Origin: Trueperaceae bacterium | Lineage (GTDB): Bacteria; Deinococcota; Deinococci; Deinococcales; Trueperaceae | Length of the DNA stretch: 64,000 nt | Direction of reading: 5' to 3' | Assembly (NCBI GenBank): GCA_023954415.1 | Contig: JAMLIB010000012.1 | Coordinates: 1-64,000 of the forward strand | In this document: positions 1-64,000 of the stretch, one piece after another | How positions within the stretch are numbered: the stretch's first letter is position 1 | Layout: every line of letters starts with the position of its first letter | Translations under genes and position numbers: made by a program | The notes under the pieces: generated by a model | What the model saw: only the letters and a program-made list of their open reading frames with translations | What the model was told of the DNA's origin: nothing | Database searches by the model: none

Positions 1-200
1 GCGGTCGCCTGGATGGTCACCGAGATCGCGAACACGATCCCCCAGGCCGCCAGGTTGAGCTCCGGGCTCGCCATGCGCGCCACGAACGCGGCAGCTATGA
101 CGAGCTCGGACGTCATGATGATCCAGCTCAGCGCCAGCGGCAACCACGTGCCGACGACGGTCTTCGGGGTGATGGGTGAGGCTGCCTCTGCGATGCTCAC
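1..200 (-). CDS. Partial polytopic membrane protein, possibly MATE-fold
   Basis: The gene is cut by the window edge; only the first 66 codons are visible. A GTG at 198-200 opens a frame that stays open to base 1. The product begins with about 15 polar residues (VSIAEAASPITPKTV) and then a hydrophobic stretch (WLPLALSWIIMTSELVIAAAF) followed by another near the edge. A start of the type LPLALSW followed by ARM-SPELNLAAWG resembles MATE-superfamily flippase-like proteins, but this is recall-level similarity. It lies downstream of, and on the same strand as, the sulfatase and cupin genes, 34 bp after the cupin stop, so it may be the last gene of the importer operon. No ATG is available in the frame. 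Confidence 0.5.
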   Translation of the reverse strand, partial: MSIAEAASPITPKTVVGTWLPLALSWIIMTSELVIAAAFVARMASPELNLAAWGIVFAISVTIQAT

Positions 201-234
201 GCGCGTGGAGCGTCTGCCTCGTGGGTCAGGCGGC

Positions 235-663
235 TCAGCCCTCCACTACTTCGGCCATGTCCCAGCCGTTCTCGTGGCACACCGTCGCGACGTGCGAGTC
301 CCACGTCGGCTCGACGGTGGGCCGGCCGCCGGGGAAGCAGTCGACGACGAGGTAGGCGAGCGGCACGCTAGAGGTGCAATGCACGCGGTGGAGCGTGCTC
401 GGCGGGATGCGCACCAGGTCGCCCGGCACCAGGTCGGCCACGAAGCGCGCCTCCGGCCCGATCTCGAGGCGGCCCTCGCCCTCCAGGACGTAGAAGACCT
501 GCTCCGTGTCGTCGTGTTTGTGGAGCGGCGGCGCCTCACCCGGCTCCATCACGCTGATGAAGCTCTCGCTCGTGGTCGCCTCGGCCCGGTCCATCACCAG
601 GAGGTTGGTGTGGGTCGGGAAGCGATAGCGCTTGGGGTTGGAGGTCTTGAAGACGTAGTTCAT
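235..663 (-). CDS. Single-domain cupin protein
   Basis: A 142-residue protein of the cupin_2 type. It shows the first cupin motif (PPLHKHDDTEQVFYVLEGEGRL region, residues about 45-68: H-x-H, then E, then G) and the second part (PGDLVRIPPSTLHRV, residues about 79-93) with the last metal-ligand histidine. Cupins of this size bind a metal ion and act as sugar isomerases, epimerases, dioxygenases or sensors; the exact reaction cannot be read here. It follows the sulfatase gene by 37 bp on the same strand, so it is probably cotranscribed with the importer and may act on the imported sugar. No signal peptide is seen, so it is cytoplasmic. Confidence 0.85.
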   Translation of the reverse strand: MNYVFKTSNPKRYRFPTHTNLLVMDRAEATTSESFISVMEPGEAPPLHKHDDTEQVFYVLEGEGRLEIGPEARFVADLVPGDLVRIPPSTLHRVHCTSSVPLAYLVVDCFPGGRPTVEPTWDSHVATVCHENGWDMAEVVEG

Positions 664-700
664 GGCTTGCCGTCCTTCCTGCGCCAGCTGAACGCGGGCG

Positions 701-2311
701 TCATGGAGCCGTTTCCCAACCTGCGAGGAGTGATCGCAGCTCGTCGATCACGGGTCCCACGCTGAGACCGGGGCCGAGGTCATCCGCTGGGTCGCGAGCG
801 AGGCCGCCCGCCAGGTTGCGGTGCTCCAGCGGGTCGGCGACGAGGTCGTAGAGCTCGTCCAGATCGCCCAACGGGTCGGTGACGTACTTCCACCGCGCGG
901 TGCGGACCATGCGCCGCGCTCCCTCCGCCTCGCGCCGCTCGAGGCTCGCGCGCACGGCCTCCAGGCCGTGGGTAGTGCCGACGGTCCTCCCCACCGCCTC
1001 GAGGTCCGCGAGGGTGAAGGCCGGCCCACCGGCGCCGTACTCGGAGAAGGCGGCGGCGCGTGGCGCGGCGTCGGTGAGGGTGGGCAGGGGCGCGCCCTGC
1101 ATGCCCGGCGGCACGGGCAAGCCTTGCAGCGTCAGGAGCGTCGGCACGACGTCTACGAGGTTCGCCATGGAGCCGTCGACCACGCCGGCCGGGCAGGTGC
1201 CGCGCCACGACACCACGAGCGGCACGCGCGTCAGGCAGTCGTAGAACGCGCCGCCCTTGCGCGCCATGCCGTGCTCGAGCGCGAAGTCGCCGTGGTCGGA
1301 GAGGAACACGACGATGGTGCGCTCGCGCAGGCCGGTCCGCTCGAGCGCGTCCAGGACGGTGCCGACCCCGTCATCCACGAAGCGCGTCATGGCCCGGTAC
1401 GTGAGGAGCAGCCGCTCCTGGTCGACCCTGGGCACACCGGACACGTCGAGGAGCCGGCGCAGGACGCGTGTGCGCTCCGGCGCGCCGGGCATGTCCGGCG
1501 GCTCGGCGGGCGGCAGCTCGGCCCCCTCCGCCGCGGCCGCCTCGAAGTAGGCGCGCGGCACCTCGTAGGGCGTGTGCGGGTCGGGGAACGACACCCACAG
1601 GGCGAAGGGCTCGTCAGGGGTGCCGGCGCGCCCGGCGAGGTAGCGGGCGGCCTGGCCGGCGACGAGACCCGTCGAGTAGTCATCGTGAGGGTAGTCGGTG
1701 ACGGCGTAGGACACGGCGGGCGCTTGGCGCGGCATGGCGCGCCGCACCGCGTGCGCGGCGGTCACGCCCTCCTCGGGGCGGAACCACGGCATGCCACGCG
1801 CGGGCCGCCCTAGGGGTAGGCCCTCATGGCCGATCTCGCACCATACGTCGAAGAGCGCCTGGTCCTCCGGCGCCTCGAAGCAGTGGTCCTTGCCTATCAG
1901 CGCGGTGGCGAAGCCGGCCTCGCGCCACACCTTGAACGCGTGGGCGGCCCCGGCGGGCATGGGCGTCTGGTTGTCGCGCGAGCCGTGCGTGTGCGGGTAC
2001 TGGCCGGTCCAGAGCGACACGCGCGCAGGCACGCACAGCGGATGGGGCGTGACGGCGTTCTCGTACAGCACGCCCTCGGCCGCCAGCCGTGCGAGCGCCG
2101 GCGTGGCGGTGCCCACGGGCGAGTAGAGGCGGCTCGCCGTGGCCTTCAACTGGTCGGCCATGATGACGACCACGTTCGGCGGGCGGCCGCGCTCGTCCTG
2201 TGGTCGCTCTAGCCCGCCGGACGGCTGCCCGTCCGTGGGCCGCAGAACTCCGCTCGACGGCGCCGCGCTGCGTGCGCCGGGCGACGCGTCCTCGTGGCCG
2301 GTCGTCGTCAA
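701..2311 (-). CDS. Type I sulfatase (formylglycine-dependent)
   Basis: About 536 residues of the alkaline phosphatase/sulfatase superfamily. The metal-binding start (NVVVIMADQ, about residue 46) is followed by the sulfatase signature C-V-P-A-R at residues 93-97, in which the Cys must be converted to formylglycine. A distal metal site is seen in [13 protein letters not shown]. The family hydrolyses sulfate esters; the overall look is choline-sulfatase/glycan-sulfatase-like, with the substrate unknown. No signal peptide is evident, so it should act on an imported, already shortened sulfated sugar. The start chosen is a TTG overlapping the preceding ATPase stop by 4 bp (TTGA); the SD-like GAGGG is too close, so the start is uncertain. 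The matching maturase is encoded at 13502-14740. Confidence 0.85.
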
Positions 2312-3498
2312 CCCTCGGCCCGCGAGGTGCCGAGGCTCGGGGTGCCCCGCTCCACGCCCGGCAGGTCGAGCTCCTCCGCGCGGTGGCACGCGACGAAGTG
2401 CCCGGGCCGCACCTCGCGCAGCAGCGGCGTCTCGGCCTTGCACTGCGCCGTCGCGAACGGGCAGCGCGGGTGGAAGTAGCAGCCGCTCGGGGGCTTGGCG
2501 GGGTTGGCTACCTCGCCCTCGAGCCGGATCATCTCGCTGCGCCGGCGCGGGTCGGCCTGCGGCACGGCCGCCATGAGGGCCGACGTGTACGGGTGGAGCG
2601 GCGCGTGGAACAGGGGGTCCGTAGGCGCCGTCTCGACGATCTTGCCGACGTACATGACGGCCACGCGGTGGCTGATGTGCTTGACGATGCTGAGGTCGTG
2701 CGCCACGAACAGGTACGAGAGCCCGAGCCGCTCCTGCAACTCCAGGAGGAGGTTGAGGATCTGCGCCTGCACGGAGACGTCGAGGGCGGAGACGGCTTCG
2801 TCGGCCACGACGAGCTTGGGGTTGAGCGCGAGTGCACGGGCGATCACGACGCGCTGGCGCTGCCCGCCGCTGAACGCGTGCGGGTAGCGGTGCATGTACT
2901 CGGGCCTCAAGCCCACGAGGCCGAGCAGCTCGGCCACCCGGTCCATGCGTTCCTGGCGGCCCTTCACGCCGTTGACGAGCAGGGGCTCGCCGATGATGTC
3001 GAAGAGGTTCTTGCGCGGGTTGAGCGACCCGAACGGGTCCTGGAAGATCATCTGCATGTTGCGCCACAGGGGGCGCAGCTCGCGGTCGCTCAGCTTGGCG
3101 ACGTCGATGACCTCGTCGTCGCCGATCCGGAAGAGGATCTCGCCCGACGTGGGGTTGACGGCCCGCAACACGCAGCGCGACGTGGTCGTCTTGCCGCAGC
3201 CGCTCTCACCGACGAGGCTGAGGATCTCGCCAGTGTCGACGTGGAGGTTCACGTCGTCCACGGCCTTCACGGCGCCGACGGTGCTGCCGAAGAACCCGCC
3301 CTTGATGGGGAAGTGCTTCTTGAGGTGGCGCACCTCGAGCAGGCGCTCCGGGGGGAGCGCGTGCGCGCCGGCGCGGGTCCGCTCGGCGGCGGCGGGGCGC
3401 GTCCGCTCGCCCGTTGCCGCGGGCGTTCCAGCGTCCGACGGCGAGCGCTCCGCCGCGGCCGAGTCCGGCGTCGTGTTCACGGCATCCGCCTCACTCAC
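2308..3498 (-). CDS. Family-5 importer ATPase (DppF/OppF-type)
   Basis: A 396-residue ABC ATPase with an Ala/Glu-rich N-terminal extension of about 48 residues. Walker A is GESGCGKTT, the signature is FSGGQRQRV, and Walker B is [12 protein letters not shown], with Ala where DEP is usual. The C-terminal oligopeptide-transporter extension ([12 protein letters not shown]) has the cysteines typical of Opp/Dpp ATPases, which often hold an Fe-S cluster. It pairs with the ATPase upstream, whose frame it overlaps by 8 bp, and powers import through the two permeases. In family-5 systems next to glycan enzymes the cargo is often oligosaccharide rather than peptide. Confidence 0.93.
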
Positions 3499-4549
3499 CC
3501 TCGACCTCCCGGTGATAGAGGAAACAGGCGACGGGCTGCTCGGAGTCCGTGGGCCGCAGCGCGGGCACCTTGACGTCGCACACGCCCGGCATGGCGTCCG
3601 GGCAGCGCGGGTGGAACGGACAGCCGGTCGGCTTGTGCAGCGGGTGCGGGATGGAGCCCTCGACGGTCGGCAGGGCCACGCGCGGCTCCGTATCCATGTT
3701 CGGCACGGAGCGCAGGAGCGCCTTCGTGTACGGGTGCTTGGGGGCGTGGAAGATGTCGTCGACGGGGCCGCGCTCCATGACGCGCCCCAGGTACATGACG
3801 ACGACGCGGTCGGCGACCTGCGCTATCACGCCGAGGTCGTGGGTGATGAAGATGATGGAGGAGCCGTGCTCGGCCTGCAGCTCGCGGAGGAGCGCCAGTA
3901 CCTGCGCCTGGGTGGTGACGTCGATGGCCGTCGTCGGCTCGTCCGCCACGAGCAGCTTCGGGTGGCAGGACAGGGCCATGGCGATGATGGCGCGCTGCCG
4001 CAGCCCGCCGGAGAGCTGCCAGGAGTAGGCGTCGACGCGCTGCTCGGGGCTCGGCACGCCGACCTCGCGCAACCTCTCGATGGCCATGGCGCGCGCTTCC
4101 TTCTTCGAGACGTCCTGGTGCAGCCGGATGGCCTCGACGATCTGCTCGCCGATGGTGTGCAGCGGGCTGAACGACGCCATCGGCTCCTGCGGGATGAGGG
4201 CGATCTCTCCCCCGCGGATGTTGCGCATGCGGCGCCCGTCCTTGCGGAGCTTGGTCAGGTCGATCTCCGCGCCGCCGCCGCCCGCGCGGCCTGCCGGGTC
4301 GGGGCGGTAGAGGATCTCGCCGCCAACGATGCGGCCGGGCTTGGCGACGAGCCTCAGGATCGACTTCATGGTGATGCTCTTGCCGCAGCCGCTCTCCCCC
4401 ACGATGCCGAGGACCTCGCCGGGCATGACGTCGAAGCTGACGCCGTCGACGGCGCGCACCGTGCCCTCGTCGAGCTCGAAGTACGTCTTCAGGCCGCGGA
4501 CGGAGAGGAGCGGGGACGTGGCCTCAGTGGCTGTAGGGGTCTGCGGCAT
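3491..4549 (-). CDS. Family-5 importer ATPase (DppD/OppD-type)
   Basis: A 352-residue ABC ATPase. Walker A is GESGCGKS, the signature is LSGGLRQRA, Walker B is [13 protein letters not shown], and the H-loop lies in ITHDLGV. The C-terminal Opp/Dpp extension ([17 protein letters not shown]) is present. It forms a heterodimer with the DppF-type subunit encoded immediately downstream. Its start lies 26 bp inside the end of the DppC-type permease gene and its stop 8 bp inside the next gene, so the whole block is translationally coupled. Confidence 0.93.
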
Positions 4550-5654
4550 CGCGTAAGCCGTCTCCTAGGATGTTGAGGGCGAGGACGGTGATGATCACGA
4601 ACACGCCGGGGATGAGCAGCCACGGGGCGTTGACGACCGATTGGAGGTTCTGCGCCTCCTGCAGCATGACGCCCCAGCTGATGGCGGGCGGGCGCATGCC
4701 GAGGCCGAGGAAGCTCAGGAACGTCTCGTTCAGGATCATCAGCGGCACTGCCAGGGTGACGGCGGCGATGATGTGGCTAGCGAACGACGGCACCATGTGC
4801 GAGAAGATGATGCGGCCCTGGCTGGCGCCGACGAGCCGGGCGGCCGTGACGAAGTCCTCCTCGCGCAGGCTGAGGAACCGACCGCGCACCTCGCGCGCCA
4901 GGCGCGTCCAGCCGAGCAGGGCGAGGATGACCGTGATGGCGAAGTAGACCCACGTGACGGGCCACGTCCTTGGCAACGCGGCGGAGAGCGCCAACCACAC
5001 CGGGATGGCCGGGATGGCTTGGAGCAGGTCGATGAGGCGCTGGATGAGGTTGTCGACCCAGCCGCCGAAGTAGCCGGAGATCCCGCCGAGCACGATGCCG
5101 AGGATCGTGCTGATGAGCACGGCGACGAGGCCGATGGAGAGGGAGATGCGCGTGCCGTACATGAGGCGCGACCACTGGTCGCGGCCCAGTCGGTCCGTGC
5201 CGAGGATGTTGGCCGTCACCGGTTGCTCGGCCGTGCCGAAGCCGAAGAGGTGCCTGTCCGCCGGGATTACGCCGAACAGCTTGTAGGCGTAGCCGCGCGG
5301 GAACAGGCGCAAGGGCAGGACGACGTCGGTGTCCTGCACCCACTCCATCTTCAGCGTGCGCTGGTTGCGCTGCCCCTCCACGCCGTAGACGAACGGCCTG
5401 ACGAGGTGGCCGTCGCGGATGATCCGCACGGGCTGCGGCGGGATATAGGCGAGCCGCGCGCTCGTCACGTTGGGGTCGGCCGCGCTGAAGAACTCGGGCA
5501 TGAGGGCCATCAGCGTGATGAGCACGACGATCCAGAGGCACACGACGCCGAGCTTGTGCTTCGTGAAGCGCAGCCACGTGAGCTTCCAGGCCGGGGTGAC
5601 GTAGACCGAGGGCTCCTTGGCCCGGTCGGCGACGGGCAGCGCGACGTCGCTCAT
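4524..5654 (-). CDS. Family-5 importer permease (DppC/OppC-type)
   Basis: About 376 residues starting MSDVALP; the ATG overlaps the stop of the preceding permease as ATGA. The N-terminal cytoplasmic tail and first helix (KLGVVCLWIVVLITLMALM) are typical of OppC. A periplasmic insert of about 100 residues follows, then the binding-protein-dependent transport domain with five more helices. The EAA-like loop is seen as AARLVGASQGRIIFSHMVP, the contact site for the ATPases. A longer open frame upstream (to 6167) is only the shadow of the other permease. Confidence 0.92.
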   Translation of the reverse strand: MSDVALPVADRAKEPSVYVTPAWKLTWLRFTKHKLGVVCLWIVVLITLMALMPEFFSAADPNVTSARLAYIPPQPVRIIRDGHLVRPFVYGVEGQRNQRTLKMEWVQDTDVVLPLRLFPRGYAYKLFGVIPADRHLFGFGTAEQPVTANILGTDRLGRDQWSRLMYGTRISLSIGLVAVLISTILGIVLGGISGYFGGWVDNLIQRLIDLLQAIPAIPVWLALSAALPRTWPVTWVYFAITVILALLGWTRLAREVRGRFLSLREEDFVTAARLVGASQGRIIFSHMVPSFASHIIAAVTLAVPLMILNETFLSFLGLGMRPPAISWGVMLQEAQNLQSVVNAPWLLIPGVFVIITVLALNILGDGLRDAADPYSH

Positions 5655-6640
5655 GCGCTCTCCAGCTTGATGCGCGGGTCGAGGACCACGAGGAGGATGT
5701 CTGAGACGAGCGCGCCGAGGACGGCGAGCATGCAGAAGATGAGGATGATGGTGCCGGCGAGGTACATGTCCTGGCCGACGAGCGCGCGCAGGAGCAGCGG
5801 GCCGATGGTCGGCAGGCTCATCACGACGGAGACCACGAGGCCGCCCGACAGGAGCTGCGGGAAGTACCAGCCGAGGGTGCTGACGACCGGCGCGATCGCG
5901 ACGCGCGTGGGGTACTTGATGACGAGGCGCCACTCGGGCAGGCCCTTGGCGCGCGCCATCTCCGTGTACGGCTTGCTGAGCTCGTCGAGCAGGTTGGCGC
6001 GCACGACGCGGGCGATCTGGGCCGTGCCCGCCACGCCGAGGACGATCATCGGCAACCAGATGTGGCTGAGCAGGTCGCCGACGCGCGCCCACGACCAGGC
6101 GGCGTCGAGGTACTGGGGTGAGAAGAGGCCGGTGACCGTGACCCCGAACTTGTCGAACGCCACCCACATCAACACGAGGGCGAGCATGAAGTTGGGCGTG
6201 GCCAACCCGATGTAGTTGAGGATCGTGAACACGTAGTCGAGCAGAGAATACTGGCGTGTCGCAGAGAAGATACCTATGGGGATGGCCACTGCCCAGGTGA
6301 ACAGGAGCGAGAACGTGGTGAGGATGAGGGTGAGCACCAGGCGCTCACCGATGAGCTCGCTGTTCGGCCTCCGCCATTCGAGGGAGACACCGAGGTCGCC
6401 GCGCAGCAGGTTGCCCACCCACCTGCCGTACTGGACGTATATGGGTTGATCGAGGCCGTAGCGCGTGCGGAGCGCCTCTATCTCGGCCTGGTCGATGGAC
6501 GTGCCGCCGGCCGCCAGCTCGGCGACGTAGCTCGTGAGGAAATCGCCGGGCGGGGCCTGGATGAGCGCGAAAGAGACGATCGAGAAGATCAGGAGCAGGA
6601 ACGGGAGCAGCAGTAGTCGCTTGATGATGAACCAATGCAA
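5651..6640 (-). CDS. Family-5 importer permease (DppB/OppB-type)
   Basis: An integral inner-membrane permease with six predicted helices. The first helix (RLLLLPFLLLIFSIVSFALIQAPPGDF) and the EAA loop (MARAKGLPEWRLVIKYPTR) are OppB-like. I chose a TTG start (TTG CAT TGG TTC) because AGGAG at 6649-6653 lies 8 nt upstream and the protein then begins right before the first helix, as usual in the family; this gives 329 residues. An ATG at 6748 in the same frame would add 36 non-conserved residues. The first gene of the permease-ATPase block, it is separated from the binding-protein gene by the hairpin region at 6774-6825. Confidence 0.9.
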   Translation of the reverse strand: MHWFIIKRLLLLPFLLLIFSIVSFALIQAPPGDFLTSYVAELAAGGTSIDQAEIEALRTRYGLDQPIYVQYGRWVGNLLRGDLGVSLEWRRPNSELIGERLVLTLILTTFSLLFTWAVAIPIGIFSATRQYSLLDYVFTILNYIGLATPNFMLALVLMWVAFDKFGVTVTGLFSPQYLDAAWSWARVGDLLSHIWLPMIVLGVAGTAQIARVVRANLLDELSKPYTEMARAKGLPEWRLVIKYPTRVAIAPVVSTLGWYFPQLLSGGLVVSVVMSLPTIGPLLLRALVGQDMYLAGTIILIFCMLAVLGALVSDILLVVLDPRIKLESA

Positions 6641-6773
6641 GAGACGCTCTCCTAAGCGGTTCGTGCTCGTTACTTCGGCAGTGCCTCGCTCGGCGTGGCT
6701 CTGGTCGACGGAGCCTTCGTCGTAGCACCCCCGGTCGGTCCTGTTCACTGACCATCATGCCCCAAAGGCGGGC

Positions 6774-6825
6774 GGGGTGCCCAACGCCGGGCCGGTTGGG
6801 CACCCCTCGTAAGGGGCGCCCAACC
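6774..6825 (-). terminator. Three-arm intercistronic hairpin after the binding-protein gene
   Basis: Three copies of a 12-13 nt arm lie 12 nt after the binding-protein stop: 6813-6825, 6794-6806 and 6774-6785. In the minus-strand RNA the middle arm can pair with the first (13 bp with one G-U) or with the last (12 bp perfect), so two exclusive hairpins are possible. Only a short TTT follows, so it may act as a partial terminator or a 3' stabiliser that lets binding-protein mRNA exceed permease mRNA. Confidence 0.65.
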
Positions 6826-6837
6826 GGGGTGAGCGGG

Positions 6838-8781
6838 TCAGTTCGTCTTGTAGAAGAACTGCTCGGGGCGGGAGTCGCCCGGAGTGCGGAGCGGCCAGTC
6901 GTTCGCGACGACGGCCGGGACGTTCATGAGGTCGTCGTTGACGACGACGACGCCCTGGACCATCGGCGTGAGGCCGACGAGGCCGAAGCCGTACAGCTCG
7001 TCGACGGCGTGGCGGAAGAGCTCCTTCGCCAGCTCGATCTGCTGCTCGACACCGACGGTCTTGGCCTCTTCGATGATGTCGACGATGCGGGCGATGCCCG
7101 GAGCGGGCTCCCTGCCGGCGGTGCCGCCGGACTCGTACCAGCGGCGCGACTCGACGGCGAAGATGGTCGCCGGGTTGCTACGCGGGTCGATCTTGGGGTT
7201 GCCCGTGAAGGGGAACGCCGTGGTGTCCTCGTTCCAGATCTCGACCTGGAGCTCGTTGGCGTCGCGCATGGTGAAGTGGGCGTTGCGCTCGCGCACCTGC
7301 ACGTCGGTCGGAACGCCTACCGCGGCCCAGTCGGCGGCCACGAGCTGCGCCACGTCCGGCCACGGGCCGAACGCCGGCACGACGGAGAGCTCCACGCGCA
7401 GCGGCTTGCCGCTCGGCATGAGGCGGTTGCCGTTGGCGTCCTTCGTGAGGCCGATGGCATCTAGCATCTGGTTGGCGAGGTCAGGGTTGTACTCCGTGTA
7501 CTTCTGGGCGTACTCGTCGCCCGGGTAGTACGGATGCCACGGCGCCGGGACGTTCTGACGGATGTCGCCGAGGCCGAGGAACGCGGATTCGCGGATCTCG
7601 TCGCGGTTGGTGGCGTACGAGAGGGCCACGCGGAAGTCGTGGTTGGCGAGGATGCTTCCGAGTTCCGGATCGATCTCGTACTCCTGGTTGAACCAGACGG
7701 CGGCGTCTGCGCCACCGAAGCTCGGCCACAGCATGACGCGGTAGTTGGAGCGGTCGGAGTTCTCGACCAGCACGGGGTAGTTGGGCATCTGGATGTGGCG
7801 GGCCTGGAAGTCGAGCTCGCCCGCGACGGCCGCGAAGTTCAGGGCCTGCACGTCGGCGAAGTAGCGGAACTGCACTTCGTCGATGTACGGGAGCTGGTTA
7901 CCGGCCGGGTCGACGCCGATGTAGTACGGGTTGCGGCGCAGCGTGAAGACCTGATCGGAGACCGTCGAGTTGTAGGGCACCCAGGCGGCCATGGTCGGAC
8001 GCTCGGGGTTCTCGGTCGGCATGGCCTTCGTCATGAACAGGTCGGTCCAGGTCGAGAGGCCGGCGGCCTTGACCTTGGCATCGAGCTCTTCGGCGGTCTG
8101 GAAGTCGGGGTGGAACTGCTGCAGGTAGTGGCCTGGGAGGAACGCGGCCAGGGTCCTGTCGCCGCCGTCGCGGAACGTGAGCTCCGTGAGGAACAGCGTG
8201 TTCGGGAAGTCGAACGTGATGCGGACCGTGTAGTCGTCGACGGCCTCGAGCTTGGCGGCCGTGCCGTCGCGGTTGGCGAACCAGGCGGGCACGCTCGGGG
8301 TCAGGTCCTTGTTGAGGATGACGCGCGTGTACCAGAACGTGAGGGCGCTGGCGTTGAACGGCGCGCCGTCCGACCAGTGGGCGCCGTCGCGCAGGTGGAG
8401 GGTCCAGCTATGGAAGTCGTCCGAGGCTTCCCACGACTCGACGATGTGCGGGACGATCTCGGAGCCGTCGGTGCTGAAGCGGACGAGGCTGTCGTAGACG
8501 ACGCGCACATAGTTGTTGGAGTCGGCCGGGCCGGTGAAGGCGCGGCGCAGGACCCCGCCGTACGTGCCGATCTCGTCGACGACGTTGACGACGAGCGGGT
8601 TCTTGGGCAGGCGCTCTTCGACGGGCGGGAGCTGCCCTGCGGCCACGAGTTCCGCCAAGGCGGGGGCCTCGTGGTACGTCTGGGCCGACGCGATCCCCCA
8701 GATGAGGGCGGCCAGGACGAGAAGCAGCGGCCGCCTCCACCCCGCGCGCCTCCGAGTGCTCGACGTGAAGCTGTTGGTCAT
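6838..8781 (-). CDS. Family-5 extracellular solute-binding protein
   Basis: A 647-residue SBP_bac_5 protein. The N-terminus has Arg residues, a hydrophobic core (LLLVLAALIWGIASA) and a likely cleavage after ASA, so it is exported. The body shows the family pattern (VYDSLVRFSTDGSEIVPHIVESWEAS, then WTLHLRDGAHWSDGAPFNASALTFWY). It is longer than typical peptide-binding proteins (about 530), as in family-5 proteins that bind oligosaccharides. AGGAG lies 6 nt before the ATG. It heads the operon behind the LacI-type operator at 8924-8939 and delivers substrate to the permeases at 4524-6640. Confidence 0.93.
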   Translation of the reverse strand: MTNSFTSSTRRRAGWRRPLLLVLAALIWGIASAQTYHEAPALAELVAAGQLPPVEERLPKNPLVVNVVDEIGTYGGVLRRAFTGPADSNNYVRVVYDSLVRFSTDGSEIVPHIVESWEASDDFHSWTLHLRDGAHWSDGAPFNASALTFWYTRVILNKDLTPSVPAWFANRDGTAAKLEAVDDYTVRITFDFPNTLFLTELTFRDGGDRTLAAFLPGHYLQQFHPDFQTAEELDAKVKAAGLSTWTDLFMTKAMPTENPERPTMAAWVPYNSTVSDQVFTLRRNPYYIGVDPAGNQLPYIDEVQFRYFADVQALNFAAVAGELDFQARHIQMPNYPVLVENSDRSNYRVMLWPSFGGADAAVWFNQEYEIDPELGSILANHDFRVALSYATNRDEIRESAFLGLGDIRQNVPAPWHPYYPGDEYAQKYTEYNPDLANQMLDAIGLTKDANGNRLMPSGKPLRVELSVVPAFGPWPDVAQLVAADWAAVGVPTDVQVRERNAHFTMRDANELQVEIWNEDTTAFPFTGNPKIDPRSNPATIFAVESRRWYESGGTAGREPAPGIARIVDIIEEAKTVGVEQQIELAKELFRHAVDELYGFGLVGLTPMVQGVVVVNDDLMNVPAVVANDWPLRTPGDSRPEQFFYKTN

Positions 8782-8823
8782 TTGAACTCCTTCCGGTCTC
8801 TAGCTGCGCGCCATCCGAAGCGC

Positions 8824-8860
8824 TCCCTCCGTTTGCGGAGGGACACCCTCGTTCCGAGGG
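8824..8860 (-). promoter_or_regulatory. Tandem stem-loops in the leader of the importer operon
   Basis: Two adjacent perfect hairpins lie between the LacI-type operator and the binding-protein start: 8824-8843 (8-bp stem, 4-nt loop) and 8846-8860 (6-bp stem, 3-nt loop). They would sit in the 5' UTR of the minus-strand transcript. They may protect the mRNA or attenuate transcription; no known riboswitch class was recognised. The whole gene-free stretch 8782-9126 contains the SD, these hairpins and the operator, and otherwise nothing I can name. Confidence 0.5.
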
Positions 8861-8923
8861 GTTCTGCACAGGAGATCGCCCTCTTTGGCCCGGCGCCGTG
8901 CCATTTCGTCACCTTCGCCGGTT

Positions 8924-8939
8924 GCGTTAGCGATAACGC
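8924..8939. promoter_or_regulatory. LacI-family operator upstream of the importer operon
   Basis: GCGTTAGCGATAACGC is a near-palindrome with the central CG typical of LacI/GalR-family operators. The segment TTGCGTTAGCGRTAAC occurs again at 18238-18253 in front of the uronate cluster that encodes a LacI-family protein. I infer that the regulator at 20056-21093 binds both. Confidence 0.7.
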
Positions 8940-9126
8940 GAATTGCTAGTGGTAGGAGGCTAGCACGCGTCGGGGGGGTGGTCAAGGCTTGAGGCGGACC
9001 TCTCGGCGCCGCGGAGCGAAGCCGCGTGAACACGTTGCGGCTCGGCGCAACTTGTCCTCGGCGCGATCCTCCTCGGCGGTGCCTGCGGCCCGGCCGGACA
9101 CACCGCGACCCGAGCGGGTTCGCGGC

Positions 9127-10434
9127 TCAGGCGGCCGAAGTGCGCGCCTCGACCCCACCCTGCAAGAGTTCGACGAGGACCATCAGGTTGCGGTTCAGGT
9201 GGTAAGGGTCCTTGACGGGCAGGCCGACGACCTTGTCGAGCGGCGCCCCCTTGCGATCGCGGATCTGGGCCCACTCCCCTACCGCCGGGTCGGGGTGCGG
9301 GAACGTCTTGAAGACGTAGTCGAACGTGCGGTCGTGGACGGCGCGGAGCTCGGCGTCGCCGGTCAGGACGTGGCCGAGGAGCGCGCCGTACAGCGTCTCG
9401 GAGTGCGGCCACCAGATCTTCGTGTCCCACGTGCCGAGGATCAGCTCCTCGAAGGGGCCGTTCGGTGCGCCCGTCGGTGGCAGGCCGTCGCCACCGACGT
9501 AGCGGAAGATGCCGCCGTGCTCGGGGTCCCAGCCGGCCTCGAAGGAGCGCCTCAGCACGCGGGCGGCGTTCTCCACCGCGGCCGTCCGCCCGTGCCTCGC
9601 GGCCTCCTCCATCACGAACCACATGGACTCGATGGCGTGGCCCGGGGTCACGTGGGTGGTCAACAGGCCTTCCCCGCCCTGGGCGCACCGCACTTCCTGC
9701 ACGAGACCGTCCGGGCGGACGAAGGTGTCGAGGATCGCGTCCATGTGCGCGAGCGCACGAGCGGCCATGTCATCGGCGCGCGCGTCGCCGCGCTGCCTCA
9801 GCGCGAGCTCCAGCTCCTGCGCCACGTTGAGGAGGATCATCGGCTCGGCGTGCGCGCGGCAGCCGGCCGGCAGCGGGTAGGGCTCGCTGCGGGCGGTGCC
9901 GGCCGCGAGGCGCGCCACCACGCGCTCGTACGCGGCCACGGCCTCGTCGAGGTAGCGCCACTTCCCCGTGGCGCGCGCCGTCTCGCTCAAGGCCAGCGCT
10001 ATGAAGCAGTCGGCGAAGTAGCTGATGTCGTGGCCCTTGCCGGGGATGAACTCCTTCTTGCGGCCGTCGGCCGTGAGCAGGTAGGCCGCCGAGCCGTCCT
10101 CGAGGAAGGCGTTGGCGCGCAGGAACTCGACCGTCTCGACGGCGCGCGCGGCTAGGTCGTCCGCGTCGCCCGTCAGGAGCCCGGCTCGCACGAGGCGCGC
10201 CGCGTGCGCCATCAGCCACGCGAACCGCCCCTGCGACCAAACGAACTTGTCGTCGCTGACGCGCTTGCCCGTGTAGTTGTCGATGCAGGTGAACACGCCG
10301 CCGTGCACGCGGTCGCTCGGCTCGCCCAGCCAGAACGGCAGCACGTCCTCCTCCAAGTGACGGCGGTAGAAGGCGCCGAGCTCGGCCAGCTCGAAGGTGG
10401 AGGACGGGGGGAGATTGGCGGTCGACTGGCTCAT
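9127..10434 (-). CDS. N-acylglucosamine 2-epimerase-family protein
   Basis: A 435-residue AGE-family (alpha/alpha)6-barrel protein. Start MSQSTANLP is chosen because AGGAG lies 7 nt upstream; the longer frame to 10530 adds low-complexity residues. Family features include GGVFTCID near residue 40, WSQGRFAWLMA, the catalytic-type GHAIESMWFVMEEA and DTKIWWPHSETLYGALLG, which carries the second catalytic His/Trp region. AGE enzymes interconvert C2 epimers of N-acylglucosamine, glucose/mannose or cello-oligosaccharides. It lies directly upstream of the importer operon on the same strand, so a sugar isomerisation role there is likely. Confidence 0.88.
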   Translation of the reverse strand: MSQSTANLPPSSTFELAELGAFYRRHLEEDVLPFWLGEPSDRVHGGVFTCIDNYTGKRVSDDKFVWSQGRFAWLMAHAARLVRAGLLTGDADDLAARAVETVEFLRANAFLEDGSAAYLLTADGRKKEFIPGKGHDISYFADCFIALALSETARATGKWRYLDEAVAAYERVVARLAAGTARSEPYPLPAGCRAHAEPMILLNVAQELELALRQRGDARADDMAARALAHMDAILDTFVRPDGLVQEVRCAQGGEGLLTTHVTPGHAIESMWFVMEEAARHGRTAAVENAARVLRRSFEAGWDPEHGGIFRYVGGDGLPPTGAPNGPFEELILGTWDTKIWWPHSETLYGALLGHVLTGDAELRAVHDRTFDYVFKTFPHPDPAVGEWAQIRDRKGAPLDKVVGLPVKDPYHLNRNLMVLVELLQGGVEARTSAA

Positions 10435-10567
10435 CGGGTGGCTCCTTGGGGTTGCGGCACGGTGTCGTGGCCGACGCGGTTCCGGCCGTCCGGGTGGCGG
10501 CTCGACAGGGTGCGCCTCAGCGCCGGGCACCTTTGGTCCGCTGCCGCGAGCGTACCCGGTTCTTGCC

Positions 10568-10853
10568 CTAGGCGCCGAGGGCCGCCCCGGGAAGGTCCAG
10601 CGTTATCGCCAGACCTCTTTCGACCGCGCCCAGCGCTTCGTCCGAGAGGCTCCCCAACCAGCCCGCCAGCTTCGAGCGATCCAAGGAAGTGAGTTGATGG
10701 CATAGGGCGACCGAGTCCTCCCGCAATCCGCCCTATCGCCGTCCTGGCAAGCGTCGTGGCGGGCAATCCCAGCCGCTCCGCCTGCTCTCTCAACCCTTGG
10801 TGCAGCGCGCTGGGCAGCGGCACGTGGATGTTCTTCCGATCCGTTGGCTGCAT
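10568..10853 (-). pseudogene. Fused remnant of an RHH antitoxin and a MazF/PemK toxin
   Basis: A frame starting at 10853 encodes MQPTDRKNIHVPLP...LREQAERLGLPATTLARTAI, which looks like the N-terminal half of a ribbon-helix-helix antitoxin. From about 10745 a different frame, ending with TAG at 10568-10570, encodes REDSVALCHQLTSLDRSKL and then LSDEALGAVERGLAI, the usual C-terminus of MazF/PemK toxins. I read this as an internal deletion that joined the start of the antitoxin to the end of the toxin with a frame change. No functional toxin can be made. The surrounding gap 10435-11124 holds nothing else recognisable besides the inverted repeat at 10869-10888. Confidence 0.55.
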
Positions 10854-10868
10854 GGCTTGCCATCTCCG

Positions 10869-10888
10869 ATGTCACATTTTCTTGACAT
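10869..10888. promoter_or_regulatory. Inverted repeat, likely operator of the lost toxin-antitoxin pair
   Basis: ATGTCA and TGACAT flank an 8-nt AT-rich spacer, about 16 nt before the antitoxin-like start. The position fits the autoregulatory operator of a ribbon-helix-helix antitoxin. The low GC of this short stretch stands out locally. Confidence 0.4.
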
Positions 10889-11124
10889 ACAACAGGACTC
10901 GTGGAATCTCTTCTGCCCCACCCAGCCCAGCACATCCGTGCAGGAGCCGCCTCCGCGCATGGTCCATCGACTCGCGTGTCCTCGTACCATCCTTCCCGGA
11001 TGGGCGAACCTCGCAGCGCGCCGCGCGCGACGTCTGCTAGGTTGAGCGCGCCGACCCGAAGGCGCACGCCCCCGAGCCAGCCCATCTCCATCGTCAGGCG
11101 CGCGGGCACGAAACCCGCGGCGGC

Positions 11125-13497
11125 GTGACGAGGTGGAGAGTGCGCATACTTCTGACCCGCTCTTTGGCCGCTTGCCTGAGCGTCGGACTGCTCGGCGGTC
11201 CCATCGGTTTACCCAGCTCGGTGGCGCTGGCCGCCGGGAGACCAAGCATCTCAGGAGACGAGACGGGGCGCCTGCTGGCGGCCCTGATGACCGCCAGGCA
11301 GGAGCTGCCGCGCGACACGTTCGACACGTTCTCCGCCCTCGACCAGACCGACTTCACCGCCGAGGGCGCCTTCGCCTGGGTCAGGGACGAGACCAGGCTC
11401 GTCCCCTACCTCGGGGCGCTGCGCGGCGCGAGCGGCGTGCTACTCGACCGCGAAGGGAACAGCCTCGACCGCACCCTGCTTCTGCAGGACCTGCTCGACG
11501 CGCTCGGGTACGACACACGCCTCGTGCGCGGCACGTTGAGCGAAGAGACGGCGGCCGGGCTGCTGGCCGGCGTGCGCGGGCGCGACTGGCAGCGCACCTG
11601 GGAACGCGCGGCGCTCACCGACCTCGGCGAACCGACGACACCCGCGGAGCTCGCCGAACGCTTCGGCGTGGACGCGGCCCTCGTCACGGAGGCCGGGCGA
11701 CTCACGACTGAACGCGCAGCCGCCCTGGAGGCGGCCATGGCCGAGCGCACGTCGGCCCAGACGGCCTTGCTGAGCGGCATGCTCGGGGCTCTAGCGCCGG
11801 CCGGCGCTTCCGGGCCCGGCGGCGCTGGCGGGCCGACAGGCGCGACCGACGCTCACGAACGAGCCCTGCTGGACGCCCTCGCCGACCACTGGTGGCTCCA
11901 GTACCAGGACGAGTCCGGCGCCTGGGTCGACCTCGATCCGAGCCTGACCGGCGGCGAGCCGGGCAGCACGTTGACGACCGCCGACGAGACGCTCGACGCC
12001 TTCGGCCTGGCGGAGCTACCCGCCGAGCTGACCCACCGCGTGAGCCTCGCCGTCGTGCTCGAATGCGTGGTCGACGGTGCGTTGAGTGAGACGACGCTCG
12101 TGGCCACCGAGCCGCTCCTCCCCTCGCGGCTGCTCGGCCAGCGCGTGTCATTCACGGTGCTCCCGGGCGGCCTGACCGAGGAAATCGCCGCCGACCCCGA
12201 CGCCCTGATCGAGAAGCTCATGAGCGAGCAGCACTGGTACCCGACCATCAATGTCGGCGATGTGACACTCACCGACCTCGAGTTCTCACCGGCGTGCGAG
12301 ACGAGCCCGTACTCCCCCTCGTCGCTCGGCACGGCGATCAGCGACACCCTCTTCGGCGCCATGGACACGCTCTTCGGCGCCGGGCCCGCCGAGGACGCCG
12401 TCAGCGCGCTGCGGCTCGAGTTCCGGTCGCAGCGACCCGGCGCGGACGACGTCGTGCTAGCGCGCCACCTCTTCGATGCCCTCGGCCCCGCCAAGCGCGC
12501 GGCCGGCGACCTCCGGCTGGATGAGAACGACGCCGCGCGCCTAGCCTGGCGCCTGAAGGCAATGGGCGAGACGGAGGCGCTCGTGACCGCGGGCGGCGTG
12601 AGCCGCGCGTTCGCGGCGGACCTGGCGGCGCGGGCGCTGCTGGCAGGCGAGAGCGGGCTGAGGGCGTTCGCGGACGGTGTGGGCGAGCAGGCCAAGGCGC
12701 AGCCGGAAGCCGTCGCGCCGAGCGCCCTGCTCGCGCTCGTCATGGAACGGCAGAAGGCACAGCCAACCTCCCTCTACCAGGCCGAGGCGAACGTGTTCCT
12801 GCGCCACACGTGGCTGGAGGACGGCGAGCACGGGCTGGCCCGGCATCAGGCCCTCGACTTCGTGAGGGCCGACCTGGCATCCTACTCGGACGCGGCCACG
12901 GCGCGCGCCGAGCGCATGGCGCAGGGCGTGGCCGACACGAACGCCGAGGCCCTCATCGTGCGGCAGCTCTGTGAGGACGACGCGACCGCCGAGTACTGCC
13001 TCCCCTACGGCAACGCGGCTGAGCGCATGGCGGCCTCCCCCGCCGCCGGCTCGTGGCTGGTGCTCGCCTCGCTCTCGGAGGTCGACGCTGTGCTGCCCAC
13101 CTGGTCCGCCGACGCCCGCGCGAGCCTGGCCGCCGACCTGCGCGCCGGCTTCGCTGCCGTAGCGCCCGCCACGCTCGAGCCCTCCGGCCGGCCCGCCACC
13201 TGGTGGCGCGTCGACCCGGCCACCGGCGCGGTCCTCGGCGTCAGCGAGAGCGGGCGCGGCGACGCAGCGGTCGAGTACGGGATGCTGGTCAACGTTATCG
13301 GCCTGGCCTTCTGCATGGTGGGCGCGGTGAGCGCCGATTCGATCAGCGCCCTGTTGCTGTGCGGGTTCGGCTTCGCAACGGGCACGGGCGTCCTGCTCGG
13401 TTCGGCCACGGCCGTCGGACACGGCACGGGGCTCTTGATGGTCCTATCAGCCGTGCTGTACGGCCTCGGCGGGCTCGGCATCCCGGGAGGCCCTTGA
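11125..13497 (+). CDS. Exported transglutaminase-like domain protein
   Basis: A 790-residue protein with a signal-like N-terminus (ILLTRSLAACLSVGLLGGPIGLPSSVALAAG). Residues about 75-140 (AFAWVRDETR... GNSLDRTLLLQDLLDALGYDTRLVRG) and about 255-275 (WWLQYQDESGAWVDLDPS) match the pattern of bacterial transglutaminase-like domains, where the first block normally carries the Cys and the second the Asp/His. I see no obvious Cys in the first block (GNSLD), so it may be catalytically inactive. The remaining 500 residues are Ala/Glu-rich and unrecognised; the C-terminus has two hydrophobic helices (VNVIGLAFCMVGAVSADSI; LLMVLSAVLYGLGGL). It converges on the FGE gene with a 4-bp gap. Function unknown. 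Confidence 0.7.
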   Translation: MTRWRVRILLTRSLAACLSVGLLGGPIGLPSSVALAAGRPSISGDETGRLLAALMTARQELPRDTFDTFSALDQTDFTAEGAFAWVRDETRLVPYLGALRGASGVLLDREGNSLDRTLLLQDLLDALGYDTRLVRGTLSEETAAGLLAGVRGRDWQRTWERAALTDLGEPTTPAELAERFGVDAALVTEAGRLTTERAAALEAAMAERTSAQTALLSGMLGALAPAGASGPGGAGGPTGATDAHERALLDALADHWWLQYQDESGAWVDLDPSLTGGEPGSTLTTADETLDAFGLAELPAELTHRVSLAVVLECVVDGALSETTLVATEPLLPSRLLGQRVSFTVLPGGLTEEIAADPDALIEKLMSEQHWYPTINVGDVTLTDLEFSPACETSPYSPSSLGTAISDTLFGAMDTLFGAGPAEDAVSALRLEFRSQRPGADDVVLARHLFDALGPAKRAAGDLRLDENDAARLAWRLKAMGETEALVTAGGVSRAFAADLAARALLAGESGLRAFADGVGEQAKAQPEAVAPSALLALVMERQKAQPTSLYQAEANVFLRHTWLEDGEHGLARHQALDFVRADLASYSDAATARAERMAQGVADTNAEALIVRQLCEDDATAEYCLPYGNAAERMAASPAAGSWLVLASLSEVDAVLPTWSADARASLAADLRAGFAAVAPATLEPSGRPATWWRVDPATGAVLGVSESGRGDAAVEYGMLVNVIGLAFCMVGAVSADSISALLLCGFGFATGTGVLLGSATAVGHGTGLLMVLSAVLYGLGGLGIPGGP

Positions 13498-13501
13498 GCA
13501 G

Positions 13502-14740
13502 CTAACGTCTGGCGACCCGGAACCCCATGTGGCCCGTCGTGCTGTCCGGCGTGTTGAAGGTGCGGGCCGCCACCCGGTAGCGGTTGCAGTAGGAGGCGTG
13601 GCAGAGGTACGAGCCGCCCTTCACGACGCGGCCGGGGCCGTGGCGCGGGCCTTGCGGGTCGGCGATCGGGGGTGAGCTCCGGGGGTCCGTGGCCACGTGA
13701 CGGCGTTGCGGGTCTGCCACTTGACCCCTGTCGTGTAGATCGGCGACAGTGCGCGAGCCTGCGCTCAGGTTCACGTCCGGGCCGGCGCCGGCGGCGAGGG
13801 CCGGGCGGCTACCGCCGCCGAACCGGTCGGCCCCGAACCAGTCCGAGCACCACTCCCAGACGTTGCCCGAGACGTCGTGGAGGTCGTAGCCGTTGGGGGC
13901 GTAGGAGCCGACCGGCGACGTCCCGACCCAGCCGTCCTCCCCCGAGTTCCGCACGGGGAACTCGCCCTGCCAGATGTTGCAGCGATGCTCGCCGCCGGGT
14001 CGCAACGTGTCGCCCCACGGGTAGCGCCTGCCCTCGAGCCCGCCCCGGGCCGCGCGCTCCCACTCGGCCTCCGTTGGCAAGCGCACGCCGGCCCAGGCGC
14101 AGTAGGCGACGGCGTCGTTCCACGAGACGTGGACCACGGGATGGTCGGCCCGCTCGTCCACCCCGCTGCCGGGACCATCGGGTCGGCTCCACGTCGCGCC
14201 ATGCACCTGGCGCCACCACGGGGCGGCCGGCACGGACCGGTAGGCCTTCGGGTCGGCCAGAAAGAGCTGGAAGACGAAGGACCAGCCGAAGCGCTCGGCC
14301 TCGGTCACGTAGCCCGTCGCGGCCACGAACTCCGCGAAGTCGGCGTTGGTGACGGGGTACTTGTCGATGGTGTATTCGGAAAGCTGCACCTCGCGAACGG
14401 GCCCCTCGCCGTCGGCCGGGAAGCCTTCACCGTTCGAGCCCATGAAGAACGTGCCCGCCGGGATGTGGACGAGGCGGTGCGCATGGCGGTCGTGCGCGTC
14501 GCGGTCGTGCGCATGGTAGTCGTGCGCGTGGCGGTCGTGCGCTTCGCAGTCGCCCGCTGTCGCGCCGACACGCGCACCGGCCGGGAGCGCGGCGGCGGCC
14601 GAAGCTGATGCGCCGACAAGTGGCACGGTAGCTGACGCCTGCGCCGCGGCGGCGGCCAGGCCGGAGTCCGCTCCGCTGACCTGCGCCCCATTGGGCGCGA
14701 GGCTAGGCACCGAACAACAACTAGGCTCTGATCTCTCCAC
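13502..14740 (-). CDS. Formylglycine-generating enzyme (sulfatase maturase)
   Basis: About 412 residues of the FGE/SUMF1 fold. It oxidises the Cys of the sulfatase C-x-P-x-R motif to formylglycine. Core motifs include IPAGTFFMGSN, YTIDKYPVTNADF, HPVVHVSWNDAVAYCAWAG, RLPTEAEWERAARGG, GNVWEWCSDWF and the end GFRVARR. The catalytic copper-binding cysteines are present as C-H-A-S-Y-C (about residues 380 and 385). I start at GTG 14738-14740 because GGGAGG lies 6 nt upstream and the protein then begins near SCCS, as actinobacterial FGEs do; a GTG at 14812 is possible. Odd points are an Asp/His repeat (residues about 66-90) and a roughly 60-residue insert between WCSDWF and VKGGSYLC. The likely client is the sulfatase at 701-2311. 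Confidence 0.92.
   Translation of the reverse strand: MERSEPSCCSVPSLAPNGAQVSGADSGLAAAAAQASATVPLVGASASAAAALPAGARVGATAGDCEAHDRHAHDYHAHDRDAHDRHAHRLVHIPAGTFFMGSNGEGFPADGEGPVREVQLSEYTIDKYPVTNADFAEFVAATGYVTEAERFGWSFVFQLFLADPKAYRSVPAAPWWRQVHGATWSRPDGPGSGVDERADHPVVHVSWNDAVAYCAWAGVRLPTEAEWERAARGGLEGRRYPWGDTLRPGGEHRCNIWQGEFPVRNSGEDGWVGTSPVGSYAPNGYDLHDVSGNVWEWCSDWFGADRFGGGSRPALAAGAGPDVNLSAGSRTVADLHDRGQVADPQRRHVATDPRSSPPIADPQGPRHGPGRVVKGGSYLCHASYCNRYRVAARTFNTPDSTTGHMGFRVARR
14471..14545 (-). repeat. In-frame 15-bp tandem repeat encoding a His/Asp-rich linker
   Basis: Twenty-five codons before the FGE catalytic domain encode repeats of H-A-H-D-R with variants (Y or D in place of R/H). The DNA repeats about every 15 bp. 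The segment carries nine histidines, enough to suggest metal binding, and FGE is a copper enzyme. Confidence 0.8.
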
Positions 14741-14815
14741 TCGCGGCCTCCCGAGGCCTAGCCTAGGGCATGAAGTGACCCCGGCCTGATAAGACACAAG
14801 AAGAGTTAGCACACA

Positions 14816-14835
14816 AGTATATATCCACTTATACT
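14816..14835. promoter_or_regulatory. Inverted repeat before vapBC
   Basis: AGTATA and TATACT flank an 8-nt spacer in an AT-rich stretch 24 nt upstream of the antitoxin start. The arrangement resembles the operator of an RHH antitoxin. It also lies in the divergent promoter region of the FGE gene, so both could be affected. Confidence 0.5.
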
Positions 14836-14859
14836 GGTCGTCGAGTTGGAGGAGCCTCG

Positions 14860-15090
14860 ATGAGCCAGATAACCATCTACCTCGAACCCGACCTCGCGAA
14901 GCGCATGCGCGAGGCGGCCGAAGGCGAAGGCATCTCCCAGAGCAAGTGGATAGCGCGGCTCGTCGAGGAGCGGCTCGACGACATGTGGCCTCCCGAGGTC
15001 CTCAGCCTCGCGGGCTCGATGCCGGACTTCCCTTCCCTGGATGAGATCCGGGCATTCGAGGGCGAAGACCTCCCGCGCGACTCCTTCTGA
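14860..15090 (+). CDS. vapB: RHH antitoxin (VapB-like)
   Basis: A 76-residue protein. The N-terminus (QITIYLEPDLAKRMREAAEGEGISQSKWIARLVEE) is a ribbon-helix-helix DNA-binding domain; the acidic tail (PDFPSLDEIRAFEGEDLPRDSF) is the part expected to wrap the toxin. A strong GGAGGAG precedes the ATG by 6 nt. The stop overlaps the toxin start by one base (TGATG). It should repress its own operon, probably through the inverted repeat at 14816-14835. Confidence 0.87.
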   Translation: MSQITIYLEPDLAKRMREAAEGEGISQSKWIARLVEERLDDMWPPEVLSLAGSMPDFPSLDEIRAFEGEDLPRDSF

Positions 15091-15485
15091 TGTTCGCGCT
15101 AGACACGAACACCGTCATCCACTTCCTCAAGGAGGGCGGTAGGGTGCTGGTCAATCTCGCACGCGTCCCCCGGTCCCAGGTCGCCATACCAAGCACCGTG
15201 GTGTACGAACTGGAAGTAGGAACCCTTCGGCTGACCAACGCCGACGCTCGGCGAGCACGGATCGACGCGCTCCTGCGAACCGTGACTATCTTGCCGCTCG
15301 GACGGGAGGAGGCGGAAGCCGCTGCCCGCGTGCACGCGGGGCTCGAGGCGCGCGGACAGATCATCGGCCCGCGGGACACCCTCATCGCCGGCACCTGTCT
15401 GGCAGCGAACGCGACGCTCGTGACGCGCAAGACCCGCGAGTTCGCGCGGGTTCCCGGGCTCAAGGTCGTCAGCTGGTACGAGTGA
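15090..15485 (+). CDS. vapC: PIN-domain toxin (VapC)
   Basis: A 131-residue PIN-domain ribonuclease. Acidic active-site residues are visible at D5 (FALDTNTVIHF), E43 region (STVVYELEVGTLR) and D96 region (IIGPRDTLIAGTCLA), with the C-terminal NATLVTRKTREFARVPGLKVVSW block. VapC toxins cleave tRNA or rRNA and are held inactive by VapB. The full length and intact motifs suggest a working toxin. The stop is followed by a 750-bp decayed region. Confidence 0.9.
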   Translation: MFALDTNTVIHFLKEGGRVLVNLARVPRSQVAIPSTVVYELEVGTLRLTNADARRARIDALLRTVTILPLGREEAEAAARVHAGLEARGQIIGPRDTLIAGTCLAANATLVTRKTREFARVPGLKVVSWYE

Positions 15486-15598
15486 CGGACCGGCGTGCCT
15501 CGCCTACCGGTTGGGTCGCCTAATGGTTGGGTTTGGCGCGGCACGACCAAGCCCTCGCGGGCATTGCCCTAACGATCCGGTTGAAGCGACCACTAGGG

Positions 15599-15646
15599 TG
15601 TAATTACGATTACAGGTAATCACGCATCCATGTAAGTACGGTTACA
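15599..15646. promoter_or_regulatory. Two TGTAA-n6-TTACA palindromes, 32 bp apart
   Basis: The sites at 15599-15614 (6-bp arms, perfect) and 15631-15646 (5-bp arms) share the pattern TGTAAnTACGnTTACA. Three helical turns separate them, which places both on the same DNA face. They precede the broken AAA ATPase by about 65 bp and probably once regulated it. Confidence 0.5.
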
Positions 15647-15678
15647 AGTCCACCCAGGTCGAGCTGCCGACCTCCTGC

Positions 15679-15747
15679 CCGGCTAGATGTCAAAACCGGA
15701 GCCGGCTAAATGTCAAAAACTATTACGGCTGATCGTCAATCCGCAGT
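15679..15747 (+). repeat. Three 23-bp direct repeats spanning an ATPase start codon
   Basis: Units begin at 15679, 15702 and 15725 and share CGGCT...TGTCAA (third unit degenerate). The ATG at 15710 lies inside the second unit. The same 23-bp period is found at the start of the intact paralogous ATPase (60191-60259), although the sequence of the unit differs. Confidence 0.6.
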
Positions 15748-16043
15748 GTATCTTGCCATTGTGGATCGGATCGAACGCCGTCTCCAGCCCGTCATCCGGG
15801 AGCGCATGGCAGAGACGCCGGTGCTGCTACTCGAGGGTCCGCGGAGCGTCGGGAAATCGACCTTGTTGGCAGAGATCGCGACGAGTACTCCTCACGCACG
15901 ATCGTTCGACTTCGATGACTAAACGGTCCTGGCACTGGCGCAACAGAACCTCTCGCTGATCACGCAAGAAACACTCCCCGTGTTCGTCGACACATCCCCG
16001 ACGTCCTGCAGGCCATCAAGGCGCGACTCAACAAGGAGCCGCA
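15710..16043 (+). pseudogene. Truncated AAA/DUF4143-type ATPase
   Basis: The first 70 codons (to TAA at 15920-15922) encode an AAA_14 ATPase N-terminus with Walker A GPRSVGKST. After the stop the homologous sequence continues in the same frame (TVLALAQQNLSLI, then LPVFVD) and then shifts frame to PDVLQAIKARLNKEPHR, ending near 16043. The rest of the gene, including the DUF4143 nuclease-like part, is missing. The two lesions and the deletion mark an inactive gene. Confidence 0.75.
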
Positions 16044-16197
16044 CCGTGTTCCCCGTGCTCTCGAGCGTGCGCTCGACGGCGACTGCCGTTGGTGGATGGC
16101 GGGTCCGCTTGGCCATGAGGTTCTCTCGCATGTTAAGCGCGATGTCTAGGCTCTGGATGTCTTGGCGCGGGATTTCTCGGCTAAGGACTTCTCTCCG
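16040..16197 (-). pseudogene. Unidentified minus-strand gene fragment
   Basis: A frame open from 16197 downwards encodes REIPRQDIQSLDIALNMREN and MAKRTRHPPTAVAVERTL, and runs into the antisense of the broken ATPase. The composition looks like real protein and might be the N-terminus of an antitoxin or HTH protein, but I cannot name it. It is cut off where the ATPase remnant begins, so one rearrangement may have destroyed both genes. The stretch 15486-16241 contains no intact gene. Confidence 0.25.
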
Positions 16198-16241
16198 TTA
16201 AGGATCTCTCTCAACGAGGGATGTCTCGGCGCGGACAGTCC

Positions 16242-17390
16242 TCAACCGGCCACCGCGGCGCGCAAACCCATACCCAGACGGCGTGCGCCTTCCGCCAGCT
16301 CCTCCGGAGCGTAACGACTGAACGACAGGCGCAAGTGGTCCGAGAACCCCCCACCGGCCGAGAACGCCGCTCCGGGCGCGAAGTCGGCGCCCGCCTCGCG
16401 CGCTGGGCCACGCAAGCGCTCCGCACCGACGCCCGGCAGCCGGGCCCAGATGAAGTAACCGCCCCGAGGCTCGTCGAAGGCGAGCTCGGGAACATGCTCG
16501 CGCAGCGCCGCCGCGAGTGCGCCCGCGCGCTGGGCGTACGCCCGGCGCAGGTCGCGCACGTGGTCGGAGAACCGTCCGTCGGCGAGTAGCTCGCCCACCA
16601 GCGCCGCGACGACGGGGTTGAGCCCGCCGCCGCTCCTGAGGAAGCCGCTCGCGCCTACACGGCCGATGACTGCTTCGGGACCGCTGAACCAACCCAGCCG
16701 CAGGCCGGGGCCGAGCGTCTTGGAGAACGAGTTCAGCGACACGACGTGCTCGCGTCCCGCGCCAGCCAAGCTCGCGATCGGCAGGCCCTCGAACTGGAGC
16801 AAGCGGTAGACCTCGTCGGCCACGACGAGCGTGCCGGTGCCGGCAGTAAGCTCGACAACGGCCGCGCGTCGCTCGGGCGTCAGCGTCACGCCAGTAGGGT
16901 TGCCGAAGATCGGCACGAGGTAGAAGAGCGCGGGCCGATGCGACGCGAGCGCCGCCTCGAGCTCCGCCGGCAGCGGGCCGTGCTCGTCGCACGGAACGGG
17001 CACGACGTGGAGGCCCCGGTCGGCGAACACCCTGAGCGCGAGGAAGTAGGTCGGTTCGGCCACCAGCACCGTCTGGCCGGGCCGGGTGTACAGGGTGCAG
17101 AGGATGTCGAGCGCCTGCGAGGCGCCGCCCGTTACGAACAGCGCGTCCGGGTCGGTGGCGACGCCCGTCTCGGCCGCCAACGACGCCGCGAGATGCCGCC
17201 TGAACCGCTCGGACCCCTGCTCGGCGCCGTACTGGAGGATGGAGGGGTCGGCGGCTAGGGCGCACTGCGCCGCTGAGCGCAGCAGTCCCAGGGGTAGCAG
17301 GTCGGTCGACGGGTGCCCTGGGCCGAGGTCGATGACCCCGGGTCGCCAGGTGGCAGTGATCGTCGCGGCGCTGTCGGCGGCCGGGTCCAT
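16242..17390 (-). CDS. PLP-dependent aminotransferase, class I/II
   Basis: A 382-residue fold-type I aminotransferase of the LysN/MocR-like subgroup, without a GntR domain. Visible are the cofactor-binding VTGGASQALDILC, the substrate/PLP Asn-Pro in IFGNPTGVTLTPERR, the Asp and Tyr of VVADEVYRLLQF, the Schiff-base Lys in SFSKTLGPGLRLGW and the C-terminal Arg of LRLSFSRYAPEEL. It transfers an amino group between an amino acid and a 2-oxo acid; the specific substrate is not evident. TAATAT at 17401-17406 lies 10 nt before the ATG with no SD, so translation may be leaderless. Confidence 0.9.
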   Translation of the reverse strand: MDPAADSAATITATWRPGVIDLGPGHPSTDLLPLGLLRSAAQCALAADPSILQYGAEQGSERFRRHLAASLAAETGVATDPDALFVTGGASQALDILCTLYTRPGQTVLVAEPTYFLALRVFADRGLHVVPVPCDEHGPLPAELEAALASHRPALFYLVPIFGNPTGVTLTPERRAAVVELTAGTGTLVVADEVYRLLQFEGLPIASLAGAGREHVVSLNSFSKTLGPGLRLGWFSGPEAVIGRVGASGFLRSGGGLNPVVAALVGELLADGRFSDHVRDLRRAYAQRAGALAAALREHVPELAFDEPRGGYFIWARLPGVGAERLRGPAREAGADFAPGAAFSAGGGFSDHLRLSFSRYAPEELAEGARRLGMGLRAAVAG

Positions 17391-17465
17391 TCAGCCCACG
17401 ATATTACCGAGGAGGCGTCGCCGTGGTCCTTGCGCCACCAACCGGCCCGCACGCGCCAACAGGGA

Positions 17466-17969
17466 CTACTCGCGCCAGATCGCCCAGCTCAGGTCCTCCA
17501 GTGCCATGCGCTGGTCCTCGGGCCGCCCGGCCTGCCGCAGCAGCGCCGCGATCTGCCCGCGGTGGTGCGAGTCGTGCACGATGCAGTGCTGGATGAGGTG
17601 AGCCGGGTGCGATTCGTAGTACCCCTCGAACCCCCGACCCGCGGCCATGGCGTCCAGCACGGCGCTGCGCATGGCGGCGTCCCCTTCGTCGAACGCGGCC
17701 TGCAGTTCGGCGATGCTCTTGACGGTGAGCCAGGTCGGCGTCTCGCCCGTCACGTCAGTGACGCGCGCAGCGTGCTCTGGCGAGACACGCTTCAGCCAAC
17801 TGAGCCTGAAGTTCACGATGTCGGCCAGGTGCTGGCCGATGTTGAAGCCGCCCACCCCGTCGCTGTACTCGAGGTCGTCCATGGTGAGGGTTTCGAGCAG
17901 GGCGCGCGTTACACGGGCGTTACGGTCGAGGGACTCCAGGAGCAGTTCGACTTCGGTTGGTATCGGCAT
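17466..17969 (-). CDS. DinB-family four-helix protein
   Basis: A 167-residue DinB/DUF664 protein. The metal-binding histidines are seen in NIGQHLADIVNFR (about residue 47) and IVHDSHHRGQIAALLRQAGRP (about residues 130-134), the standard three-His arrangement. DinB proteins include thiol-dependent S-transferases; the substrate here is unknown. The start MPIPTEVE gives the normal family length; the longer open frame to 18206 is non-conserved. Confidence 0.85.
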   Translation of the reverse strand: MPIPTEVELLLESLDRNARVTRALLETLTMDDLEYSDGVGGFNIGQHLADIVNFRLSWLKRVSPEHAARVTDVTGETPTWLTVKSIAELQAAFDEGDAAMRSAVLDAMAAGRGFEGYYESHPAHLIQHCIVHDSHHRGQIAALLRQAGRPEDQRMALEDLSWAIWRE

Positions 17970-18237
17970 GGTCGGTCGTCCGCCCTTCGGCGCGCGGTTG
18001 CCGCGGCGCCTCGCGGTCTCATCGACGCGCTCGCCGTCGATTCTAGCGGCGCAGGCGCGCAGATACCGCAGGATGGGCGAACCCACTGTCTCCGACGGCC
18101 GACGTGCTGGCGTCCGCACCGTCTGGCGATCCGCGCGCACGCTTCCGTCCACCAGTTCCTCCCTACATACGCCATCCCAGCGCCGCACCTTGACAGCCCC
18201 AGTCACCCCTCCCTATCCTTGGCACCAGTCGAGCAGC
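17970..18237. other. Gene-free divergent region before the uronate operon
   Basis: No convincing reading frame, tRNA or repeat is seen here. It should contain the promoters of the DinB-family gene (leftwards) and of the deaminase-uronate operon (rightwards). The operator at 18238-18255 lies at its right edge. Confidence 0.5.
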
Positions 18238-18255
18238 TTGCGTTAGCGGTAACCT
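18238..18255. promoter_or_regulatory. LacI-family operator of the uronate operon
   Basis: TTGCGTTAGCGGTAACCT shares TTGCGTTAGCGRTAAC with the site before the importer operon (8922-8937), and has the same central CG. It lies about 120 bp before the deaminase-like gene, in an operon that encodes a LacI-family repressor, so autoregulation is likely. Confidence 0.7.
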
Positions 18256-18372
18256 AGCGTGTCGAACAGGGGTCGCGATAGCGGCCCACGCATTCGCCCA
18301 ACCCGGGTTCCGCGGGCACGGGCCGTCCTAGAGACCATCGGGACGGCCGACGGCGAGCGAAAGGATGTCCGC

Positions 18373-19155
18373 ATGCCAGGCGAACCAGTACCAGTACGCG
18401 AACTAACGGTCGACTCCCTCCCGGTCGCCGTCTACGGCAGCACCGAGGCCATGGGGTTGGCCGCGGCGCTCGCAGCACGCGAGGCGCTCACGGCCGCCAT
18501 CGCCGAACGTGGCGAGGCGAACGTCATCCTCGCGACGGGCAACTCGCAGCTCGCCTTCCTCCACGCGCTGCGCGAGCTGGACGGCATCGCCTGGCGGCGC
18601 GTGCGGGCGTTCCACATGGACGAGTACCTCGGCCTGCCGGCCGGTCACACGGCGAGCTTCCCACGCTTCCTGCACGAGCACTTCCTGGACCACGTGCCGC
18701 TCGGCGAGTTCCACCCGGTTCCCGGCGATCAGGACATGGCCGAGGAGAACTGCCGCGCCTACGAGGCGCTGCTGCGCGCCCACCCGGCCGACCTCGTGGC
18801 GCTCGGCTGGGGCGAGAACGGGCACCTCGCGTTCAACGACCCGCCTTACGCGTTCTTCGACGACCCGCACTGGGTGAAAGTGATCGAATTGGCCGAGGCG
18901 AGCCGCAAGCAACAGGTCGGTGAGGGGCACTTCCCCACCCTAGCCTCCGTGCCGACCCACGCCGTCACCCTCACCATCCCCGCGCTGCTGGCCGCCAAGC
19001 AGGTCCTCTGCATCGTGCCGGAGGCGCGCAAGGTCCCGGCCGTGCAGGCCTGCCTGTACGGGCCGGTCACCGAGGACCACCCCGGCTCCGTCCTGCGCAC
19101 CGTGCGGCACGCGCGGCTCTACCTGGACCCGGCGTCCGCGGCGGGGCTGCGATGA
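18373..19155 (+). CDS. Glucosamine-6-phosphate deaminase-like protein
   Basis: A 260-residue member of the NagB/6-phosphogluconolactonase fold. Conserved blocks are VILATGNSQLAFLHAL (phosphate loop), RAFHMDEYLGLPAGHTASF (catalytic Asp region) and LGWGENGHLAFNDP (catalytic His). In this last motif Asp stands where the family usually has Glu (FNEP), so activity may differ from true NagB. The start MPGEPVP follows AAGGA by 8 nt. First gene of the operon, it overlaps the SDR gene as ATGA. Its presence suggests that amino sugars enter the pathway. Confidence 0.8.
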   Translation: MPGEPVPVRELTVDSLPVAVYGSTEAMGLAAALAAREALTAAIAERGEANVILATGNSQLAFLHALRELDGIAWRRVRAFHMDEYLGLPAGHTASFPRFLHEHFLDHVPLGEFHPVPGDQDMAEENCRAYEALLRAHPADLVALGWGENGHLAFNDPPYAFFDDPHWVKVIELAEASRKQQVGEGHFPTLASVPTHAVTLTIPALLAAKQVLCIVPEARKVPAVQACLYGPVTEDHPGSVLRTVRHARLYLDPASAAGLR

Positions 19156-20048
19156 GCGGCGGCGCCGCGACTGCCTCCGCCGGCAGCCCTCCCGTGAGCG
19201 ACGAACCCGCGGCGAGCGGCTCCTCCACGGCCGCCTTCGGCCGCTTCGACCTAACGGGCCGCGTAGCGCTCGTCACGGGCGCCACAGGCGTCCTTGGGGG
19301 CGAGATGGCGCGCGGCCTGGCCGCGCACGGGGCGAAGATAGCCGTGCTGGGCAGGAACGCCGAGCGCGCGGAGGAACTCGCCGCCGGCCTCGCCTCCGAA
19401 GGGTACGAGGCGCTGGCGACGCCGGCCGACGTCCTCGACCGCCCCTCGCTCGAGCGCGCGCGCGAGGCGATCATGAAGCGCTTCGGGCGCCTGGACGTCC
19501 TCGTGAACGCGGCGGGCGGCAACATGCCCGGCGCCACTCTGCTGCCGGGCGCGAGCTTCCTGGAGCTCGGCGAAGAACCCATGCGCGAGGTGATCGACCT
19601 GAACTACATGGGCACCGTCCTGCCCATCCAAGTGTTCGGGGCCGAGCTCGCCAAGGGCGGCCACGGCAGCATCGTCAACATCTCCTCCATGGCGGCGCTC
19701 CGCGCCATCACGCGCGTCGTCGGCTACTCGGCCGCCAAGGCCGCCATCGACAACCTCACGCGCTGGCTCGCCATGGAGTTCGGCCGCCAGTACGGCGGTG
19801 GCCTGCGCGTCAACGCCATGGCCCCCGGGTTCTTCATCGGCAACCAGAACCGCCGGCTCCTGCTGGAGGAGGACGGCTCGCTGACGGCGCGGGGGCGCAC
19901 CATCATCGATCACACGCCGCTCGGGCGCTTCGGCGAGCCCGAGGAGCTGGTAGGCACACTCGTATGGCTGTGCTCTGACGCCAGTCGCTTCGTAACGGGC
20001 GTCGTGGTGCCCGTGGACGGCGGCTTCGCCGTCACCAGCGGGGTGTGA
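19152..20048 (+). CDS. SDR oxidoreductase, possibly fructuronate reductase
   Basis: A 298-residue classical short-chain dehydrogenase. NAD(P)-binding TGATGVLGGEMA (about residue 43), NAAGG, catalytic Ser in NISSMAA and YSAAKAA with Tyr/Lys, and the C-terminal FVTGVVVPVDGGFAVTSGV are present. A Ser/Ala-rich 30-residue N-terminus precedes the domain. SDRs of this subgroup in uronate clusters reduce fructuronate to mannonate; the role here is inferred from the neighbouring UxaC and UxaE. The start overlaps the previous stop by 4 bp. Confidence 0.85.
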   Translation: MSGGAATASAGSPPVSDEPAASGSSTAAFGRFDLTGRVALVTGATGVLGGEMARGLAAHGAKIAVLGRNAERAEELAAGLASEGYEALATPADVLDRPSLERAREAIMKRFGRLDVLVNAAGGNMPGATLLPGASFLELGEEPMREVIDLNYMGTVLPIQVFGAELAKGGHGSIVNISSMAALRAITRVVGYSAAKAAIDNLTRWLAMEFGRQYGGGLRVNAMAPGFFIGNQNRRLLLEEDGSLTARGRTIIDHTPLGRFGEPEELVGTLVWLCSDASRFVTGVVVPVDGGFAVTSGV

Positions 20049-20055
20049 CCGGAAG

Positions 20056-21093
20056 GTGACCGACCGGTCCGGACGACGCGGCGAGGGCTCCAGGCCGAGG
20101 ACCGTCACGAACGCCGACGTCGCGGCTGCCGCCGGCGTGTCGACCATGACCGTATCGCGCGTCGTGAACGGCACGGGCAGGGTCAGCGAGGCGACGCGCC
20201 AGCGCGTCCGCAAGGCGATCGACGAGCTCGGGTACCAGCCGAACCAGCTCGCGCGCTCACTCACCCAGGGCCGCACGCGCACCATAGGCATCGTCGTCCC
20301 GGACATCACGAACCCCTTCTTCCCCGAGATCGTCCGCGGGGCGGAGGACGCCGCCTGGGCGGCCGGCTACACGGTGGCCCTCGCCAACGCCGTCGAGGAC
20401 CAGGCTCGCGAACGCGCCGCCCTGCGCAACCTCGCCGGTCACAGGGTGGACGGGGTGATCGTCTGCAGCCCCCGCCTCCCGGATCACGAGCTGACCGACC
20501 TGCTGGCGGCCCACCCCGCCGCCGTGCTCGTCAACCGCAAGGTCCACGGCGCGCCTGCCGTGAGCCTGATGGTCGACGACCTCCTCGGCGCGCACCTCGC
20601 CGTCGGGCACCTGCTCGGGCGCGGCCGCACCCGCCTGGCGCTCCTCGGCGGCCCCGACCGCTCGGCCAGCGCCAAGTACCGGCGCGAGGGGTTCCTGGCC
20701 GCCATGCGCGAGGCGGGCGTGGGCGTCAACGAGGCCCTCCTCACGCACTGCGAGCCGAACGAGGAGGCCGGCTACGAGGCCGCAACGCGCTGGGCGCAGG
20801 CCAAGGGGGGCGCGCCGTTCGACGGCATCGTCGCCTACAACGACCTGGCCGCGCTCGGCGCAGTGCGCGCGCTTAACGCCGCCGGGCTGCGCGTGCCCGA
20901 GGACGTCGCCGTCGTGGGGTGCGACGACATCCGCATGGCCAGCGCCGTCGCGCCGTCGCTGACGACGCTGCGCATCGAGAAGTACGGCCTTGGCCGCCTC
21001 GCGGTGGAGATGATCTTCGCTCTGCAGCGGGGCAGGAAGCCGGCGGACAAGACGTTCGCGCCGGAGCTGATCGTTAGGGAGAGTGCGCCGTGA
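20056..21093 (+). CDS. LacI-family transcriptional regulator
   Basis: A 345-residue repressor. The helix-turn-helix (VTNADVAAAAGVSTMTVSRVVN, residues about 17-38) and hinge helix (NQLARSLTQGRT) are followed by a periplasmic-binding-protein-like sensor domain (TIGIVVPDITNPFFPEIVRGAE to VGCDDIRMASAVAPSLTTLRI). The GTG start lies 7 bp after the SDR stop. It probably binds the two near-identical operators at 8924 and 18238 and is released by a uronate or a related sugar. Confidence 0.93.
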   Translation: MTDRSGRRGEGSRPRTVTNADVAAAAGVSTMTVSRVVNGTGRVSEATRQRVRKAIDELGYQPNQLARSLTQGRTRTIGIVVPDITNPFFPEIVRGAEDAAWAAGYTVALANAVEDQARERAALRNLAGHRVDGVIVCSPRLPDHELTDLLAAHPAAVLVNRKVHGAPAVSLMVDDLLGAHLAVGHLLGRGRTRLALLGGPDRSASAKYRREGFLAAMREAGVGVNEALLTHCEPNEEAGYEAATRWAQAKGGAPFDGIVAYNDLAALGAVRALNAAGLRVPEDVAVVGCDDIRMASAVAPSLTTLRIEKYGLGRLAVEMIFALQRGRKPADKTFAPELIVRESAP

Positions 21094-21157
21094 GCCCCAG
21101 AAGAGAAGAGAAGCAGGCATCCAGGAGAACGCAGAGCAGCACGCATTGGAGAGAACG

Positions 21158-22834
21158 ATGAGCGAGAGCACCAGTCCCGCGCCTGGCACGACGCCAGACA
21201 TGCCGGCCGACCGGGCGGCGGCCGCGCGCGTGGCCGCGGAGCACGGGCGCCAGGCGGCGCCTGGCAGCGCCCGCGGCGTGGACGGCCTGTTCTTCTGGGC
21301 CGAACCCGGGGCGGGCGGCGGCCGCCTCGTCGTGGCCACCCTGGCGAACCACGCGCTCGGCGCGAACGCCGCCGTCATCGAAGCGCTCGGGCCGGAGACC
21401 CATGCGAGCGGCGGCTGGACCGTCTTCCGCGCCAACCGCGCTCCCGCGACGGACGCCGCGCTCCGTGCGCTCCTGCCGAACCTCGCGCCGCGGCCGCTCG
21501 GCCTCGCGACGAGCGCCGGCTTCGGCGACCGGCTCGGCCTCGCCACGCCCGGCCACGTCGACGCCCTGAACGCCTGCGGCGCCGCCGGCAAGGTGGCGGC
21601 CATCTTCGGCCAGCAGTCCATGCGCGAGAACGCCCGCACGGGCCGCACCCCGCGCGAGGTCGTCGACGACGCGACCTGGGGCGCGTTCACCGCCGGCTGG
21701 CAGCACGCGGTCGGCGCCGACGCCGACCACCTCAAGACGGAGGCCGACATCGACCTCTGCCTCGCAGCCGGCTACTCCTTCTTCACGATCGACCCCGGCG
21801 AGCATGTGAACCCGGCCGCGGACACGCTGGAAGGGGCCAAGCTGCAGGAGGCGTTCGACGCCCTGCCGTGGCAGGCGCTGGAGACGACGCCGGGCGACCT
21901 GCGGGCGCGGCTCGGCGGCGCGCGCGTCGACCTCGGTGCCGCGCCTGCGGGCGCTTCGGCCGCAGCCGGCTCCGGCGCGGCTTCCGGTATGGCAGGCGCC
22001 CACGCGGCTGCGGACGTCGTGACCTTCGCCCCCGGCGCCCTCGAGCGGGCCGCCGTCAAGTACGGCAGGGCCGTCGCCCACGTCGCGAGGCTGGCCAGGC
22101 ACCTCGTCGCGCGGGCCGGCTACCCGACGGAGCTCGAGGTATCCGTCGACGAGACGCCCACCCCCACGTCGTTCGCAGAGCACGTCTACTTCGCTACGGA
22201 GCTGCGCCGCCTCGGCGTGCGCTGGGTGTCCCTCGCCCCGCGGTTCGTCGGGGAGTTCGAGAAGGGCGTCGAGTACATCGGCGACCTGGGCGAGCTGGCG
22301 CGCTGTCTACGGGGCCATGCGGCCATCGCGGCCCAACTCGGCCCCTACAAGCTGAGCCTCCACTCCGGCTCCGACAAGTTCGCCGTCTACCCGATCGCGG
22401 CAGCCGCCACGGGCGGCCTCGTGCACCTCAAGACGGCGGGCACGAGCTACCTGGAGGCGCTGCGCGTGGTGGGCGCGCATGAGCCCGAGCTGCTCAGGCG
22501 CGTCGCCGAGCTGGCCTTGGAGCGTTTCGCGGAGGACGTGCACTCGTACCACATCTCCGGCAGCCCCGCGCGGATGCCGGAACTGGCGGCCTTGGGCGGT
22601 ACCGCCATCTGCGCGCTCCTCGAGCAGCTCGACGCCAGACAGGTGCTGCACGTGACCTTCGGCTCGGCCCTCAAGGCCCACGGCGCCGAGATCCGCGCGG
22701 TGCTACGGCGCGAGCCGGCCGCGTACCGGGCCGCGCTGCGCCGCCACTTCGAGCGGCACATCGCCCCGCTCGTCACCCCGCTCGTCACCCCGCTCGCCAC
22801 CCCGCTCGCCACCGGCGCCAGGGGTGCCGCGTGA
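21158..22834 (+). CDS. uxaE: Tagaturonate epimerase (UxaE-type)
   Basis: A 558-residue protein of the UxaE family, known from Thermotoga to convert D-tagaturonate to D-fructuronate. Supporting stretches include HLKTEADIDLCLAAGYSFFTIDPGEHV, GVEYIGDLGELARCLRGHAAIA, YKLSLHSGSDKFAVYP and VHLKTAGTSYLEALRVV. The start MSESTSP has GGAG 7 nt upstream; the frame extends to 21083 but overlaps lacI. Two lineage-specific inserts are present: an Ala/Gly linker (about residues 265-285) and a C-terminal PLVT/PLAT repeat. It would link galacturonate to the fructuronate-mannonate branch together with UxaC and the SDR. Confidence 0.82.
   Translation: MSESTSPAPGTTPDMPADRAAAARVAAEHGRQAAPGSARGVDGLFFWAEPGAGGGRLVVATLANHALGANAAVIEALGPETHASGGWTVFRANRAPATDAALRALLPNLAPRPLGLATSAGFGDRLGLATPGHVDALNACGAAGKVAAIFGQQSMRENARTGRTPREVVDDATWGAFTAGWQHAVGADADHLKTEADIDLCLAAGYSFFTIDPGEHVNPAADTLEGAKLQEAFDALPWQALETTPGDLRARLGGARVDLGAAPAGASAAAGSGAASGMAGAHAAADVVTFAPGALERAAVKYGRAVAHVARLARHLVARAGYPTELEVSVDETPTPTSFAEHVYFATELRRLGVRWVSLAPRFVGEFEKGVEYIGDLGELARCLRGHAAIAAQLGPYKLSLHSGSDKFAVYPIAAAATGGLVHLKTAGTSYLEALRVVGAHEPELLRRVAELALERFAEDVHSYHISGSPARMPELAALGGTAICALLEQLDARQVLHVTFGSALKAHGAEIRAVLRREPAAYRAALRRHFERHIAPLVTPLVTPLATPLATGARGAA
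22766..22813 (+). repeat. 12-bp tandem repeat, four units, at the uxaE 3' end
   Basis: Two units of CCGCTCGTCACC are followed by two of CCGCTCGCCACC. They encode PLVT-PLVT-PLAT-PLAT after the conserved domain. The repeat is in frame, so changes in unit number would be tolerated. Confidence 0.9.
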
Positions 22835-24318
22835 GCGGGCCGCAGGGCGAGCGCAGGTCCGACAGCGGCCGCAGACCCCAGGGCGACCCGGCGCGCAGAG
22901 CGACCGGTGCGGCCTGGTCGCTCGACCCGGACCGCTGCTTCTCCCCCGAACCGAGCCGGCGCGCCCTCGCGCGCGCGCTCCACGCCGAGGTCGCGGGGCT
23001 GCCGCTCGTCTCCCCGCACGGCCACGTGCCGCCCTCGCTGCTGCTCGACGACGCGCCCCTCGGCGACCCCGCCAGCACGTTCGTGGTACCCGACCACTAC
23101 CTGCTCCGCATGCTGCACAGCCAGGGCGTGCCCCTGGAGCGGTTGGGCGTGGCGCGCCTGGACGACGCCCCCGTCGAGACGGACCCGCGCGCCATCTGGC
23201 GGGAGTTCTGCGCCCGCTTTCACCTCTTCGCCGGCACGCCGTCGGGGCTGTGGCTGAAGCACGAGCTCGTCGACCTCTTCGGCCTCACCGAGCGACCGTC
23301 GGCCGCGAACGCCGACAGGACCTACGACCACCTCGCCGCCCGACTGGCCGAGCCGGGGTACAGGCCGCGCGCCCTCTTCGCGCGCTTCGGCATCGAGGTC
23401 CTCGCGACGACGGACGCCGCCACCGACTCGCTCGACGAGCACTCCGAGCTCCAGCGGGAGGGCATGAACGTCGTCCCGACCTTCCGGCCGGACGCCGTAA
23501 TCGACCCGACGCGTGAGGACTTCCTCGCCAACTTGCGGCTGCTGGAGGAGCGCAGCGGCGTAGCCGTCGACGGCTACGCCGCCTACCTCGCCGCGCTCGA
23601 GCAGCGCCGCGCCGCCTTCAAGGCCGCGGGCGCGACGGCGACGGACCACGCGGCCCTCACGGCCGACGCGGCGCCCCTACCCGAGGCCGAGGCGGTCTTC
23701 GACCGCGTGCTGGCCGGCGCGGCCACCGAGGCCGAGCGCCGGGCGTTCGCGGCGAACATGCTCATGGTCATGGCCCGCATGAGCGCCGAGGACGGTCTCG
23801 TCATGCAGCTCCACGTCGGCTCCCTGCGCGACCACCACCGCCCCACGTTCGAGCGCTTCGGGCGCGACAAGGGCGCCGACATGCCCATCGCCGGCGGCTG
23901 GACGCGGCAGCTCGCGCCCCTCCTGAACGAGCTCGGCGCGCATGAGCGTTTCAGGCTCGTGCTGTACACGCTCGACGAGACGACCTACTCGCGTGAGCTC
24001 GCGCCTCTGGCCGGCTTCTACCCCGCCCTGCGCCTCGGCGCGCCGTGGTGGTTCTTCGACTCCGTGCTCGGCATGGAGCGCTACCTCGACGCCGTGAGCG
24101 AGACGGCCGGCATCTATAACCTCGCGGGTTTCGTCGACGACACGCGCGCCTACCCCTCCATCCCCGCGCGCCACGACGTGTGGCGGCGCGTGACGTGCGA
24201 CTGGCTGGCCGGCCGCGTGGTGCGAGGCCTCATCGACGAGGACCAGGCCCCCGCCCTCGCGCGCGCCCTCGCGTACGACCTCACGAAGGAGACCTACCGC
24301 CTGGGTGCCAACGGCTGA
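22831..24318 (+). CDS. uxaC: Uronate isomerase
   Basis: A 495-residue UxaC protein of the amidohydrolase fold. The metal-binding H-x-H is in LPLVSPHGHVPPS (about residue 63), and further motifs are FCARFHLFAGTPSGLWLKHEL, VVPTFRPDAV, LVMQLHVGSLRDHH and APWWFFDSVLGMERYLD. It isomerises glucuronate to fructuronate and galacturonate to tagaturonate. The GTG start overlaps the uxaE stop as GTGA. It has an Arg/Gly-rich N-terminal extension of about 25 residues. Confidence 0.93.
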   Translation: MSGPQGERRSDSGRRPQGDPARRATGAAWSLDPDRCFSPEPSRRALARALHAEVAGLPLVSPHGHVPPSLLLDDAPLGDPASTFVVPDHYLLRMLHSQGVPLERLGVARLDDAPVETDPRAIWREFCARFHLFAGTPSGLWLKHELVDLFGLTERPSAANADRTYDHLAARLAEPGYRPRALFARFGIEVLATTDAATDSLDEHSELQREGMNVVPTFRPDAVIDPTREDFLANLRLLEERSGVAVDGYAAYLAALEQRRAAFKAAGATATDHAALTADAAPLPEAEAVFDRVLAGAATEAERRAFAANMLMVMARMSAEDGLVMQLHVGSLRDHHRPTFERFGRDKGADMPIAGGWTRQLAPLLNELGAHERFRLVLYTLDETTYSRELAPLAGFYPALRLGAPWWFFDSVLGMERYLDAVSETAGIYNLAGFVDDTRAYPSIPARHDVWRRVTCDWLAGRVVRGLIDEDQAPALARALAYDLTKETYRLGANG

Positions 24319-24319
24319 C

Positions 24320-25264
24320 GTGACGCCGTACCTACACTTCAGCGTCGACGACGTCTTCGGCTGCCTGCGGGACGCCTTCACGGGCACCTATGCCAGCCCG
24401 TTCGCGCAGCCCACGTTCGCCTACCTGCGCGACCTGCACGAGCGGCACGGACTGTGCGTCAGCCTCTACTGCTTCGCGGAGGACAGGCCGGAACGTGGGA
24501 CCGAGGGACGGTCGACGGAAGGACCGGGGCGCGGATCCTTGGGCTCGTCTGCCGCCGGCTGGCGCCTGGCGCACGCCGACGGGCGCTTCGCCGACGAGTT
24601 CGCCGCCGCACCCTGGCTGCGGTTCGGCTTCCACGCCCTGAACGCCGGAACGCGCTACTCGGCCGGGGCGACGCCGGCGGAGGTCGCACGGGCGCACCAC
24701 GACGAGGTGACGGACGCCATCGTGCGCTTCGCGACCTCCGCGGCCCTCGACCGGGCGCCGCGCCTGCACTACTACACGGGGTCGCTGGCGGCCGTGCGGG
24801 CCATGGCGGCCAGCCCGCACGGGCTCCTCGGCCTGCTGACGGCGGACGACGACCGCGCCGAGGTCTACCACCTGGACGACGAGACGCGGCGCCGAGTGCG
24901 GGCAGAAGGCAGCCTGGGCGACCCGACGACCGGCCTGAGGCTCTTTTCGACGGACCTGCGCCTCGAGCGTTTCGAGCAGGACGTGGGCGAGATCGTAGCG
25001 GTGGCGGGGCGGCGCGCGGCGCTGGTCGGGCGAGAGCCTCTCCCCACAAAGCCCAGCTCCGTGCGCACCGGCGCGGCTACCGTGCGCGCCGGACCTATGG
25101 CGCACTCTGCACCGGGGGTGCGTCCAGTGCCGGGAGCGCGGGCTTTCACCCACGAGCAGTACCTGGTGGAGGCGCGCGTCAAGGACCGCCTGGAGCGTCT
25201 GGCGCGCGAGTGGAACGCGTTGGGTTGGCGGACGGGGTTCCCGCTGGACGAAACAGCCAAGTGA
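24320..25264 (+). CDS. Polysaccharide deacetylase-like protein, function unassigned
   Basis: About 314 residues. PYLHFSVDDVFGCLRDAF at the start resembles motif 1 (TFDD) of NodB-type deacetylases, SLYCFAED fits the second strand, and LRFGFHALNAGTRYSAG could supply the metal-ligand His. Later motifs are not recognisable, so catalysis is unproven. I chose GTG at 24320, one base after the uxaC stop, because the protein then begins at the conserved block; GTG 24305 is an alternative. There are two low-complexity inserts (about residues 58-78 and 250-275). As the last gene of the uronate operon it may remove acetyl groups from the imported sugar. Confidence 0.55.
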   Translation: MTPYLHFSVDDVFGCLRDAFTGTYASPFAQPTFAYLRDLHERHGLCVSLYCFAEDRPERGTEGRSTEGPGRGSLGSSAAGWRLAHADGRFADEFAAAPWLRFGFHALNAGTRYSAGATPAEVARAHHDEVTDAIVRFATSAALDRAPRLHYYTGSLAAVRAMAASPHGLLGLLTADDDRAEVYHLDDETRRRVRAEGSLGDPTTGLRLFSTDLRLERFEQDVGEIVAVAGRRAALVGREPLPTKPSSVRTGAATVRAGPMAHSAPGVRPVPGARAFTHEQYLVEARVKDRLERLAREWNALGWRTGFPLDETAK

Positions 25265-25333
25265 AGACGAGCGAGCGACGTGGCCCAGCCGTCCGCTACC
25301 GACATCATGGCCCTGGCTCGATCCGCGGCGTGC

Positions 25334-26329
25334 CTACTCCGCGCTATCCGCCGCCTTGAACGCCTCCGGCGCGCTCAGCCCGCGGAAGTTCCACTCCCCG
25401 TCGCGCCTGGGCGGCCAGATAACGGCCGTGGCCCGCCCGGCGATGGCCATGGCCTCGACCGGACCGAAGTAGCGGGAGTCCTCGCTGCCGCCGGCGGAGC
25501 GGTTGTCGCCCATCACGAAGTAGTGGCCCGCCGGCACGACCATGTTCAGGACCACCGGGGTGCCCTCGGCCGTCCCGGCCGGCACCTCGACGTTCTTCAG
25601 GACGTTGCCGTAGAAGAGCTGCACGCGAGGGTCGTCGACGCTCACGCTCGCGGGCGCGAAGCCGCCCATCGGGAGCATGGGGACGGCGTTGCCCTTGGGC
25701 GTCGTCTCGAAGCCCATGACCAGGGCGCTCACGGCGCCGTCGCGAACGATCACGGACGGGAAATCGACGGGCGCGACGCGGATGGTGCCGGAGTCGGTGA
25801 TGAAGCCCTGGTCGATGGCCACGTCGTTGACGTACACCTGACCCCGCTCGATGCGGATACGGTCGCCCGGCACACCGACTATGCGCTTGATGAAGAAGTT
25901 GCGCTTGCCGGACTCCAGCGCGGTCGGGGCCGTGGCCGGCTCGCGCAGCACGACTACGGCACCGCGCTCGTAGTGGCCAAGGAGGCCGGCGCGGCGCAAC
26001 CACGTGTCGAACTTGGGGATGAAGACGCGGTCGCCGGTGAGCAGCGCCTGCAAGACGTTGCCGCGGCCGTTGCCGCCGTCGAGGTTCGGCTCCATCGACG
26101 TGCCCACGACGCCGACGGTCGTGAACAGGAACGTGACGACGAGGAAGGCGATGACGAGCGCCTCCGCGTAGCCGCGCACCTCGCGCCAGAAGCGCTGCTT
26201 GAACGTGAGCGTGGCCGCCGGTTTGCCACCGCTGCCGGAGCCGGTCCGGCCGCTTGCGGCGCCCGGGCGCAACCGCGCTCGCGCCATCGCTCGCGGCGTA
26301 TCGGATTTGTTATCGCTGCTTCTGGTCAT
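25334..26329 (-). CDS. lepB: Signal peptidase I
   Basis: A 331-residue serine-Lys membrane peptidase. One N-terminal helix (ALVIAFLVVTFLFTTVGVVG) is followed by the catalytic Ser78 (GTSMEPN), Lys148 (FFIKRIVGVPGD) and the late motifs HYFVMGDNRSAGGSEDSRYFGPV. It cleaves leader peptides of exported proteins, such as the binding proteins encoded in this window. It converges on the uronate operon and diverges from the PPC protein gene. TAGGCT at 26338-26343 lies 8 nt from the ATG with no SD. Confidence 0.95.
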   Translation of the reverse strand: MTRSSDNKSDTPRAMARARLRPGAASGRTGSGSGGKPAATLTFKQRFWREVRGYAEALVIAFLVVTFLFTTVGVVGTSMEPNLDGGNGRGNVLQALLTGDRVFIPKFDTWLRRAGLLGHYERGAVVVLREPATAPTALESGKRNFFIKRIVGVPGDRIRIERGQVYVNDVAIDQGFITDSGTIRVAPVDFPSVIVRDGAVSALVMGFETTPKGNAVPMLPMGGFAPASVSVDDPRVQLFYGNVLKNVEVPAGTAEGTPVVLNMVVPAGHYFVMGDNRSAGGSEDSRYFGPVEAMAIAGRATAVIWPPRRDGEWNFRGLSAPEAFKAADSAE

Positions 26330-26461
26330 GACGGCATAGCCTACCGTGAACGCCCGGCGCTACCTGAGAATCGTGACTCAGCACGCTGTTCACCCGGGCC
26401 GCGCGAGTCGGACGGGCGCATAGGGCACCCGGCCACCACCGCCACCGCGAAAGGAACGCGC

Positions 26462-27286
26462 ATGCCACGTACGCCAACCCGACTCCTGATCGCCCTGACG
26501 TTCGCCATGGTCGCCATGGCCGGCGCCCAGCGGCCGTTCAACGTCCCCAACTACTACGTCTCCCAGCTCACCAAGCTGCAAGCGGGCGTGAGCGTGACCG
26601 GTCAGCTCGACGAATCGGACGGCCAGAACTACAAGGACGGCTCGTACCTCGACATCTACACGTTCGAGACCGGGATGGACGAGGAGTTCGTCGTCACCGT
26701 CTCCAGCTACGACTTCGACACCTACGTGAGCGTCTTCGATCCGGAAGGCGGGCTCTACGACTGGAACGACGACGACGGCTACGGCGACGCCTACACCTCG
26801 CGCCTCCAGGTGTACCCGTACACGGCCGGCAAGTACTACATCGTGGTGAGCGGCTACAGCCAGTACGACCTCGGCGAGTACGAGATCGTCGTCGACCAGG
26901 GCATCGGCGCCGGCCTCGAGGACGCCACGCCCATCAGCGCACCCGGCCAGTACAGCGGCGTCCTCGCAGCGTCGGACCCGACCGTGCCGTCCGGCTGGAC
27001 GGGCCCGAGCCACGCGTTCCTCCTCCAGCTCAGTGAGCCCACCGCCCTGCGCATCGCGGCCTCCTCGAACGACTTCGACACTTACCTGTACGTGTACGAC
27101 TCGGCCGGCTACGCGGTCGCGAGCAACGACGACGCCGATTACAGCGAGGAGCTCGGCTACAACAGCGACTCTGCGCTGTTCACCCTCCTGAGTCCCGGCA
27201 CGTACGTCGTGTACGTGGCGGCGTGGAGCCTCGACGGCGAGGGCGCCTACACGCTGGACCTCGAGGTCTACGTCCCCCAGCGCTGA
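26462..27286 (+). CDS. Secreted protein with two PPC-type beta domains
   Basis: A 274-residue protein with a signal peptide (LLIALTFAMVAMAGAQ). Two similar domains follow, about residues 45-145 and 155-270, each with the pattern YxFxT... DFDTYVSVFDPEG... DDDGYGD... YTAGKYYIVVSGYS typical of bacterial pre-peptidase C-terminal (PPC) domains. These fold as beta-sandwiches and often bind calcium or carbohydrate; no catalytic domain is attached. It is rich in Asp and Tyr. AAAGGA precedes the ATG by 6 nt. Confidence 0.85.
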   Translation: MPRTPTRLLIALTFAMVAMAGAQRPFNVPNYYVSQLTKLQAGVSVTGQLDESDGQNYKDGSYLDIYTFETGMDEEFVVTVSSYDFDTYVSVFDPEGGLYDWNDDDGYGDAYTSRLQVYPYTAGKYYIVVSGYSQYDLGEYEIVVDQGIGAGLEDATPISAPGQYSGVLAASDPTVPSGWTGPSHAFLLQLSEPTALRIAASSNDFDTYLYVYDSAGYAVASNDDADYSEELGYNSDSALFTLLSPGTYVVYVAAWSLDGEGAYTLDLEVYVPQR

Positions 27287-27332
27287 GCCGCCGTCCGGCG
27301 CGTTTCGTTCACTGGGGGCCGAAGCGGCTAGC

Positions 27333-29576
27333 ATGGCCCCACGCATGCCGGCCGACCCCCACACAGGCTCGCTCTTCGAGTCGCCCGCAACCGAACCGCT
27401 TGCCGCGCGCATGCGGCCCAGGACCCTGGCCGAGTTCATCGGCCAGGGTCATATCATCGGGCCCGGCCGCCTGCTGCGGCGGGCCATCGAGGCCGACCAG
27501 CTCTCGTCGCTGATCTTCTACGGGCCGCCGGGCACGGGCAAGACGACGCTCGCCAGGGTCATCGCGAACTCCACGCGGGCGCGCTTCACGGCCATCAACG
27601 CCGTGCTCTCCGGCGTCAAGGAGATCCGTGAGGCCGTCGCAGCGGCGCAGGCCTCCCGCCGCGCCGGCGCCAAGACCATCCTCTTCGTCGACGAGGTGCA
27701 CCGTTTCAACAAGGCCCAGCAGGACGCGCTCTTGCCGTGGGTCGAGAACGGCACCGTCATCCTGGTCGGCGCGACGACAGAGAACCCGTTCTTCGAGGTC
27801 AACAAGGCGCTCGTCAGCCGCAGCCGCGTGTTCCAGCTCCAGCCGCTCGACGAGGACGACCTGCGGGCCGTGGCGTACCAGGCCCTCGACGACAAGGAGC
27901 GCGGCTACGGCAATCGCACCGTCGAGCTCGAGGAGGACGCCCTCGACCACCTCGTCAACGTGGCCAACGGCGACGCGCGCGCCCTGCTGAACGCCCTCGA
28001 GTTGGCGGTCGAGACGACCCCGCCCGAAGGCGGCCGCGTGCGCGTCACCAAGGAGGTCGCCGAGGAGTCCATCCAGCGCCGCGCCGTCCTGTACGACAAG
28101 GAGGGCGACGCGCACTTCGACACGATCAGCGCGTTCATCAAGAGCGTGCGCGGCTCCGACCCCGACGCCGCCCTCTACTGGCTCGCCAAGATGGTCTACG
28201 CCGGCGAGGACCCGCGCTTCATCTTCAGGCGCCTCCTCGTCCTGGCCAGCGAGGACATCGGACTGGCCGACCCGTCGGCGCTGCCCAAGACGGTGGCGGC
28301 GGCGCAAGCCTACGACTACGTGGGCCTGCCCGAGGGCCGCTACCACCTGGCGCAGGCGACCCTCTACCTTGCCACGGCCCCGAAGTCCAACAGCACGCTG
28401 GCCTTCTTCGACGCGCTGGCCGCCGTGGAGCGCGAGCGCGACTCGGAGGTTCCCGTCCACCTGCGCGACGGGAACCGCGACAAGGAGTCGCTCGGCCACG
28501 GGGCCGGCTACGCGTATCCGCACGCCTACCGGGACCACTGGGTGGCGCAGCAGTACCTACCGACGTCGTTGCAGGGCCAGGTCTTCTACCAGCCGAGCGC
28601 AAGCGGCCACGAGGCGGCCATCCGCGCCGAGGTGGAGCGCAGGCGCGAGGCGCAGCTCGCGGCCATGTTGGAAGCGGAGCCCACGCCCGAGGTCCTCACG
28701 GTGGCGCCACGCGACGGCCGGGCGGCGGGACAGCGCGAGCGGTGGCTCGAACGCGCCGTGTCCTCGCGGGGCAAGCGGCTGGGCGAGTTGCGAGACGCGC
28801 TCTTCGGCCTGACGCCGCTGACGAGGCACCACGTCGTACTCGACCTGAAGCCGGGGACCGGCCTCCTGACCTGGGAGGCCGTGCGGCGCACGCCGGAGGG
28901 CCAGGTGTGGGCGCTCGAGCCGGACGAGAGCGCCGCGAGCGCCCTGGACGCCCAAGCGAGCAACCTCCCGGAGCTAGACCGACCGGTCGTTCTACGCACT
29001 AACCTCGCGTCCCTGACAGCCGAACTCGTCGGGGCCGTGAGGTTCGACGCCGCGCTCGGGCGGGGGGCGCTGGCCGGCACCAGGGAGGGCGACCTGCCGC
29101 GCGTCCTCGCCACCCTGCGCTCCGTGATGGTCGCCGGGGGCGGCCTGGCGCTGGCGGAGGTCGACACGCGGAGGGCCCAGCGGCTCAACGCCCTCGTCGA
29201 CATGGCCGGCGAGGCACCGGGGCTGGCCGAGCGCCTCGCGGCTGCGGAGGAGTCGATCTACGCCCCGTCCGGTCCCGCGCGGGGCAACACGCTCGGCGCC
29301 GCCCCCGAGAAGGTCGCCGAACTGCTCGCCGGCGCTGGGTTCGCCGACGTGCAACTCACGCGACTCGAGTTCACGGACACGCGCCGGCTGGCCAGGGAGA
29401 CCGTGGAAGGTTGGTTCGCACGGGGCGCCGGGCGCCCCGCCTTCGTCGACCACCTAGCGGGCATGCTGGGCGAGGAGGAGCTGCAGCGCGTCGAGAGGGT
29501 CTTCAAGGCGCAGCTCGCCGACCAGGAAGTACGCTGGCGGACCACGTACTACTTGCTGAAGGCCACGGCCGGCTGA
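27333..29576 (+). CDS. rarA: RarA/MgsA AAA+ ATPase fused to a methyltransferase-like domain
   Basis: A 747-residue fusion. Residues about 1-445 are RarA: Walker A GPPGTGKT at 64-71, Walker B ILFVDEVHRFNKAQQD, sensor 1 VGATTENPFF, and the clamp-loader-like C-terminal half (SASGHEAAIRAE end). Residues about 480-745 resemble a SAM-dependent methyltransferase (LTRHHVVLDLKPGTGLLTWEAVRRTPEGQVWALEPDESA, then GGGLALAEVD and TTYYLLKATAG). RarA acts at stalled replication forks. Similar fusions are annotated in cyanobacteria as RarA/unknown domain. TAGCAT at 27329-27334 sits 10 nt before a second ATG (27345), which may be the real leaderless start. Confidence 0.9.
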   Translation: MAPRMPADPHTGSLFESPATEPLAARMRPRTLAEFIGQGHIIGPGRLLRRAIEADQLSSLIFYGPPGTGKTTLARVIANSTRARFTAINAVLSGVKEIREAVAAAQASRRAGAKTILFVDEVHRFNKAQQDALLPWVENGTVILVGATTENPFFEVNKALVSRSRVFQLQPLDEDDLRAVAYQALDDKERGYGNRTVELEEDALDHLVNVANGDARALLNALELAVETTPPEGGRVRVTKEVAEESIQRRAVLYDKEGDAHFDTISAFIKSVRGSDPDAALYWLAKMVYAGEDPRFIFRRLLVLASEDIGLADPSALPKTVAAAQAYDYVGLPEGRYHLAQATLYLATAPKSNSTLAFFDALAAVERERDSEVPVHLRDGNRDKESLGHGAGYAYPHAYRDHWVAQQYLPTSLQGQVFYQPSASGHEAAIRAEVERRREAQLAAMLEAEPTPEVLTVAPRDGRAAGQRERWLERAVSSRGKRLGELRDALFGLTPLTRHHVVLDLKPGTGLLTWEAVRRTPEGQVWALEPDESAASALDAQASNLPELDRPVVLRTNLASLTAELVGAVRFDAALGRGALAGTREGDLPRVLATLRSVMVAGGGLALAEVDTRRAQRLNALVDMAGEAPGLAERLAAAEESIYAPSGPARGNTLGAAPEKVAELLAGAGFADVQLTRLEFTDTRRLARETVEGWFARGAGRPAFVDHLAGMLGEEELQRVERVFKAQLADQEVRWRTTYYLLKATAG

Positions 29577-29838
29577 CCGGGCTTCGCGTTACCGCACAAC
29601 AAGACGTAACGTCTGGTGGGCACGGGTCTGCCTCCGGCCGCGAGAGGCTAGGCCTCGAGCCGGCCGCCGGCGCGCCCTTGGCCCGCCCCACTGCTATGAT
29701 GTACGCCACAACAAGTGGGAGGACTTAGGAGAGGGAGATGGCGCGAACGGAGCGCTGGATCTGGTCCGGGGCATCCGAGGAGTTTCGCTGCTCCACCGGC
29801 CACCGACAACCGGTTGAACCTACTCGGGGGGCTCGCCC

Positions 29839-31248
29839 ATGGCTGCGCAGCCGGCTGCCGTGAGCCGCGGCCCGCAGCACGCGCTGACCCTGCGTTACGC
29901 GTTCCTCGTCGGGCTGCTCGAGCTGGCGATAGCCGTGCCGATGCCTGTCCTCGTGCTGCACATGACCGGCCGCGGGCTGGACCTGGCGGTGATCGGGCTG
30001 GCCTTCACGCTGCGGGCCGTGTTCGTCGTGCTCCTGGAACTGCCTACGGGCGGGCTCGCCGACGCCATCGGGCGCCGACCTGTCGCTCTCGCTTCGCAGC
30101 TCTTCACGCTGGCCTCGTTCGGGGCGCTGCTGTTCGTCTCCGGCCCCTTCCTCGCCCTCGTCTACGCCCTCCTGCAGGGCATCGGCTCCGCCCTCCACTC
30201 GGGCGCGCTCGATGCCTGGTACGTGGACGAGCTCAAGCGCCTGGAGCCGGAGGTCGAGCTGGAGCCCCACCTCGCCACGGTGAACGTCTACCAGTCGGCC
30301 GGCATGCTGATAGGCACGGCCCTGGGCGGGGTCCTCCCCAAGCTCACGGCTGGCCTCGACCTGCCATGGCCCCTCTCGGGGTTCGGCGTGGCGCTGTTCG
30401 CCGGCGTGGTGCTGCGCGGCCTCGTATGGCTGTTCACTTACCTGCTCATGCAGGAACCGGTGAAGCCGCAGGGCGGCGAGCTGGTCGGCTTGAAGGCGGT
30501 CCCGGCCATCCTCATGGATGCGGGCAGGCTCACGAAGCGCATCCCGCGGGTCAGGTGGCTGCTCGTCGCGGCCGGCGCGAGCGGGCTGGCCATGGTCAGC
30601 ATCGAGACCTTCTGGCAGCCCATCGCGGCCCTCACGTTCGGCGACCAGCCGGACGACTCCCTCCCGTTCGCCGTCCTCGGCACGCTCTCCGGCGTAGCAG
30701 TCCTGCTTGGCAGCCTCGCTGTGATGCGCTGGGGCAAGCTCTTCCCCGGCGGCAGCGTGGCGCTCGCCGGCGTCAGCACGGTCGTGCGTGGCGTGGCCAT
30801 GCTGCTGTTCGCGGCGCTGGCCTCGGCGTGGGGCCTCGGCGTCGGCCTCGCCGTCACCTACTTCGCGCTCGCAACGACCAACGTCCCCCATTACGCCCTC
30901 CTGCACGACACCATCCCCTCCTCACGCCGGTCGTCCATGCTGTCGGTGCACTCCCTGGTGTTCTTCGCCGGCATCGCGATCGCCTCGGGACCGCTGGGGT
31001 GGCTGGCCACGCAGATGGGGCCGAGGCCGGCCCTCGCCATCGCGGCCATGCTCACGATAGGCTCGAGCCTCGCCTACGTCATCGTCGCGCGGCTGAAGCC
31101 GGTGCGCATCGAGATGACCGAACACGACGCCATGGTCTCGGTGGTAGTCGATGACCAGGAGGTCGCGGCCGTCAACGCCATCACCGCTCCGGTCGGCGGG
31201 CCCGAGGGCGCGTTCGAGGCGGCGGCGCGCGAGCAGCTCATCGAGTAG
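29839..31248 (+). CDS. MFS transporter
   Basis: A 469-residue major facilitator protein with about 12 helices. The helix 2-3 loop signature is seen as GGLADAIGRRPVALASQ. The first half has VLLELPTGGLAD and IGSALHSGALDAWYVDEL, as in permeases related to multidrug/tetracycline efflux pumps; the second half ends near residue 425, followed by a soluble tail of about 45 residues. Substrate unknown. It does not appear to share an operon. The region 29577-29838 before it holds no other gene. Confidence 0.88.
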   Translation: MAAQPAAVSRGPQHALTLRYAFLVGLLELAIAVPMPVLVLHMTGRGLDLAVIGLAFTLRAVFVVLLELPTGGLADAIGRRPVALASQLFTLASFGALLFVSGPFLALVYALLQGIGSALHSGALDAWYVDELKRLEPEVELEPHLATVNVYQSAGMLIGTALGGVLPKLTAGLDLPWPLSGFGVALFAGVVLRGLVWLFTYLLMQEPVKPQGGELVGLKAVPAILMDAGRLTKRIPRVRWLLVAAGASGLAMVSIETFWQPIAALTFGDQPDDSLPFAVLGTLSGVAVLLGSLAVMRWGKLFPGGSVALAGVSTVVRGVAMLLFAALASAWGLGVGLAVTYFALATTNVPHYALLHDTIPSSRRSSMLSVHSLVFFAGIAIASGPLGWLATQMGPRPALAIAAMLTIGSSLAYVIVARLKPVRIEMTEHDAMVSVVVDDQEVAAVNAITAPVGGPEGAFEAAAREQLIE

Positions 31249-31288
31249 CTCGCCAGCTGCCCGCCACCTTGCGGTAGCCTCACGACCC

Positions 31289-31942
31289 ATGGACCATCTG
31301 CCCGATACCGACCGCTCAGCGCCGTCCCGGAGCGGCACGGAAGAGCCGGAGCGCCTACTCGAGTTGGCTTACGCCGCCATGCGCCTCAAGGACGAGCCGC
31401 GCGCGGGCTGGGTGATGCACGGCGTCCAGGATCCGGAGAGCGTGGCGGCGCACTCCTGGGGCACCGCCTACCTCTGCCTGCTGTTCGCAGGCGAGGCGGG
31501 CGTCGACGCGGGCCGCGCCGTGACGATGGCCCTCGTGCACGACATCGCCGAGGCCAAGACGGGCGACTTCGCCGCACGGGCCGCCGCCGAGGACCGGCGC
31601 GTGCCGGAAGCCGAGAAGGCTCGGCTCGAGCGCGCGGCCGTGCTGGAGCTGCTGCCGGGCGCGACGGCGGCCACTCCCGCCGCGCTCTGGCATGCCTACG
31701 AGGAGCGAGGAGACGCCGAGGCGGTGTTCGTGCGCGATATGAACCTCATCGATATGTGCCTGCAGGCCCTGAGGTACGAACGCGAGGCGCGCTACGACGC
31801 CAGCGTCCTGATAGCCTCACGCGACTCGCACAGGCACCTGGACGAGTTCTTCCTCAGCGCCGAGAAGCGCCTGAGCACCGACCTGGCCAGGCGGCTCTTC
31901 ACGCGTATAGAGGAGCAATACCTGTTGGCTAGGCGCATGTGA
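31289..31942 (+). CDS. HD-domain hydrolase (5'-deoxynucleotidase-like)
   Basis: A 217-residue HD-superfamily protein of the YfbR/HDDC2 group. The metal residues are in ESVAAHSWGTAYL (first His), VTMALVHDIAEAKTGDF (HD pair) and MNLIDMCLQALRYE (final Asp). These enzymes dephosphorylate deoxynucleoside monophosphates. The start at 31289 gives the family length. TAGCCT at 31275-31280 lies 8 nt upstream with no SD, which suggests a leaderless transcript. Confidence 0.87.
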   Translation: MDHLPDTDRSAPSRSGTEEPERLLELAYAAMRLKDEPRAGWVMHGVQDPESVAAHSWGTAYLCLLFAGEAGVDAGRAVTMALVHDIAEAKTGDFAARAAAEDRRVPEAEKARLERAAVLELLPGATAATPAALWHAYEERGDAEAVFVRDMNLIDMCLQALRYEREARYDASVLIASRDSHRHLDEFFLSAEKRLSTDLARRLFTRIEEQYLLARRM

Positions 31943-31969
31943 AATGGCCTAGGGCGTCCTGGACCCTAT

Positions 31970-32245
31970 CTCCTCATCAGGGAGCATCGTCAACCACACC
32001 GTCGAGAACAGCCTTTTCTCGAGTTGCTGGTGTCTTGTGGCACGCACACTCAGAGGCAGTGAGTCAGTAGGGTGCTCAGTGTACTGGCCAGCCCCCAGGA
32101 GTCGAACCTCCCCGGCTACGACCTCCATCAGCTCAAGGGGAACATGAAAGGGTATTGGTCCATCACGGCGAACGGCAACTGGCGAGTCACTTTCAAGTTC
32201 GCCGGAACCGATGTCGACCAGGTCGACTACGTCGATTACCATTGA
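31970..32245 (+). pseudogene. higB: HigB-type toxin broken by an in-frame stop
   Basis: The last 57 codons (from GTG 32072) encode [22 protein letters not shown] and [16 protein letters not shown], ending VDYVDYH, the conserved core of HigB/RelE-like mRNA interferases. The same frame upstream reads PFLELLVSCGTHTQRQ before a TGA at 32060-32062; this matches the missing N-terminal half of HigB. No usable start codon is seen at the expected place. The toxin is therefore likely dead, or made only as a truncated form. Confidence 0.7.
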
Positions 32246-32259
32246 AGAAGGTGACCATC

Positions 32260-32550
32260 ATGTTCGACCATCCTCATCCCGGAGAGATCCTCAAGGAAGA
32301 CGTGCTGGGGCCACTTGGTCTTAGCGTCACGGAGGCAGCCGAACGGCTCGGCATGACGCGCCCCAATCTCTCCCGCGTACTCAATGGCAAGGCCGGCATC
32401 AGCCCCGAGTTGGCGCTTAGGCTCGAGTCCGCCGGTGTCAGCACTGCCAAGTTCTGGATGAACCTGCAGACGAACTACGAGCTCGCGGAAGCCGCCAAAC
32501 GACCGCAGCCTCGGATCAAACCCCTAGTGAACTCCCTAGCAGCCCACTAG
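32260..32550 (+). CDS. higA: HigA-type HTH antitoxin
   Basis: A 96-residue XRE-family protein (HigA subgroup). The typical N-terminus [52 protein letters not shown] contains the helix-turn-helix. It ends in a short helical tail. An in-frame GTG 9 nt upstream is an alternative start; AAGG lies about 8 nt before the ATG. It follows the degraded HigB gene by 14 bp. Intact antitoxin beside a dead toxin suggests that it is decaying, or kept as a regulator or anti-addiction protein. Confidence 0.9.
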
Positions 32551-32623
32551 ACCGGGCCAGAACCACAAGCTGGCCCTGGCCGTTCCGTACCGCACCCGAC
32601 GCACCGTCTGGTACTTTTCTCCC

Positions 32624-35614
32624 ATGCCCACGTTCTGCGGCCGCGAAGACCATCTGGCCACGCTGCTGTCTCGCTGGCAGGAGGTCAAGCGAGGCGCTGG
32701 GCCGCGCGTGGTGGTCCTGCTGGCCGAGGCGGGCCTAGGCAAGACCCGGTTGGCGCAGGAGCTCTACGCGCGCCTGGTCCGATCCGAGCAGCCGGAAGGC
32801 GGTTACTGGCCGCCGGAGCTGGGCACCGACGGCAACAACCTGCTCGTCAACCCGCCGCCGGCCAGTTGGAACGCCGCCGCCGAGATGCCGTTCCTGTGGT
32901 GGGGCGTGCGCTTGTCGGACCCGGTGGGCCGCAACCAGGTCGCCACCGGGGCGCTGGCAGCGCACGTCGACAGCTACCTCGTCCCGCACCTGGAGCCGCT
33001 CCACCGCGAGCAGCGCCGCCGGCAACGGCTCGGGCAGCTGGCCAAGCTGGGCGGGGCCGTCGCAGCCGACGCGGTCCTCGACCTCGTCCCCGTGCTCAGC
33101 CTGATCAAGAAGGCCGGCGAGGTCGGGCTCGAGCTCAAGGGCATCCACGACTCCTGGCGCAAGGACCGCCAGGCGCTCGACGCCGCCACGCTGCTCGGCC
33201 AGCGGCGCGACTCGCTGGTGGACCAACTGTTGGGCGACCTCGGGAAGCTGTTCGACGGGCCGAGCGGCCGCACGGTACCCGCCGTCATACTCGTCGACGA
33301 CGCGCAGTTCTCCGCCTCCGACCCTGGCGTCACCGCGTTCGTGAAGGCCCTACTGAAGGCCATGGCGGCCGGCGACTGGCCGCTACTGCTGCTGGTGACG
33401 CATTGGGAGCGTGAGTTCGCCGAAGCGGCCGACGGCGAGGTCGACGCGTCCGTGGCCGCCATCCTCGCCCGCCAGGCCCGGCTACGGCCCGAACGGGTCG
33501 AGGTACTGAGGCTGACGCCCATCGCCGGGCTGGAGCCGCTCGTGACCGGACGCCTGCCCGGCCTGCCGGCTTCACAGGTGGCCCGCCTGACGGAGCGCGC
33601 CGGCGGCAACCCGCAGTACCTCGACGAGATCGTGCGCCTGACGCTCGACCCGCGCAGCCGCGCCTGGTTCGAGGGGCGCGACCCGACGGGCGCACTGACC
33701 GACGCCGGGCTCGAGACGCTGCTCTCCAAGAGCGTGAAGCTGCAGGACGTCGTGGCCGAGCGCTTCGCCAACAGCCCCGCCGCGGTCCAGGAGGCGGTGG
33801 CACTGGCGGGCGTGCAGGGAGCGGAGTTCCTCGAGGCGCTGGTGGAGCTGACGCACCGGCGGCTGGCGGTCGACCGGGCGGGCGACCAGGCCGGCGGCGT
33901 GGGCGCCGGTCAAGCTGGCGGTCTGGCAAACGGCCGAACGGGCGGTCCTGCCGCCGGCGACGCCGTCGCCCACGCGCTGGCCGACGCCTGCAAGCGCCAC
34001 GGCTACGTCGCCTGGCTCACCGAGGAGCGCGGAGCGTTCAGCCAGCGCATCTACCAGGACGTGGCCCGCGAGTTCCTCCCCGTGTTCCACGACGAGGCGG
34101 CCGCCGAGGACGCGCTACGCGCCGTCGTGGCCCAGGTGATGCTCGGCGAGCTGCCCCTCCCGGTGACCGCGGACGCAGAACGCGCCCTGATGCGCCTCGC
34201 CGCCGATCTGTTCGAGACCTCGGACGACGAAGAGGAGCGCCGCCTCGCCGCCCACGGCCTGCACCAGCTCACGCTCTCAGCTTCGAGGGCGGGCGAGCTG
34301 GAGGTCGCCCACGGGCTGGCCGTGCGGCAGGCGACGCTGCTGGAGAGCATCTCGGACGCACGTCAGGACGGCGACCTGGCGTGGCTGCGGGCCACCAACG
34401 ACGTACTGGCCACGGCCGGCGACACCGAGGCGCGCCGCTCCGTGCTCAGGCGCCTCGTACGCCTCACCGGCGAGGCGTACGAGGACGACGTGAACACCTG
34501 GTCGGCCGGCCTGTACGCCCAGGTCCTCATGGACGTGGCCGAGTTCCACGAGGAGGCCGGCGCCCAGGAGCTGCGCTCGGAGGCTATCGACGCCGCAGTG
34601 TCCGTGGTGCAGAGCCTCGACAGCTTCGAGCCCGAGGTCGAGGTGCTGGAGGCCTCGCTGCGCCTCCACCGCATGTACGCCGCGTGGTTCGACGAGTACG
34701 GCAGGCTCGACGACGCCCTGGAGACCTACCGCTACGCGCTCGGCGTGGCGAACCGGCTCCTCGCGCTGGAGGACGACCCCGTGCGGCGCCTGCAGGTGGC
34801 CACCGTCCAGAGCGAGGTGGGCACGAACGCGCTGATGCGCGGCGACGCCCAGGGCGCCCTCGCCGACCTGGAGCAGGCCGCCGCCACGTTGCGCGAGGTG
34901 GCCAAGGACGCGGCCAACGTGGACCTGGACATCCGCCTGTCCACCGCCCTCGATCACCTGGCGGACGCGTACTCTGCCACCGGCCGCCCGCGAGACGCGG
35001 AGGCGTTGCTGGTGGAGGTCCTCGAGATGATGCGCCGGCATCTGAGCATGGCGCCTAGCGCGCCGAGGGCCCTGGCCAACGTAGCGGACGCGCTGGAGCG
35101 GCTGGCCACCCTGCAGCGGCGGCTCGGATCGGGCGAGCCCGCATGGCGGCACATCCAGGAGGCCGTGGCGCTGCGGCGCGGCGCGGCGGAGCGGTCGCGC
35201 GCGGTGCCTGACTACGCGCTGCTGGGCTACTCTTTGACCCGCGCGGGCGAGATCGCGGGTGGGCAAGGAGCGTTGGCCGAGGGCAACGACCTCATCGCCG
35301 AGGCGGTGGACCTATCCAGGCGCGTGTGCGCCAGCGACACGAGCGCCCGGGCCGCGTGGCGCCTGCTCCTCGCGCTGAAGGTGGCCCTCGACTACGCCCT
35401 GCACCGCGCGGACCTCGAGGCCGCGCGCGGGCTGCTGGCCGAGGTCGATGAGGTCAAGGGGCGACTGGAACCCGACGCGCTGAGTCCGATCATGCCGTAC
35501 CTGCGCGACATCGAGGAGCAACGCGCGCGCGTGCTGGAGGAGAGCGGCGATGCAGAGGGTGCGGCGCGGGTGAGGGCCGGTGGGTGGGTCGGGGAGGGCG
35601 GAGCGGTGAACTGA
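32624..35614 (+). CDS. Large AAA/STAND-like ATPase with TPR-like C-terminus
   Basis: A 996-residue protein. It begins FCGREDHLATLLSRWQEVKRG, then Walker A LLAEAGLGKTRLAQEL (about residue 35) and Walker B AVILVDDAQFSASDP (about residue 225), the layout of AAA_16/STAND ATPases. A winged-helix-like middle region with a Gly/Ala linker (about residues 420-440) follows. The C-terminal 450 residues are helical, with repeats such as ALETYRYALGVANRLLAL and ALADLEQAAATLREVAK that look like tetratricopeptide repeats. Such proteins sense a ligand or partner and oligomerise; no effector domain is recognised. TACTTT at 32612-32617 lies 6 nt before the ATG with no SD. Confidence 0.78.
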   Translation: MPTFCGREDHLATLLSRWQEVKRGAGPRVVVLLAEAGLGKTRLAQELYARLVRSEQPEGGYWPPELGTDGNNLLVNPPPASWNAAAEMPFLWWGVRLSDPVGRNQVATGALAAHVDSYLVPHLEPLHREQRRRQRLGQLAKLGGAVAADAVLDLVPVLSLIKKAGEVGLELKGIHDSWRKDRQALDAATLLGQRRDSLVDQLLGDLGKLFDGPSGRTVPAVILVDDAQFSASDPGVTAFVKALLKAMAAGDWPLLLLVTHWEREFAEAADGEVDASVAAILARQARLRPERVEVLRLTPIAGLEPLVTGRLPGLPASQVARLTERAGGNPQYLDEIVRLTLDPRSRAWFEGRDPTGALTDAGLETLLSKSVKLQDVVAERFANSPAAVQEAVALAGVQGAEFLEALVELTHRRLAVDRAGDQAGGVGAGQAGGLANGRTGGPAAGDAVAHALADACKRHGYVAWLTEERGAFSQRIYQDVAREFLPVFHDEAAAEDALRAVVAQVMLGELPLPVTADAERALMRLAADLFETSDDEEERRLAAHGLHQLTLSASRAGELEVAHGLAVRQATLLESISDARQDGDLAWLRATNDVLATAGDTEARRSVLRRLVRLTGEAYEDDVNTWSAGLYAQVLMDVAEFHEEAGAQELRSEAIDAAVSVVQSLDSFEPEVEVLEASLRLHRMYAAWFDEYGRLDDALETYRYALGVANRLLALEDDPVRRLQVATVQSEVGTNALMRGDAQGALADLEQAAATLREVAKDAANVDLDIRLSTALDHLADAYSATGRPRDAEALLVEVLEMMRRHLSMAPSAPRALANVADALERLATLQRRLGSGEPAWRHIQEAVALRRGAAERSRAVPDYALLGYSLTRAGEIAGGQGALAEGNDLIAEAVDLSRRVCASDTSARAAWRLLLALKVALDYALHRADLEAARGLLAEVDEVKGRLEPDALSPIMPYLRDIEEQRARVLEESGDAEGAARVRAGGWVGEGGAVN

Positions 35615-35656
35615 GACGATAGCCGCAGTTGAGACGAGCGCACCGCCTCGCTCGAC

Positions 35657-35905
35657 TCATGTACGCCGGCCAAGTGGGTCTTCCAGTAGGGCGACCAATC
35701 GGCCTCGCCCCTCGGCATTCAGTTCGCTCAAGTTGAGCTGCCGCCATCGAACGGCAGGCAAGTCGGCGACGTGGGAGAACGGCAGGAGGGTCCGATCGGG
35801 CTCACCGCGCTCGAAGGTGAGCAGGAACTCGCGGTGCCTATCCGGCATACCACCTATCAGTTCAGCGATCAGAGTGGCTCGAGCAGTGACCCGGTTCCCT
35901 GACAT
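35657..35905 (-). pseudogene. Fragment resembling the C-terminus of an AbiEii-like protein
   Basis: An 82-codon frame encodes ELIGGMPDRHREFLLTFERGEPDRTLL and then LPAVRWRQLNLSEL. This pattern is common at the C-termini of nucleotidyltransferase/AbiEii-family toxins and related proteins of unknown function. The catalytic domain is absent and an in-frame TAG lies upstream at about 35945, so it is probably a remnant. The gap 35615-36052 contains nothing else I can name. Confidence 0.4.
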
Positions 35906-36052
35906 CCCGCTGGCGCCGCTGCAACGGATGTTGGAGGAGGAGATCTAGTGAGCACCTGAACGTCGATCCGCGTGAGCGGACGTCCGAGTGGCGCGGGTAC
36001 CACATCGCGTACGGATCACGGCGCCACCGGAGATCGCGGACTACACTCCCCC

Positions 36053-37309
36053 ATGCGCAACGACACCCCCACTGCCCGGACCGAACCTCCACGGCGCGTC
36101 TTCTCACTAGTAAGGGTCCTTCTTCTAGGAGGTGTCGTCGCCCTACTTGCATCGGCCTGCTCGACCGGTCCTGCCGGACCTCCCGACGACCCGCGACCCG
36201 ACCCGCCCCGCGGCGGCCCGAGCGGAGCACCGCTGTCGGTCGCCGGCGGCGACATGCACTCCGTGGCCGTCGACGAAGCCGGCACGGTATGGGCCTGGGG
36301 CAACAACGCCTTGGGGCAACTCGGTGTCGGCTTGAGCACCGTGCAGAGCGCCTCGCCTCTGAAAGTACCCGGTCTACCTGCCATCGTCCAGGTGGCGGCG
36401 GGCGCCAACCACGTGCTGGCCCTGGCCTCCGACGGCACCGTCTGGGCCTGGGGGAGCGACGGCGGCGGTCAGGTCGGTCCGAACGGTACAGGCGATCCTT
36501 TACAGCCGCAGCGCACACCCGTGAAGGTCGACGGGGTGGTCGGCGCCAAGGCGGTCGTCGCCGCCGGCAACCAGTCGCTCGCCCTCCTGAACGACGGTAA
36601 GGTCATGGCCTGGGGCTTGAACGTTGACGGCGAGCTCGGTCAAGGTACGTTCACTGCCGGCAGTGCCGTGCCTACGGAAGTCCCGGGTCTGATGGACGTG
36701 GTCGCGTTGGCCGCCGGCGGCACGGGTGCCGGTGGGCACGTGCTGGCCCTGACATCGAGCGGTACCGTATGGGCGTGGGGGTCGAACAGGTCCGGACAGT
36801 TGGGCGCCGATATCGCCTACCCTGCGCTCGCCACGCCCGTGGAGGTCCCGGGCATCGCCACCGCGACAGAAGTGGCGGCCGGTTCCGCGTTCTCCCTCGC
36901 GCTGCTGGACGACGGCACCGTGGTGGCATGGGGCGCCAACAGCGTCGGCCAACTAGGTAGGGGCGCCACCACGCCCGCGTTCGCCCTTGCGCCCGCCCCC
37001 GTCGCGGGCGTGAGCGGGGTGGCGCACCTTGCGGCCGGACTCCAACACGTGTTGGCCCTGCGGACCGACGGCACCGTCGTCGCGTGGGGCGGCAACGGGA
37101 TGGGCCAACTCGGCCGCGGTACGACGGCCGGTTACTCACCGGACGCCCAACCAGTCGTGGCCCTACCTGAAGCCACGACCATCGCCGCCGGCGCGTACCA
37201 CTCGCTTGCCATCACGAGCGGACTGTGGGGCTGGGGGTCCAACCTGACTGCCCAGTTGGCGGGCACGGACACTGCTTCCAACCGCGGCACGCCCGCCGCC
37301 ATCTGGTGA
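36053..37309 (+). CDS. RCC1-repeat lipoprotein
   Basis: A 418-residue protein. The lipobox LLASAC (about residue 30) indicates a signal peptidase II lipoprotein, followed by a Pro/Gly linker. About seven RCC1 repeats then form a beta-propeller, each with the pattern GTVWAWGxNxxGQLG followed by VAAGxxHxLAL. Bacterial RCC1 propellers are thought to be surface or binding proteins; the ligand is unknown. TACACT at 36042-36047 lies 5 nt before the ATG with no SD. Confidence 0.92.
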   Translation: MRNDTPTARTEPPRRVFSLVRVLLLGGVVALLASACSTGPAGPPDDPRPDPPRGGPSGAPLSVAGGDMHSVAVDEAGTVWAWGNNALGQLGVGLSTVQSASPLKVPGLPAIVQVAAGANHVLALASDGTVWAWGSDGGGQVGPNGTGDPLQPQRTPVKVDGVVGAKAVVAAGNQSLALLNDGKVMAWGLNVDGELGQGTFTAGSAVPTEVPGLMDVVALAAGGTGAGGHVLALTSSGTVWAWGSNRSGQLGADIAYPALATPVEVPGIATATEVAAGSAFSLALLDDGTVVAWGANSVGQLGRGATTPAFALAPAPVAGVSGVAHLAAGLQHVLALRTDGTVVAWGGNGMGQLGRGTTAGYSPDAQPVVALPEATTIAAGAYHSLAITSGLWGWGSNLTAQLAGTDTASNRGTPAAIW

Positions 37310-37479
37310 CTGGTCCAGGCATCAGACACACAGCCACCCACGTCCCTCCGCCGCGGCCCCGGAACGGTAGAATCGCCTAGCAAGCCGCGGTCCAGTCAAC
37401 CAGGTCGGTCGCGCGCGCCTCACCCGGCGCGGCGTCCTCACCGACCGCTCGGGCCGTCGCCTCGCGAACCGGAGGGTAA

Positions 37480-38472
37480 ATGCGTTTCAGGTCCACCTTC
37501 ATCGCACTCCTGGCAGCCGCGCTGCTGGGCCTCGCTTCCGCCCAGACGCTGACCGTCTACTCGAGCGTCGACGAGGAGAACGCCCGCCACATCCTCGAGG
37601 CGTTCACTGCCGACACGGGCGTCCAGGTCCAGATGGTGTTCCTCTCGGCCGGTCCGGCGCTGTCGCGCATCGAGGCCGAGAAGAACCGCCCGCAGGCCGA
37701 CGTCTGGTTCGGCGCCCCGAGCGAGAACCACATCATCGCCAAGGACCGCGGGCTCACCCAGCCGTACGTGTCCGCCAACGCCGCCGCCCTGTCCGACTCC
37801 TTCAAGGACGCCGAAGGGTACTGGCACGCCATCTACACGAACCCGCTCGCCATCGGCGTGCGCACCGACATCCTGGAGAGCCGCGGCGCAGCGGTGCCGA
37901 CGAGCTGGGCCGACCTCCTCGACCCGAGCTACAAGGGCCTCATCCAGATGCCGTCCCCGCAGTCGTCCGGCACGAGCTACAACTTCATCCTCACCGTCGC
38001 GACGGTGATGGGCGAGGACGCGGCCTTCGACTACATGAAGGCTCTCAACGCCAACGTGCAGACGTACACCCAGAGCGGCACGGCCCCGTCCGGCGCGCTC
38101 GGCGTCGGTGAGACGGCCGTCGCCATCCAGTTCAGCCCGGGCTTCCTCAAGCTCATCGACGAGGGCTTCCCCGCCCAGATCGTGTTCCCGAGCGAGGGCG
38201 TCGGCTACGAGGTCGCGGCCATGTCGATCCTCAAGGGCGCCACGAACCTCGGGGGCGCCCAGGAGCTCGTCGACTGGATGACCTCCGAGAAGGGCCAAGC
38301 GGCCCTGTCGGCGCAGAAGACGTACTTCATGCCCATCCGGGCCGACGTCAGCGCCGGCCCAGGCGTGCCGTCGCTCGCCGACATCCAGCTCGTGAGCTGG
38401 GACCCGGGCTACGCCGCCGAGAACCGGCAGCGCCTCGTCGACCGCTGGGTCGAAGAGGTCCTGGGGCAGTAA
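37480..38472 (+). CDS. AfuA/FbpA-type ABC solute-binding protein
   Basis: A 330-residue exported protein (signal FIALLAAALLGLASAQ). The fold family is SBP_bac_1/6, with TLTVYSSVDEENARHILEAF and ADVWFGAPSENHIIAKDRGL. The tandem tyrosines that bind iron in FbpA are not evident at the expected place, so ferric iron is not certain; hexose phosphates (as AfuA) or a phosphonate are possible. AGGGTAA precedes the ATG closely. First gene of a three-gene importer. A -10-like TAGAAT occurs at about 37370. Confidence 0.87.
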   Translation: MRFRSTFIALLAAALLGLASAQTLTVYSSVDEENARHILEAFTADTGVQVQMVFLSAGPALSRIEAEKNRPQADVWFGAPSENHIIAKDRGLTQPYVSANAAALSDSFKDAEGYWHAIYTNPLAIGVRTDILESRGAAVPTSWADLLDPSYKGLIQMPSPQSSGTSYNFILTVATVMGEDAAFDYMKALNANVQTYTQSGTAPSGALGVGETAVAIQFSPGFLKLIDEGFPAQIVFPSEGVGYEVAAMSILKGATNLGGAQELVDWMTSEKGQAALSAQKTYFMPIRADVSAGPGVPSLADIQLVSWDPGYAAENRQRLVDRWVEEVLGQ

Positions 38473-38611
38473 CGCCTAAGTAACGTGGTCGAGGCTCGCG
38501 CCAGGCACCTGGCTGGGCGCGAGCCTCGGCAGTGGCCGCACCGACGCCGGAACCCGGCCAAGAACGCGCCACCGGACCCGCGACCTCCTGGCCCCACCCC
38601 CGAAAGGCCCG

Positions 38612-40288
38612 ATGTTCAAGCGAGCCTGGCAAGAACTCCGCATCATCGCGCGCGACCCCATCCTGCTGGCGCTGATCCTGGCGATCATGGCAGCGCTCGT
38701 GGTCTTCGTCGTGTGGCCGCTCGCGCGCGTGCTGCTCACGGCGTTCCAGGCGCCCGACGGCAGCTTCTCGCTCGCCAACTTCGAACTCCTCGGCCAACGC
38801 CGCTTGTACCGGAACGCGCTGCGCAACAGCCTCGTGGTGGGCGGGCTCGTCGGGCTCGTCGGCGTCGTCGTCGGCTACATCGCCGCGTTCGTGCTCACCC
38901 GCACCAACGTGCCGTTCAAGCGCGTCCTGCACACGCTCGTCATGCTCCCGATCATCTCTCCCCCGTTCGCCGGGGCCATCTCGATCCTCTTCCTGTTCGG
39001 GTTCAACGGCTTGGTGACGCGCCAGCTGTTCGGCCTCACCGACTTCAGCATCTACGGCATGCACGGCGTCGTTCTATCTCAAGTGTTCACGTTCGCGCCC
39101 ATCGCCTATCTCAACCTCCGGGGCGTCCTGGCCGGGCTCAACCCGACCCTCGAGGACGCCGCCCTCAACGTCGGCGCCAGTCGCTGGCAGGTCTTCTGGC
39201 GCGTCATCTTCCCCCTCTCCCTGCCGGGCGTTGCCAGCGCGTTCCTCGTCGTGCTCATCGAGTCGATGGCCGACTTCGGCAACCCGCTCGTCCTCGGCGG
39301 CGCCGCCTTCCCCATGCTCGCCACGCAGGCCTATCTCGAGATCACCGGCTCGTTCAACCTGGCGCGGGGCGCGATGCTGGCGGGGGTTCTCCTCCTGCCG
39401 TCCATCACGGCCTTCGCCATCCAGCGTTACTACCTCGCGAAGCGCCAGTACATCACGGTCACTGGTAAGCCGACGGCCTCAACGAGCAAGATCGTCTCGC
39501 CCGGCGCCAAGTGGCTCCTGTACGCGGTGGTAGTGGCGTTCGCGGTAGTCGTCATCGCGTTCTACGCCGTCATCCTGGTCGGCGCCCTCACGCGCGTGTG
39601 GGGCTTCGACTACACCCCGGACCTGCGCCACTTCCGCTACGTGTTCGCCGTCGGGTGGGAGACGGTCAAGGACACGCTCGTCGTCGCCGTGCTCACGACG
39701 CCCGTCAGCGGCCTGCTCGGCATGCTCATCGCGTTCATCGTCGTGCGCAAGCGCTTCCCGGGCCGCGCCTCGCTCGAGTTCATGTCGATCCTCAACTTCG
39801 CGGTGCCAGGCACCGTCGCCGGCATCGGCTACATCCTCGCGTTCAATGGCCCGCCCCTCATCCTCACGGGCACGCTCGCCATCCTCGTGCTCAACTTCGT
39901 GTTCCGCTACGTGCCCGTCGGCATCCAGTCGGGCATCGCGGTGCTGCGGCAGATCGACCCGGCCATCGAGGAGGCGGCGCAGAACCTCGGCGCCAACGCC
40001 ATCACGACGTTCAGGCGCATCACGCTGCCCCTCATCGCCCCGGCCTTCTTCTCCGGGCTCGTGTTCGCGTTCGTGCGGGCCATGACGGCCATCAGCGCCG
40101 CCATCTTCCTCGTGTCGGCCAACTGGAACCTCATGACGGTGCAGATCCTCAACGAGGTCGGCTCCGGCAGGCTCGGGGTGGCGGCCGCCTACAGCGTCGT
40201 GCTCCTCGCCATCGTCCTCGTCGCGTTCGGGGTGATCAACCTCATCGTGGGCCGCGGCGCCGAGGACGCCACCTCGGTGCGGTTCTAG
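38612..40288 (+). CDS. Two-domain ABC permease (FbpB/AfuB-type)
   Basis: A 558-residue protein with two fused permease domains of about six helices each, the hallmark of FbpB/SfuB. EAA loops are seen in both halves: EDAALNVGASRWQVFWRVIFPL (about residue 190) and EEAAQNLGANAITTFRRITLPL (about residue 455). Located 139 bp after the binding-protein gene. The intervening DNA has no clear terminator. Confidence 0.93.
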   Translation: MFKRAWQELRIIARDPILLALILAIMAALVVFVVWPLARVLLTAFQAPDGSFSLANFELLGQRRLYRNALRNSLVVGGLVGLVGVVVGYIAAFVLTRTNVPFKRVLHTLVMLPIISPPFAGAISILFLFGFNGLVTRQLFGLTDFSIYGMHGVVLSQVFTFAPIAYLNLRGVLAGLNPTLEDAALNVGASRWQVFWRVIFPLSLPGVASAFLVVLIESMADFGNPLVLGGAAFPMLATQAYLEITGSFNLARGAMLAGVLLLPSITAFAIQRYYLAKRQYITVTGKPTASTSKIVSPGAKWLLYAVVVAFAVVVIAFYAVILVGALTRVWGFDYTPDLRHFRYVFAVGWETVKDTLVVAVLTTPVSGLLGMLIAFIVVRKRFPGRASLEFMSILNFAVPGTVAGIGYILAFNGPPLILTGTLAILVLNFVFRYVPVGIQSGIAVLRQIDPAIEEAAQNLGANAITTFRRITLPLIAPAFFSGLVFAFVRAMTAISAAIFLVSANWNLMTVQILNEVGSGRLGVAAAYSVVLLAIVLVAFGVINLIVGRGAEDATSVRF

Positions 40289-40312
40289 CGCCGCCAAGCC
40301 CAAGGAGACGTG

Positions 40313-41419
40313 ATGCCGGCAGACCTACGCCTAGAGAAGCTTCGCAAAGAGTTCGCCTCGCCCGAGGTCGCGCCTTCGGGCGGGCCGGAACGCGCGACCG
40401 TCGTCGCCGTCGACGACGTCTCGCTCGAGGTCGAGAAGGGCGCGCTCGTGACGCTGCTCGGGCCGTCCGGCTGCGGCAAGACGACGCTCCTGCGCATGAT
40501 CGCAGGCTTCGAGGAGCCCACGGCCGGCAGGATCTACTTCGGCGACAGGCGCGTGGACGAGCTCGCGCCGAACGTCCGCGACACGGCGATGGTCTTCCAG
40601 TCCTACGCGATCTTCCCGCACCTCAACGTGTACGAGAACATCGCGTTCGGCCTGCGGATGCACGGGGTGAGGGCGGCGGAGCTGGCCGAGCGCGTCGGGC
40701 AGGTCCTCGAGCTCGTGGGCCTCACCGCGATGGCGAAGCGCGCGCCCAGCCAGCTCTCCGGCGGTCAGCAGCAGCGCGTCGCGCTCGCCCGCTGCATCGT
40801 CATGCAGCCCAAGCTCCTCCTCTTCGACGAGCCCCTCTCCAACCTGGACGCCAAGCTGCGCGAGCAGATGCGCGTCGAGATCCGCGACCTGCAGCAGCGC
40901 CTCGGCATCACGAGCGTCTACGTGACCCACGACCAGATCGAGGCCATGGCCATGTCCGACGTCGTGGTGGTCATGAACGCCGGCAGGGTCGAGCAGGTCG
41001 GCAGCCCGCGCGAGATCTACGCGCGGCCCGTGTCGCGCTTCGTGGCCGACTTCATCGGCGACGCCAACTTCCTGCCCGGCGTCCTCCTCGACGCGCGCAC
41101 GGTGCGCAGCGCCGGCACGACCCTCACGCTGGCCGACCCGTGCCAGGAGCGACCGGGGGCCAACGTAGTGGTCGTCGCGCGGCCGGAGGCCATGAACTTG
41201 GCGCGCGCGGCCGAGCAGGACGAGCGCGCGGCCGGCAGCCTCTCCGGCGTCGTGAAGCGCACGACGTTCCTCGGCACCATCGCCCGCTACCTGGTGGAGG
41301 TCGAGGGGCTGCCTGACCTCCAGGTGGACGTCGCTAGCCCAGCCGAGACGGGGTTGCTCGCGCCAGGCACACACGTGGCGCTCGCGCCGGGGGCGTTGCA
41401 CGCGCTGGCGGACGGTTAG
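40313..41419 (+). CDS. ABC importer ATPase (FbpC/PotA-type)
   Basis: A 368-residue ATPase. Walker A is GPSGCGKTT, the signature LSGGQQQRVALARC, Walker B LLLFDEPLSNLDAKL, and the H-loop VTHDQIEAMAM. The C-terminal TOBE-like regulatory domain starts at about residue 250. ATG at 40313 is preferred over GTG at 40310 because AAGGAG then sits 5 nt upstream. It energises the permease encoded just before it. Confidence 0.93.
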   Translation: MPADLRLEKLRKEFASPEVAPSGGPERATVVAVDDVSLEVEKGALVTLLGPSGCGKTTLLRMIAGFEEPTAGRIYFGDRRVDELAPNVRDTAMVFQSYAIFPHLNVYENIAFGLRMHGVRAAELAERVGQVLELVGLTAMAKRAPSQLSGGQQQRVALARCIVMQPKLLLFDEPLSNLDAKLREQMRVEIRDLQQRLGITSVYVTHDQIEAMAMSDVVVVMNAGRVEQVGSPREIYARPVSRFVADFIGDANFLPGVLLDARTVRSAGTTLTLADPCQERPGANVVVVARPEAMNLARAAEQDERAAGSLSGVVKRTTFLGTIARYLVEVEGLPDLQVDVASPAETGLLAPGTHVALAPGALHALADG

Positions 41420-41448
41420 GTGGGGGCCGCGGGGTAGCGTCCGAGGAG

Positions 41449-41501
41449 ATTCACCCTTCTAGGAAGCGCCAAATCGTCCGTATTCGCCCTTCTGGGAAGG
41501 G
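41449..41501. repeat. Two 20-bp direct repeats with palindromic cores
   Basis: ATTCRCCCTTCTRGGAAGSG occurs at 41449-41468 and 41482-41501, 33 bp apart. The second copy forms a hairpin, CCCTTC-TGG-GAAGGG. They lie after the importer ATPase gene and before the small ORF at 41606, and may be a paired operator or a terminator element; no T-run follows. Confidence 0.5.
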
Positions 41502-41605
41502 TGATCGCGGAGCATCGGCCAGCGCGTGGGTCCGGTGAGCCCCGTCGGTTCGTAGGCCGAGACGTGTAAGAAACCGGACATCTACGCCGAGGCAAGCTAG
41601 AGCCC

Positions 41606-41854
41606 ATGACCGAGACCCCCTTCCACGTAGAGGCGCAGTTGAAGAACCTGCTGCGCGACGCCCAAGAGCTGGCCGCTACGAAGCGCCTGGCCGACGCGTT
41701 CGCGATGGAACTCTTCAGCCTGGGGCGCGCCGTGGACGAGGCGCTCGAGGCGCGTTCGAGCGCCCGCGCCAAGGTCGTCGTCGAGCAGGCCCGCAAGCTC
41801 ATCCAGACGCTCCAGGCCGCGCCGGACAAGTCCGACGGGCTGCTTATGCGCTGA
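41606..41854 (+). CDS. Small hypothetical helical protein
   Basis: An 82-residue protein, predicted all-helical (FHVEAQLKNLLRDAQELAATKRLADAFAMELFSLGRAVDEALEA), with no signal peptide, cysteines or membrane segment. I do not recognise a family. The amphipathic periodicity and lack of low complexity support it being real. It may be leaderless; no good SD is present. Confidence 0.6.
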   Translation: MTETPFHVEAQLKNLLRDAQELAATKRLADAFAMELFSLGRAVDEALEARSSARAKVVVEQARKLIQTLQAAPDKSDGLLMR

Positions 41855-42061
41855 ACCACCAGGGCCGTCCAAGACTAGGCAACCGGGGGCCGAGGATGGT
41901 CCAGGGGCCCCTCGCCGGGGATCCTCACCGGGGCTCCTCGCCGGGGATCCGTGCCGAGTTCCAGAGCGCCAGCGCCACAGCCGACCGCCAGCACCGCCGG
42001 CCAACCGCCGGCCAACGGTAGACCCCTTCCCCAAGCACCCGCGCTTGGATAGGGTAGTCGG

Positions 42062-42865
42062 ATGGAGATCTTGATCCTCCCAACCTCAGGGCACGCCGAG
42101 CGCCTGGCGGCCCGCATAGTCGCCGACCGCGTGGCCACCAAGCCCGACCTCGTGCTCGGTTGCGCCACCGGCCGGACGATGGAAGGGATCTACGGCGAGC
42201 TCGTGCGCATCAGCCGTGCCGAGGGTCTAGACTTCTCGCGCGTGCGCACGTTCAACCTCGACGAGTACGTCGGCCTGGCGGCTGACGACCCCCGCTCATA
42301 CCACCACTACATGCAGGAGATGCTCTTCCGGCACGTGAACCTGCGGCCCGAGAACACGCACCTGCCCAACGGCATGGCGGCCGACCTGACGGCGGAGGCG
42401 GCCAGGTACGAGGCCGAGATCGCGGCCGCCGGCGGCATCGACCTCCAACTGCTCGGCCTTGGCAACTCGGGCCACATCGGGTTCAACGAGCCGCTCTCGT
42501 CGCTCATGTCGCGCACGCGCGAGAAGGCGCTCGCGCCCCAGACGCGCAAGCAGAACGCCGGCATGTTCGGCGGCGACCCGGACGCGGTGCCGCCGCGCGC
42601 CCTCACCATGGGTGTCGGCACCATCCTGGAGGCGCGCGAGGTCCTGATGATCGCCACCGGCGCGCACAAGGCCGAGATCCTCGCCACCGCGACGGAGGGG
42701 CCCATCACCGCGATGGTGAGCGCCACGGCCCTCCAGCTCCACCCGCGCTGCCACGTCCTCGCCGACGAGGCCGCAGCCGCACGCCTGGCCGGTCATGAGT
42801 ACTACCGCTGGACGCTGGAGAACGAGCCGGACTGGGCGCCCTATCGGGAGTTGGTGCGGGCGTAG
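42062..42865 (+). CDS. nagB: Glucosamine-6-phosphate deaminase
   Basis: A 267-residue NagB. VLGCATGRTMEGIYGELV (phosphate loop), RTFNLDEYVGLAADDPRSYHHYM (catalytic Asp region) and LLGLGNSGHIGFNEP (catalytic His and Glu) are present, followed by ALTMGVGTILEAREV. It converts glucosamine 6-phosphate to fructose 6-phosphate and ammonia. Unlike the paralog at 18373, the FNEP Glu is retained. TAGGGT at 42050-42055 lies 6 nt before the ATG with no SD. It may serve the sugar importer at 44922-48089 or cell-wall amino sugar recycling. Confidence 0.92.
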   Translation: MEILILPTSGHAERLAARIVADRVATKPDLVLGCATGRTMEGIYGELVRISRAEGLDFSRVRTFNLDEYVGLAADDPRSYHHYMQEMLFRHVNLRPENTHLPNGMAADLTAEAARYEAEIAAAGGIDLQLLGLGNSGHIGFNEPLSSLMSRTREKALAPQTRKQNAGMFGGDPDAVPPRALTMGVGTILEAREVLMIATGAHKAEILATATEGPITAMVSATALQLHPRCHVLADEAAAARLAGHEYYRWTLENEPDWAPYRELVRA

Positions 42866-42910
42866 GGGGCAGGGAGCGCCAGTCCCCTGGCTGGAGTCCG
42901 CTCCGGTTCT

Positions 42911-43483
42911 TCAGGACGGGAGGCCCGTCCCGCGCGTGGTCGACTCGACCGATCGACCGCTCAGCCGCCGAACTTGGTCCAAGACCCGACGAGGCGGCCG
43001 CCCGCCAACGCTTGCGCGTTGCGCCCTCAGGTCCGGGCGCGGCCCGAACAGCGCGACCACCCTGCTCACGACCGGCTCGACGATCAGGCCGCCGTCAACG
43101 CGGTAACACGCGGCTCCAGTGGGCGCGAGCGCCGCGGATGGGGCGATGAGCCCGTCGCTGCCCGCCTCACGCAGTCGCTTGGCCTCTGCCTGACATACCG
43201 GGTAACCGGCGGTACCGCCGGTAAGGATCGCTTCGGCAAGCACCGGCTCCGCCAGGGACTGATCATCCGGTACATCGATCACCCAAAGCGCCGCCCTAAG
43301 ACCGGCGATATCCTCCGGGTCCGTTATCTCCTCGTGTCGTATCAACTCGGCCCAGGCGCCGTCTATCGTAGTTGCGAAGTAGTGAACGGGGCCGTTACCA
43401 GCGGCATGCCAACGCCCTGCCGGCTGCGCGGGAGTCTCCCACATGAACGGGTACCTACCTTGCGTGACGCGGAAGAGGATCAT
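42911..43483 (-). CDS. RES-domain toxin
   Basis: A 190-residue RES-family protein starting MILFRVTQGRYP. Family features are the early LFRVT and RWHAAGNGPVHYFATTIDGAWAELIRH block, containing the Arg, Tyr and Glu residues typical of the NAD-degrading active site. RES toxins (MbcT, ParT, Res) deplete NAD+ or ADP-ribosylate targets. The start overlaps the antitoxin stop as ATGA. The last codons contain the hairpin at 42914-42930. Confidence 0.87.
   Translation of the reverse strand: MILFRVTQGRYPFMWETPAQPAGRWHAAGNGPVHYFATTIDGAWAELIRHEEITDPEDIAGLRAALWVIDVPDDQSLAEPVLAEAILTGGTAGYPVCQAEAKRLREAGSDGLIAPSAALAPTGAACYRVDGGLIVEPVVSRVVALFGPRPDLRAQRASVGGRPPRRVLDQVRRLSGRSVESTTRGTGLPS
42914..42930. terminator. 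Hairpin between convergent nagB and RES genes
   Basis: GGACGGG and CCCGTCC form a perfect 7-bp stem around a 3-nt loop, within the last codons of the RES gene and about 50 bp after nagB. No T-run follows on either strand, so termination is only suggested by position. Confidence 0.35.
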
Positions 43484-44022
43484 GTGGCGACCATCCCGAG
43501 CGTTGCCATGCCAAGCTCCATCACTCGGACCGCCCAAGGCGTGTCAGGCGTCCAGATCCCATCCGACTCGAGGGCCTCGGCCGGTGAGAGGCCATCAAGT
43601 TGCACTCGCGGACGGTCGAACCAGCGCCGCACACCGAAGTCGTTGTAGACGCCATGCAAGTAGCCCACGAGTAGGGCCAGCCAGTGCAGGCGCTCGACGA
43701 TGACCTCGGGTGCCTGGCGCTTGCCCCGCGCGTAGCGCTGCACGCTGCTCTTCGACACGAGCAGGAGGGCGGCGAGCCTCTCTTCCCCGAGGGTGGCGAT
43801 GAGAACGCGCGCCTCCTGGACCGGTGCCGGGTTCTCGCCAAGCGTCTCGTACAAGCCGTTGAGTGCGGCCACGACTCGTGGCTCGTCTTCGGGCCCGCCC
43901 GCCAGCGCCTGCTGGAGGGCGTCCAGTTGAACGGCCCCGATACCGTTCGCCCTAAGGTCTTGCATGAACACCGCGAGGCGCTCCTCGACGGAGTCCTCGC
44001 TCCTGCCGGTGGCGAAGCCCAT
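43480..44022 (-). CDS. Xre/MbcA/ParS-type antitoxin of the RES toxin
   Basis: A 180-residue antitoxin. An N-terminal helical region is followed by LASTLGEERLAALLLVSKSSVQRYARGKR-type HTH sequence (about residues 80-115) and a toxin-binding C-terminal domain (LALLVGYLHGVYNDFGVRRWFDRPRVQLDGLSPAEAL), which is the DUF2384 pattern. GAGGAG lies 5 nt before the ATG. It is coupled to the RES gene by a 4-bp overlap. It should neutralise the toxin and repress the operon. Confidence 0.85.
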   Translation of the reverse strand: MGFATGRSEDSVEERLAVFMQDLRANGIGAVQLDALQQALAGGPEDEPRVVAALNGLYETLGENPAPVQEARVLIATLGEERLAALLLVSKSSVQRYARGKRQAPEVIVERLHWLALLVGYLHGVYNDFGVRRWFDRPRVQLDGLSPAEALESDGIWTPDTPWAVRVMELGMATLGMVAT

Positions 44023-44123
44023 CGCTTCTCCTCGGCCGATGGTCATGACCGCGGCCGGCCACCCGCGGTTGCCCAGCGCTGGCACGATTTCAGACGTAGA
44101 ACGGAGTCCCAGGATAGTCCATT

Positions 44124-44915
44124 CTACGGCCCGACGACCCCCACCAACTCCGCCAGGTCTTTGATGACCGCCTCGGGCGTGCAGCTGGCCGCGTCCGCCT
44201 CTGGGTGGAAGACGGCGTACTGCGAGGCGGCCAGCGACTCGGCCACGCAGGCGGCCAGCTCCGGTCGCCCGGCGCGCGCGGCGACGGGCAGGGCCGCCAG
44301 GGCGTCGGGCAGGGCCGCGTCTAGCCACACGGCCTTCACGCCGGCCGAGCGCGCTCCGAACACGTCGTGCACGAGCGTGTCCCCCACGAACCAGTCGAGC
44401 GGCCCCGCGGCCGCGAACGCCTCGCGCTGCGGCTTGGCCGCGCCGGCCCAGTCGGGCGTCACGACGCGCTCGAAGTACCGCAGCAGCCCGAGCGCGTCCA
44501 ACACCGGTTCCTGGTAGGCGGCGTAGCCGTTGGTCACGACGACCAGGCGGTGGCCGGCGGCGGCGAGCGCGGCCACCGTCTCGCGCGCGTGGGGCAGCGC
44601 CGCGATGACGCCCGGCAGGGCGCACCCCTCCCTGACGAGGGCCTCGACGGCCGGCAGGTCGACCCCGCCGCCGAACCGCTCCGCCACGGCGTGGAAGGTG
44701 GCGTCCCAGTCGTAGGCCGCCGCGAACTCGCCGCGCCGCATCAACGCGCCCCAGCGCTCGCGCACGGCGCGTGTGACGGCCGCCGCCGCGGCGGCCTCGT
44801 CGAGGTCTCGCAGCGCGGGCGCCGCGCGCATGAGGCGGTGGAAGGCCGGGAAGACGTGACCGCTGAACGGGTTGCGCATGAGCACCCCGTCGAGGTCGAA
44901 ACCGATGTTGGCCAC
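44124..44915 (-). CDS. HAD-superfamily phosphatase
   Basis: A 263-residue HAD hydrolase. Motif I is FDLDGVLM, motif II VVVTNGY, motif III Lys in GAAKPQREAF, and motif IV WFVGDTLVHDVFGA. It has a helical cap (about residues 15-95). It follows the MalG-like permease gene by 6 bp, so it is probably part of the sugar-import operon and removes phosphate from a sugar intermediate. The exact substrate is unknown. Confidence 0.88.
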   Translation of the reverse strand: MANIGFDLDGVLMRNPFSGHVFPAFHRLMRAAPALRDLDEAAAAAAVTRAVRERWGALMRRGEFAAAYDWDATFHAVAERFGGGVDLPAVEALVREGCALPGVIAALPHARETVAALAAAGHRLVVVTNGYAAYQEPVLDALGLLRYFERVVTPDWAGAAKPQREAFAAAGPLDWFVGDTLVHDVFGARSAGVKAVWLDAALPDALAALPVAARAGRPELAACVAESLAASQYAVFHPEADAASCTPEAVIKDLAELVGVVGP

Positions 44916-44921
44916 GCGAGT

Positions 44922-45794
44922 TCAGCCTTTCAGGGCGCCGACCGTGACGCCGCGGAGGAAGTAGCGCTGGAAGGCGAAGAACACGACGATGACGGGCAGG
45001 GCGGCCAGGACGGCGGCGGCCATGTGCAGGCCGTAGAAGAGGGGCTCCTGCTCGCGGATGAGCACGAGGCCGACCTGCAACGTGCGCATGCCGCTGGAGC
45101 GCGTCACGACGAGCGGCCATACGAAGGAGTTCCACTGCGCGACGAACGTGATGATGCCTAGGAACGCCAGGCCGGGCCGCACGAGGGGCAGGACTACCTC
45201 CCAGAAGATGCGGGCCTCGCCGGCGCCATCGACGCGCGCGGCGTCGAGCAGCTCGGTGGGCAGCGTGCCGATGAACTGCTTCATCAGGAAGATGCTGAAG
45301 GGGCTGACGAGCAGCGGCAGGATGAGCCCCAGGTAACTGTCCACCAGCCCGAGGCGGGTGACGACGAGGAACAGGGGCACGAGGATCGCCTCGAACGGCA
45401 GCATCATCGAGAGCATGAAGAGCCAGAAGAGGGCGCGGGAGCCCCGGAACGGCAGCTTCGCGAGCGCGTAGCCCGCCATGCTCGCCGTGGCGATGGTGAC
45501 GAGCGTGACGCTGACGGACTGGACGAGGGAGTTGAGGACCCAGCGCATGAAGTTCGGCTGCGCCAGCACGTCCTGGTAGTTGCGGAGCGTGGGCGAGCTG
45601 GGGACCAGCTCGGGCGGGAACCTGACGGTCAGCGCCGAGGGCGTGAGCGACGTGGCGAACATCCAGTACAGGGGCGCTATCGCCGCGAGCGACAGGACCA
45701 CGAGCACGACCAGGATCACGACCGCGCCGACGGGCCCAGGGCGGACGGGGTGGTCTGGGTCGCGCAGGAACGGGTCGAAGCGCCGGGCCGTCAT
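44922..45794 (-). CDS. Sugar ABC permease (MalG/CUT1-type)
   Basis: A 290-residue permease with six helices. The first is VVILVVLVVLSLAAIAPLYWMF and the EAA loop is ELLDAARVDGAGEARIFWEVVLPLVRPGLA. It begins 43 bp after the MalF-like gene and forms the second channel half. The ATPase of this CUT1 system is not encoded here; a shared MsiK/MalK-type ATPase elsewhere is likely. Confidence 0.92.
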   Translation of the reverse strand: MTARRFDPFLRDPDHPVRPGPVGAVVILVVLVVLSLAAIAPLYWMFATSLTPSALTVRFPPELVPSSPTLRNYQDVLAQPNFMRWVLNSLVQSVSVTLVTIATASMAGYALAKLPFRGSRALFWLFMLSMMLPFEAILVPLFLVVTRLGLVDSYLGLILPLLVSPFSIFLMKQFIGTLPTELLDAARVDGAGEARIFWEVVLPLVRPGLAFLGIITFVAQWNSFVWPLVVTRSSGMRTLQVGLVLIREQEPLFYGLHMAAAVLAALPVIVVFFAFQRYFLRGVTVGALKG

Positions 45795-45837
45795 GCGCGC
45801 CGCCGGCGGTCTGCGAGCGGTGGGAGCCGTGCGGCCA

Positions 45838-46722
45838 TCAGTACTCCACGTTCTGGCCGAGGAAGCGGAACTGCACGGCCGCCAGCACGAACGTCAGGAG
45901 GAACAGCACGATGGCCTGGGCGGAGGCGAGCCCGAGGTTGAAGCGCTGGAACGCCTCCTGGTAAATGCGGTAGACGACGGTGGTGGTGCTGAACTGCGGG
46001 CCGCCCTGCGTCATCACGTAGACGGACTCGAAGACCTGGAACGTGTTGACGGTGCCCGTGACGACGAGGTAGAGGAGCGTCGGCCGGATGAGGGGCAGCA
46101 CGACCTTCGTGAAGATGACGGGGCGTTTGGCGCCGTCGATGAGGGCGACCTCATAGAGGTCGCGCGGGATGCGCGCGAGCGCGGCCGAGAGGAGGACGAT
46201 GCTCGACCCGCCACCCATGATGATCTGCATGGCCATGAGGGAGGCGAGCGCCGTGTCGACGTTGCCGAGCCAGGCCACCGGCTTGAGGCCGAAGAGGGCG
46301 ATGAACGCGTTGAGCAGGCCGAAGGTCGGGTGGTAGATCCACGCCCACACGAGCGAGATGATGATGCTCGAGGTGACGGCCGGCAGGTAGAACGCCGACT
46401 TGAAGAACGTCTGGAGGGCGCGGTTCATCGGGTCGAGGAGGTACGCGATGAGGAGCGCCTTCCCGAGCCAGAACACCACCACGACGGCCGTGAAGATGGC
46501 CGTGTTCGTGAGGGCCTTGCCGAACAGCGGGTCGGCAAGGACGCGCTTGAAGTTGGCCAGGCCGATGAAGGTCATGCGCGTCGGCCTCACGTCCATGAAC
46601 GCGAGCACGAACGCGATGACGACCGGCAGGAGGAAGAAGACGGCGAACAGCACGGCCTGGGGCGCGACGAACGTCGCACCCCAGGCGGCCCCGTGCCTGC
46701 GCGCCGCGCCTCCGCGCGTCAC
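45838..46722 (-). CDS. Sugar ABC permease (MalF/CUT1-type)
   Basis: A 294-residue permease with six helices (AVLFAVFFLLPVVIAFVLAFMDV first). The EAA loop is seen as PRDLYEVALIDGAKRPVIFTKVVLPLIRPTLL. It pairs with the MalG-like subunit downstream and with the binding protein encoded 11 bp upstream. Start MTRGGAARR gives a normal length. Confidence 0.92.
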   Translation of the reverse strand: MTRGGAARRHGAAWGATFVAPQAVLFAVFFLLPVVIAFVLAFMDVRPTRMTFIGLANFKRVLADPLFGKALTNTAIFTAVVVVFWLGKALLIAYLLDPMNRALQTFFKSAFYLPAVTSSIIISLVWAWIYHPTFGLLNAFIALFGLKPVAWLGNVDTALASLMAMQIIMGGGSSIVLLSAALARIPRDLYEVALIDGAKRPVIFTKVVLPLIRPTLLYLVVTGTVNTFQVFESVYVMTQGGPQFSTTTVVYRIYQEAFQRFNLGLASAQAIVLFLLTFVLAAVQFRFLGQNVEY

Positions 46723-46733
46723 GCTAGCCGATC

Positions 46734-48089
46734 TCAGCGGCCGAAGACGGCCTGGTTGGCGGCCTCGACGAAGTCATCCAAGGCCTGTTGCGGTGTCTTG
46801 GAGCGGCTCAGCGCGGCCTCCATGGCGGCGGTGAAGTGCTCGATGGCTGGGCCGGTGTCGAGGCTCTCTGGGCCGTAGTAGGGCACGCCATGGTCGATGG
46901 CGGCCTGGTAGACGGCGACCTCGGTGGCGACGTCGGCGATGTACGGCGTGACGGTCCCGAACTCCAGGTCGGCGTTGGCAGACTTGCGCGCCGTGACGTA
47001 CATGAGCGTCTCGAGGAGCTTCGCGTTCTCCGTGTTCGTGAGGAAGCGGGCGAACTCCATGACCATGTCGCGCTTGGCCTCGTCCTTCTGCTTGAAGACG
47101 AGGAAGCCGCCCGACGTCTCGTGCGCGACGGAGCCCGTGACCGGGTCGTGCGGGAACGGCGCGATGGCCACGTGGACGGGGTCCGTGATGCGGCCCTCCT
47201 GGACGTAACGGTCGAGACGGCCGATCTCGTAGATGCCGCCGTAGCCCATGGCCGCGCGGCCTTGGTGGAGGTTGTCGATGGTGCCGTACACGTCGAGCGC
47301 CTCGCCGCCCGTCGGGGCGTAGCCGTACTCGTAGACGAGGTCGACGATGAGCTGCAGCGCGCGCACGCCCGCCTCCGAGTTGAGGACGAACTCGGTGGCG
47401 TCGTCGTTCAGGAGCCGGGCGCCGAAGCGGTACATCCACGCCAGCATGTTGAGCGTGTCCTTGGCCGCGAACGTGAGGGCATAGACGTCGGTGGTGCCGT
47501 CGCCGTCGCGGTCGAACGTGAGCTTCTCGGCCGCGGCCATGAACTCATCGATCGTCCAGGAACGGTCCGGCAGGGCGGGCAGTTCGACGCCGCGCTCGGC
47601 GAAGAGGTCGACGTTGAGGAGCATCGTGGAGCCCATGCCGTTGTTCGAGTTGTTCCACGGCCAGATGTAGTGCGCTCCGTCGATGTTGCCCTTCTCGAGC
47701 GCGTACGGGAGGAAGTCGGCGCGGTCAGCGTCCGTCAGGTAGGCGTCGATGGGCTCGAGCAGCCCCTCGCGTGCCCACTCGGCCTTCCAGTCGAGGTCCT
47801 TGAGGAGGTCGGGCGGGTTGCCCGCGAAGATCGCGGTGGTGACCTTCTCGCCGAACCCGGCGTTGGGCACGAGTTCGTACTTGACCGTGACCTCGGGGTG
47901 CAGGAGCATGAACTGCTCGCTCATGTACCGGGCGTACTCCTCGCCCGTCGGGCTGGCCCCCTCGGCCATGTCTGGCGTGACGATGCGCCACGGGTTGATC
48001 CACCACGTGATCTCCATCTTCGGTTGCGCCATGGCCACGCCCGCGAACGCGAGCGCCAGGACGAGACAGCGTGCTAGGGGTCGTCGCAT
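46734..48089 (-). CDS. Sugar ABC binding protein (CUT1, SBP_bac_1)
   Basis: A 451-residue exported binding protein. Signal peptide RRPLARCLVLALAFAGVAMAQ, then ITWWINPWRIVTPDMAEG and NPPDLLKDLDWKAEWAREGLLEPIDAYL. The start at 48089 has GGAGG about 7 nt upstream; the frame extends to 48203 but that part is leader. Cargo cannot be read; the linked HAD phosphatase and nearby nagB suggest a carbohydrate. A promoter is proposed at 48133-48162. Confidence 0.92.
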   Translation of the reverse strand: MRRPLARCLVLALAFAGVAMAQPKMEITWWINPWRIVTPDMAEGASPTGEEYARYMSEQFMLLHPEVTVKYELVPNAGFGEKVTTAIFAGNPPDLLKDLDWKAEWAREGLLEPIDAYLTDADRADFLPYALEKGNIDGAHYIWPWNNSNNGMGSTMLLNVDLFAERGVELPALPDRSWTIDEFMAAAEKLTFDRDGDGTTDVYALTFAAKDTLNMLAWMYRFGARLLNDDATEFVLNSEAGVRALQLIVDLVYEYGYAPTGGEALDVYGTIDNLHQGRAAMGYGGIYEIGRLDRYVQEGRITDPVHVAIAPFPHDPVTGSVAHETSGGFLVFKQKDEAKRDMVMEFARFLTNTENAKLLETLMYVTARKSANADLEFGTVTPYIADVATEVAVYQAAIDHGVPYYGPESLDTGPAIEHFTAAMEAALSRSKTPQQALDDFVEAANQAVFGR

Positions 48090-48132
48090 GTTGGACCTCC
48101 AGGCGTGCAGGGTGTGGTCGAAGACCTCCTCA

Positions 48133-48162
48133 GGTATACCACTTAAGCACCAGCTGCGCCAA
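48133..48162 (-). promoter_or_regulatory. Candidate sigma-70-type promoter of the sugar importer
   Basis: TTGGCG (48157-48162) and TATACC (48133-48138) on the minus strand are 18 bp apart, about 44 nt before the binding-protein start. The perfect 8-bp palindrome GGTATACC overlaps the -10 box and could be part of an operator. Confidence 0.4.
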
Positions 48163-48167
48163 AGGAC

Positions 48168-48201
48168 GGGGCGCGCCGAGTACAAGCACTCGGCGCGCCC
48201 C
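48168..48201 (-). terminator. Strong stem-loop after the ABC exporter operon
   Basis: A perfect 14-bp GC-rich stem with a 6-nt loop lies 48 bp after the exporter stop (48249) and right before the promoter of the sugar importer. On the minus strand it is followed by CCTTTGG rather than a long T-run, the same short T3 seen after the hairpins at 6774-6825. It should insulate the two operons. Confidence 0.75.
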
Positions 48202-48248
48202 AACCTCCGGCCGTCAAGGACGCCGAGGGACGAGGTCCTGCCTAGAGC

Positions 48249-50339
48249 TCACGCCGCCTCCAACGCCCCCTCGAACTGCGACTGGTACAGGGCGGCGTAG
48301 GCGCCGCCGAGCGCGAGGAGTTCGTCGTGGGTGCCGCGCTCCACGATGCGCCCCTCTTCCATCACGAGGATGGTGTCGGCGCCCTGGATGGTGGAGAGGC
48401 GGTGGGCGATCACGAACGACGTGCGGTTGCCGCGCAGGGCCGCCATGGCCTGCTGGAGGAGGAGCTCCGTGCGCGTGTCGACGGAGCTCGTGGCCTCGTC
48501 GAGGATGAGGAGCGCAGGGTCGGCGAGGAAGGCGCGCGCGATGGTGATGAGCTGCTTCTCGCCGGCGCTGACGTTGCCCCCCTCGTCGTCGATGACCGTG
48601 TCGTAGCCGTCTGGCAAGCTATGCACGAAGCGGTCGACGAAGGTGGCGCGCGCCGCCTCCATGACCTCCTCGTCGGTCGCGCCGGGCCGGCCGTAGGCGA
48701 TGTTGTCCCGGATCGTGCCCTTGAAGAGCCACGTGTCCTGCAGCACCATGCCGATGTTGGAGCGGAGCTCCGCGCGGCTCATCGTGGCGATGTCGACGCC
48801 GTCCAGGGTGATCCGGCCCGAGTCGAGCTCGTAGAAGCGCATGAGCAGGTTGACGAGCGTGGTCTTCCCGGCCCCGGTCGGCCCGACGATGGCGACGGTG
48901 CGCCCGGGCTCCGCCGTGAGCGACAGGTCCTCGATGAGCGGCCGGTCGGGATCGTAGCGGAACGAGACGTGCTCGAAGGTCACACGGCCGTGCGTCTCGC
49001 CCTCGAGGCGCCGCGCAGTGGTGTCGACGGACTCCTCCTCGGCGTCGAGGAGCTCGAAGACGCGCTCTGCGGAGGCGACGCCGGACTGCAGCATGTTGAT
49101 CATAGACGCGATCTGCGTCACGGGCTGCGTGAACTGCCGCGAGTACTGGATGAAGGCCTGCACGTTACCGAGGCTGATGGTGCCGCTCGCGACCCGCAGG
49201 CCGCCGATGACGGCGACGGCGGCGTAGTTGAGGTTCCCGATGAAGGCGGACGCGGGCATGATGAGGCCCGAGAGGAACTGGGCGCGGAAGGACGCGTCGT
49301 AGAGGCCGGCGTTCTCCTTCTCGAACTGCTCCTGGACCTCGCGCTGCCTGCCGAAGACCTTCACGAGCGCGTGGCCCGTGTACGCCTCCTCGATGGCGGA
49401 GTTGAGGGTGCCGGTGCGGCGCCACTGCAGCGTGAACTGCTTGCCGCTGCGCGACATGACGAGGATCGCCACGAGCATGGTGAGGGGGATGCTGAGCAGC
49501 GCCACGCCCGTCAGCACCGGGGAGATGGTGAACATCATGACGAGCATGAAGACGACGGAGAGGAGCGACGTGACGAACTGGCTCAACGTCTGCTGGAGGC
49601 TCTGCGACACGTTGTCGATGTCGTTCGTGACGCGGCTGAGGAGCTCGCCGCGCGGCTGCGCGTCGAAGTAACGCAGCGGCAGCCGGTTGAGCTTCTCCTC
49701 CACCGAGCGGCGCAGGCCGTAGACGGTGGCGTTGACGACGTCGTTGAGCAGGTAGCCCTGCACGAACTGGAGCAGGGACGCGACCACGTATATGCCCATC
49801 ACGAGCAGGAGGACCTGGCTCACGGCCTGGAAGTCGACCCCGACGCCGGGGACGAGGTCGATGCCGCTCAGCATGTCGGCGACCTGCCCCTGCCCGGCCG
49901 CCCGCGCACCCGCGATGGCCTGTTCCTTGGTCATGCCTACCGGGAACATCTTGCCGATGATGCCGCCGAAGATGAGGTCGGTGGCGCGCCCGAGGATGCG
50001 CGGGCCGATGGACGACAGCGCCACCGAGATGACGGCCGCGACGAGCAGCAGGCCGACCTTCGCCTTGTGCGGCGCGAGCTGCTTCAGCAACCGGCGTACG
50101 GACGGCCCGAAGTTGGCCGCCTTCTGCCCGACACCCCCGCCGCCGAACATCATGCCGCCGCCCCGGACGCGTTCCGTCTCCTTCATGGTCTTGGGTTGCT
50201 TGGAAGCACCTTGGTCGACCTGCGCCCCACTGGCACCTTGCATGCCCTGGGCGCCCTGACCCTCCGCGGCGCCGGGCGCGGCGGTCCACTCCGCCCCAAG
50301 ATCGTTCTTCTTCGGTGCCTTGCCTCGCTCCTGCGTCAT
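48249..50339 (-). CDS. ABC exporter subunit (MdlB-like half-transporter)
   Basis: A 696-residue half-transporter. A hydrophilic Gln/Gly-rich N-terminus of about 70 residues is followed by a six-helix type-IV exporter domain and an ATPase with Walker A GPTGAGKTT, signature NVSAGEKQLITIARA and Walker B ALLILDEATSSVDTRTE. The ATG overlaps the stop of the partner gene (ATGA), so the two probably form a heterodimer for drug, lipid or peptide export. The catalytic Glu after Walker B is present. Confidence 0.93.
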   Translation of the reverse strand: MTQERGKAPKKNDLGAEWTAAPGAAEGQGAQGMQGASGAQVDQGASKQPKTMKETERVRGGGMMFGGGGVGQKAANFGPSVRRLLKQLAPHKAKVGLLLVAAVISVALSSIGPRILGRATDLIFGGIIGKMFPVGMTKEQAIAGARAAGQGQVADMLSGIDLVPGVGVDFQAVSQVLLLVMGIYVVASLLQFVQGYLLNDVVNATVYGLRRSVEEKLNRLPLRYFDAQPRGELLSRVTNDIDNVSQSLQQTLSQFVTSLLSVVFMLVMMFTISPVLTGVALLSIPLTMLVAILVMSRSGKQFTLQWRRTGTLNSAIEEAYTGHALVKVFGRQREVQEQFEKENAGLYDASFRAQFLSGLIMPASAFIGNLNYAAVAVIGGLRVASGTISLGNVQAFIQYSRQFTQPVTQIASMINMLQSGVASAERVFELLDAEEESVDTTARRLEGETHGRVTFEHVSFRYDPDRPLIEDLSLTAEPGRTVAIVGPTGAGKTTLVNLLMRFYELDSGRITLDGVDIATMSRAELRSNIGMVLQDTWLFKGTIRDNIAYGRPGATDEEVMEAARATFVDRFVHSLPDGYDTVIDDEGGNVSAGEKQLITIARAFLADPALLILDEATSSVDTRTELLLQQAMAALRGNRTSFVIAHRLSTIQGADTILVMEEGRIVERGTHDELLALGGAYAALYQSQFEGALEAA

Positions 50340-52066
50340 GCCGCCACCTGCTCCTGGGACGCGACTATCTCGCGGTAGGTCTCGGACGTGGCGAGCAGCT
50401 CGGCGTGGCTACCCATGCCGACCACGCGCCCGTCCTCGAGGACGACGATGCGGTCGGCGTTCTGGATGGTCGCCACGCGCTGGGCCACGATCAGCACGGC
50501 GGCGTCGCGCGTCGCCGGCTCGAGCGCCCGCCTGAGGCGCGCGTCGGTCGCGACGTCGAGCGCCGAGAACGAGTCGTCGAAGACATAGACGACGGGCTTG
50601 CGCACGAGCGCGCGCGCGATGGCGAGGCGCTGCCGCTGGCCACCGGAGACGTTGGTGCCACCCTGCGCTATCGAAGACTCCAGGCCTTCCGGCATCGCGC
50701 TCACGAAGTCCTTGGCCTGCGCCACCTCGAGCGCGCGCCACAGGTCCGCGTCGGTGGCGTCCGGGTCGCCGTAGCGCAGGTTGCTCGCCACGGTGCCCGT
50801 GAACAGGTACGCCTTCTGCGGCACTAGCCCGATGCGCTCCCACAGTGCTTCCGGCGCGTAGTCGCGCACGTCGACGCCGTCGACGAGGACGGCACCGCCC
50901 GTGGCGTCGAAGAGGCGGGGCACGAGGTTGACGAGCGTCGTCTTGCCGGCGCCCGTCGAGCCCACGACCGCGACCGTCTCACCCGGACCGACCTTGAAGC
51001 TGACGTCGGCCAGCACGGGGTGCGTAGCGCCCGGGTAGCTGAAGGTCACGTTCCTGAACTCGAGGCTGCCGAGGCGGGCGGCGGGGGCGGCGACCGGCTT
51101 GCTGGACGGCACGACGCTCGGCTCCGTGTCGAGCACCTCGCCGATGCGGCCCGAGGAGACGGTCGCGCGGGGCAGGAGCATGAGGAGCATGGTGGACATC
51201 AGCATGGCGATGAGGATCTGCATCAGGTAGCTGAGGTAGGCGGTCATCGAGCCGATCTGCATGTGCCCGGCGTCCACGCGGATGCCCCCGAACCACAGGA
51301 CGGCGATGGTGGAGGCGTTGAGGACGAGCATGACGAGCGGGAAGAGGGCCGACATCCAGCGCCCCACGTAGAGGGCGACGTCCGTCAGCTCCCGGTTGGC
51401 CTCGGCGAAGCGCCGCTCCTCGAACGGCTCGCGCACGAACGCGCGCACGACGCGGATGCCGCTGATCTGCTCGCGCAAGACCTGGTTGACGCGGTCGATG
51501 CGCTTCTGCATCTTCCGGAAGCCGGGCACCATCGCCATGAGGATCACGCCGACGGACCCCGCCAGCACGGGCACGGCCACGGCGACGAGCCAGGAGAGGC
51601 CGACGTCCTCGCGGATGGCCATGATGATGCCGCCGACCATCATGATCGGCGTCGTCACGAGCATGGAGAAGGCCATGAACACGAGCGTCTGCACCTGCAT
51701 CACGTCGTTGGTAGTGCGGGTGAGGAGCGACGGCGCCCCGAACCGGCTCACCTCGCGCGCGGAGAAGTCGCCGACGTGCGCGAACACCCCGGAGCGCATG
51801 TCGCGCCCGAACGCCATAGCCGTCCTGGCCGCGAAGTAGACGGCCACGACGGTGGCGAGCACCTGCAGGAGCGAGACGCCGAGCATGAACGCGCCCTGCC
51901 TGAGGATGTAGTTCGTGTCGCCGAGGACGACGCCCTTGTCGATGATGTCGGCGTTGATGCTCGGCAGGAGGAGCGTGCAGATGGTGGCGACGAACTGCAG
52001 GGCGACGATGACCCAGACCGTTCCCCAGTACGGCTTCATGAAGCGTGCTACGAGCTTGAGCAACAT
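50336..52066 (-). CDS. ABC exporter subunit (MdlA-like half-transporter)
   Basis: A 576-residue half-transporter with an N-terminal six-helix domain (MLLKLVARFMKPYWGTVWVIVALQF) and an ATPase with Walker A GSTGAGKTT and signature NVSGGQRQRLAIARA. Walker B reads VVYVFDDSFSALD, with Asp where the catalytic Glu is expected. This marks the degenerate nucleotide site typical of heterodimeric exporters. It starts 7 bp after the TetR stop and is coupled to the MdlB-like gene. Confidence 0.93.
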   Translation of the reverse strand: MLLKLVARFMKPYWGTVWVIVALQFVATICTLLLPSINADIIDKGVVLGDTNYILRQGAFMLGVSLLQVLATVVAVYFAARTAMAFGRDMRSGVFAHVGDFSAREVSRFGAPSLLTRTTNDVMQVQTLVFMAFSMLVTTPIMMVGGIIMAIREDVGLSWLVAVAVPVLAGSVGVILMAMVPGFRKMQKRIDRVNQVLREQISGIRVVRAFVREPFEERRFAEANRELTDVALYVGRWMSALFPLVMLVLNASTIAVLWFGGIRVDAGHMQIGSMTAYLSYLMQILIAMLMSTMLLMLLPRATVSSGRIGEVLDTEPSVVPSSKPVAAPAARLGSLEFRNVTFSYPGATHPVLADVSFKVGPGETVAVVGSTGAGKTTLVNLVPRLFDATGGAVLVDGVDVRDYAPEALWERIGLVPQKAYLFTGTVASNLRYGDPDATDADLWRALEVAQAKDFVSAMPEGLESSIAQGGTNVSGGQRQRLAIARALVRKPVVYVFDDSFSALDVATDARLRRALEPATRDAAVLIVAQRVATIQNADRIVVLEDGRVVGMGSHAELLATSETYREIVASQEQVAA

Positions 52067-52073
52067 CTGTGGG

Positions 52074-52829
52074 TCACCTTTCGTCTTGGCGCTTGAGTGC
52101 GCCGTTGAGGCAGAAGTCGACGAGTTCCTTCGGGTTGAGCGTGGGCTCGCCTTCCGCTTGGGGCATGCGGCTCGCGAGCAGGAGCGTCACGTACAACTGG
52201 GCGAGGCGGGAAGGGCTCTCCCTGAGTTCGGCGGCGTGCGGGGCAAGGAGTTCCGTGACCTGGGCTATCGCCGCCGTCACCCAGCCTTGCATCAGCCCTG
52301 GCGGCCCCGAACGATCGAAGTGGTCCCCACGTGAGTCGAGGCCGGTGGTGGGCCCGCGGCGTCCTCCGTCCGAGCCGGAGCCGCGCCGGCCTAGGTCTGC
52401 GCTGGTACCGGGGCGGCCTATGCCCGCGCCGGAGCCGCGGGGGGTCTCCTCGGTCGGTGGCGGCATGGGCGGGGCGCCTGGCATCACACGGCGCATGGCT
52501 ACGAACAACGCGTGGAACTCCTCCACGCGCGGGATGATCACCTTCCACACCCCGAGCAGCTTGGCCTCGATGGTCGGCAGGGTCGCCAGGCCAGCGAGCC
52601 GCGCGCGCAGGGGCTCCGGGTCGAGCCGGCCCTGGATGGCGGCGAGCATGAGCGAGCGCTTGTCGTCGAAGACGCTGAAGAGCGTCCCCTCCGCCACGCC
52701 GGCGGCCTGGGCGAGTTCGCGCGTGGTCACGGCCCCGCCTCGCGCCGCCAGCAGGGGTGCCACGGCCTCGATGATCTTGGCGCGTCGCGCCGCACGGTCC
52801 AGCGGGGGTGCTCTGCGGGGTCTGGTCAC
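52074..52829 (-). CDS. TetR-family regulator of the ABC exporter
   Basis: A 251-residue TetR protein. The N-terminal HTH (AKIIEAVAPLLAARGGAVTTRELAQAAGVAEGTLFSVFDDKRSL) is clear. The ligand domain is interrupted by a Gly/Pro/Arg-rich insert of about 55 residues (about 125-180). The GTG start lies 6 nt after TAAGCT (52836-52841, minus strand) with no SD, consistent with a leaderless message. The palindrome at 52846-52859 sits just upstream of this -10 box, so it should repress itself and the exporter genes. Confidence 0.9.
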   Translation of the reverse strand: MTRPRRAPPLDRAARRAKIIEAVAPLLAARGGAVTTRELAQAAGVAEGTLFSVFDDKRSLMLAAIQGRLDPEPLRARLAGLATLPTIEAKLLGVWKVIIPRVEEFHALFVAMRRVMPGAPPMPPPTEETPRGSGAGIGRPGTSADLGRRGSGSDGGRRGPTTGLDSRGDHFDRSGPPGLMQGWVTAAIAQVTELLAPHAAELRESPSRLAQLYVTLLLASRMPQAEGEPTLNPKELVDFCLNGALKRQDER

Positions 52830-52845
52830 CGCAGAAGCTTAATTG

Positions 52846-52859
52846 AGTGAGCGCTCACT
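52846..52859. promoter_or_regulatory. Perfect 14-bp palindrome, TetR operator
   Basis: AGTGAGCGCTCACT is a perfect palindrome of the classical TetR/AcrR half-site type (TGAGTGAG...). It lies 5 bp from the presumed -10 hexamer of the TetR gene. Confidence 0.8.
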
Positions 52860-52938
52860 TGGATGTGGGCAACGTGAGGGGCGACGGTCGCCCAACGGGC
52901 GCTCAAGCCGTGACCCCGCGCCCGGGAGCCGGGACGAG

Positions 52939-53420
52939 ATGAGGCGAACGCGCTGGTTGTTGCAGTTGCTATTCGTCGCAAGCCTGATGTACTCCACGGC
53001 ACGATCCGCCCCCGGCGGAGCCGCTCTGTACGCCAGCAGCTGCGCAGCTTGCCATGGACCTACGGGGCAAGGGAGCGTCGGACCGGCGCCCGCGGGTGAC
53101 GCCGACCTCGCCGACCCGGAGCCCGGTAACTGGCTCATGTACAAGCGCACGTACGACCTGCAGGCTTACAACCCCCTCTCTCAGATCACTACCGACAACG
53201 TCGCGGACCTAGTCCCCGTGTGGTCGTTCTGCACGGGCGTGTCCGACGGCCACGAGGCACCCCCATCAACTACGGCACCACGCCAGCGGACCTGTTCGAC
53301 GACGGCACCCGGCTGGTCCCGTCGGCCAGTTACAGACGTTGTTGGCGCCTTTCGCACACGCCCACCGCGTCTCGGACCGTTAAGGTGAGCCGGGTGCCGT
53401 TCACGAGTCTCGGGCGTTAG
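52939..53420 (+). pseudogene. Remnant of a cytochrome c-PQQ dehydrogenase
   Basis: The frame from ATG 52939 encodes a signal peptide, a haem-c motif C-A-A-C-H (ALYASSCAACHGPTGQG) and then DPEPGNWLMYKRTYDLQAYNPLSQITTDNV with VPVWSFCTGVSDGHEAPP. This is the start of a PQQ-dependent alcohol dehydrogenase beta-propeller. After PP the frame shifts, and the continuation (INYGTTPADLFDDGTRLVPS) ends within 100 bp. Over 400 residues of the enzyme are missing, so it cannot be functional. It marks the left edge of the restriction island. Confidence 0.75.
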
Positions 53421-53442
53421 TCAGGGGGCAGGAGCCGTAGTC

Positions 53443-55011
53443 ATGGCAGCGACAGGCAAGGAGGCGCAGCGCGCGGAGCTGCACAGGACGATCTGGCGTA
53501 TCGCCAACGACTTGCGCGGCTCGGTGGACGGCTGGGACTTCAAGGCCTACGTGCTCGGCATGTTGTTCTACCGCTTCATCTCCGAGAACCTGGCCGCCTA
53601 CCTCAACCGCTTGGAGCGCGCCGCGGGCGAGGCCGGTTTCGAGTACGCCGAGTTGCCTGACGATCAGGCGGAGGGTGGGCGTACAGCCACCGTCGAGGAG
53701 AAGGGCTTCTACATCCTGCCTTCCGAGCTCTTCGGTAACGTACGCAGGCGCGCTGCAACGGATCCGAACCTCAACGAGACCCTCGAGCGGGTGTTCAGGA
53801 ACATCGAGGGCTCGGCCGTGGGCTACGAGAGCGAGCACGACCTGAAGGGTCTGTTCGACGACCTCGACGTGAACAGCTCCAAGCTCGGCAACACCGTCGC
53901 GAGGCGCAACGAGAAGCTCGTCAAGCTGCTCGACGCCATCGGCGACCTGCCGTTGGGTGACTTCGCGGACAACGCCATCGACCTGTTCGGCGACGCCTAC
54001 GAGTACCTGATGCAGATGTACGCCTCACAGGCCGGCAAGTCGGGCGGCGAGTACTACACGCCGCAAGAGGTCTCCGAGGTCCTGGCGAGGATCGCCGTCG
54101 TCGGCAAGGAGCGCGTCAACAAGGTCTACGACCCCGCGGCGGGCTCGGGTTCGTTGCTGCTCAAGTTCGCCAAGGTGTTGGGGCCGGAGAACGTTGGCGG
54201 GTTCTACGGTCAGGAGATCAACCTGACCACCTACAACCTCGCCAGGATCAACATGTTCCTGCACGACGTGAACTACACGAAGTTCGACATGGCCCACGGC
54301 GACACCCTCACCGACCCGCAGCATTGGGACGACGAGCCGTTCGAGGCTATCGTCTCCAACCCGCCCTACTCCATCAGGTGGGAGGGCGACAGCAACCCGC
54401 TGCTGATCAACGACGAGCGCTTCGCTCCTGCCGGCGTGCTCGCCCCGAAGTCGAAGGCCGACCTCGCCTTCACCATGCACATGCTGGCGTGGCTGGCCGT
54501 GAACGGCACTGCCGCGATCGTCGAGTTCCCTGGCGTTCTCTACCGCGGTGGCGCGGAACGGAAGATCCGCAAGTACCTCATCGACAACAACTTCATAGAT
54601 ACCGTCATCCAACTCCCGCCCGACCTGTTCTTCGGCACCACCATCGCGACCTGCATCATCGTGCTCAAGCGGTCCAAGACCGACAACGCGGTGCTGTTCA
54701 TAGATGCTTCGGCCGAGTTCACGCGCGTTGGCAACAAGAACAAGCTGCTGCCGGCGAACCAGCAGCACATTGTGGATACCTTCGTGACTCGCACGGACGT
54801 GGACCACGTCGCAAAGCTGGTGTCCAACGAGGCCATCGCTGAGAACGAGTACAACATCGCCGTGTCGTCGTACGTGGAGCCGGAGGACACGCGCGAGGAA
54901 GTGGACATCAGGGCTCTGAACGCCGAGATCGCGCGCATCGTGGCGCGTCAGGCGGAGCTGCGGGCGTCCATCGACGCGATCGTCGCCGACTTGGAGGGGG
55001 AGTCTCCATGA
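53443..55011 (+). CDS. hsdM: Type I restriction-modification methyltransferase subunit
   Basis: A 522-residue HsdM. The N-terminal helical domain (GWDFKAYVLGMLFYRFISENL) is followed by the N6-adenine methyltransferase core: SAM motif DPAAGSGSLL at residues 230-239 and catalytic NPPYS at about 306. The C-terminus (ELRASIDAIVADLEGE) is helical. It methylates adenine in the site chosen by HsdS and is needed for restriction too. GGAG precedes the ATG. The stop overlaps the next gene (ATGA). Confidence 0.95.
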   Translation: MAATGKEAQRAELHRTIWRIANDLRGSVDGWDFKAYVLGMLFYRFISENLAAYLNRLERAAGEAGFEYAELPDDQAEGGRTATVEEKGFYILPSELFGNVRRRAATDPNLNETLERVFRNIEGSAVGYESEHDLKGLFDDLDVNSSKLGNTVARRNEKLVKLLDAIGDLPLGDFADNAIDLFGDAYEYLMQMYASQAGKSGGEYYTPQEVSEVLARIAVVGKERVNKVYDPAAGSGSLLLKFAKVLGPENVGGFYGQEINLTTYNLARINMFLHDVNYTKFDMAHGDTLTDPQHWDDEPFEAIVSNPPYSIRWEGDSNPLLINDERFAPAGVLAPKSKADLAFTMHMLAWLAVNGTAAIVEFPGVLYRGGAERKIRKYLIDNNFIDTVIQLPPDLFFGTTIATCIIVLKRSKTDNAVLFIDASAEFTRVGNKNKLLPANQQHIVDTFVTRTDVDHVAKLVSNEAIAENEYNIAVSSYVEPEDTREEVDIRALNAEIARIVARQAELRASIDAIVADLEGESP

Positions 55012-55970
55012 AGGCCGGACCGACTGGCGAGGTGGTGCTGTATCAGCGTGAGGACGGCGCACCAACCGTCGAGGTTCTTTCTGACGGCGACACCGTCTGG
55101 TTGACACAGCAGCAGATCGCTGAGCTGTTCGAGACGTCTCGCACGAACATCGTCGAGCACATCCAACACGTCTACGAAGAGGGTGAACTGAGCGAAGAGG
55201 CAACCAGTCGGAAATCCCGACAGGTTCGAACAGAGGGCTCGCGCCAGGTCACTCGAGAGCTTCCCTATTACAACCTAGACCTCATCATCTCCGTCGGTTA
55301 CCGGGTCAAGAGCAAGGTCGCCACCCAGTTCCGCATCTGGGCCACCGAGCGCCTGCGCGACTACCTCGTCAAGGGCTACGCGATCAACGAGCAGCGGCTA
55401 GCGCAGCTCGGCTCCATCGTGCAGATCCTCGGTCGGTCGAGCCACGAACTCGTCGCCGGGGTCGCCGACGTGCTGGCGCGCTACGTGCCCGGCCTGACGC
55501 TCCTGCGCGACTACGACGAGGGCAGCCTTGCCGCGCAGCCGCACGCCATGCCTGGTTGGACGCTCACGCTGGCTGAGGCGCGCGCCGTCATCCGGCAGGT
55601 AGCGGCCGAGTTCCCGGACGACGCACTGTTCGGCAACGAGCCCGGGCACGGGCTCGGCACCGTGGTCGCAACGATCTACCAGGGTTTCGGCGAGCACGAC
55701 CTCTACCCGACCGTGGAAGATAAGGCCGCCAACCTCCTCTATCTTGTCGTCAAAGACCACCCGCTCTCGGACGGCAACAAGCGCAGCGCCGCCGCCCTGT
55801 TCGTGACGTTCCTCGCCCGCAACGGCCTGCTGGAGAACGCCCATGGCCAGCCACGCATCACGAACAACGCCCTCGCCGCGATAACCCTCATGGTCGCGAT
55901 GAGCGACCCGCAAGAGAAGGACCTCATGACCGCACTGCTCGTTCGGATGATCGTGGAGGGCGGAGCGTGA
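55008..55970 (+). CDS. RhuM-like protein fused to a Fic/DOC domain
   Basis: A 320-residue two-domain protein. Residues about 1-140 match the RhuM/virulence family (VLYQREDGAPTVEVLSDGDTVWLTQQQIAELFETSRTNIVEHI and ATQFRIWATERLRDYLVKGYAINEQRL). Residues about 190-310 form a Fic/DOC domain with the motif HPLSDGNKRSA at 251-261, which fits HxFx(D/E)GNxR apart from Leu for Phe. Fic proteins AMP-ylate or phosphorylate targets; DOC toxins act on EF-Tu. It is inserted between hsdM and hsdS with 4-bp overlaps on both sides, so it is made with the RM complex. No separate antitoxin gene is present. Confidence 0.88.
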   Translation: MKAGPTGEVVLYQREDGAPTVEVLSDGDTVWLTQQQIAELFETSRTNIVEHIQHVYEEGELSEEATSRKSRQVRTEGSRQVTRELPYYNLDLIISVGYRVKSKVATQFRIWATERLRDYLVKGYAINEQRLAQLGSIVQILGRSSHELVAGVADVLARYVPGLTLLRDYDEGSLAAQPHAMPGWTLTLAEARAVIRQVAAEFPDDALFGNEPGHGLGTVVATIYQGFGEHDLYPTVEDKAANLLYLVVKDHPLSDGNKRSAAALFVTFLARNGLLENAHGQPRITNNALAAITLMVAMSDPQEKDLMTALLVRMIVEGGA

Positions 55971-57166
55971 GTCGGGTCGATGAGTTGGTGGCGGAGTTGG
56001 CTCCAGAGGGAGTGAAGCAGGTACCGCTCTCGGCCGTGGCCAACTATTCAGACACCCGAATTGAAGCGGCCAAGCTGGATGAGAGGACCTTCGTTGGCGT
56101 CGACAACCTTTTGGCAGACAAGGGTGGCAAAACAGATGCTAGCTATCCCCCTAACTCTGCACGGCTGACCGCCTATGAGGCAGGCGATATCCTTCTCGGA
56201 AACATACGACCTTACCTCAAGAAAGTGTGGCTTGCGACTGAGGTCGGAGGTTGTAGCGGAGATGTCCTCGCCATCCGTATCTCTAAGATGCACCGTACGC
56301 TCATCGAGCCGAGGTATCTCTACTACGTTCTTTCGGCCGACGACTTTTTTGCCTATAGCATGCAACACGCCAAGGGCGCGAAAATGCCACGCGGAAATAA
56401 GGCGGCCATCCTAAGCTATCGGATCCCAGTCCCACCCATCGCCGTCCAGCGCGAGATCGTGCGAATACTGGACCAGTTCACTCAGCTGGAAGCGGAGCTG
56501 GAAGCGGAGCTGGAAGCGCGACGTCGACAGCTCGACTTCTATCGGAATCGCCTGTTGAGCTTCCGCGACGCGGGGGGGGTCCAGTGGAAACAAATGGGTG
56601 ACCTGGCAGAGTACAAGTACGGCCTTACGGCTAGCGCTAACGACTCCGGCGCTTTCCGGCTCCTTAGGATCACAGATATAGATGCGTGGGGCAAGCTCCG
56701 GCAGTCTGATGAGAAATTCGTTTCAGCGTCGCTCGTCTCTGATGAGTATGTCGTGAAACCGGGCGATATTCTTATGGCACGCACTGGGGCGACATTCGGT
56801 AAGACCATGCTCGTCACTTCGTCGCAGGCCGCGGTTTTCGCTTCGTACCTGATACGAATCCGCTTCAAGGAGGGCAACTTAGACCCGACATTCTACTGGC
56901 ACTTCGCTCAGAGCTCGCTCTATTGGTCTCAGGCCAACGCAATAGTCAGCAGCGGAGGGCAGCCGCAGTTCAATGCCAATGCCCTGAAGGTAGTGCGAGT
57001 CCCTCTGCCGCCTCTTGACGAGCAGTTGAAGGTCGCGTCACTCCTCGACAACTTCGACACCCTAGTCAACGACCTCAGCATCGGCCTCCCCGCCGAGCTC
57101 AACGCTCGCCGCAAGCAGTACGAGCACTATCGCGATCGGCTCCTTACCTTCGACGAGGCCGCCTGA
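55967..57166 (+). CDS. hsdS: Type I restriction-modification specificity subunit
   Basis: A 399-residue HsdS with two target-recognition domains (about residues 18-165 and 205-365). Each is followed by a helical conserved region: IPVPPIAVQREIVRILDQFTQLEAELEA...RRRQLDFYRNRLLSF and PLPPLDEQLKVASLLDNFDTLVNDL...RRKQYEHYRDRLLTF. Each TRD reads half of a bipartite DNA site, and the helices set the spacer length. The central helix contains a 12-bp tandem repeat (56486-56518). Base usage is visibly less GC-rich than in hsdM, as expected for exchangeable TRDs. GTG start overlaps the previous stop. Confidence 0.95.
   Translation: MSRVDELVAELAPEGVKQVPLSAVANYSDTRIEAAKLDERTFVGVDNLLADKGGKTDASYPPNSARLTAYEAGDILLGNIRPYLKKVWLATEVGGCSGDVLAIRISKMHRTLIEPRYLYYVLSADDFFAYSMQHAKGAKMPRGNKAAILSYRIPVPPIAVQREIVRILDQFTQLEAELEAELEARRRQLDFYRNRLLSFRDAGGVQWKQMGDLAEYKYGLTASANDSGAFRLLRITDIDAWGKLRQSDEKFVSASLVSDEYVVKPGDILMARTGATFGKTMLVTSSQAAVFASYLIRIRFKEGNLDPTFYWHFAQSSLYWSQANAIVSSGGQPQFNANALKVVRVPLPPLDEQLKVASLLDNFDTLVNDLSIGLPAELNARRKQYEHYRDRLLTFDEAA
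56486..56518 (+). repeat. 12-bp tandem repeat in the hsdS central helix
   Basis: CTGGAAGCGGAG occurs twice, followed by CTGGAAGCG, encoding LEAE-LEAE-LEA. In EcoR124I-type HsdS a four-residue (TAEL) repeat at the same place decides the length of the spacer in the DNA site, so unit gain or loss here could change specificity. Confidence 0.9.
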
Positions 57167-57996
57167 TGGCGTCCGTAGTTCCGGTCAACGTGCAGGTGCC
57201 CGCAGATGCGACTGCTCCGATGATCGCCGACTTCGTTGAGCACGCGCTTCGGGTCGCGTACGTTCACCGGCGTGACGTGCACAACCTGCGCGACACCGAT
57301 TGGGCTGCTCCCGGCGTCTACGTGCTGCTGACTGATGACGGTAGCGGGAGCGTGTACGTCGGCAAGGCCGTATGGCTCCGCGCAAGGCTCCTGCAACACC
57401 GCGCGAAACCGAAGCTGCCATGGCGTAGAGCGGTCATCCTCAAACGGGATACCTCGCATGGTTTCAACAGCGCGGAGATCGGCTACCTGGAAGGGCGTCT
57501 ATCGGCCGAGCTCGAGGCGACTCAAGACCTGACCGTCATCAAGGGTAAGGCAGACCAGGACCTAACGCTTCCTCCTCACATGCTGCTGTCTCTCGACGCA
57601 ATACTTCCAAGCATGCTGGCCGCAGTAAGGCTAGCCGGGCTCGATGTCCGTAGAGCAAGCGACGCGGATGACGGGCACCCAGCGACGACCTCAACCTCGG
57701 TGAGGACGAACACGTTCATCCCGGGAACGGTCGCGGACCTGCTCGCCAGCGGCCTCTTGCAGGCCGGCGCAGAGTTGCACTTGAATCAGGGAGGCAAGGT
57801 CGGAACGGGAAAGGTGACAACTTCAGGCGAGATCATCGTGAACGGCGTGGCGTACTCATCGCCCAGCAAGGCGTCGGCAGTAGCGTTAGGTCTCAGGGCG
57901 AGCAACGGCTGGGAGACATGGCACGTAGGGAGCCTGTCGGGGCCAAAGCTGGCAACGCTCCGGTCTCAGTTGCCACCTCCCGTTGAGGAGGCGTGA
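57166..57996 (+). CDS. GIY-YIG nuclease with C-terminal RAMA/DUF4357-like domain
   Basis: A 276-residue protein. Residues about 48-130 form a GIY-YIG domain: GVYVLL (50-55), SVYVGKA (62-68), Arg in LRARLLQH and Glu in SAEIGYLEGRLSAEL. Residues about 185-268 (GTVADLLASGLLQAGAEL, then GEIIVNGVAYSSPSKASAVALG, then NGWETWHV) match the RAMA/DUF4357 pattern seen in modification-related proteins. The ATG overlaps the hsdS stop by one base. It may be an extra nuclease that recognises modified or unmodified DNA alongside the RM complex. Confidence 0.85.
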   Translation: MASVVPVNVQVPADATAPMIADFVEHALRVAYVHRRDVHNLRDTDWAAPGVYVLLTDDGSGSVYVGKAVWLRARLLQHRAKPKLPWRRAVILKRDTSHGFNSAEIGYLEGRLSAELEATQDLTVIKGKADQDLTLPPHMLLSLDAILPSMLAAVRLAGLDVRRASDADDGHPATTSTSVRTNTFIPGTVADLLASGLLQAGAELHLNQGGKVGTGKVTTSGEIIVNGVAYSSPSKASAVALGLRASNGWETWHVGSLSGPKLATLRSQLPPPVEEA

Positions 57997-58145
57997 GGTC
58001 GGACAAGGCATTCAAGGCGTAAGAGGCAGCCCAATCACGGTGCGACAGTCGCCGTGACCCGACCGAGGATGTGTCATCGATACACTGCTCCGCTCGAGCG
58101 ATCACTTGTGCGGGCAGCAAGACCTGGTCGATGACGCGATGTGAC

Positions 58146-59846
58146 TTATGAACGGTACGCCTTGCCTGGGAAGGTCGGACCTCGCACGTATCTCACGCCT
58201 GGTCCCCTAGTACCGACCTTCACCAAGAGTCCCCGCGCCTGCAGGTCGCGCAGCATGTCTCTGGCCGTGAAAACATCGATGTCGAACAGCCTTCGCAATG
58301 TCTGGTTCGTGATGTGGTCGTACTCCCGCAGGTGTTGTATCACTTTGTCGTCCGCACCGTCAGCCATCCTCCGGTGGTACCTAACTGCTAAGCCGAGTCC
58401 AGTGAGTGCAGAAGTCGTTAGCACGTAGCGCGGGAACGGCTTGCTAGACGTACGCTTAGTAGGTTCGATGAGCGCCGACTTGTACATCCGATCGAGCGTG
58501 ACCTGCGCTTCAGCGGGTGAACGTTGAAAGAGTGGAGCCATCGCCGCTGCATCGATGCTACGAGTCGTACAAAGCGCGTCCAACACAAGCAAAGCCTCTA
58601 TGTCCGCTCCTAGTCCATCAGGAAGGCCGCCGTTCACGAAGCGTGCGAACGCATCGTTTCCTATCCCGCCCGGGACGAGGACCTCAACTGTCTCATCGGC
58701 GCTCGTGAAGATCGGAGGTTTCTTGCCGCCCTGGAGTAGGAAGCGGTAGGCACGGTCGATGCCTTGCCCCGCCCTCTCGGCGACCTGGAGTGCAGTGACT
58801 GCCTCCAGGAGCAGGCGGTTCCTTGGGGTTGATGGGTGGCTCAAGATGTTTCCCGTGGTCACACCGAACACCAAGCCGCCTGGACTCGTGATCTTCAACT
58901 GCTCTTCTGATTGTTCGACGTCGACAGATCCAGGCAGTTGGTAATCTCTATGAACGAAGGCGTTGACCACCAGTTCTCGTACAGCTTCCTTCGGGTAGTC
59001 CTGAAGCTGAAGTTGGACGCCGCCCGCAAGGTTCAAGGGACGGATTGACCTGCGAGTATCGACCGCATCGATGGCTTGCTCTACACCGGCAAGGAGCGGG
59101 CGAGCGGCCCGGAAGCGGGCGGTGGCCTCGGCACCAGGGAAGGGGCGGTACTGGTAGGAGTACCCGTACGTGGGTACGAGGTTCCTGAGATCCTCTTCCT
59201 CCCCGATCAGGAGCAGGCCCGCGCGCGTAAGCTCGCCGTTGGACCGCGTAAGGCGGAGATCACGAAGGATGGTGATGGAGTCCCGCTCCGCCAGTTCGTT
59301 ACGGCCAGCTGCGCGCAACAGGCGTCTGACCCGCGCCATCTCCTCCTCTGCGTACTTCTTGGTACCGGCGGGTTCAGCGGACCAGTCGTAGTGGCCTCGG
59401 GCCGACAGCGCCTGGCGTTGTTGTTCTGGTAGGAACGGTTGACACGAGGTACCTACGCGCCTAGTCGCCGTCCCCCGCGCGTTGGAGTAGAGCGTGGCAC
59501 CTACGGGTACGGTTACTGCTAGGAGGCGATGGCCCTTAACGACATGCTCCTGTACAGGCACGGACAACCCGGGCCTGGTCCGCTCGTAAACACCGGACAC
59601 TACGACGCGTCTCGTCAACTTGGACGAGACGCCTATCAGTGCCGCAGTGCCCGGCATCTTGTCCGCAACGCCGACTACTATCGTTCCGCCTTCGGAGTTG
59701 GCCAAGCAGACGACAGCATCCGCGATGAGATCAAGAGTGCCTTTCAGGCTCTCGCGTTCCTCCTTGAAATCAAGCGTCTCAGACTCCAAGTCGCTGGCAC
59801 GTGCGCCTTGGAGAATCGGGTTCATGAGATCCTCGATGCTTGCCAC
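58146..59846 (-). CDS. AlbA_2 (Schlafen-like) domain protein with RecG-like ATP-binding C-terminus
   Basis: A 566-residue protein. The N-terminal AlbA_2/SLFN domain (ESETLDFKEERESLKGTLDLIADAVVCLANSEGGTIVVGVAD, residues about 20-62) is followed by the HATPase_c_4-type region (YPKEAVRELVVNAFVHRDY... GQGIDRAYRFL) and a winged-helix tail (ITNQTLRRLFDIDVFTARDMLRDLQARGLL). Such proteins occur in defence islands and may cleave RNA or regulate transcription. The GTG start follows TATCCT (59854-59859, minus strand) by 7 nt. It opposes the surrounding RM genes, so it was probably inserted separately. Confidence 0.85.
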   Translation of the reverse strand: MASIEDLMNPILQGARASDLESETLDFKEERESLKGTLDLIADAVVCLANSEGGTIVVGVADKMPGTAALIGVSSKLTRRVVVSGVYERTRPGLSVPVQEHVVKGHRLLAVTVPVGATLYSNARGTATRRVGTSCQPFLPEQQRQALSARGHYDWSAEPAGTKKYAEEEMARVRRLLRAAGRNELAERDSITILRDLRLTRSNGELTRAGLLLIGEEEDLRNLVPTYGYSYQYRPFPGAEATARFRAARPLLAGVEQAIDAVDTRRSIRPLNLAGGVQLQLQDYPKEAVRELVVNAFVHRDYQLPGSVDVEQSEEQLKITSPGGLVFGVTTGNILSHPSTPRNRLLLEAVTALQVAERAGQGIDRAYRFLLQGGKKPPIFTSADETVEVLVPGGIGNDAFARFVNGGLPDGLGADIEALLVLDALCTTRSIDAAAMAPLFQRSPAEAQVTLDRMYKSALIEPTKRTSSKPFPRYVLTTSALTGLGLAVRYHRRMADGADDKVIQHLREYDHITNQTLRRLFDIDVFTARDMLRDLQARGLLVKVGTRGPGVRYVRGPTFPGKAYRS

Positions 59847-59859
59847 GAGATTGAGGATA

Positions 59860-59896
59860 GTTTGATAGGGCGTCGAGTGTCAACAGCATATCAAAC
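59860..59896. promoter_or_regulatory. Inverted repeat over the promoter of the AlbA_2 gene
   Basis: GTTTGATA (59860-59867) and TATCAAAC (59889-59896) are perfect complements with a 21-bp spacer. A further TCTCAAAC copy follows at about 59900. The first arm abuts the presumed -10 box, so a repressor, perhaps the AlbA_2 protein through its winged helix, could block transcription. Confidence 0.6.
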
Positions 59897-60000
59897 TTTC
59901 TCAAACTCCATCGCGGTGACGTCATGTGCGCTCGTTTACCTCAACAGGCTCACTGACCAATAGACCCCGAGAAGGTCGCAGACCCTACCGACACCTCGCT

Positions 60001-60188
60001 CCGGAGCCAAGCTAGTTTGTCGTTGTTGGATTACTCAGCCCGAGCGATGACAACTTCCCATGCCGCGAGCTGCGATCGGGCGCTAACCCATGCCTAACCC
60101 TCGCTAAGACCCCATCGCAATCTCCGCCGAGAGTACGGTAGTCGCCGAGTACGTACCAGACGCCACGCCGGAAGAGGCGTACCAATCA
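60001..60188 (+). repeat. Dead copy of the hsdR upstream region and 5' end
   Basis: This segment repeats 61707-61896 in the same orientation, about 1.7 kb away. By my alignment only about 10 bases differ over the last 150. It includes the hsdR start ATG, but after MPNPR the next codon is TAA instead of TAC, so it cannot be translated. Homology ends abruptly at 60188. The rest of 59847-60249 holds the AlbA_2 promoter and the 23-bp repeats. Confidence 0.9.
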
Positions 60189-60190
60189 TC

Positions 60191-60259
60191 TGCAAAACGC
60201 CTCGTGGCAAACCTGCAGAATGCGTGATGAAAACGTTGCATAATGCCTTATGGCCCCCA
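60191..60259 (+). repeat. Three 23-bp direct repeats spanning the DUF4143 ATPase start
   Basis: Units begin at exactly 60191, 60214 and 60237, each opening TGCAnAAYGC with further matches (T...TG...AA). The ATG at 60250 lies inside the third unit. CATAAT just before it can serve as a -10 box, so bound protein would block the promoter. Confidence 0.7.
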
Positions 60260-61497
60260 CCTACCGCCCAAGGCTTCTCGACCGTGCCCTGACGTCGCGT
60301 CTCGCGGCGGCCGGTGCCGTCGTGATCGAGGGAGCGAGAGGCACAGGCAAGACCGCGACCGCCATGCAACGGGCCGCCAGTTTCGCCTTCCTGGACACAG
60401 ACGTAGACCTTAGGCGGTTGGTCGACGTAGACCCCACACTGGTACTCGAGGGACAGCGTCCCCGGCTTCTGGACGAGTGGCAAGTCGCACCGAAGCTCTG
60501 GAACCACGTCCGGAGGGCCGTGGATGAGGCCCGCTCCCCTGGCCAGTTCATACTCACCGGGTCAGCGGTGCCAGTCGATGACGCCACACGTCACTCCGGG
60601 GCGGGGCGGTTCTCCCGCCTGAGGTTGCGAACGCTCACCATGTTCGAGACCGGGCACTCGCCAGGAACGGTCTCCAGCGAGGCGCTTCTGGCAGGCGAGC
60701 CGGTCGCGGCCACGCCAAGCGACCTCAACCTTCGCGACCTCGTTGCTCGCATGGTACGCGGTGGCTTCCCCGGCGCGCTCGACCTCTCACAAGACGCCGC
60801 CCGCCGCTTCAACCTCGATTACCTCGACCAGATGTCACGGCTCGACGTCGAAAGCGACGGTCGTGTCGACCACGACCCGATCAGGGTGGCGGCGCTGCTG
60901 CGGTCACTCGCACGGAACACAGCAACAGAAGCGCGCGTCGCGACGCTGTTGGCCGACCTTGCCGGAGAGGAACCCAGCGCATCGCGCAGTACTATCGAGG
61001 CTTACCTGAAGTCGCTCAGGCGTGTGTTCCTCCTAGAAGAACAGCCGGCTTGGTCTACTGCGCTGCGTTCGGCAGCGAGGTTGAGGAAGGCCCCGAAGCG
61101 ACACCTCGTCGACGTCGCACTCACAGCGGCAGCGCTCGACGCCGACGAAGCACGCCTGTTGCGAGACCCGAACTCGCTTGGGCTGATGTTCGAATCGTTC
61201 GTCTTCCAGCACCTGCTCACGTACTTCGACGGGCTTGACGCCACCGTCTTCCACTACCGCGATAGCAACGGACTCGAGGCAGACGCTATCGTCCAAGTCA
61301 GGTCCGGAGCGTGGTTGGCGATAGAGGTGAAGCTCGGCACCGGGCAGATAGACGCCGCGGCCGAGAACCTACTGAAGGTGCAAGGGCTGGTCGCTGGGAT
61401 CTCGCCCGCTGCGCTCGTTGTCGTCGTTCCCACCGGTTACGCGTACACGCGCCCCGATGGAGTGCGCGTCGTGCCGTTGTCGCTGCTCGGCCCGTGA
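60250..61497 (+). CDS. AAA_14/DUF4143 ATPase
   Basis: A 415-residue protein. N-terminal AAA_14 domain with Walker A EGARGTGKTATA (about residue 30), Walker B-like RLLDEWQVAPKLWNHVR and sensor FILTGSAVP. The C-terminal DUF4143 domain is PD-(D/E)XK-like, with GLEADAIVQVRSGAWLAIEVKLG giving E...D...EVK. Such genes are frequent mobile accessory genes of unknown function. It stands between the dead and live copies of the hsdR 5' end, with its own promoter region carrying three 23-bp repeats, and is intact, unlike the relative at 15710. Confidence 0.87.
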   Translation: MAPTYRPRLLDRALTSRLAAAGAVVIEGARGTGKTATAMQRAASFAFLDTDVDLRRLVDVDPTLVLEGQRPRLLDEWQVAPKLWNHVRRAVDEARSPGQFILTGSAVPVDDATRHSGAGRFSRLRLRTLTMFETGHSPGTVSSEALLAGEPVAATPSDLNLRDLVARMVRGGFPGALDLSQDAARRFNLDYLDQMSRLDVESDGRVDHDPIRVAALLRSLARNTATEARVATLLADLAGEEPSASRSTIEAYLKSLRRVFLLEEQPAWSTALRSAARLRKAPKRHLVDVALTAAALDADEARLLRDPNSLGLMFESFVFQHLLTYFDGLDATVFHYRDSNGLEADAIVQVRSGAWLAIEVKLGTGQIDAAAENLLKVQGLVAGISPAALVVVVPTGYAYTRPDGVRVVPLSLLGP

Positions 61498-61797
61498 GCC
61501 CGGCTGTGAACATAAGCGCCGTAAATCGGATGCCGCGCTGGTACGCTCTCACTCGTAGATACCGGTCAGGTGACGACGTTCGGGCGAAACCACAGAGAAC
61601 AGCGTCGCCTGCTCCCCCACGTATCGCCACCTCGAGTAGAAGCGGATCGCAGATGGCATCGGCACATGGGTCACAGGAACAACTCCGTTGGCGTCGCACC
61701 GTTCGCCCGGAGCCGATCACGAGTTCGTCGTTGTTGGGTTCTCCAACCCGAGCGATGACAACTCCCCATGCCTCGAGCTGCGATCGGGCGCGTACCC
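61498..61797. other. Spacer and presumed promoter region of hsdR
   Basis: No convincing gene is seen. Bases from 61707 belong to the direct repeat. Within it, one frame reads FVVVGFSNPSDDNSPCLELRSGAYP and is largely preserved in the other copy, so it might be the tail of a lost upstream gene. Confidence 0.4.
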
Positions 61798-61896
61798 ATG
61801 CCTAACCCTCGCTACGACCCCATCGCTATCTCCGCCGAGAGTACGGTGGTCGCCGAGTACGTACCAGACGTCAAGCCGGAAGCGGCGTACCAATCA
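61707..61896 (+). repeat. Live copy of the duplicated hsdR 5' region
   Basis: This is the partner of 60001-60188. It contains about 90 bp of upstream DNA and the first 33 codons of hsdR. Together the two copies bracket the DUF4143 ATPase gene as long direct repeats. Confidence 0.9.
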
Positions 61897-64000
61897 GAGG
61901 CGGCGCTGGAGCGCGAGCTGATCCGGCTTCTCGAGTCACAGGCGTACGAGCACCTGAAGCTGACGTCCGGGGAACAACTCGTGGCGAACCTCCGCTCCCA
62001 GCTCGAAGCGTTGAACGGCCTCACGTTCAGCGATGGCGAGTGGCAACGGTTCTTCACCGAGAAGATCGCTGGCAGGAACGACGGCATCGTCGAGAAGACC
62101 GTCCGGCTTCAGGAAGACCATGTGCAGCTCCTCGAGCGTGACGACGGCACGAAGAAGAACGTCACGCTGCTCGACAAGCGGAACGTCCACAACAACCGCT
62201 TGCAGGTAGTGAACCAGTACGAGGCCGCCAGGGCGGACCGGGCCAACGAACACTCGACCGGCGCCCGCTACGCCAACCGCTACGACGTCACCATCCTGGT
62301 CAACGGCCTACCGATGGTGCACGTAGAGCTCAAGCGGCGCGGCGTGGACATCCGTGAGGCGTTCAACCAGATCGACCGGTACCAGCGCGACAGCTTCTGG
62401 GCCGGTTCTGGGCTGTTCGAGTACGTACAGCTGTTCGTCATCAGCAACGGCACGCTGACGAAGTACTACTCGAACACCACGCGCAGCCAACACCTCAAGG
62501 AAGGCCAGGGGCGGGGTAAGGGCCGTAAGACCTCCAACAGCTTCGAGTTCACGTCGTGGTGGGCGGACGCTCAGAACAAACCGATACAAGACCTCTCGTC
62601 GTTCGCGAAGACCTTCTTCGCCAAGCACACGCTGCTCAACATCCTCACCCGCTACTGCGTGCTCACCGCCGACCGGCTGCTGTTGGTCATGCGGCCGTAC
62701 CAGATCGTGGCGACCGAGCGGATCTTGCGCAAGATCGCGATCGGGACCAACTACCGGCGGCTCGGCACCGCCGACGCGGGCGGTTACGTGTGGCACACCA
62801 CCGGCTCGGGTAAGACCCTCACCTCCTTCAAGACGGCGCAGCTCGCCACCCAGGTGACGAGCGTCGACAAGGTGTTGTTCGTGGTCGACCGCAAAGACCT
62901 CGACTACCAGACGATGCGGGAGTACGACCGGTTCCAGAAGGGCGCGGCGAACTCCAACACCTCGACAGCCGTGCTCAAGGCGCAACTCGAGGACCCTGGC
63001 GCGCGGATCATCATCACCACGATCCAGAAGCTCGCCACTTTCATCAAGGCGAACAAGGGACACCCCGTCTTCGCCGGGCACCACGTCATCATCTTCGACG
63101 AGTGCCACCGCTCGCAGTTCGGCGACATGCACACCGCCATCACCAAGGCGTTCAAGCGCTACCACCTGTTCGGCTTCACGGGCACGCCCATCTTCACCGC
63201 CAACGCCCCGACTGGCGGCAACCCGCGGCTGAAGACCACGCAGCAGGCCTTCGGCGAGCGGCTGCACACCTACACGATCGTCGACGCCATCACCGACAAG
63301 AACGTGCTGCCGTTCCGGATCGACTACGTCAACACCGTGAAGAGCGGTGACTTCATCGACAAGGACGTGGCTGCCATCGACAGGGAGAGGGCGCTGCTCG
63401 CTCCCGAACGGATCGCCCAAGTGGTGCGCTACACACTGGAGCACTTCGATCAGAAGACCAAGCGCTCCTCGACCTACGACCATTGGGTCGTGGCGAACGT
63501 CGGCCAGGCAGTGCGTGGCCGCCGGCGGGCCGAAGAGGTCCGTGAGCGCAAGCGTGTGCGCGGCTTCAACGCCATCTTCGCGACGGCGTCGATCGAGGCC
63601 GCCCGCCTTTACTACGACCAGTTCCGGGTCCAGCAAGCGCAGCTTCCCCTGGAGCAGCGACTGAAGGTCGGGCTCATCTACTCGTTCGGGGCCAACGAAG
63701 CCAATGATGACGGCTTCCTCGATGTGGAGTCGTTCGACGCCGACCAGCTCGGGGCCGACGCGCGCTCGTTCCTTGACGGGGCGATCCGGGACTACAACGA
63801 GGCGTTCAGTACCAGCTACGACACCAGCGACGATCGCTTCCAGAACTACTACAAGGACCTCTCGCAGCGGCTGAGGAACCGCGAGCTCGACCTGGTCGTC
63901 GTGGTCAACATGTTCCTCACAGGCTTCGACGCCACCACGCTGAACACGCTCTTCGTCGACAAGAACCTGCGTGCCCACGGTCTCATTCAGGCGTACTCGC
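61798..64000 (+). CDS. hsdR: Type I restriction endonuclease subunit, 3' end outside window
   Basis: 734 codons are visible from ATG 61798 and the frame is open at the window end. The PD-(D/E)XK nuclease motif is seen as YDVTILVNG...VHVELKRRG (E177, K179). The helicase core follows: Walker A HTTGSGKTLTS (about 333-343), DECHRSQFG (about 434) and GFTGTPIF. Later motifs include VVVVNMFLTGFDATTLNTLFVDK, near the edge. HsdR translocates DNA and cuts it when the HsdS site is unmethylated. Full HsdR proteins are about 1000 residues, so roughly a quarter is missing. It is separated from hsdMS by 4.6 kb of inserted genes. Confidence 0.95.
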   Translation, partial: MPNPRYDPIAISAESTVVAEYVPDVKPEAAYQSEAALERELIRLLESQAYEHLKLTSGEQLVANLRSQLEALNGLTFSDGEWQRFFTEKIAGRNDGIVEKTVRLQEDHVQLLERDDGTKKNVTLLDKRNVHNNRLQVVNQYEAARADRANEHSTGARYANRYDVTILVNGLPMVHVELKRRGVDIREAFNQIDRYQRDSFWAGSGLFEYVQLFVISNGTLTKYYSNTTRSQHLKEGQGRGKGRKTSNSFEFTSWWADAQNKPIQDLSSFAKTFFAKHTLLNILTRYCVLTADRLLLVMRPYQIVATERILRKIAIGTNYRRLGTADAGGYVWHTTGSGKTLTSFKTAQLATQVTSVDKVLFVVDRKDLDYQTMREYDRFQKGAANSNTSTAVLKAQLEDPGARIIITTIQKLATFIKANKGHPVFAGHHVIIFDECHRSQFGDMHTAITKAFKRYHLFGFTGTPIFTANAPTGGNPRLKTTQQAFGERLHTYTIVDAITDKNVLPFRIDYVNTVKSGDFIDKDVAAIDRERALLAPERIAQVVRYTLEHFDQKTKRSSTYDHWVVANVGQAVRGRRRAEEVRERKRVRGFNAIFATASIEAARLYYDQFRVQQAQLPLEQRLKVGLIYSFGANEANDDGFLDVESFDADQLGADARSFLDGAIRDYNEAFSTSYDTSDDRFQNYYKDLSQRLRNRELDLVVVVNMFLTGFDATTLNTLFVDKNLRAHGLIQAYS

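Follow-up and report, generated by a model that had tools for sequence, protein, structure and literature searches.

Signs of a Single-Gene Mobile Cassette, Formed by a 23-bp Repeat Array and an AAA_14-DUF4143 ATPase Gene, Between Two Copies of an hsdR 5' End

Closest Described Systems

The ATPase gene family considered here is listed under the name PDC-S01 as a single-gene defense system, the fourth most common in prokaryotes (~39,000 copies), and is presented without an experimental test (PMC12988326). The protein of the present locus has the domains described there, namely an ATPase fused to a PD-(D/E)XK nuclease, and the accessible part of that source gives a description from which the 23-bp repeat array, the cassette boundaries, and the long flanking duplications reported below are absent (PMC12988326). 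A search of the open literature, with preprints and most subscription papers outside its range, found nothing that connects DUF4143 proteins with repeats or mobility.

Transposons with target-site duplication resemble this system in being single-gene units that are found at unrelated sites and are flanked by direct duplications of target DNA. Here, however, there is no transposase domain, terminal inverted repeats are missing, and the tail is variable, while the duplication measures ~96-190 bp instead of the few bp of transposons. No transposase gene (DDE, HUH, serine or tyrosine recombinase) was found in the unit, for which Pfam gives AAA_14 and DUF4143 only, and its ends hold no inverted pair.

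Tn7 carries repeats of ~22 bp at the ends of the element. The activities of its AAA+ protein TnsC and of its PD-(D/E)XK protein TnsA are both present in the locus, but fused in one protein; in addition, a TnsB-like transposase is missing here, as is a right-end array in most copies. Iteron-type replication initiators and Orc1/Cdc6 are similar in combining an AAA+ domain and a winged helix beside a tandem array whose unit spans roughly two helical turns; Foldseek also matches the protein to Cdc6/Orc1 on DNA. In contrast to them, the ATPase described here is chromosomal, has a nuclease domain, and gives no sign of replication. Lastly, R-linked genes, which are embedded between hsdS and hsdR, have their counterpart in the further embedded genes of the locus (PDC-S23, PDC-S14, and AlbA_2), although the ATPase family, unlike R-linked genes, is not usually found in restriction-modification loci.

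The Restriction Locus and the Duplicated hsdR 5' End

The window, that is, the whole stretch of DNA that was analyzed, comprises 64,000 nucleotides of a Trueperaceae bacterium (contig JAMLIB010000012.1, positions 1 to 64,000). It holds hsdM, hsdS, and hsdR with their conserved domains, which together define a type I restriction-modification locus, and three further accessory genes inside the hsd operon (55008-59846), of the RhuM-Fic, RAMA-domain, and Schlafen/AlbA_2 types. The features of the locus are as follows.

53443-57166, forward strand: host locus, with hsdM (53443-55011), the RhuM-Fic gene (55008-55970, PDC-S23), and hsdS (55967-57166)
57166-57996, forward strand: RAMA-domain gene (PDC-S14), between hsdS and hsdR
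58146-59846, reverse strand: Schlafen/AlbA_2 gene, between hsdS and hsdR
60014-60188, forward strand: left copy, dead because of two TAA; it spans the leader and 33 initial codons of hsdR, with similarity back to ~59996
60187-60255, forward strand: array of three degenerate 23-bp repeats (CATCTGCAAAACGCCTCGTGGCA / AACCTGCAGAATGCGTGATGAAA / ACGTTGCATAATGCCTTATGGCC), the left end of the putative cassette, overlapping the ATPase start
60250-61497, forward strand: AAA_14-DUF4143 gene, 415 aa, with AAA+ ATPase, predicted winged helix, and PD-(D/E)XK nuclease (PADLOC PDC-S01)
61498-61721, forward strand: tail from the ATPase stop to the right copy, possibly carried-over donor DNA by analogy with locus L294
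61722-61896, forward strand: right copy, joined without a break to hsdR and supplying its leader and start; the leader folds into a strong RNA hairpin (z -3.9)
61768-64000, and on to 64890 in the contig, forward strand: hsdR, 1040 aa, with an ATG at 61768 or 61798

According to a preliminary description of this DNA, about 190 bp covering the hsdR leader and first codons occur twice, 1.7 kb apart, and the left copy is dead, reading MPNPR and then a stop. Both claims are borne out. The repeat search in the window returned 60014-60188 and 61722-61896, 175 nt without gaps at 91% identity and a spacing of 1708, and gapped BLAST lengthens the match to 59996/61703 (~190 bp, 88-89%, E ~1e-65). Leader and codons 1-33 of hsdR make up the repeat, the AAA_14-DUF4143 gene lies between its copies, and a genome-wide check found just these two. 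Ten of the 16 mismatches fall within the 76 positions of the leader and six within the 99 of the coding part. The left copy has the expected TAA at MPNPR* and a second one at MPRAAIGR*.

In genome G022, which belongs to a sister species within the genus (same contig as locus L003), both copies flank the ATPase in the identical order. Its left copy has one 4-nt deletion relative to the window, a loss that is expected because the left copy is dead DNA. The island from 53761 to 64000 (a block of 53.76-64.9 kb in the contig), whose left edge lies inside hsdM, is ~99.9% identical between the two genomes, whereas its flanks are ~91% identical, the right one at 91%. As the island differs at only a handful of sites against this 91% flank, the whole locus was exchanged recently between two species. 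Directly 5' of hsdM there is a truncated cytochrome c / PQQ-dehydrogenase-like reading frame (52843-53388), into which the island may have inserted.

The nearest relatives of hsdR, at 74%, are found on Arthrobacter plasmids in compact hsdMSR loci devoid of leader and ATPase. No hsdR relative carrying this leader was found, and none of 111 genomes of the class holds a close hsdR relative; a relative with both copies and without the ATPase was likewise not encountered in these 111 genomes. A search for copies of hsdR 5' ends in other restriction-modification loci gave short matches only, which are most likely hsdM/S ends and none of which is like the copy in the window. The hairpin of the hsdR leader (61722-61767) was also considered as a mobile or recombination site and set aside, with a single 38-nt match, in genome G021, beside an unrelated gene. 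Elsewhere in the genus, a different species has a 38-nt hairpin resembling it (L084, 1501-1538) that adjoins a gene for an MFS transporter.

The ATPase-Nuclease and the 23-bp Repeat Array

Pfam AAA_14 and DUF4143 both score above their cut-offs in the protein, which also matches PADLOC PDC-S01 (PDLC04790, E 3.7e-72). Among 42 sequences, the Walker A and B residues (G28, G33, K34, T35; D75, E76) and the nuclease residues E343, D345, E359, and K361 are invariant. The AF2 model (pLDDT 91) shows an AAA+ region and a PD-(D/E)XK region, and its helices and strands at ~210-290 are read as a putative winged helix. Foldseek matches, all with a low TM-score, include an archaeal Walker ATPase (2qen), Cdc6/Orc1 on DNA, and Card1/Cdn1; a sequence search against solved structures gave no match.

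The left copy ends at 60188, where it meets the start of the array (~60187-60190), a feature absent from the preliminary description. The array of the window has a lag-23 score of 11.4 (next best lag, 8), which was reached by none of 10000 shuffles; taken alone it is weak, and the signal becomes unmistakable only across the family. Within the 200 nt that precede the gene in 74 relatives, identity reaches 0.402 for lag 23, compared with 0.268 (sd 0.008) for the other lags, and lag 23 ranks first in 67 of these loci. The signal is absent from the gene itself, from the DNA downstream of it, and from DNA 1 kb upstream. The consensus unit is ATTGCTACAAATTACCGAATAAA, and the nearest relatives (L004 and L010) have upstream units of the TTGCA..TGC(G)G type seen in the window. 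The stretch that follows the left copy (CTCGTGGCAAACCT) had been considered as further hsdR sequence after a deletion, but units of the 23-bp array explain it better.

Twenty more distant homologues show period 23 in six cases and 22 or 24 in several. The period is 22 or 24 bp in the arrays upstream of the distant DUF4143 ATPases at L342, L331, L332, L336, and L341. Array units were also observed directly 3' of the stop codon in L037 (11257-11310) and L222, an arrangement like that of two cassettes joined head to tail.

Edges of the Shared Unit and Genomic Contexts

The extent of shared DNA was determined in 92 pairs with at least 78% DNA identity, drawn from 39 loci. In 80 of them the common block is limited to the segment from the array start to the stop codon, so the gene appears to travel as a single-gene cassette. 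No tblastx match was found in any 2.5-kb flank for 15 of 20 testable close pairs; these include all 11 pairs of the Prevotella group (~90-93% identity), whose flanks hold no related DNA or protein. A left neighbor is shared in five of the 20 pairs, and a right neighbor in a few others. Thus, as in a mobile cassette, one unit with sharp edges is found in unrelated contexts. Counting against this reading, no clean empty site was obtained among the searched relatives: a joined-flank search in 400 Oscillospiraceae returned none, and genes for phosphatidylserine decarboxylase without a cassette (genomes G137/G138) are followed by different downstream DNA.

The sample of relatives contains one genome per species. 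With the proteins of this locus as tblastn queries, an hsd-like neighbor, weak at best, was detected in two of 78 other relatives (L033 and L058); type I restriction loci are not the usual home of the family. The preliminary description had the ATPase entering by insertion, with the leader and start of hsdR left intact, and had viewed this as a possible route into restriction-modification loci; insertion and an intact hsdR start agree with the present data, while a route specific to such loci does not. Three queries found no relatives of the ATPase in viral contigs, and few are on plasmids.

Long Duplications at Other Loci

The preliminary description also led to the expectation of long direct repeats around other DUF4143 ATPases, and these do occur. 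Flanking direct repeats with a score of at least 100 were found at 6 of 93 loci and at none of 170 control genes (Fisher p 0.002), and those with a score of at least 40 at 12 of 93 against 4 of 170 (Fisher p 0.002), the controls being other genes of the same contigs, unmatched for horizontal acquisition or intergenic position. Those of the 12 that are dispersed or palindromic were left aside; the duplications of the window, L009, and L294 are regarded as firm because the repeat occurs just twice in each genome. The repeats at L046, L299, and L050 look dispersed, palindromic, or of low complexity, and that at L210 is a palindromic terminator in opposite orientation, which was not counted. A further flanking repeat lies at L298.

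In L009, a 99-bp stretch made up of the last 70 bp of a phosphatidylserine decarboxylase gene and 29 further bp recurs after the ATPase, and 3 bp separate its left copy from the array. In L294, the duplication has 96 bp at 99% identity, and ~100 bp separate it from the array on the left side. The same genome has a second cassette, L307, with which L294 shares homology for ~145 bp beyond the stop codon, up to the beginning of the right copy. The gene whose C-terminal end makes up this tail of L294 lies intact beside L307. As the tail matches the neighbor of L307 and ends at the duplication, the insert appears to have brought a piece of donor DNA, now lying between two copies of target DNA.

Two properties of the duplications count against the cassette reading. 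They are missing at ~87% of the loci, and their distance from the cassette varies between 1 and 104 bp on the left and between 33 and 224 bp on the right; in the window, L009, and L294 they do not abut the cassette on both sides.

Proposed Mechanism

The ATPase gene and its 23-bp array are probably a single-gene mobile cassette that was inserted in the 5' part of hsdR with a target duplication of ~190 bp. The unit of ~1.5 kb would consist of three 23-base repeats and one gene for an ATPase-nuclease, and there are signs, in bacteria and archaea alike, that the gene family is a mobile unit. According to this model, the cassette would enter the 5' part of hsdR within the type I restriction locus, and insertion would duplicate ~190 bp of hsdR in the manner of a long target-site duplication. 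The right copy stayed joined to hsdR, which in this way kept its leader and start, while the left copy, severed after codon 33, would decay.

The duplication is presumably a product of the insertion itself. The protein is predicted to bind the array through its putative winged helix, for which the array would serve as operator, as a signal for end recognition, or as both, and the nuclease domain could make widely spaced cuts. By analogy with L294, the 224-bp tail after the ATPase may be donor DNA. The gene would thereby be self-mobile, although host repair could leave such scars too. A further step, which can be put forward only tentatively and is somewhat doubtful, is that these genes represent a new type of mobile element, in which an AAA+ - winged helix - PD-(D/E)XK protein recognizes its own array of 21-24-bp units and inserts array and gene without a known transposase, and in which the resulting target duplications of ~100-190 bp leave the target gene functional.

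Alternative Explanations

The gene could instead be passive cargo. It would then be a true defense or regulatory gene whose array is an operator and which owes its spread to ordinary horizontal transfer and to repair by the host, and the duplications would be template-switch scars of double-strand-break repair and not made by the protein. The lack of a transposase, the imprecise distances to the duplications, and their absence from most copies all agree with this, and the proposal of the family as a defense candidate was itself based on its embedding in defense loci, according to PMC12988326. Such an origin is nevertheless rather unlikely, since in 80 of 92 pairs the edges of the cassette coincide with array and stop codon, the array lies at one end, and the nuclease residues are invariant.

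In the case of a tandem duplication or an exchange of hsdR alleles, the left copy would be what remains of an older hsdR, and ATPase and hsdR would have arrived together by recombination between related restriction loci. The 9% divergence of the copies would fit two alleles, and the whole island was recently swapped between species. Against it stand the Arthrobacter plasmid genes, which as the closest hsdR relatives lack this leader, the end of the left copy at the array with no further hsdR behind it, and the comparable arrangement that L009 and L294 show at unrelated genes; this course of events is unlikely. An artefact of assembly or binning, which the preliminary description had named as a possible refutation, might be suspected in a draft genome of 30 contigs. 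The duplication is not an assembly error, however, because the independent assembly of the sister species has a matching layout; the copies moreover differ at 16 sites, and the chance of an artefact is very slight.

Implications and Further Observations

If PDC-S01 is a mobile cassette, counts of defense systems will change, and conclusions drawn from "guilt by embedding" will need a control for mobile single genes. Should the reading as a new element hold, one of the commonest annotated "defense systems" would for the most part be a selfish single-gene element, and insertion would account for its embedding in defense loci. The long duplications point to a chemistry of insertion in which the target is spared.

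An archaeal genome of 1.5 Mb (G134) has seven diverged copies of the ATPase (L223-L229), and in Gulosibacter (L074, 7874-12606) two related ATPase genes follow each other, the second of which is broken.
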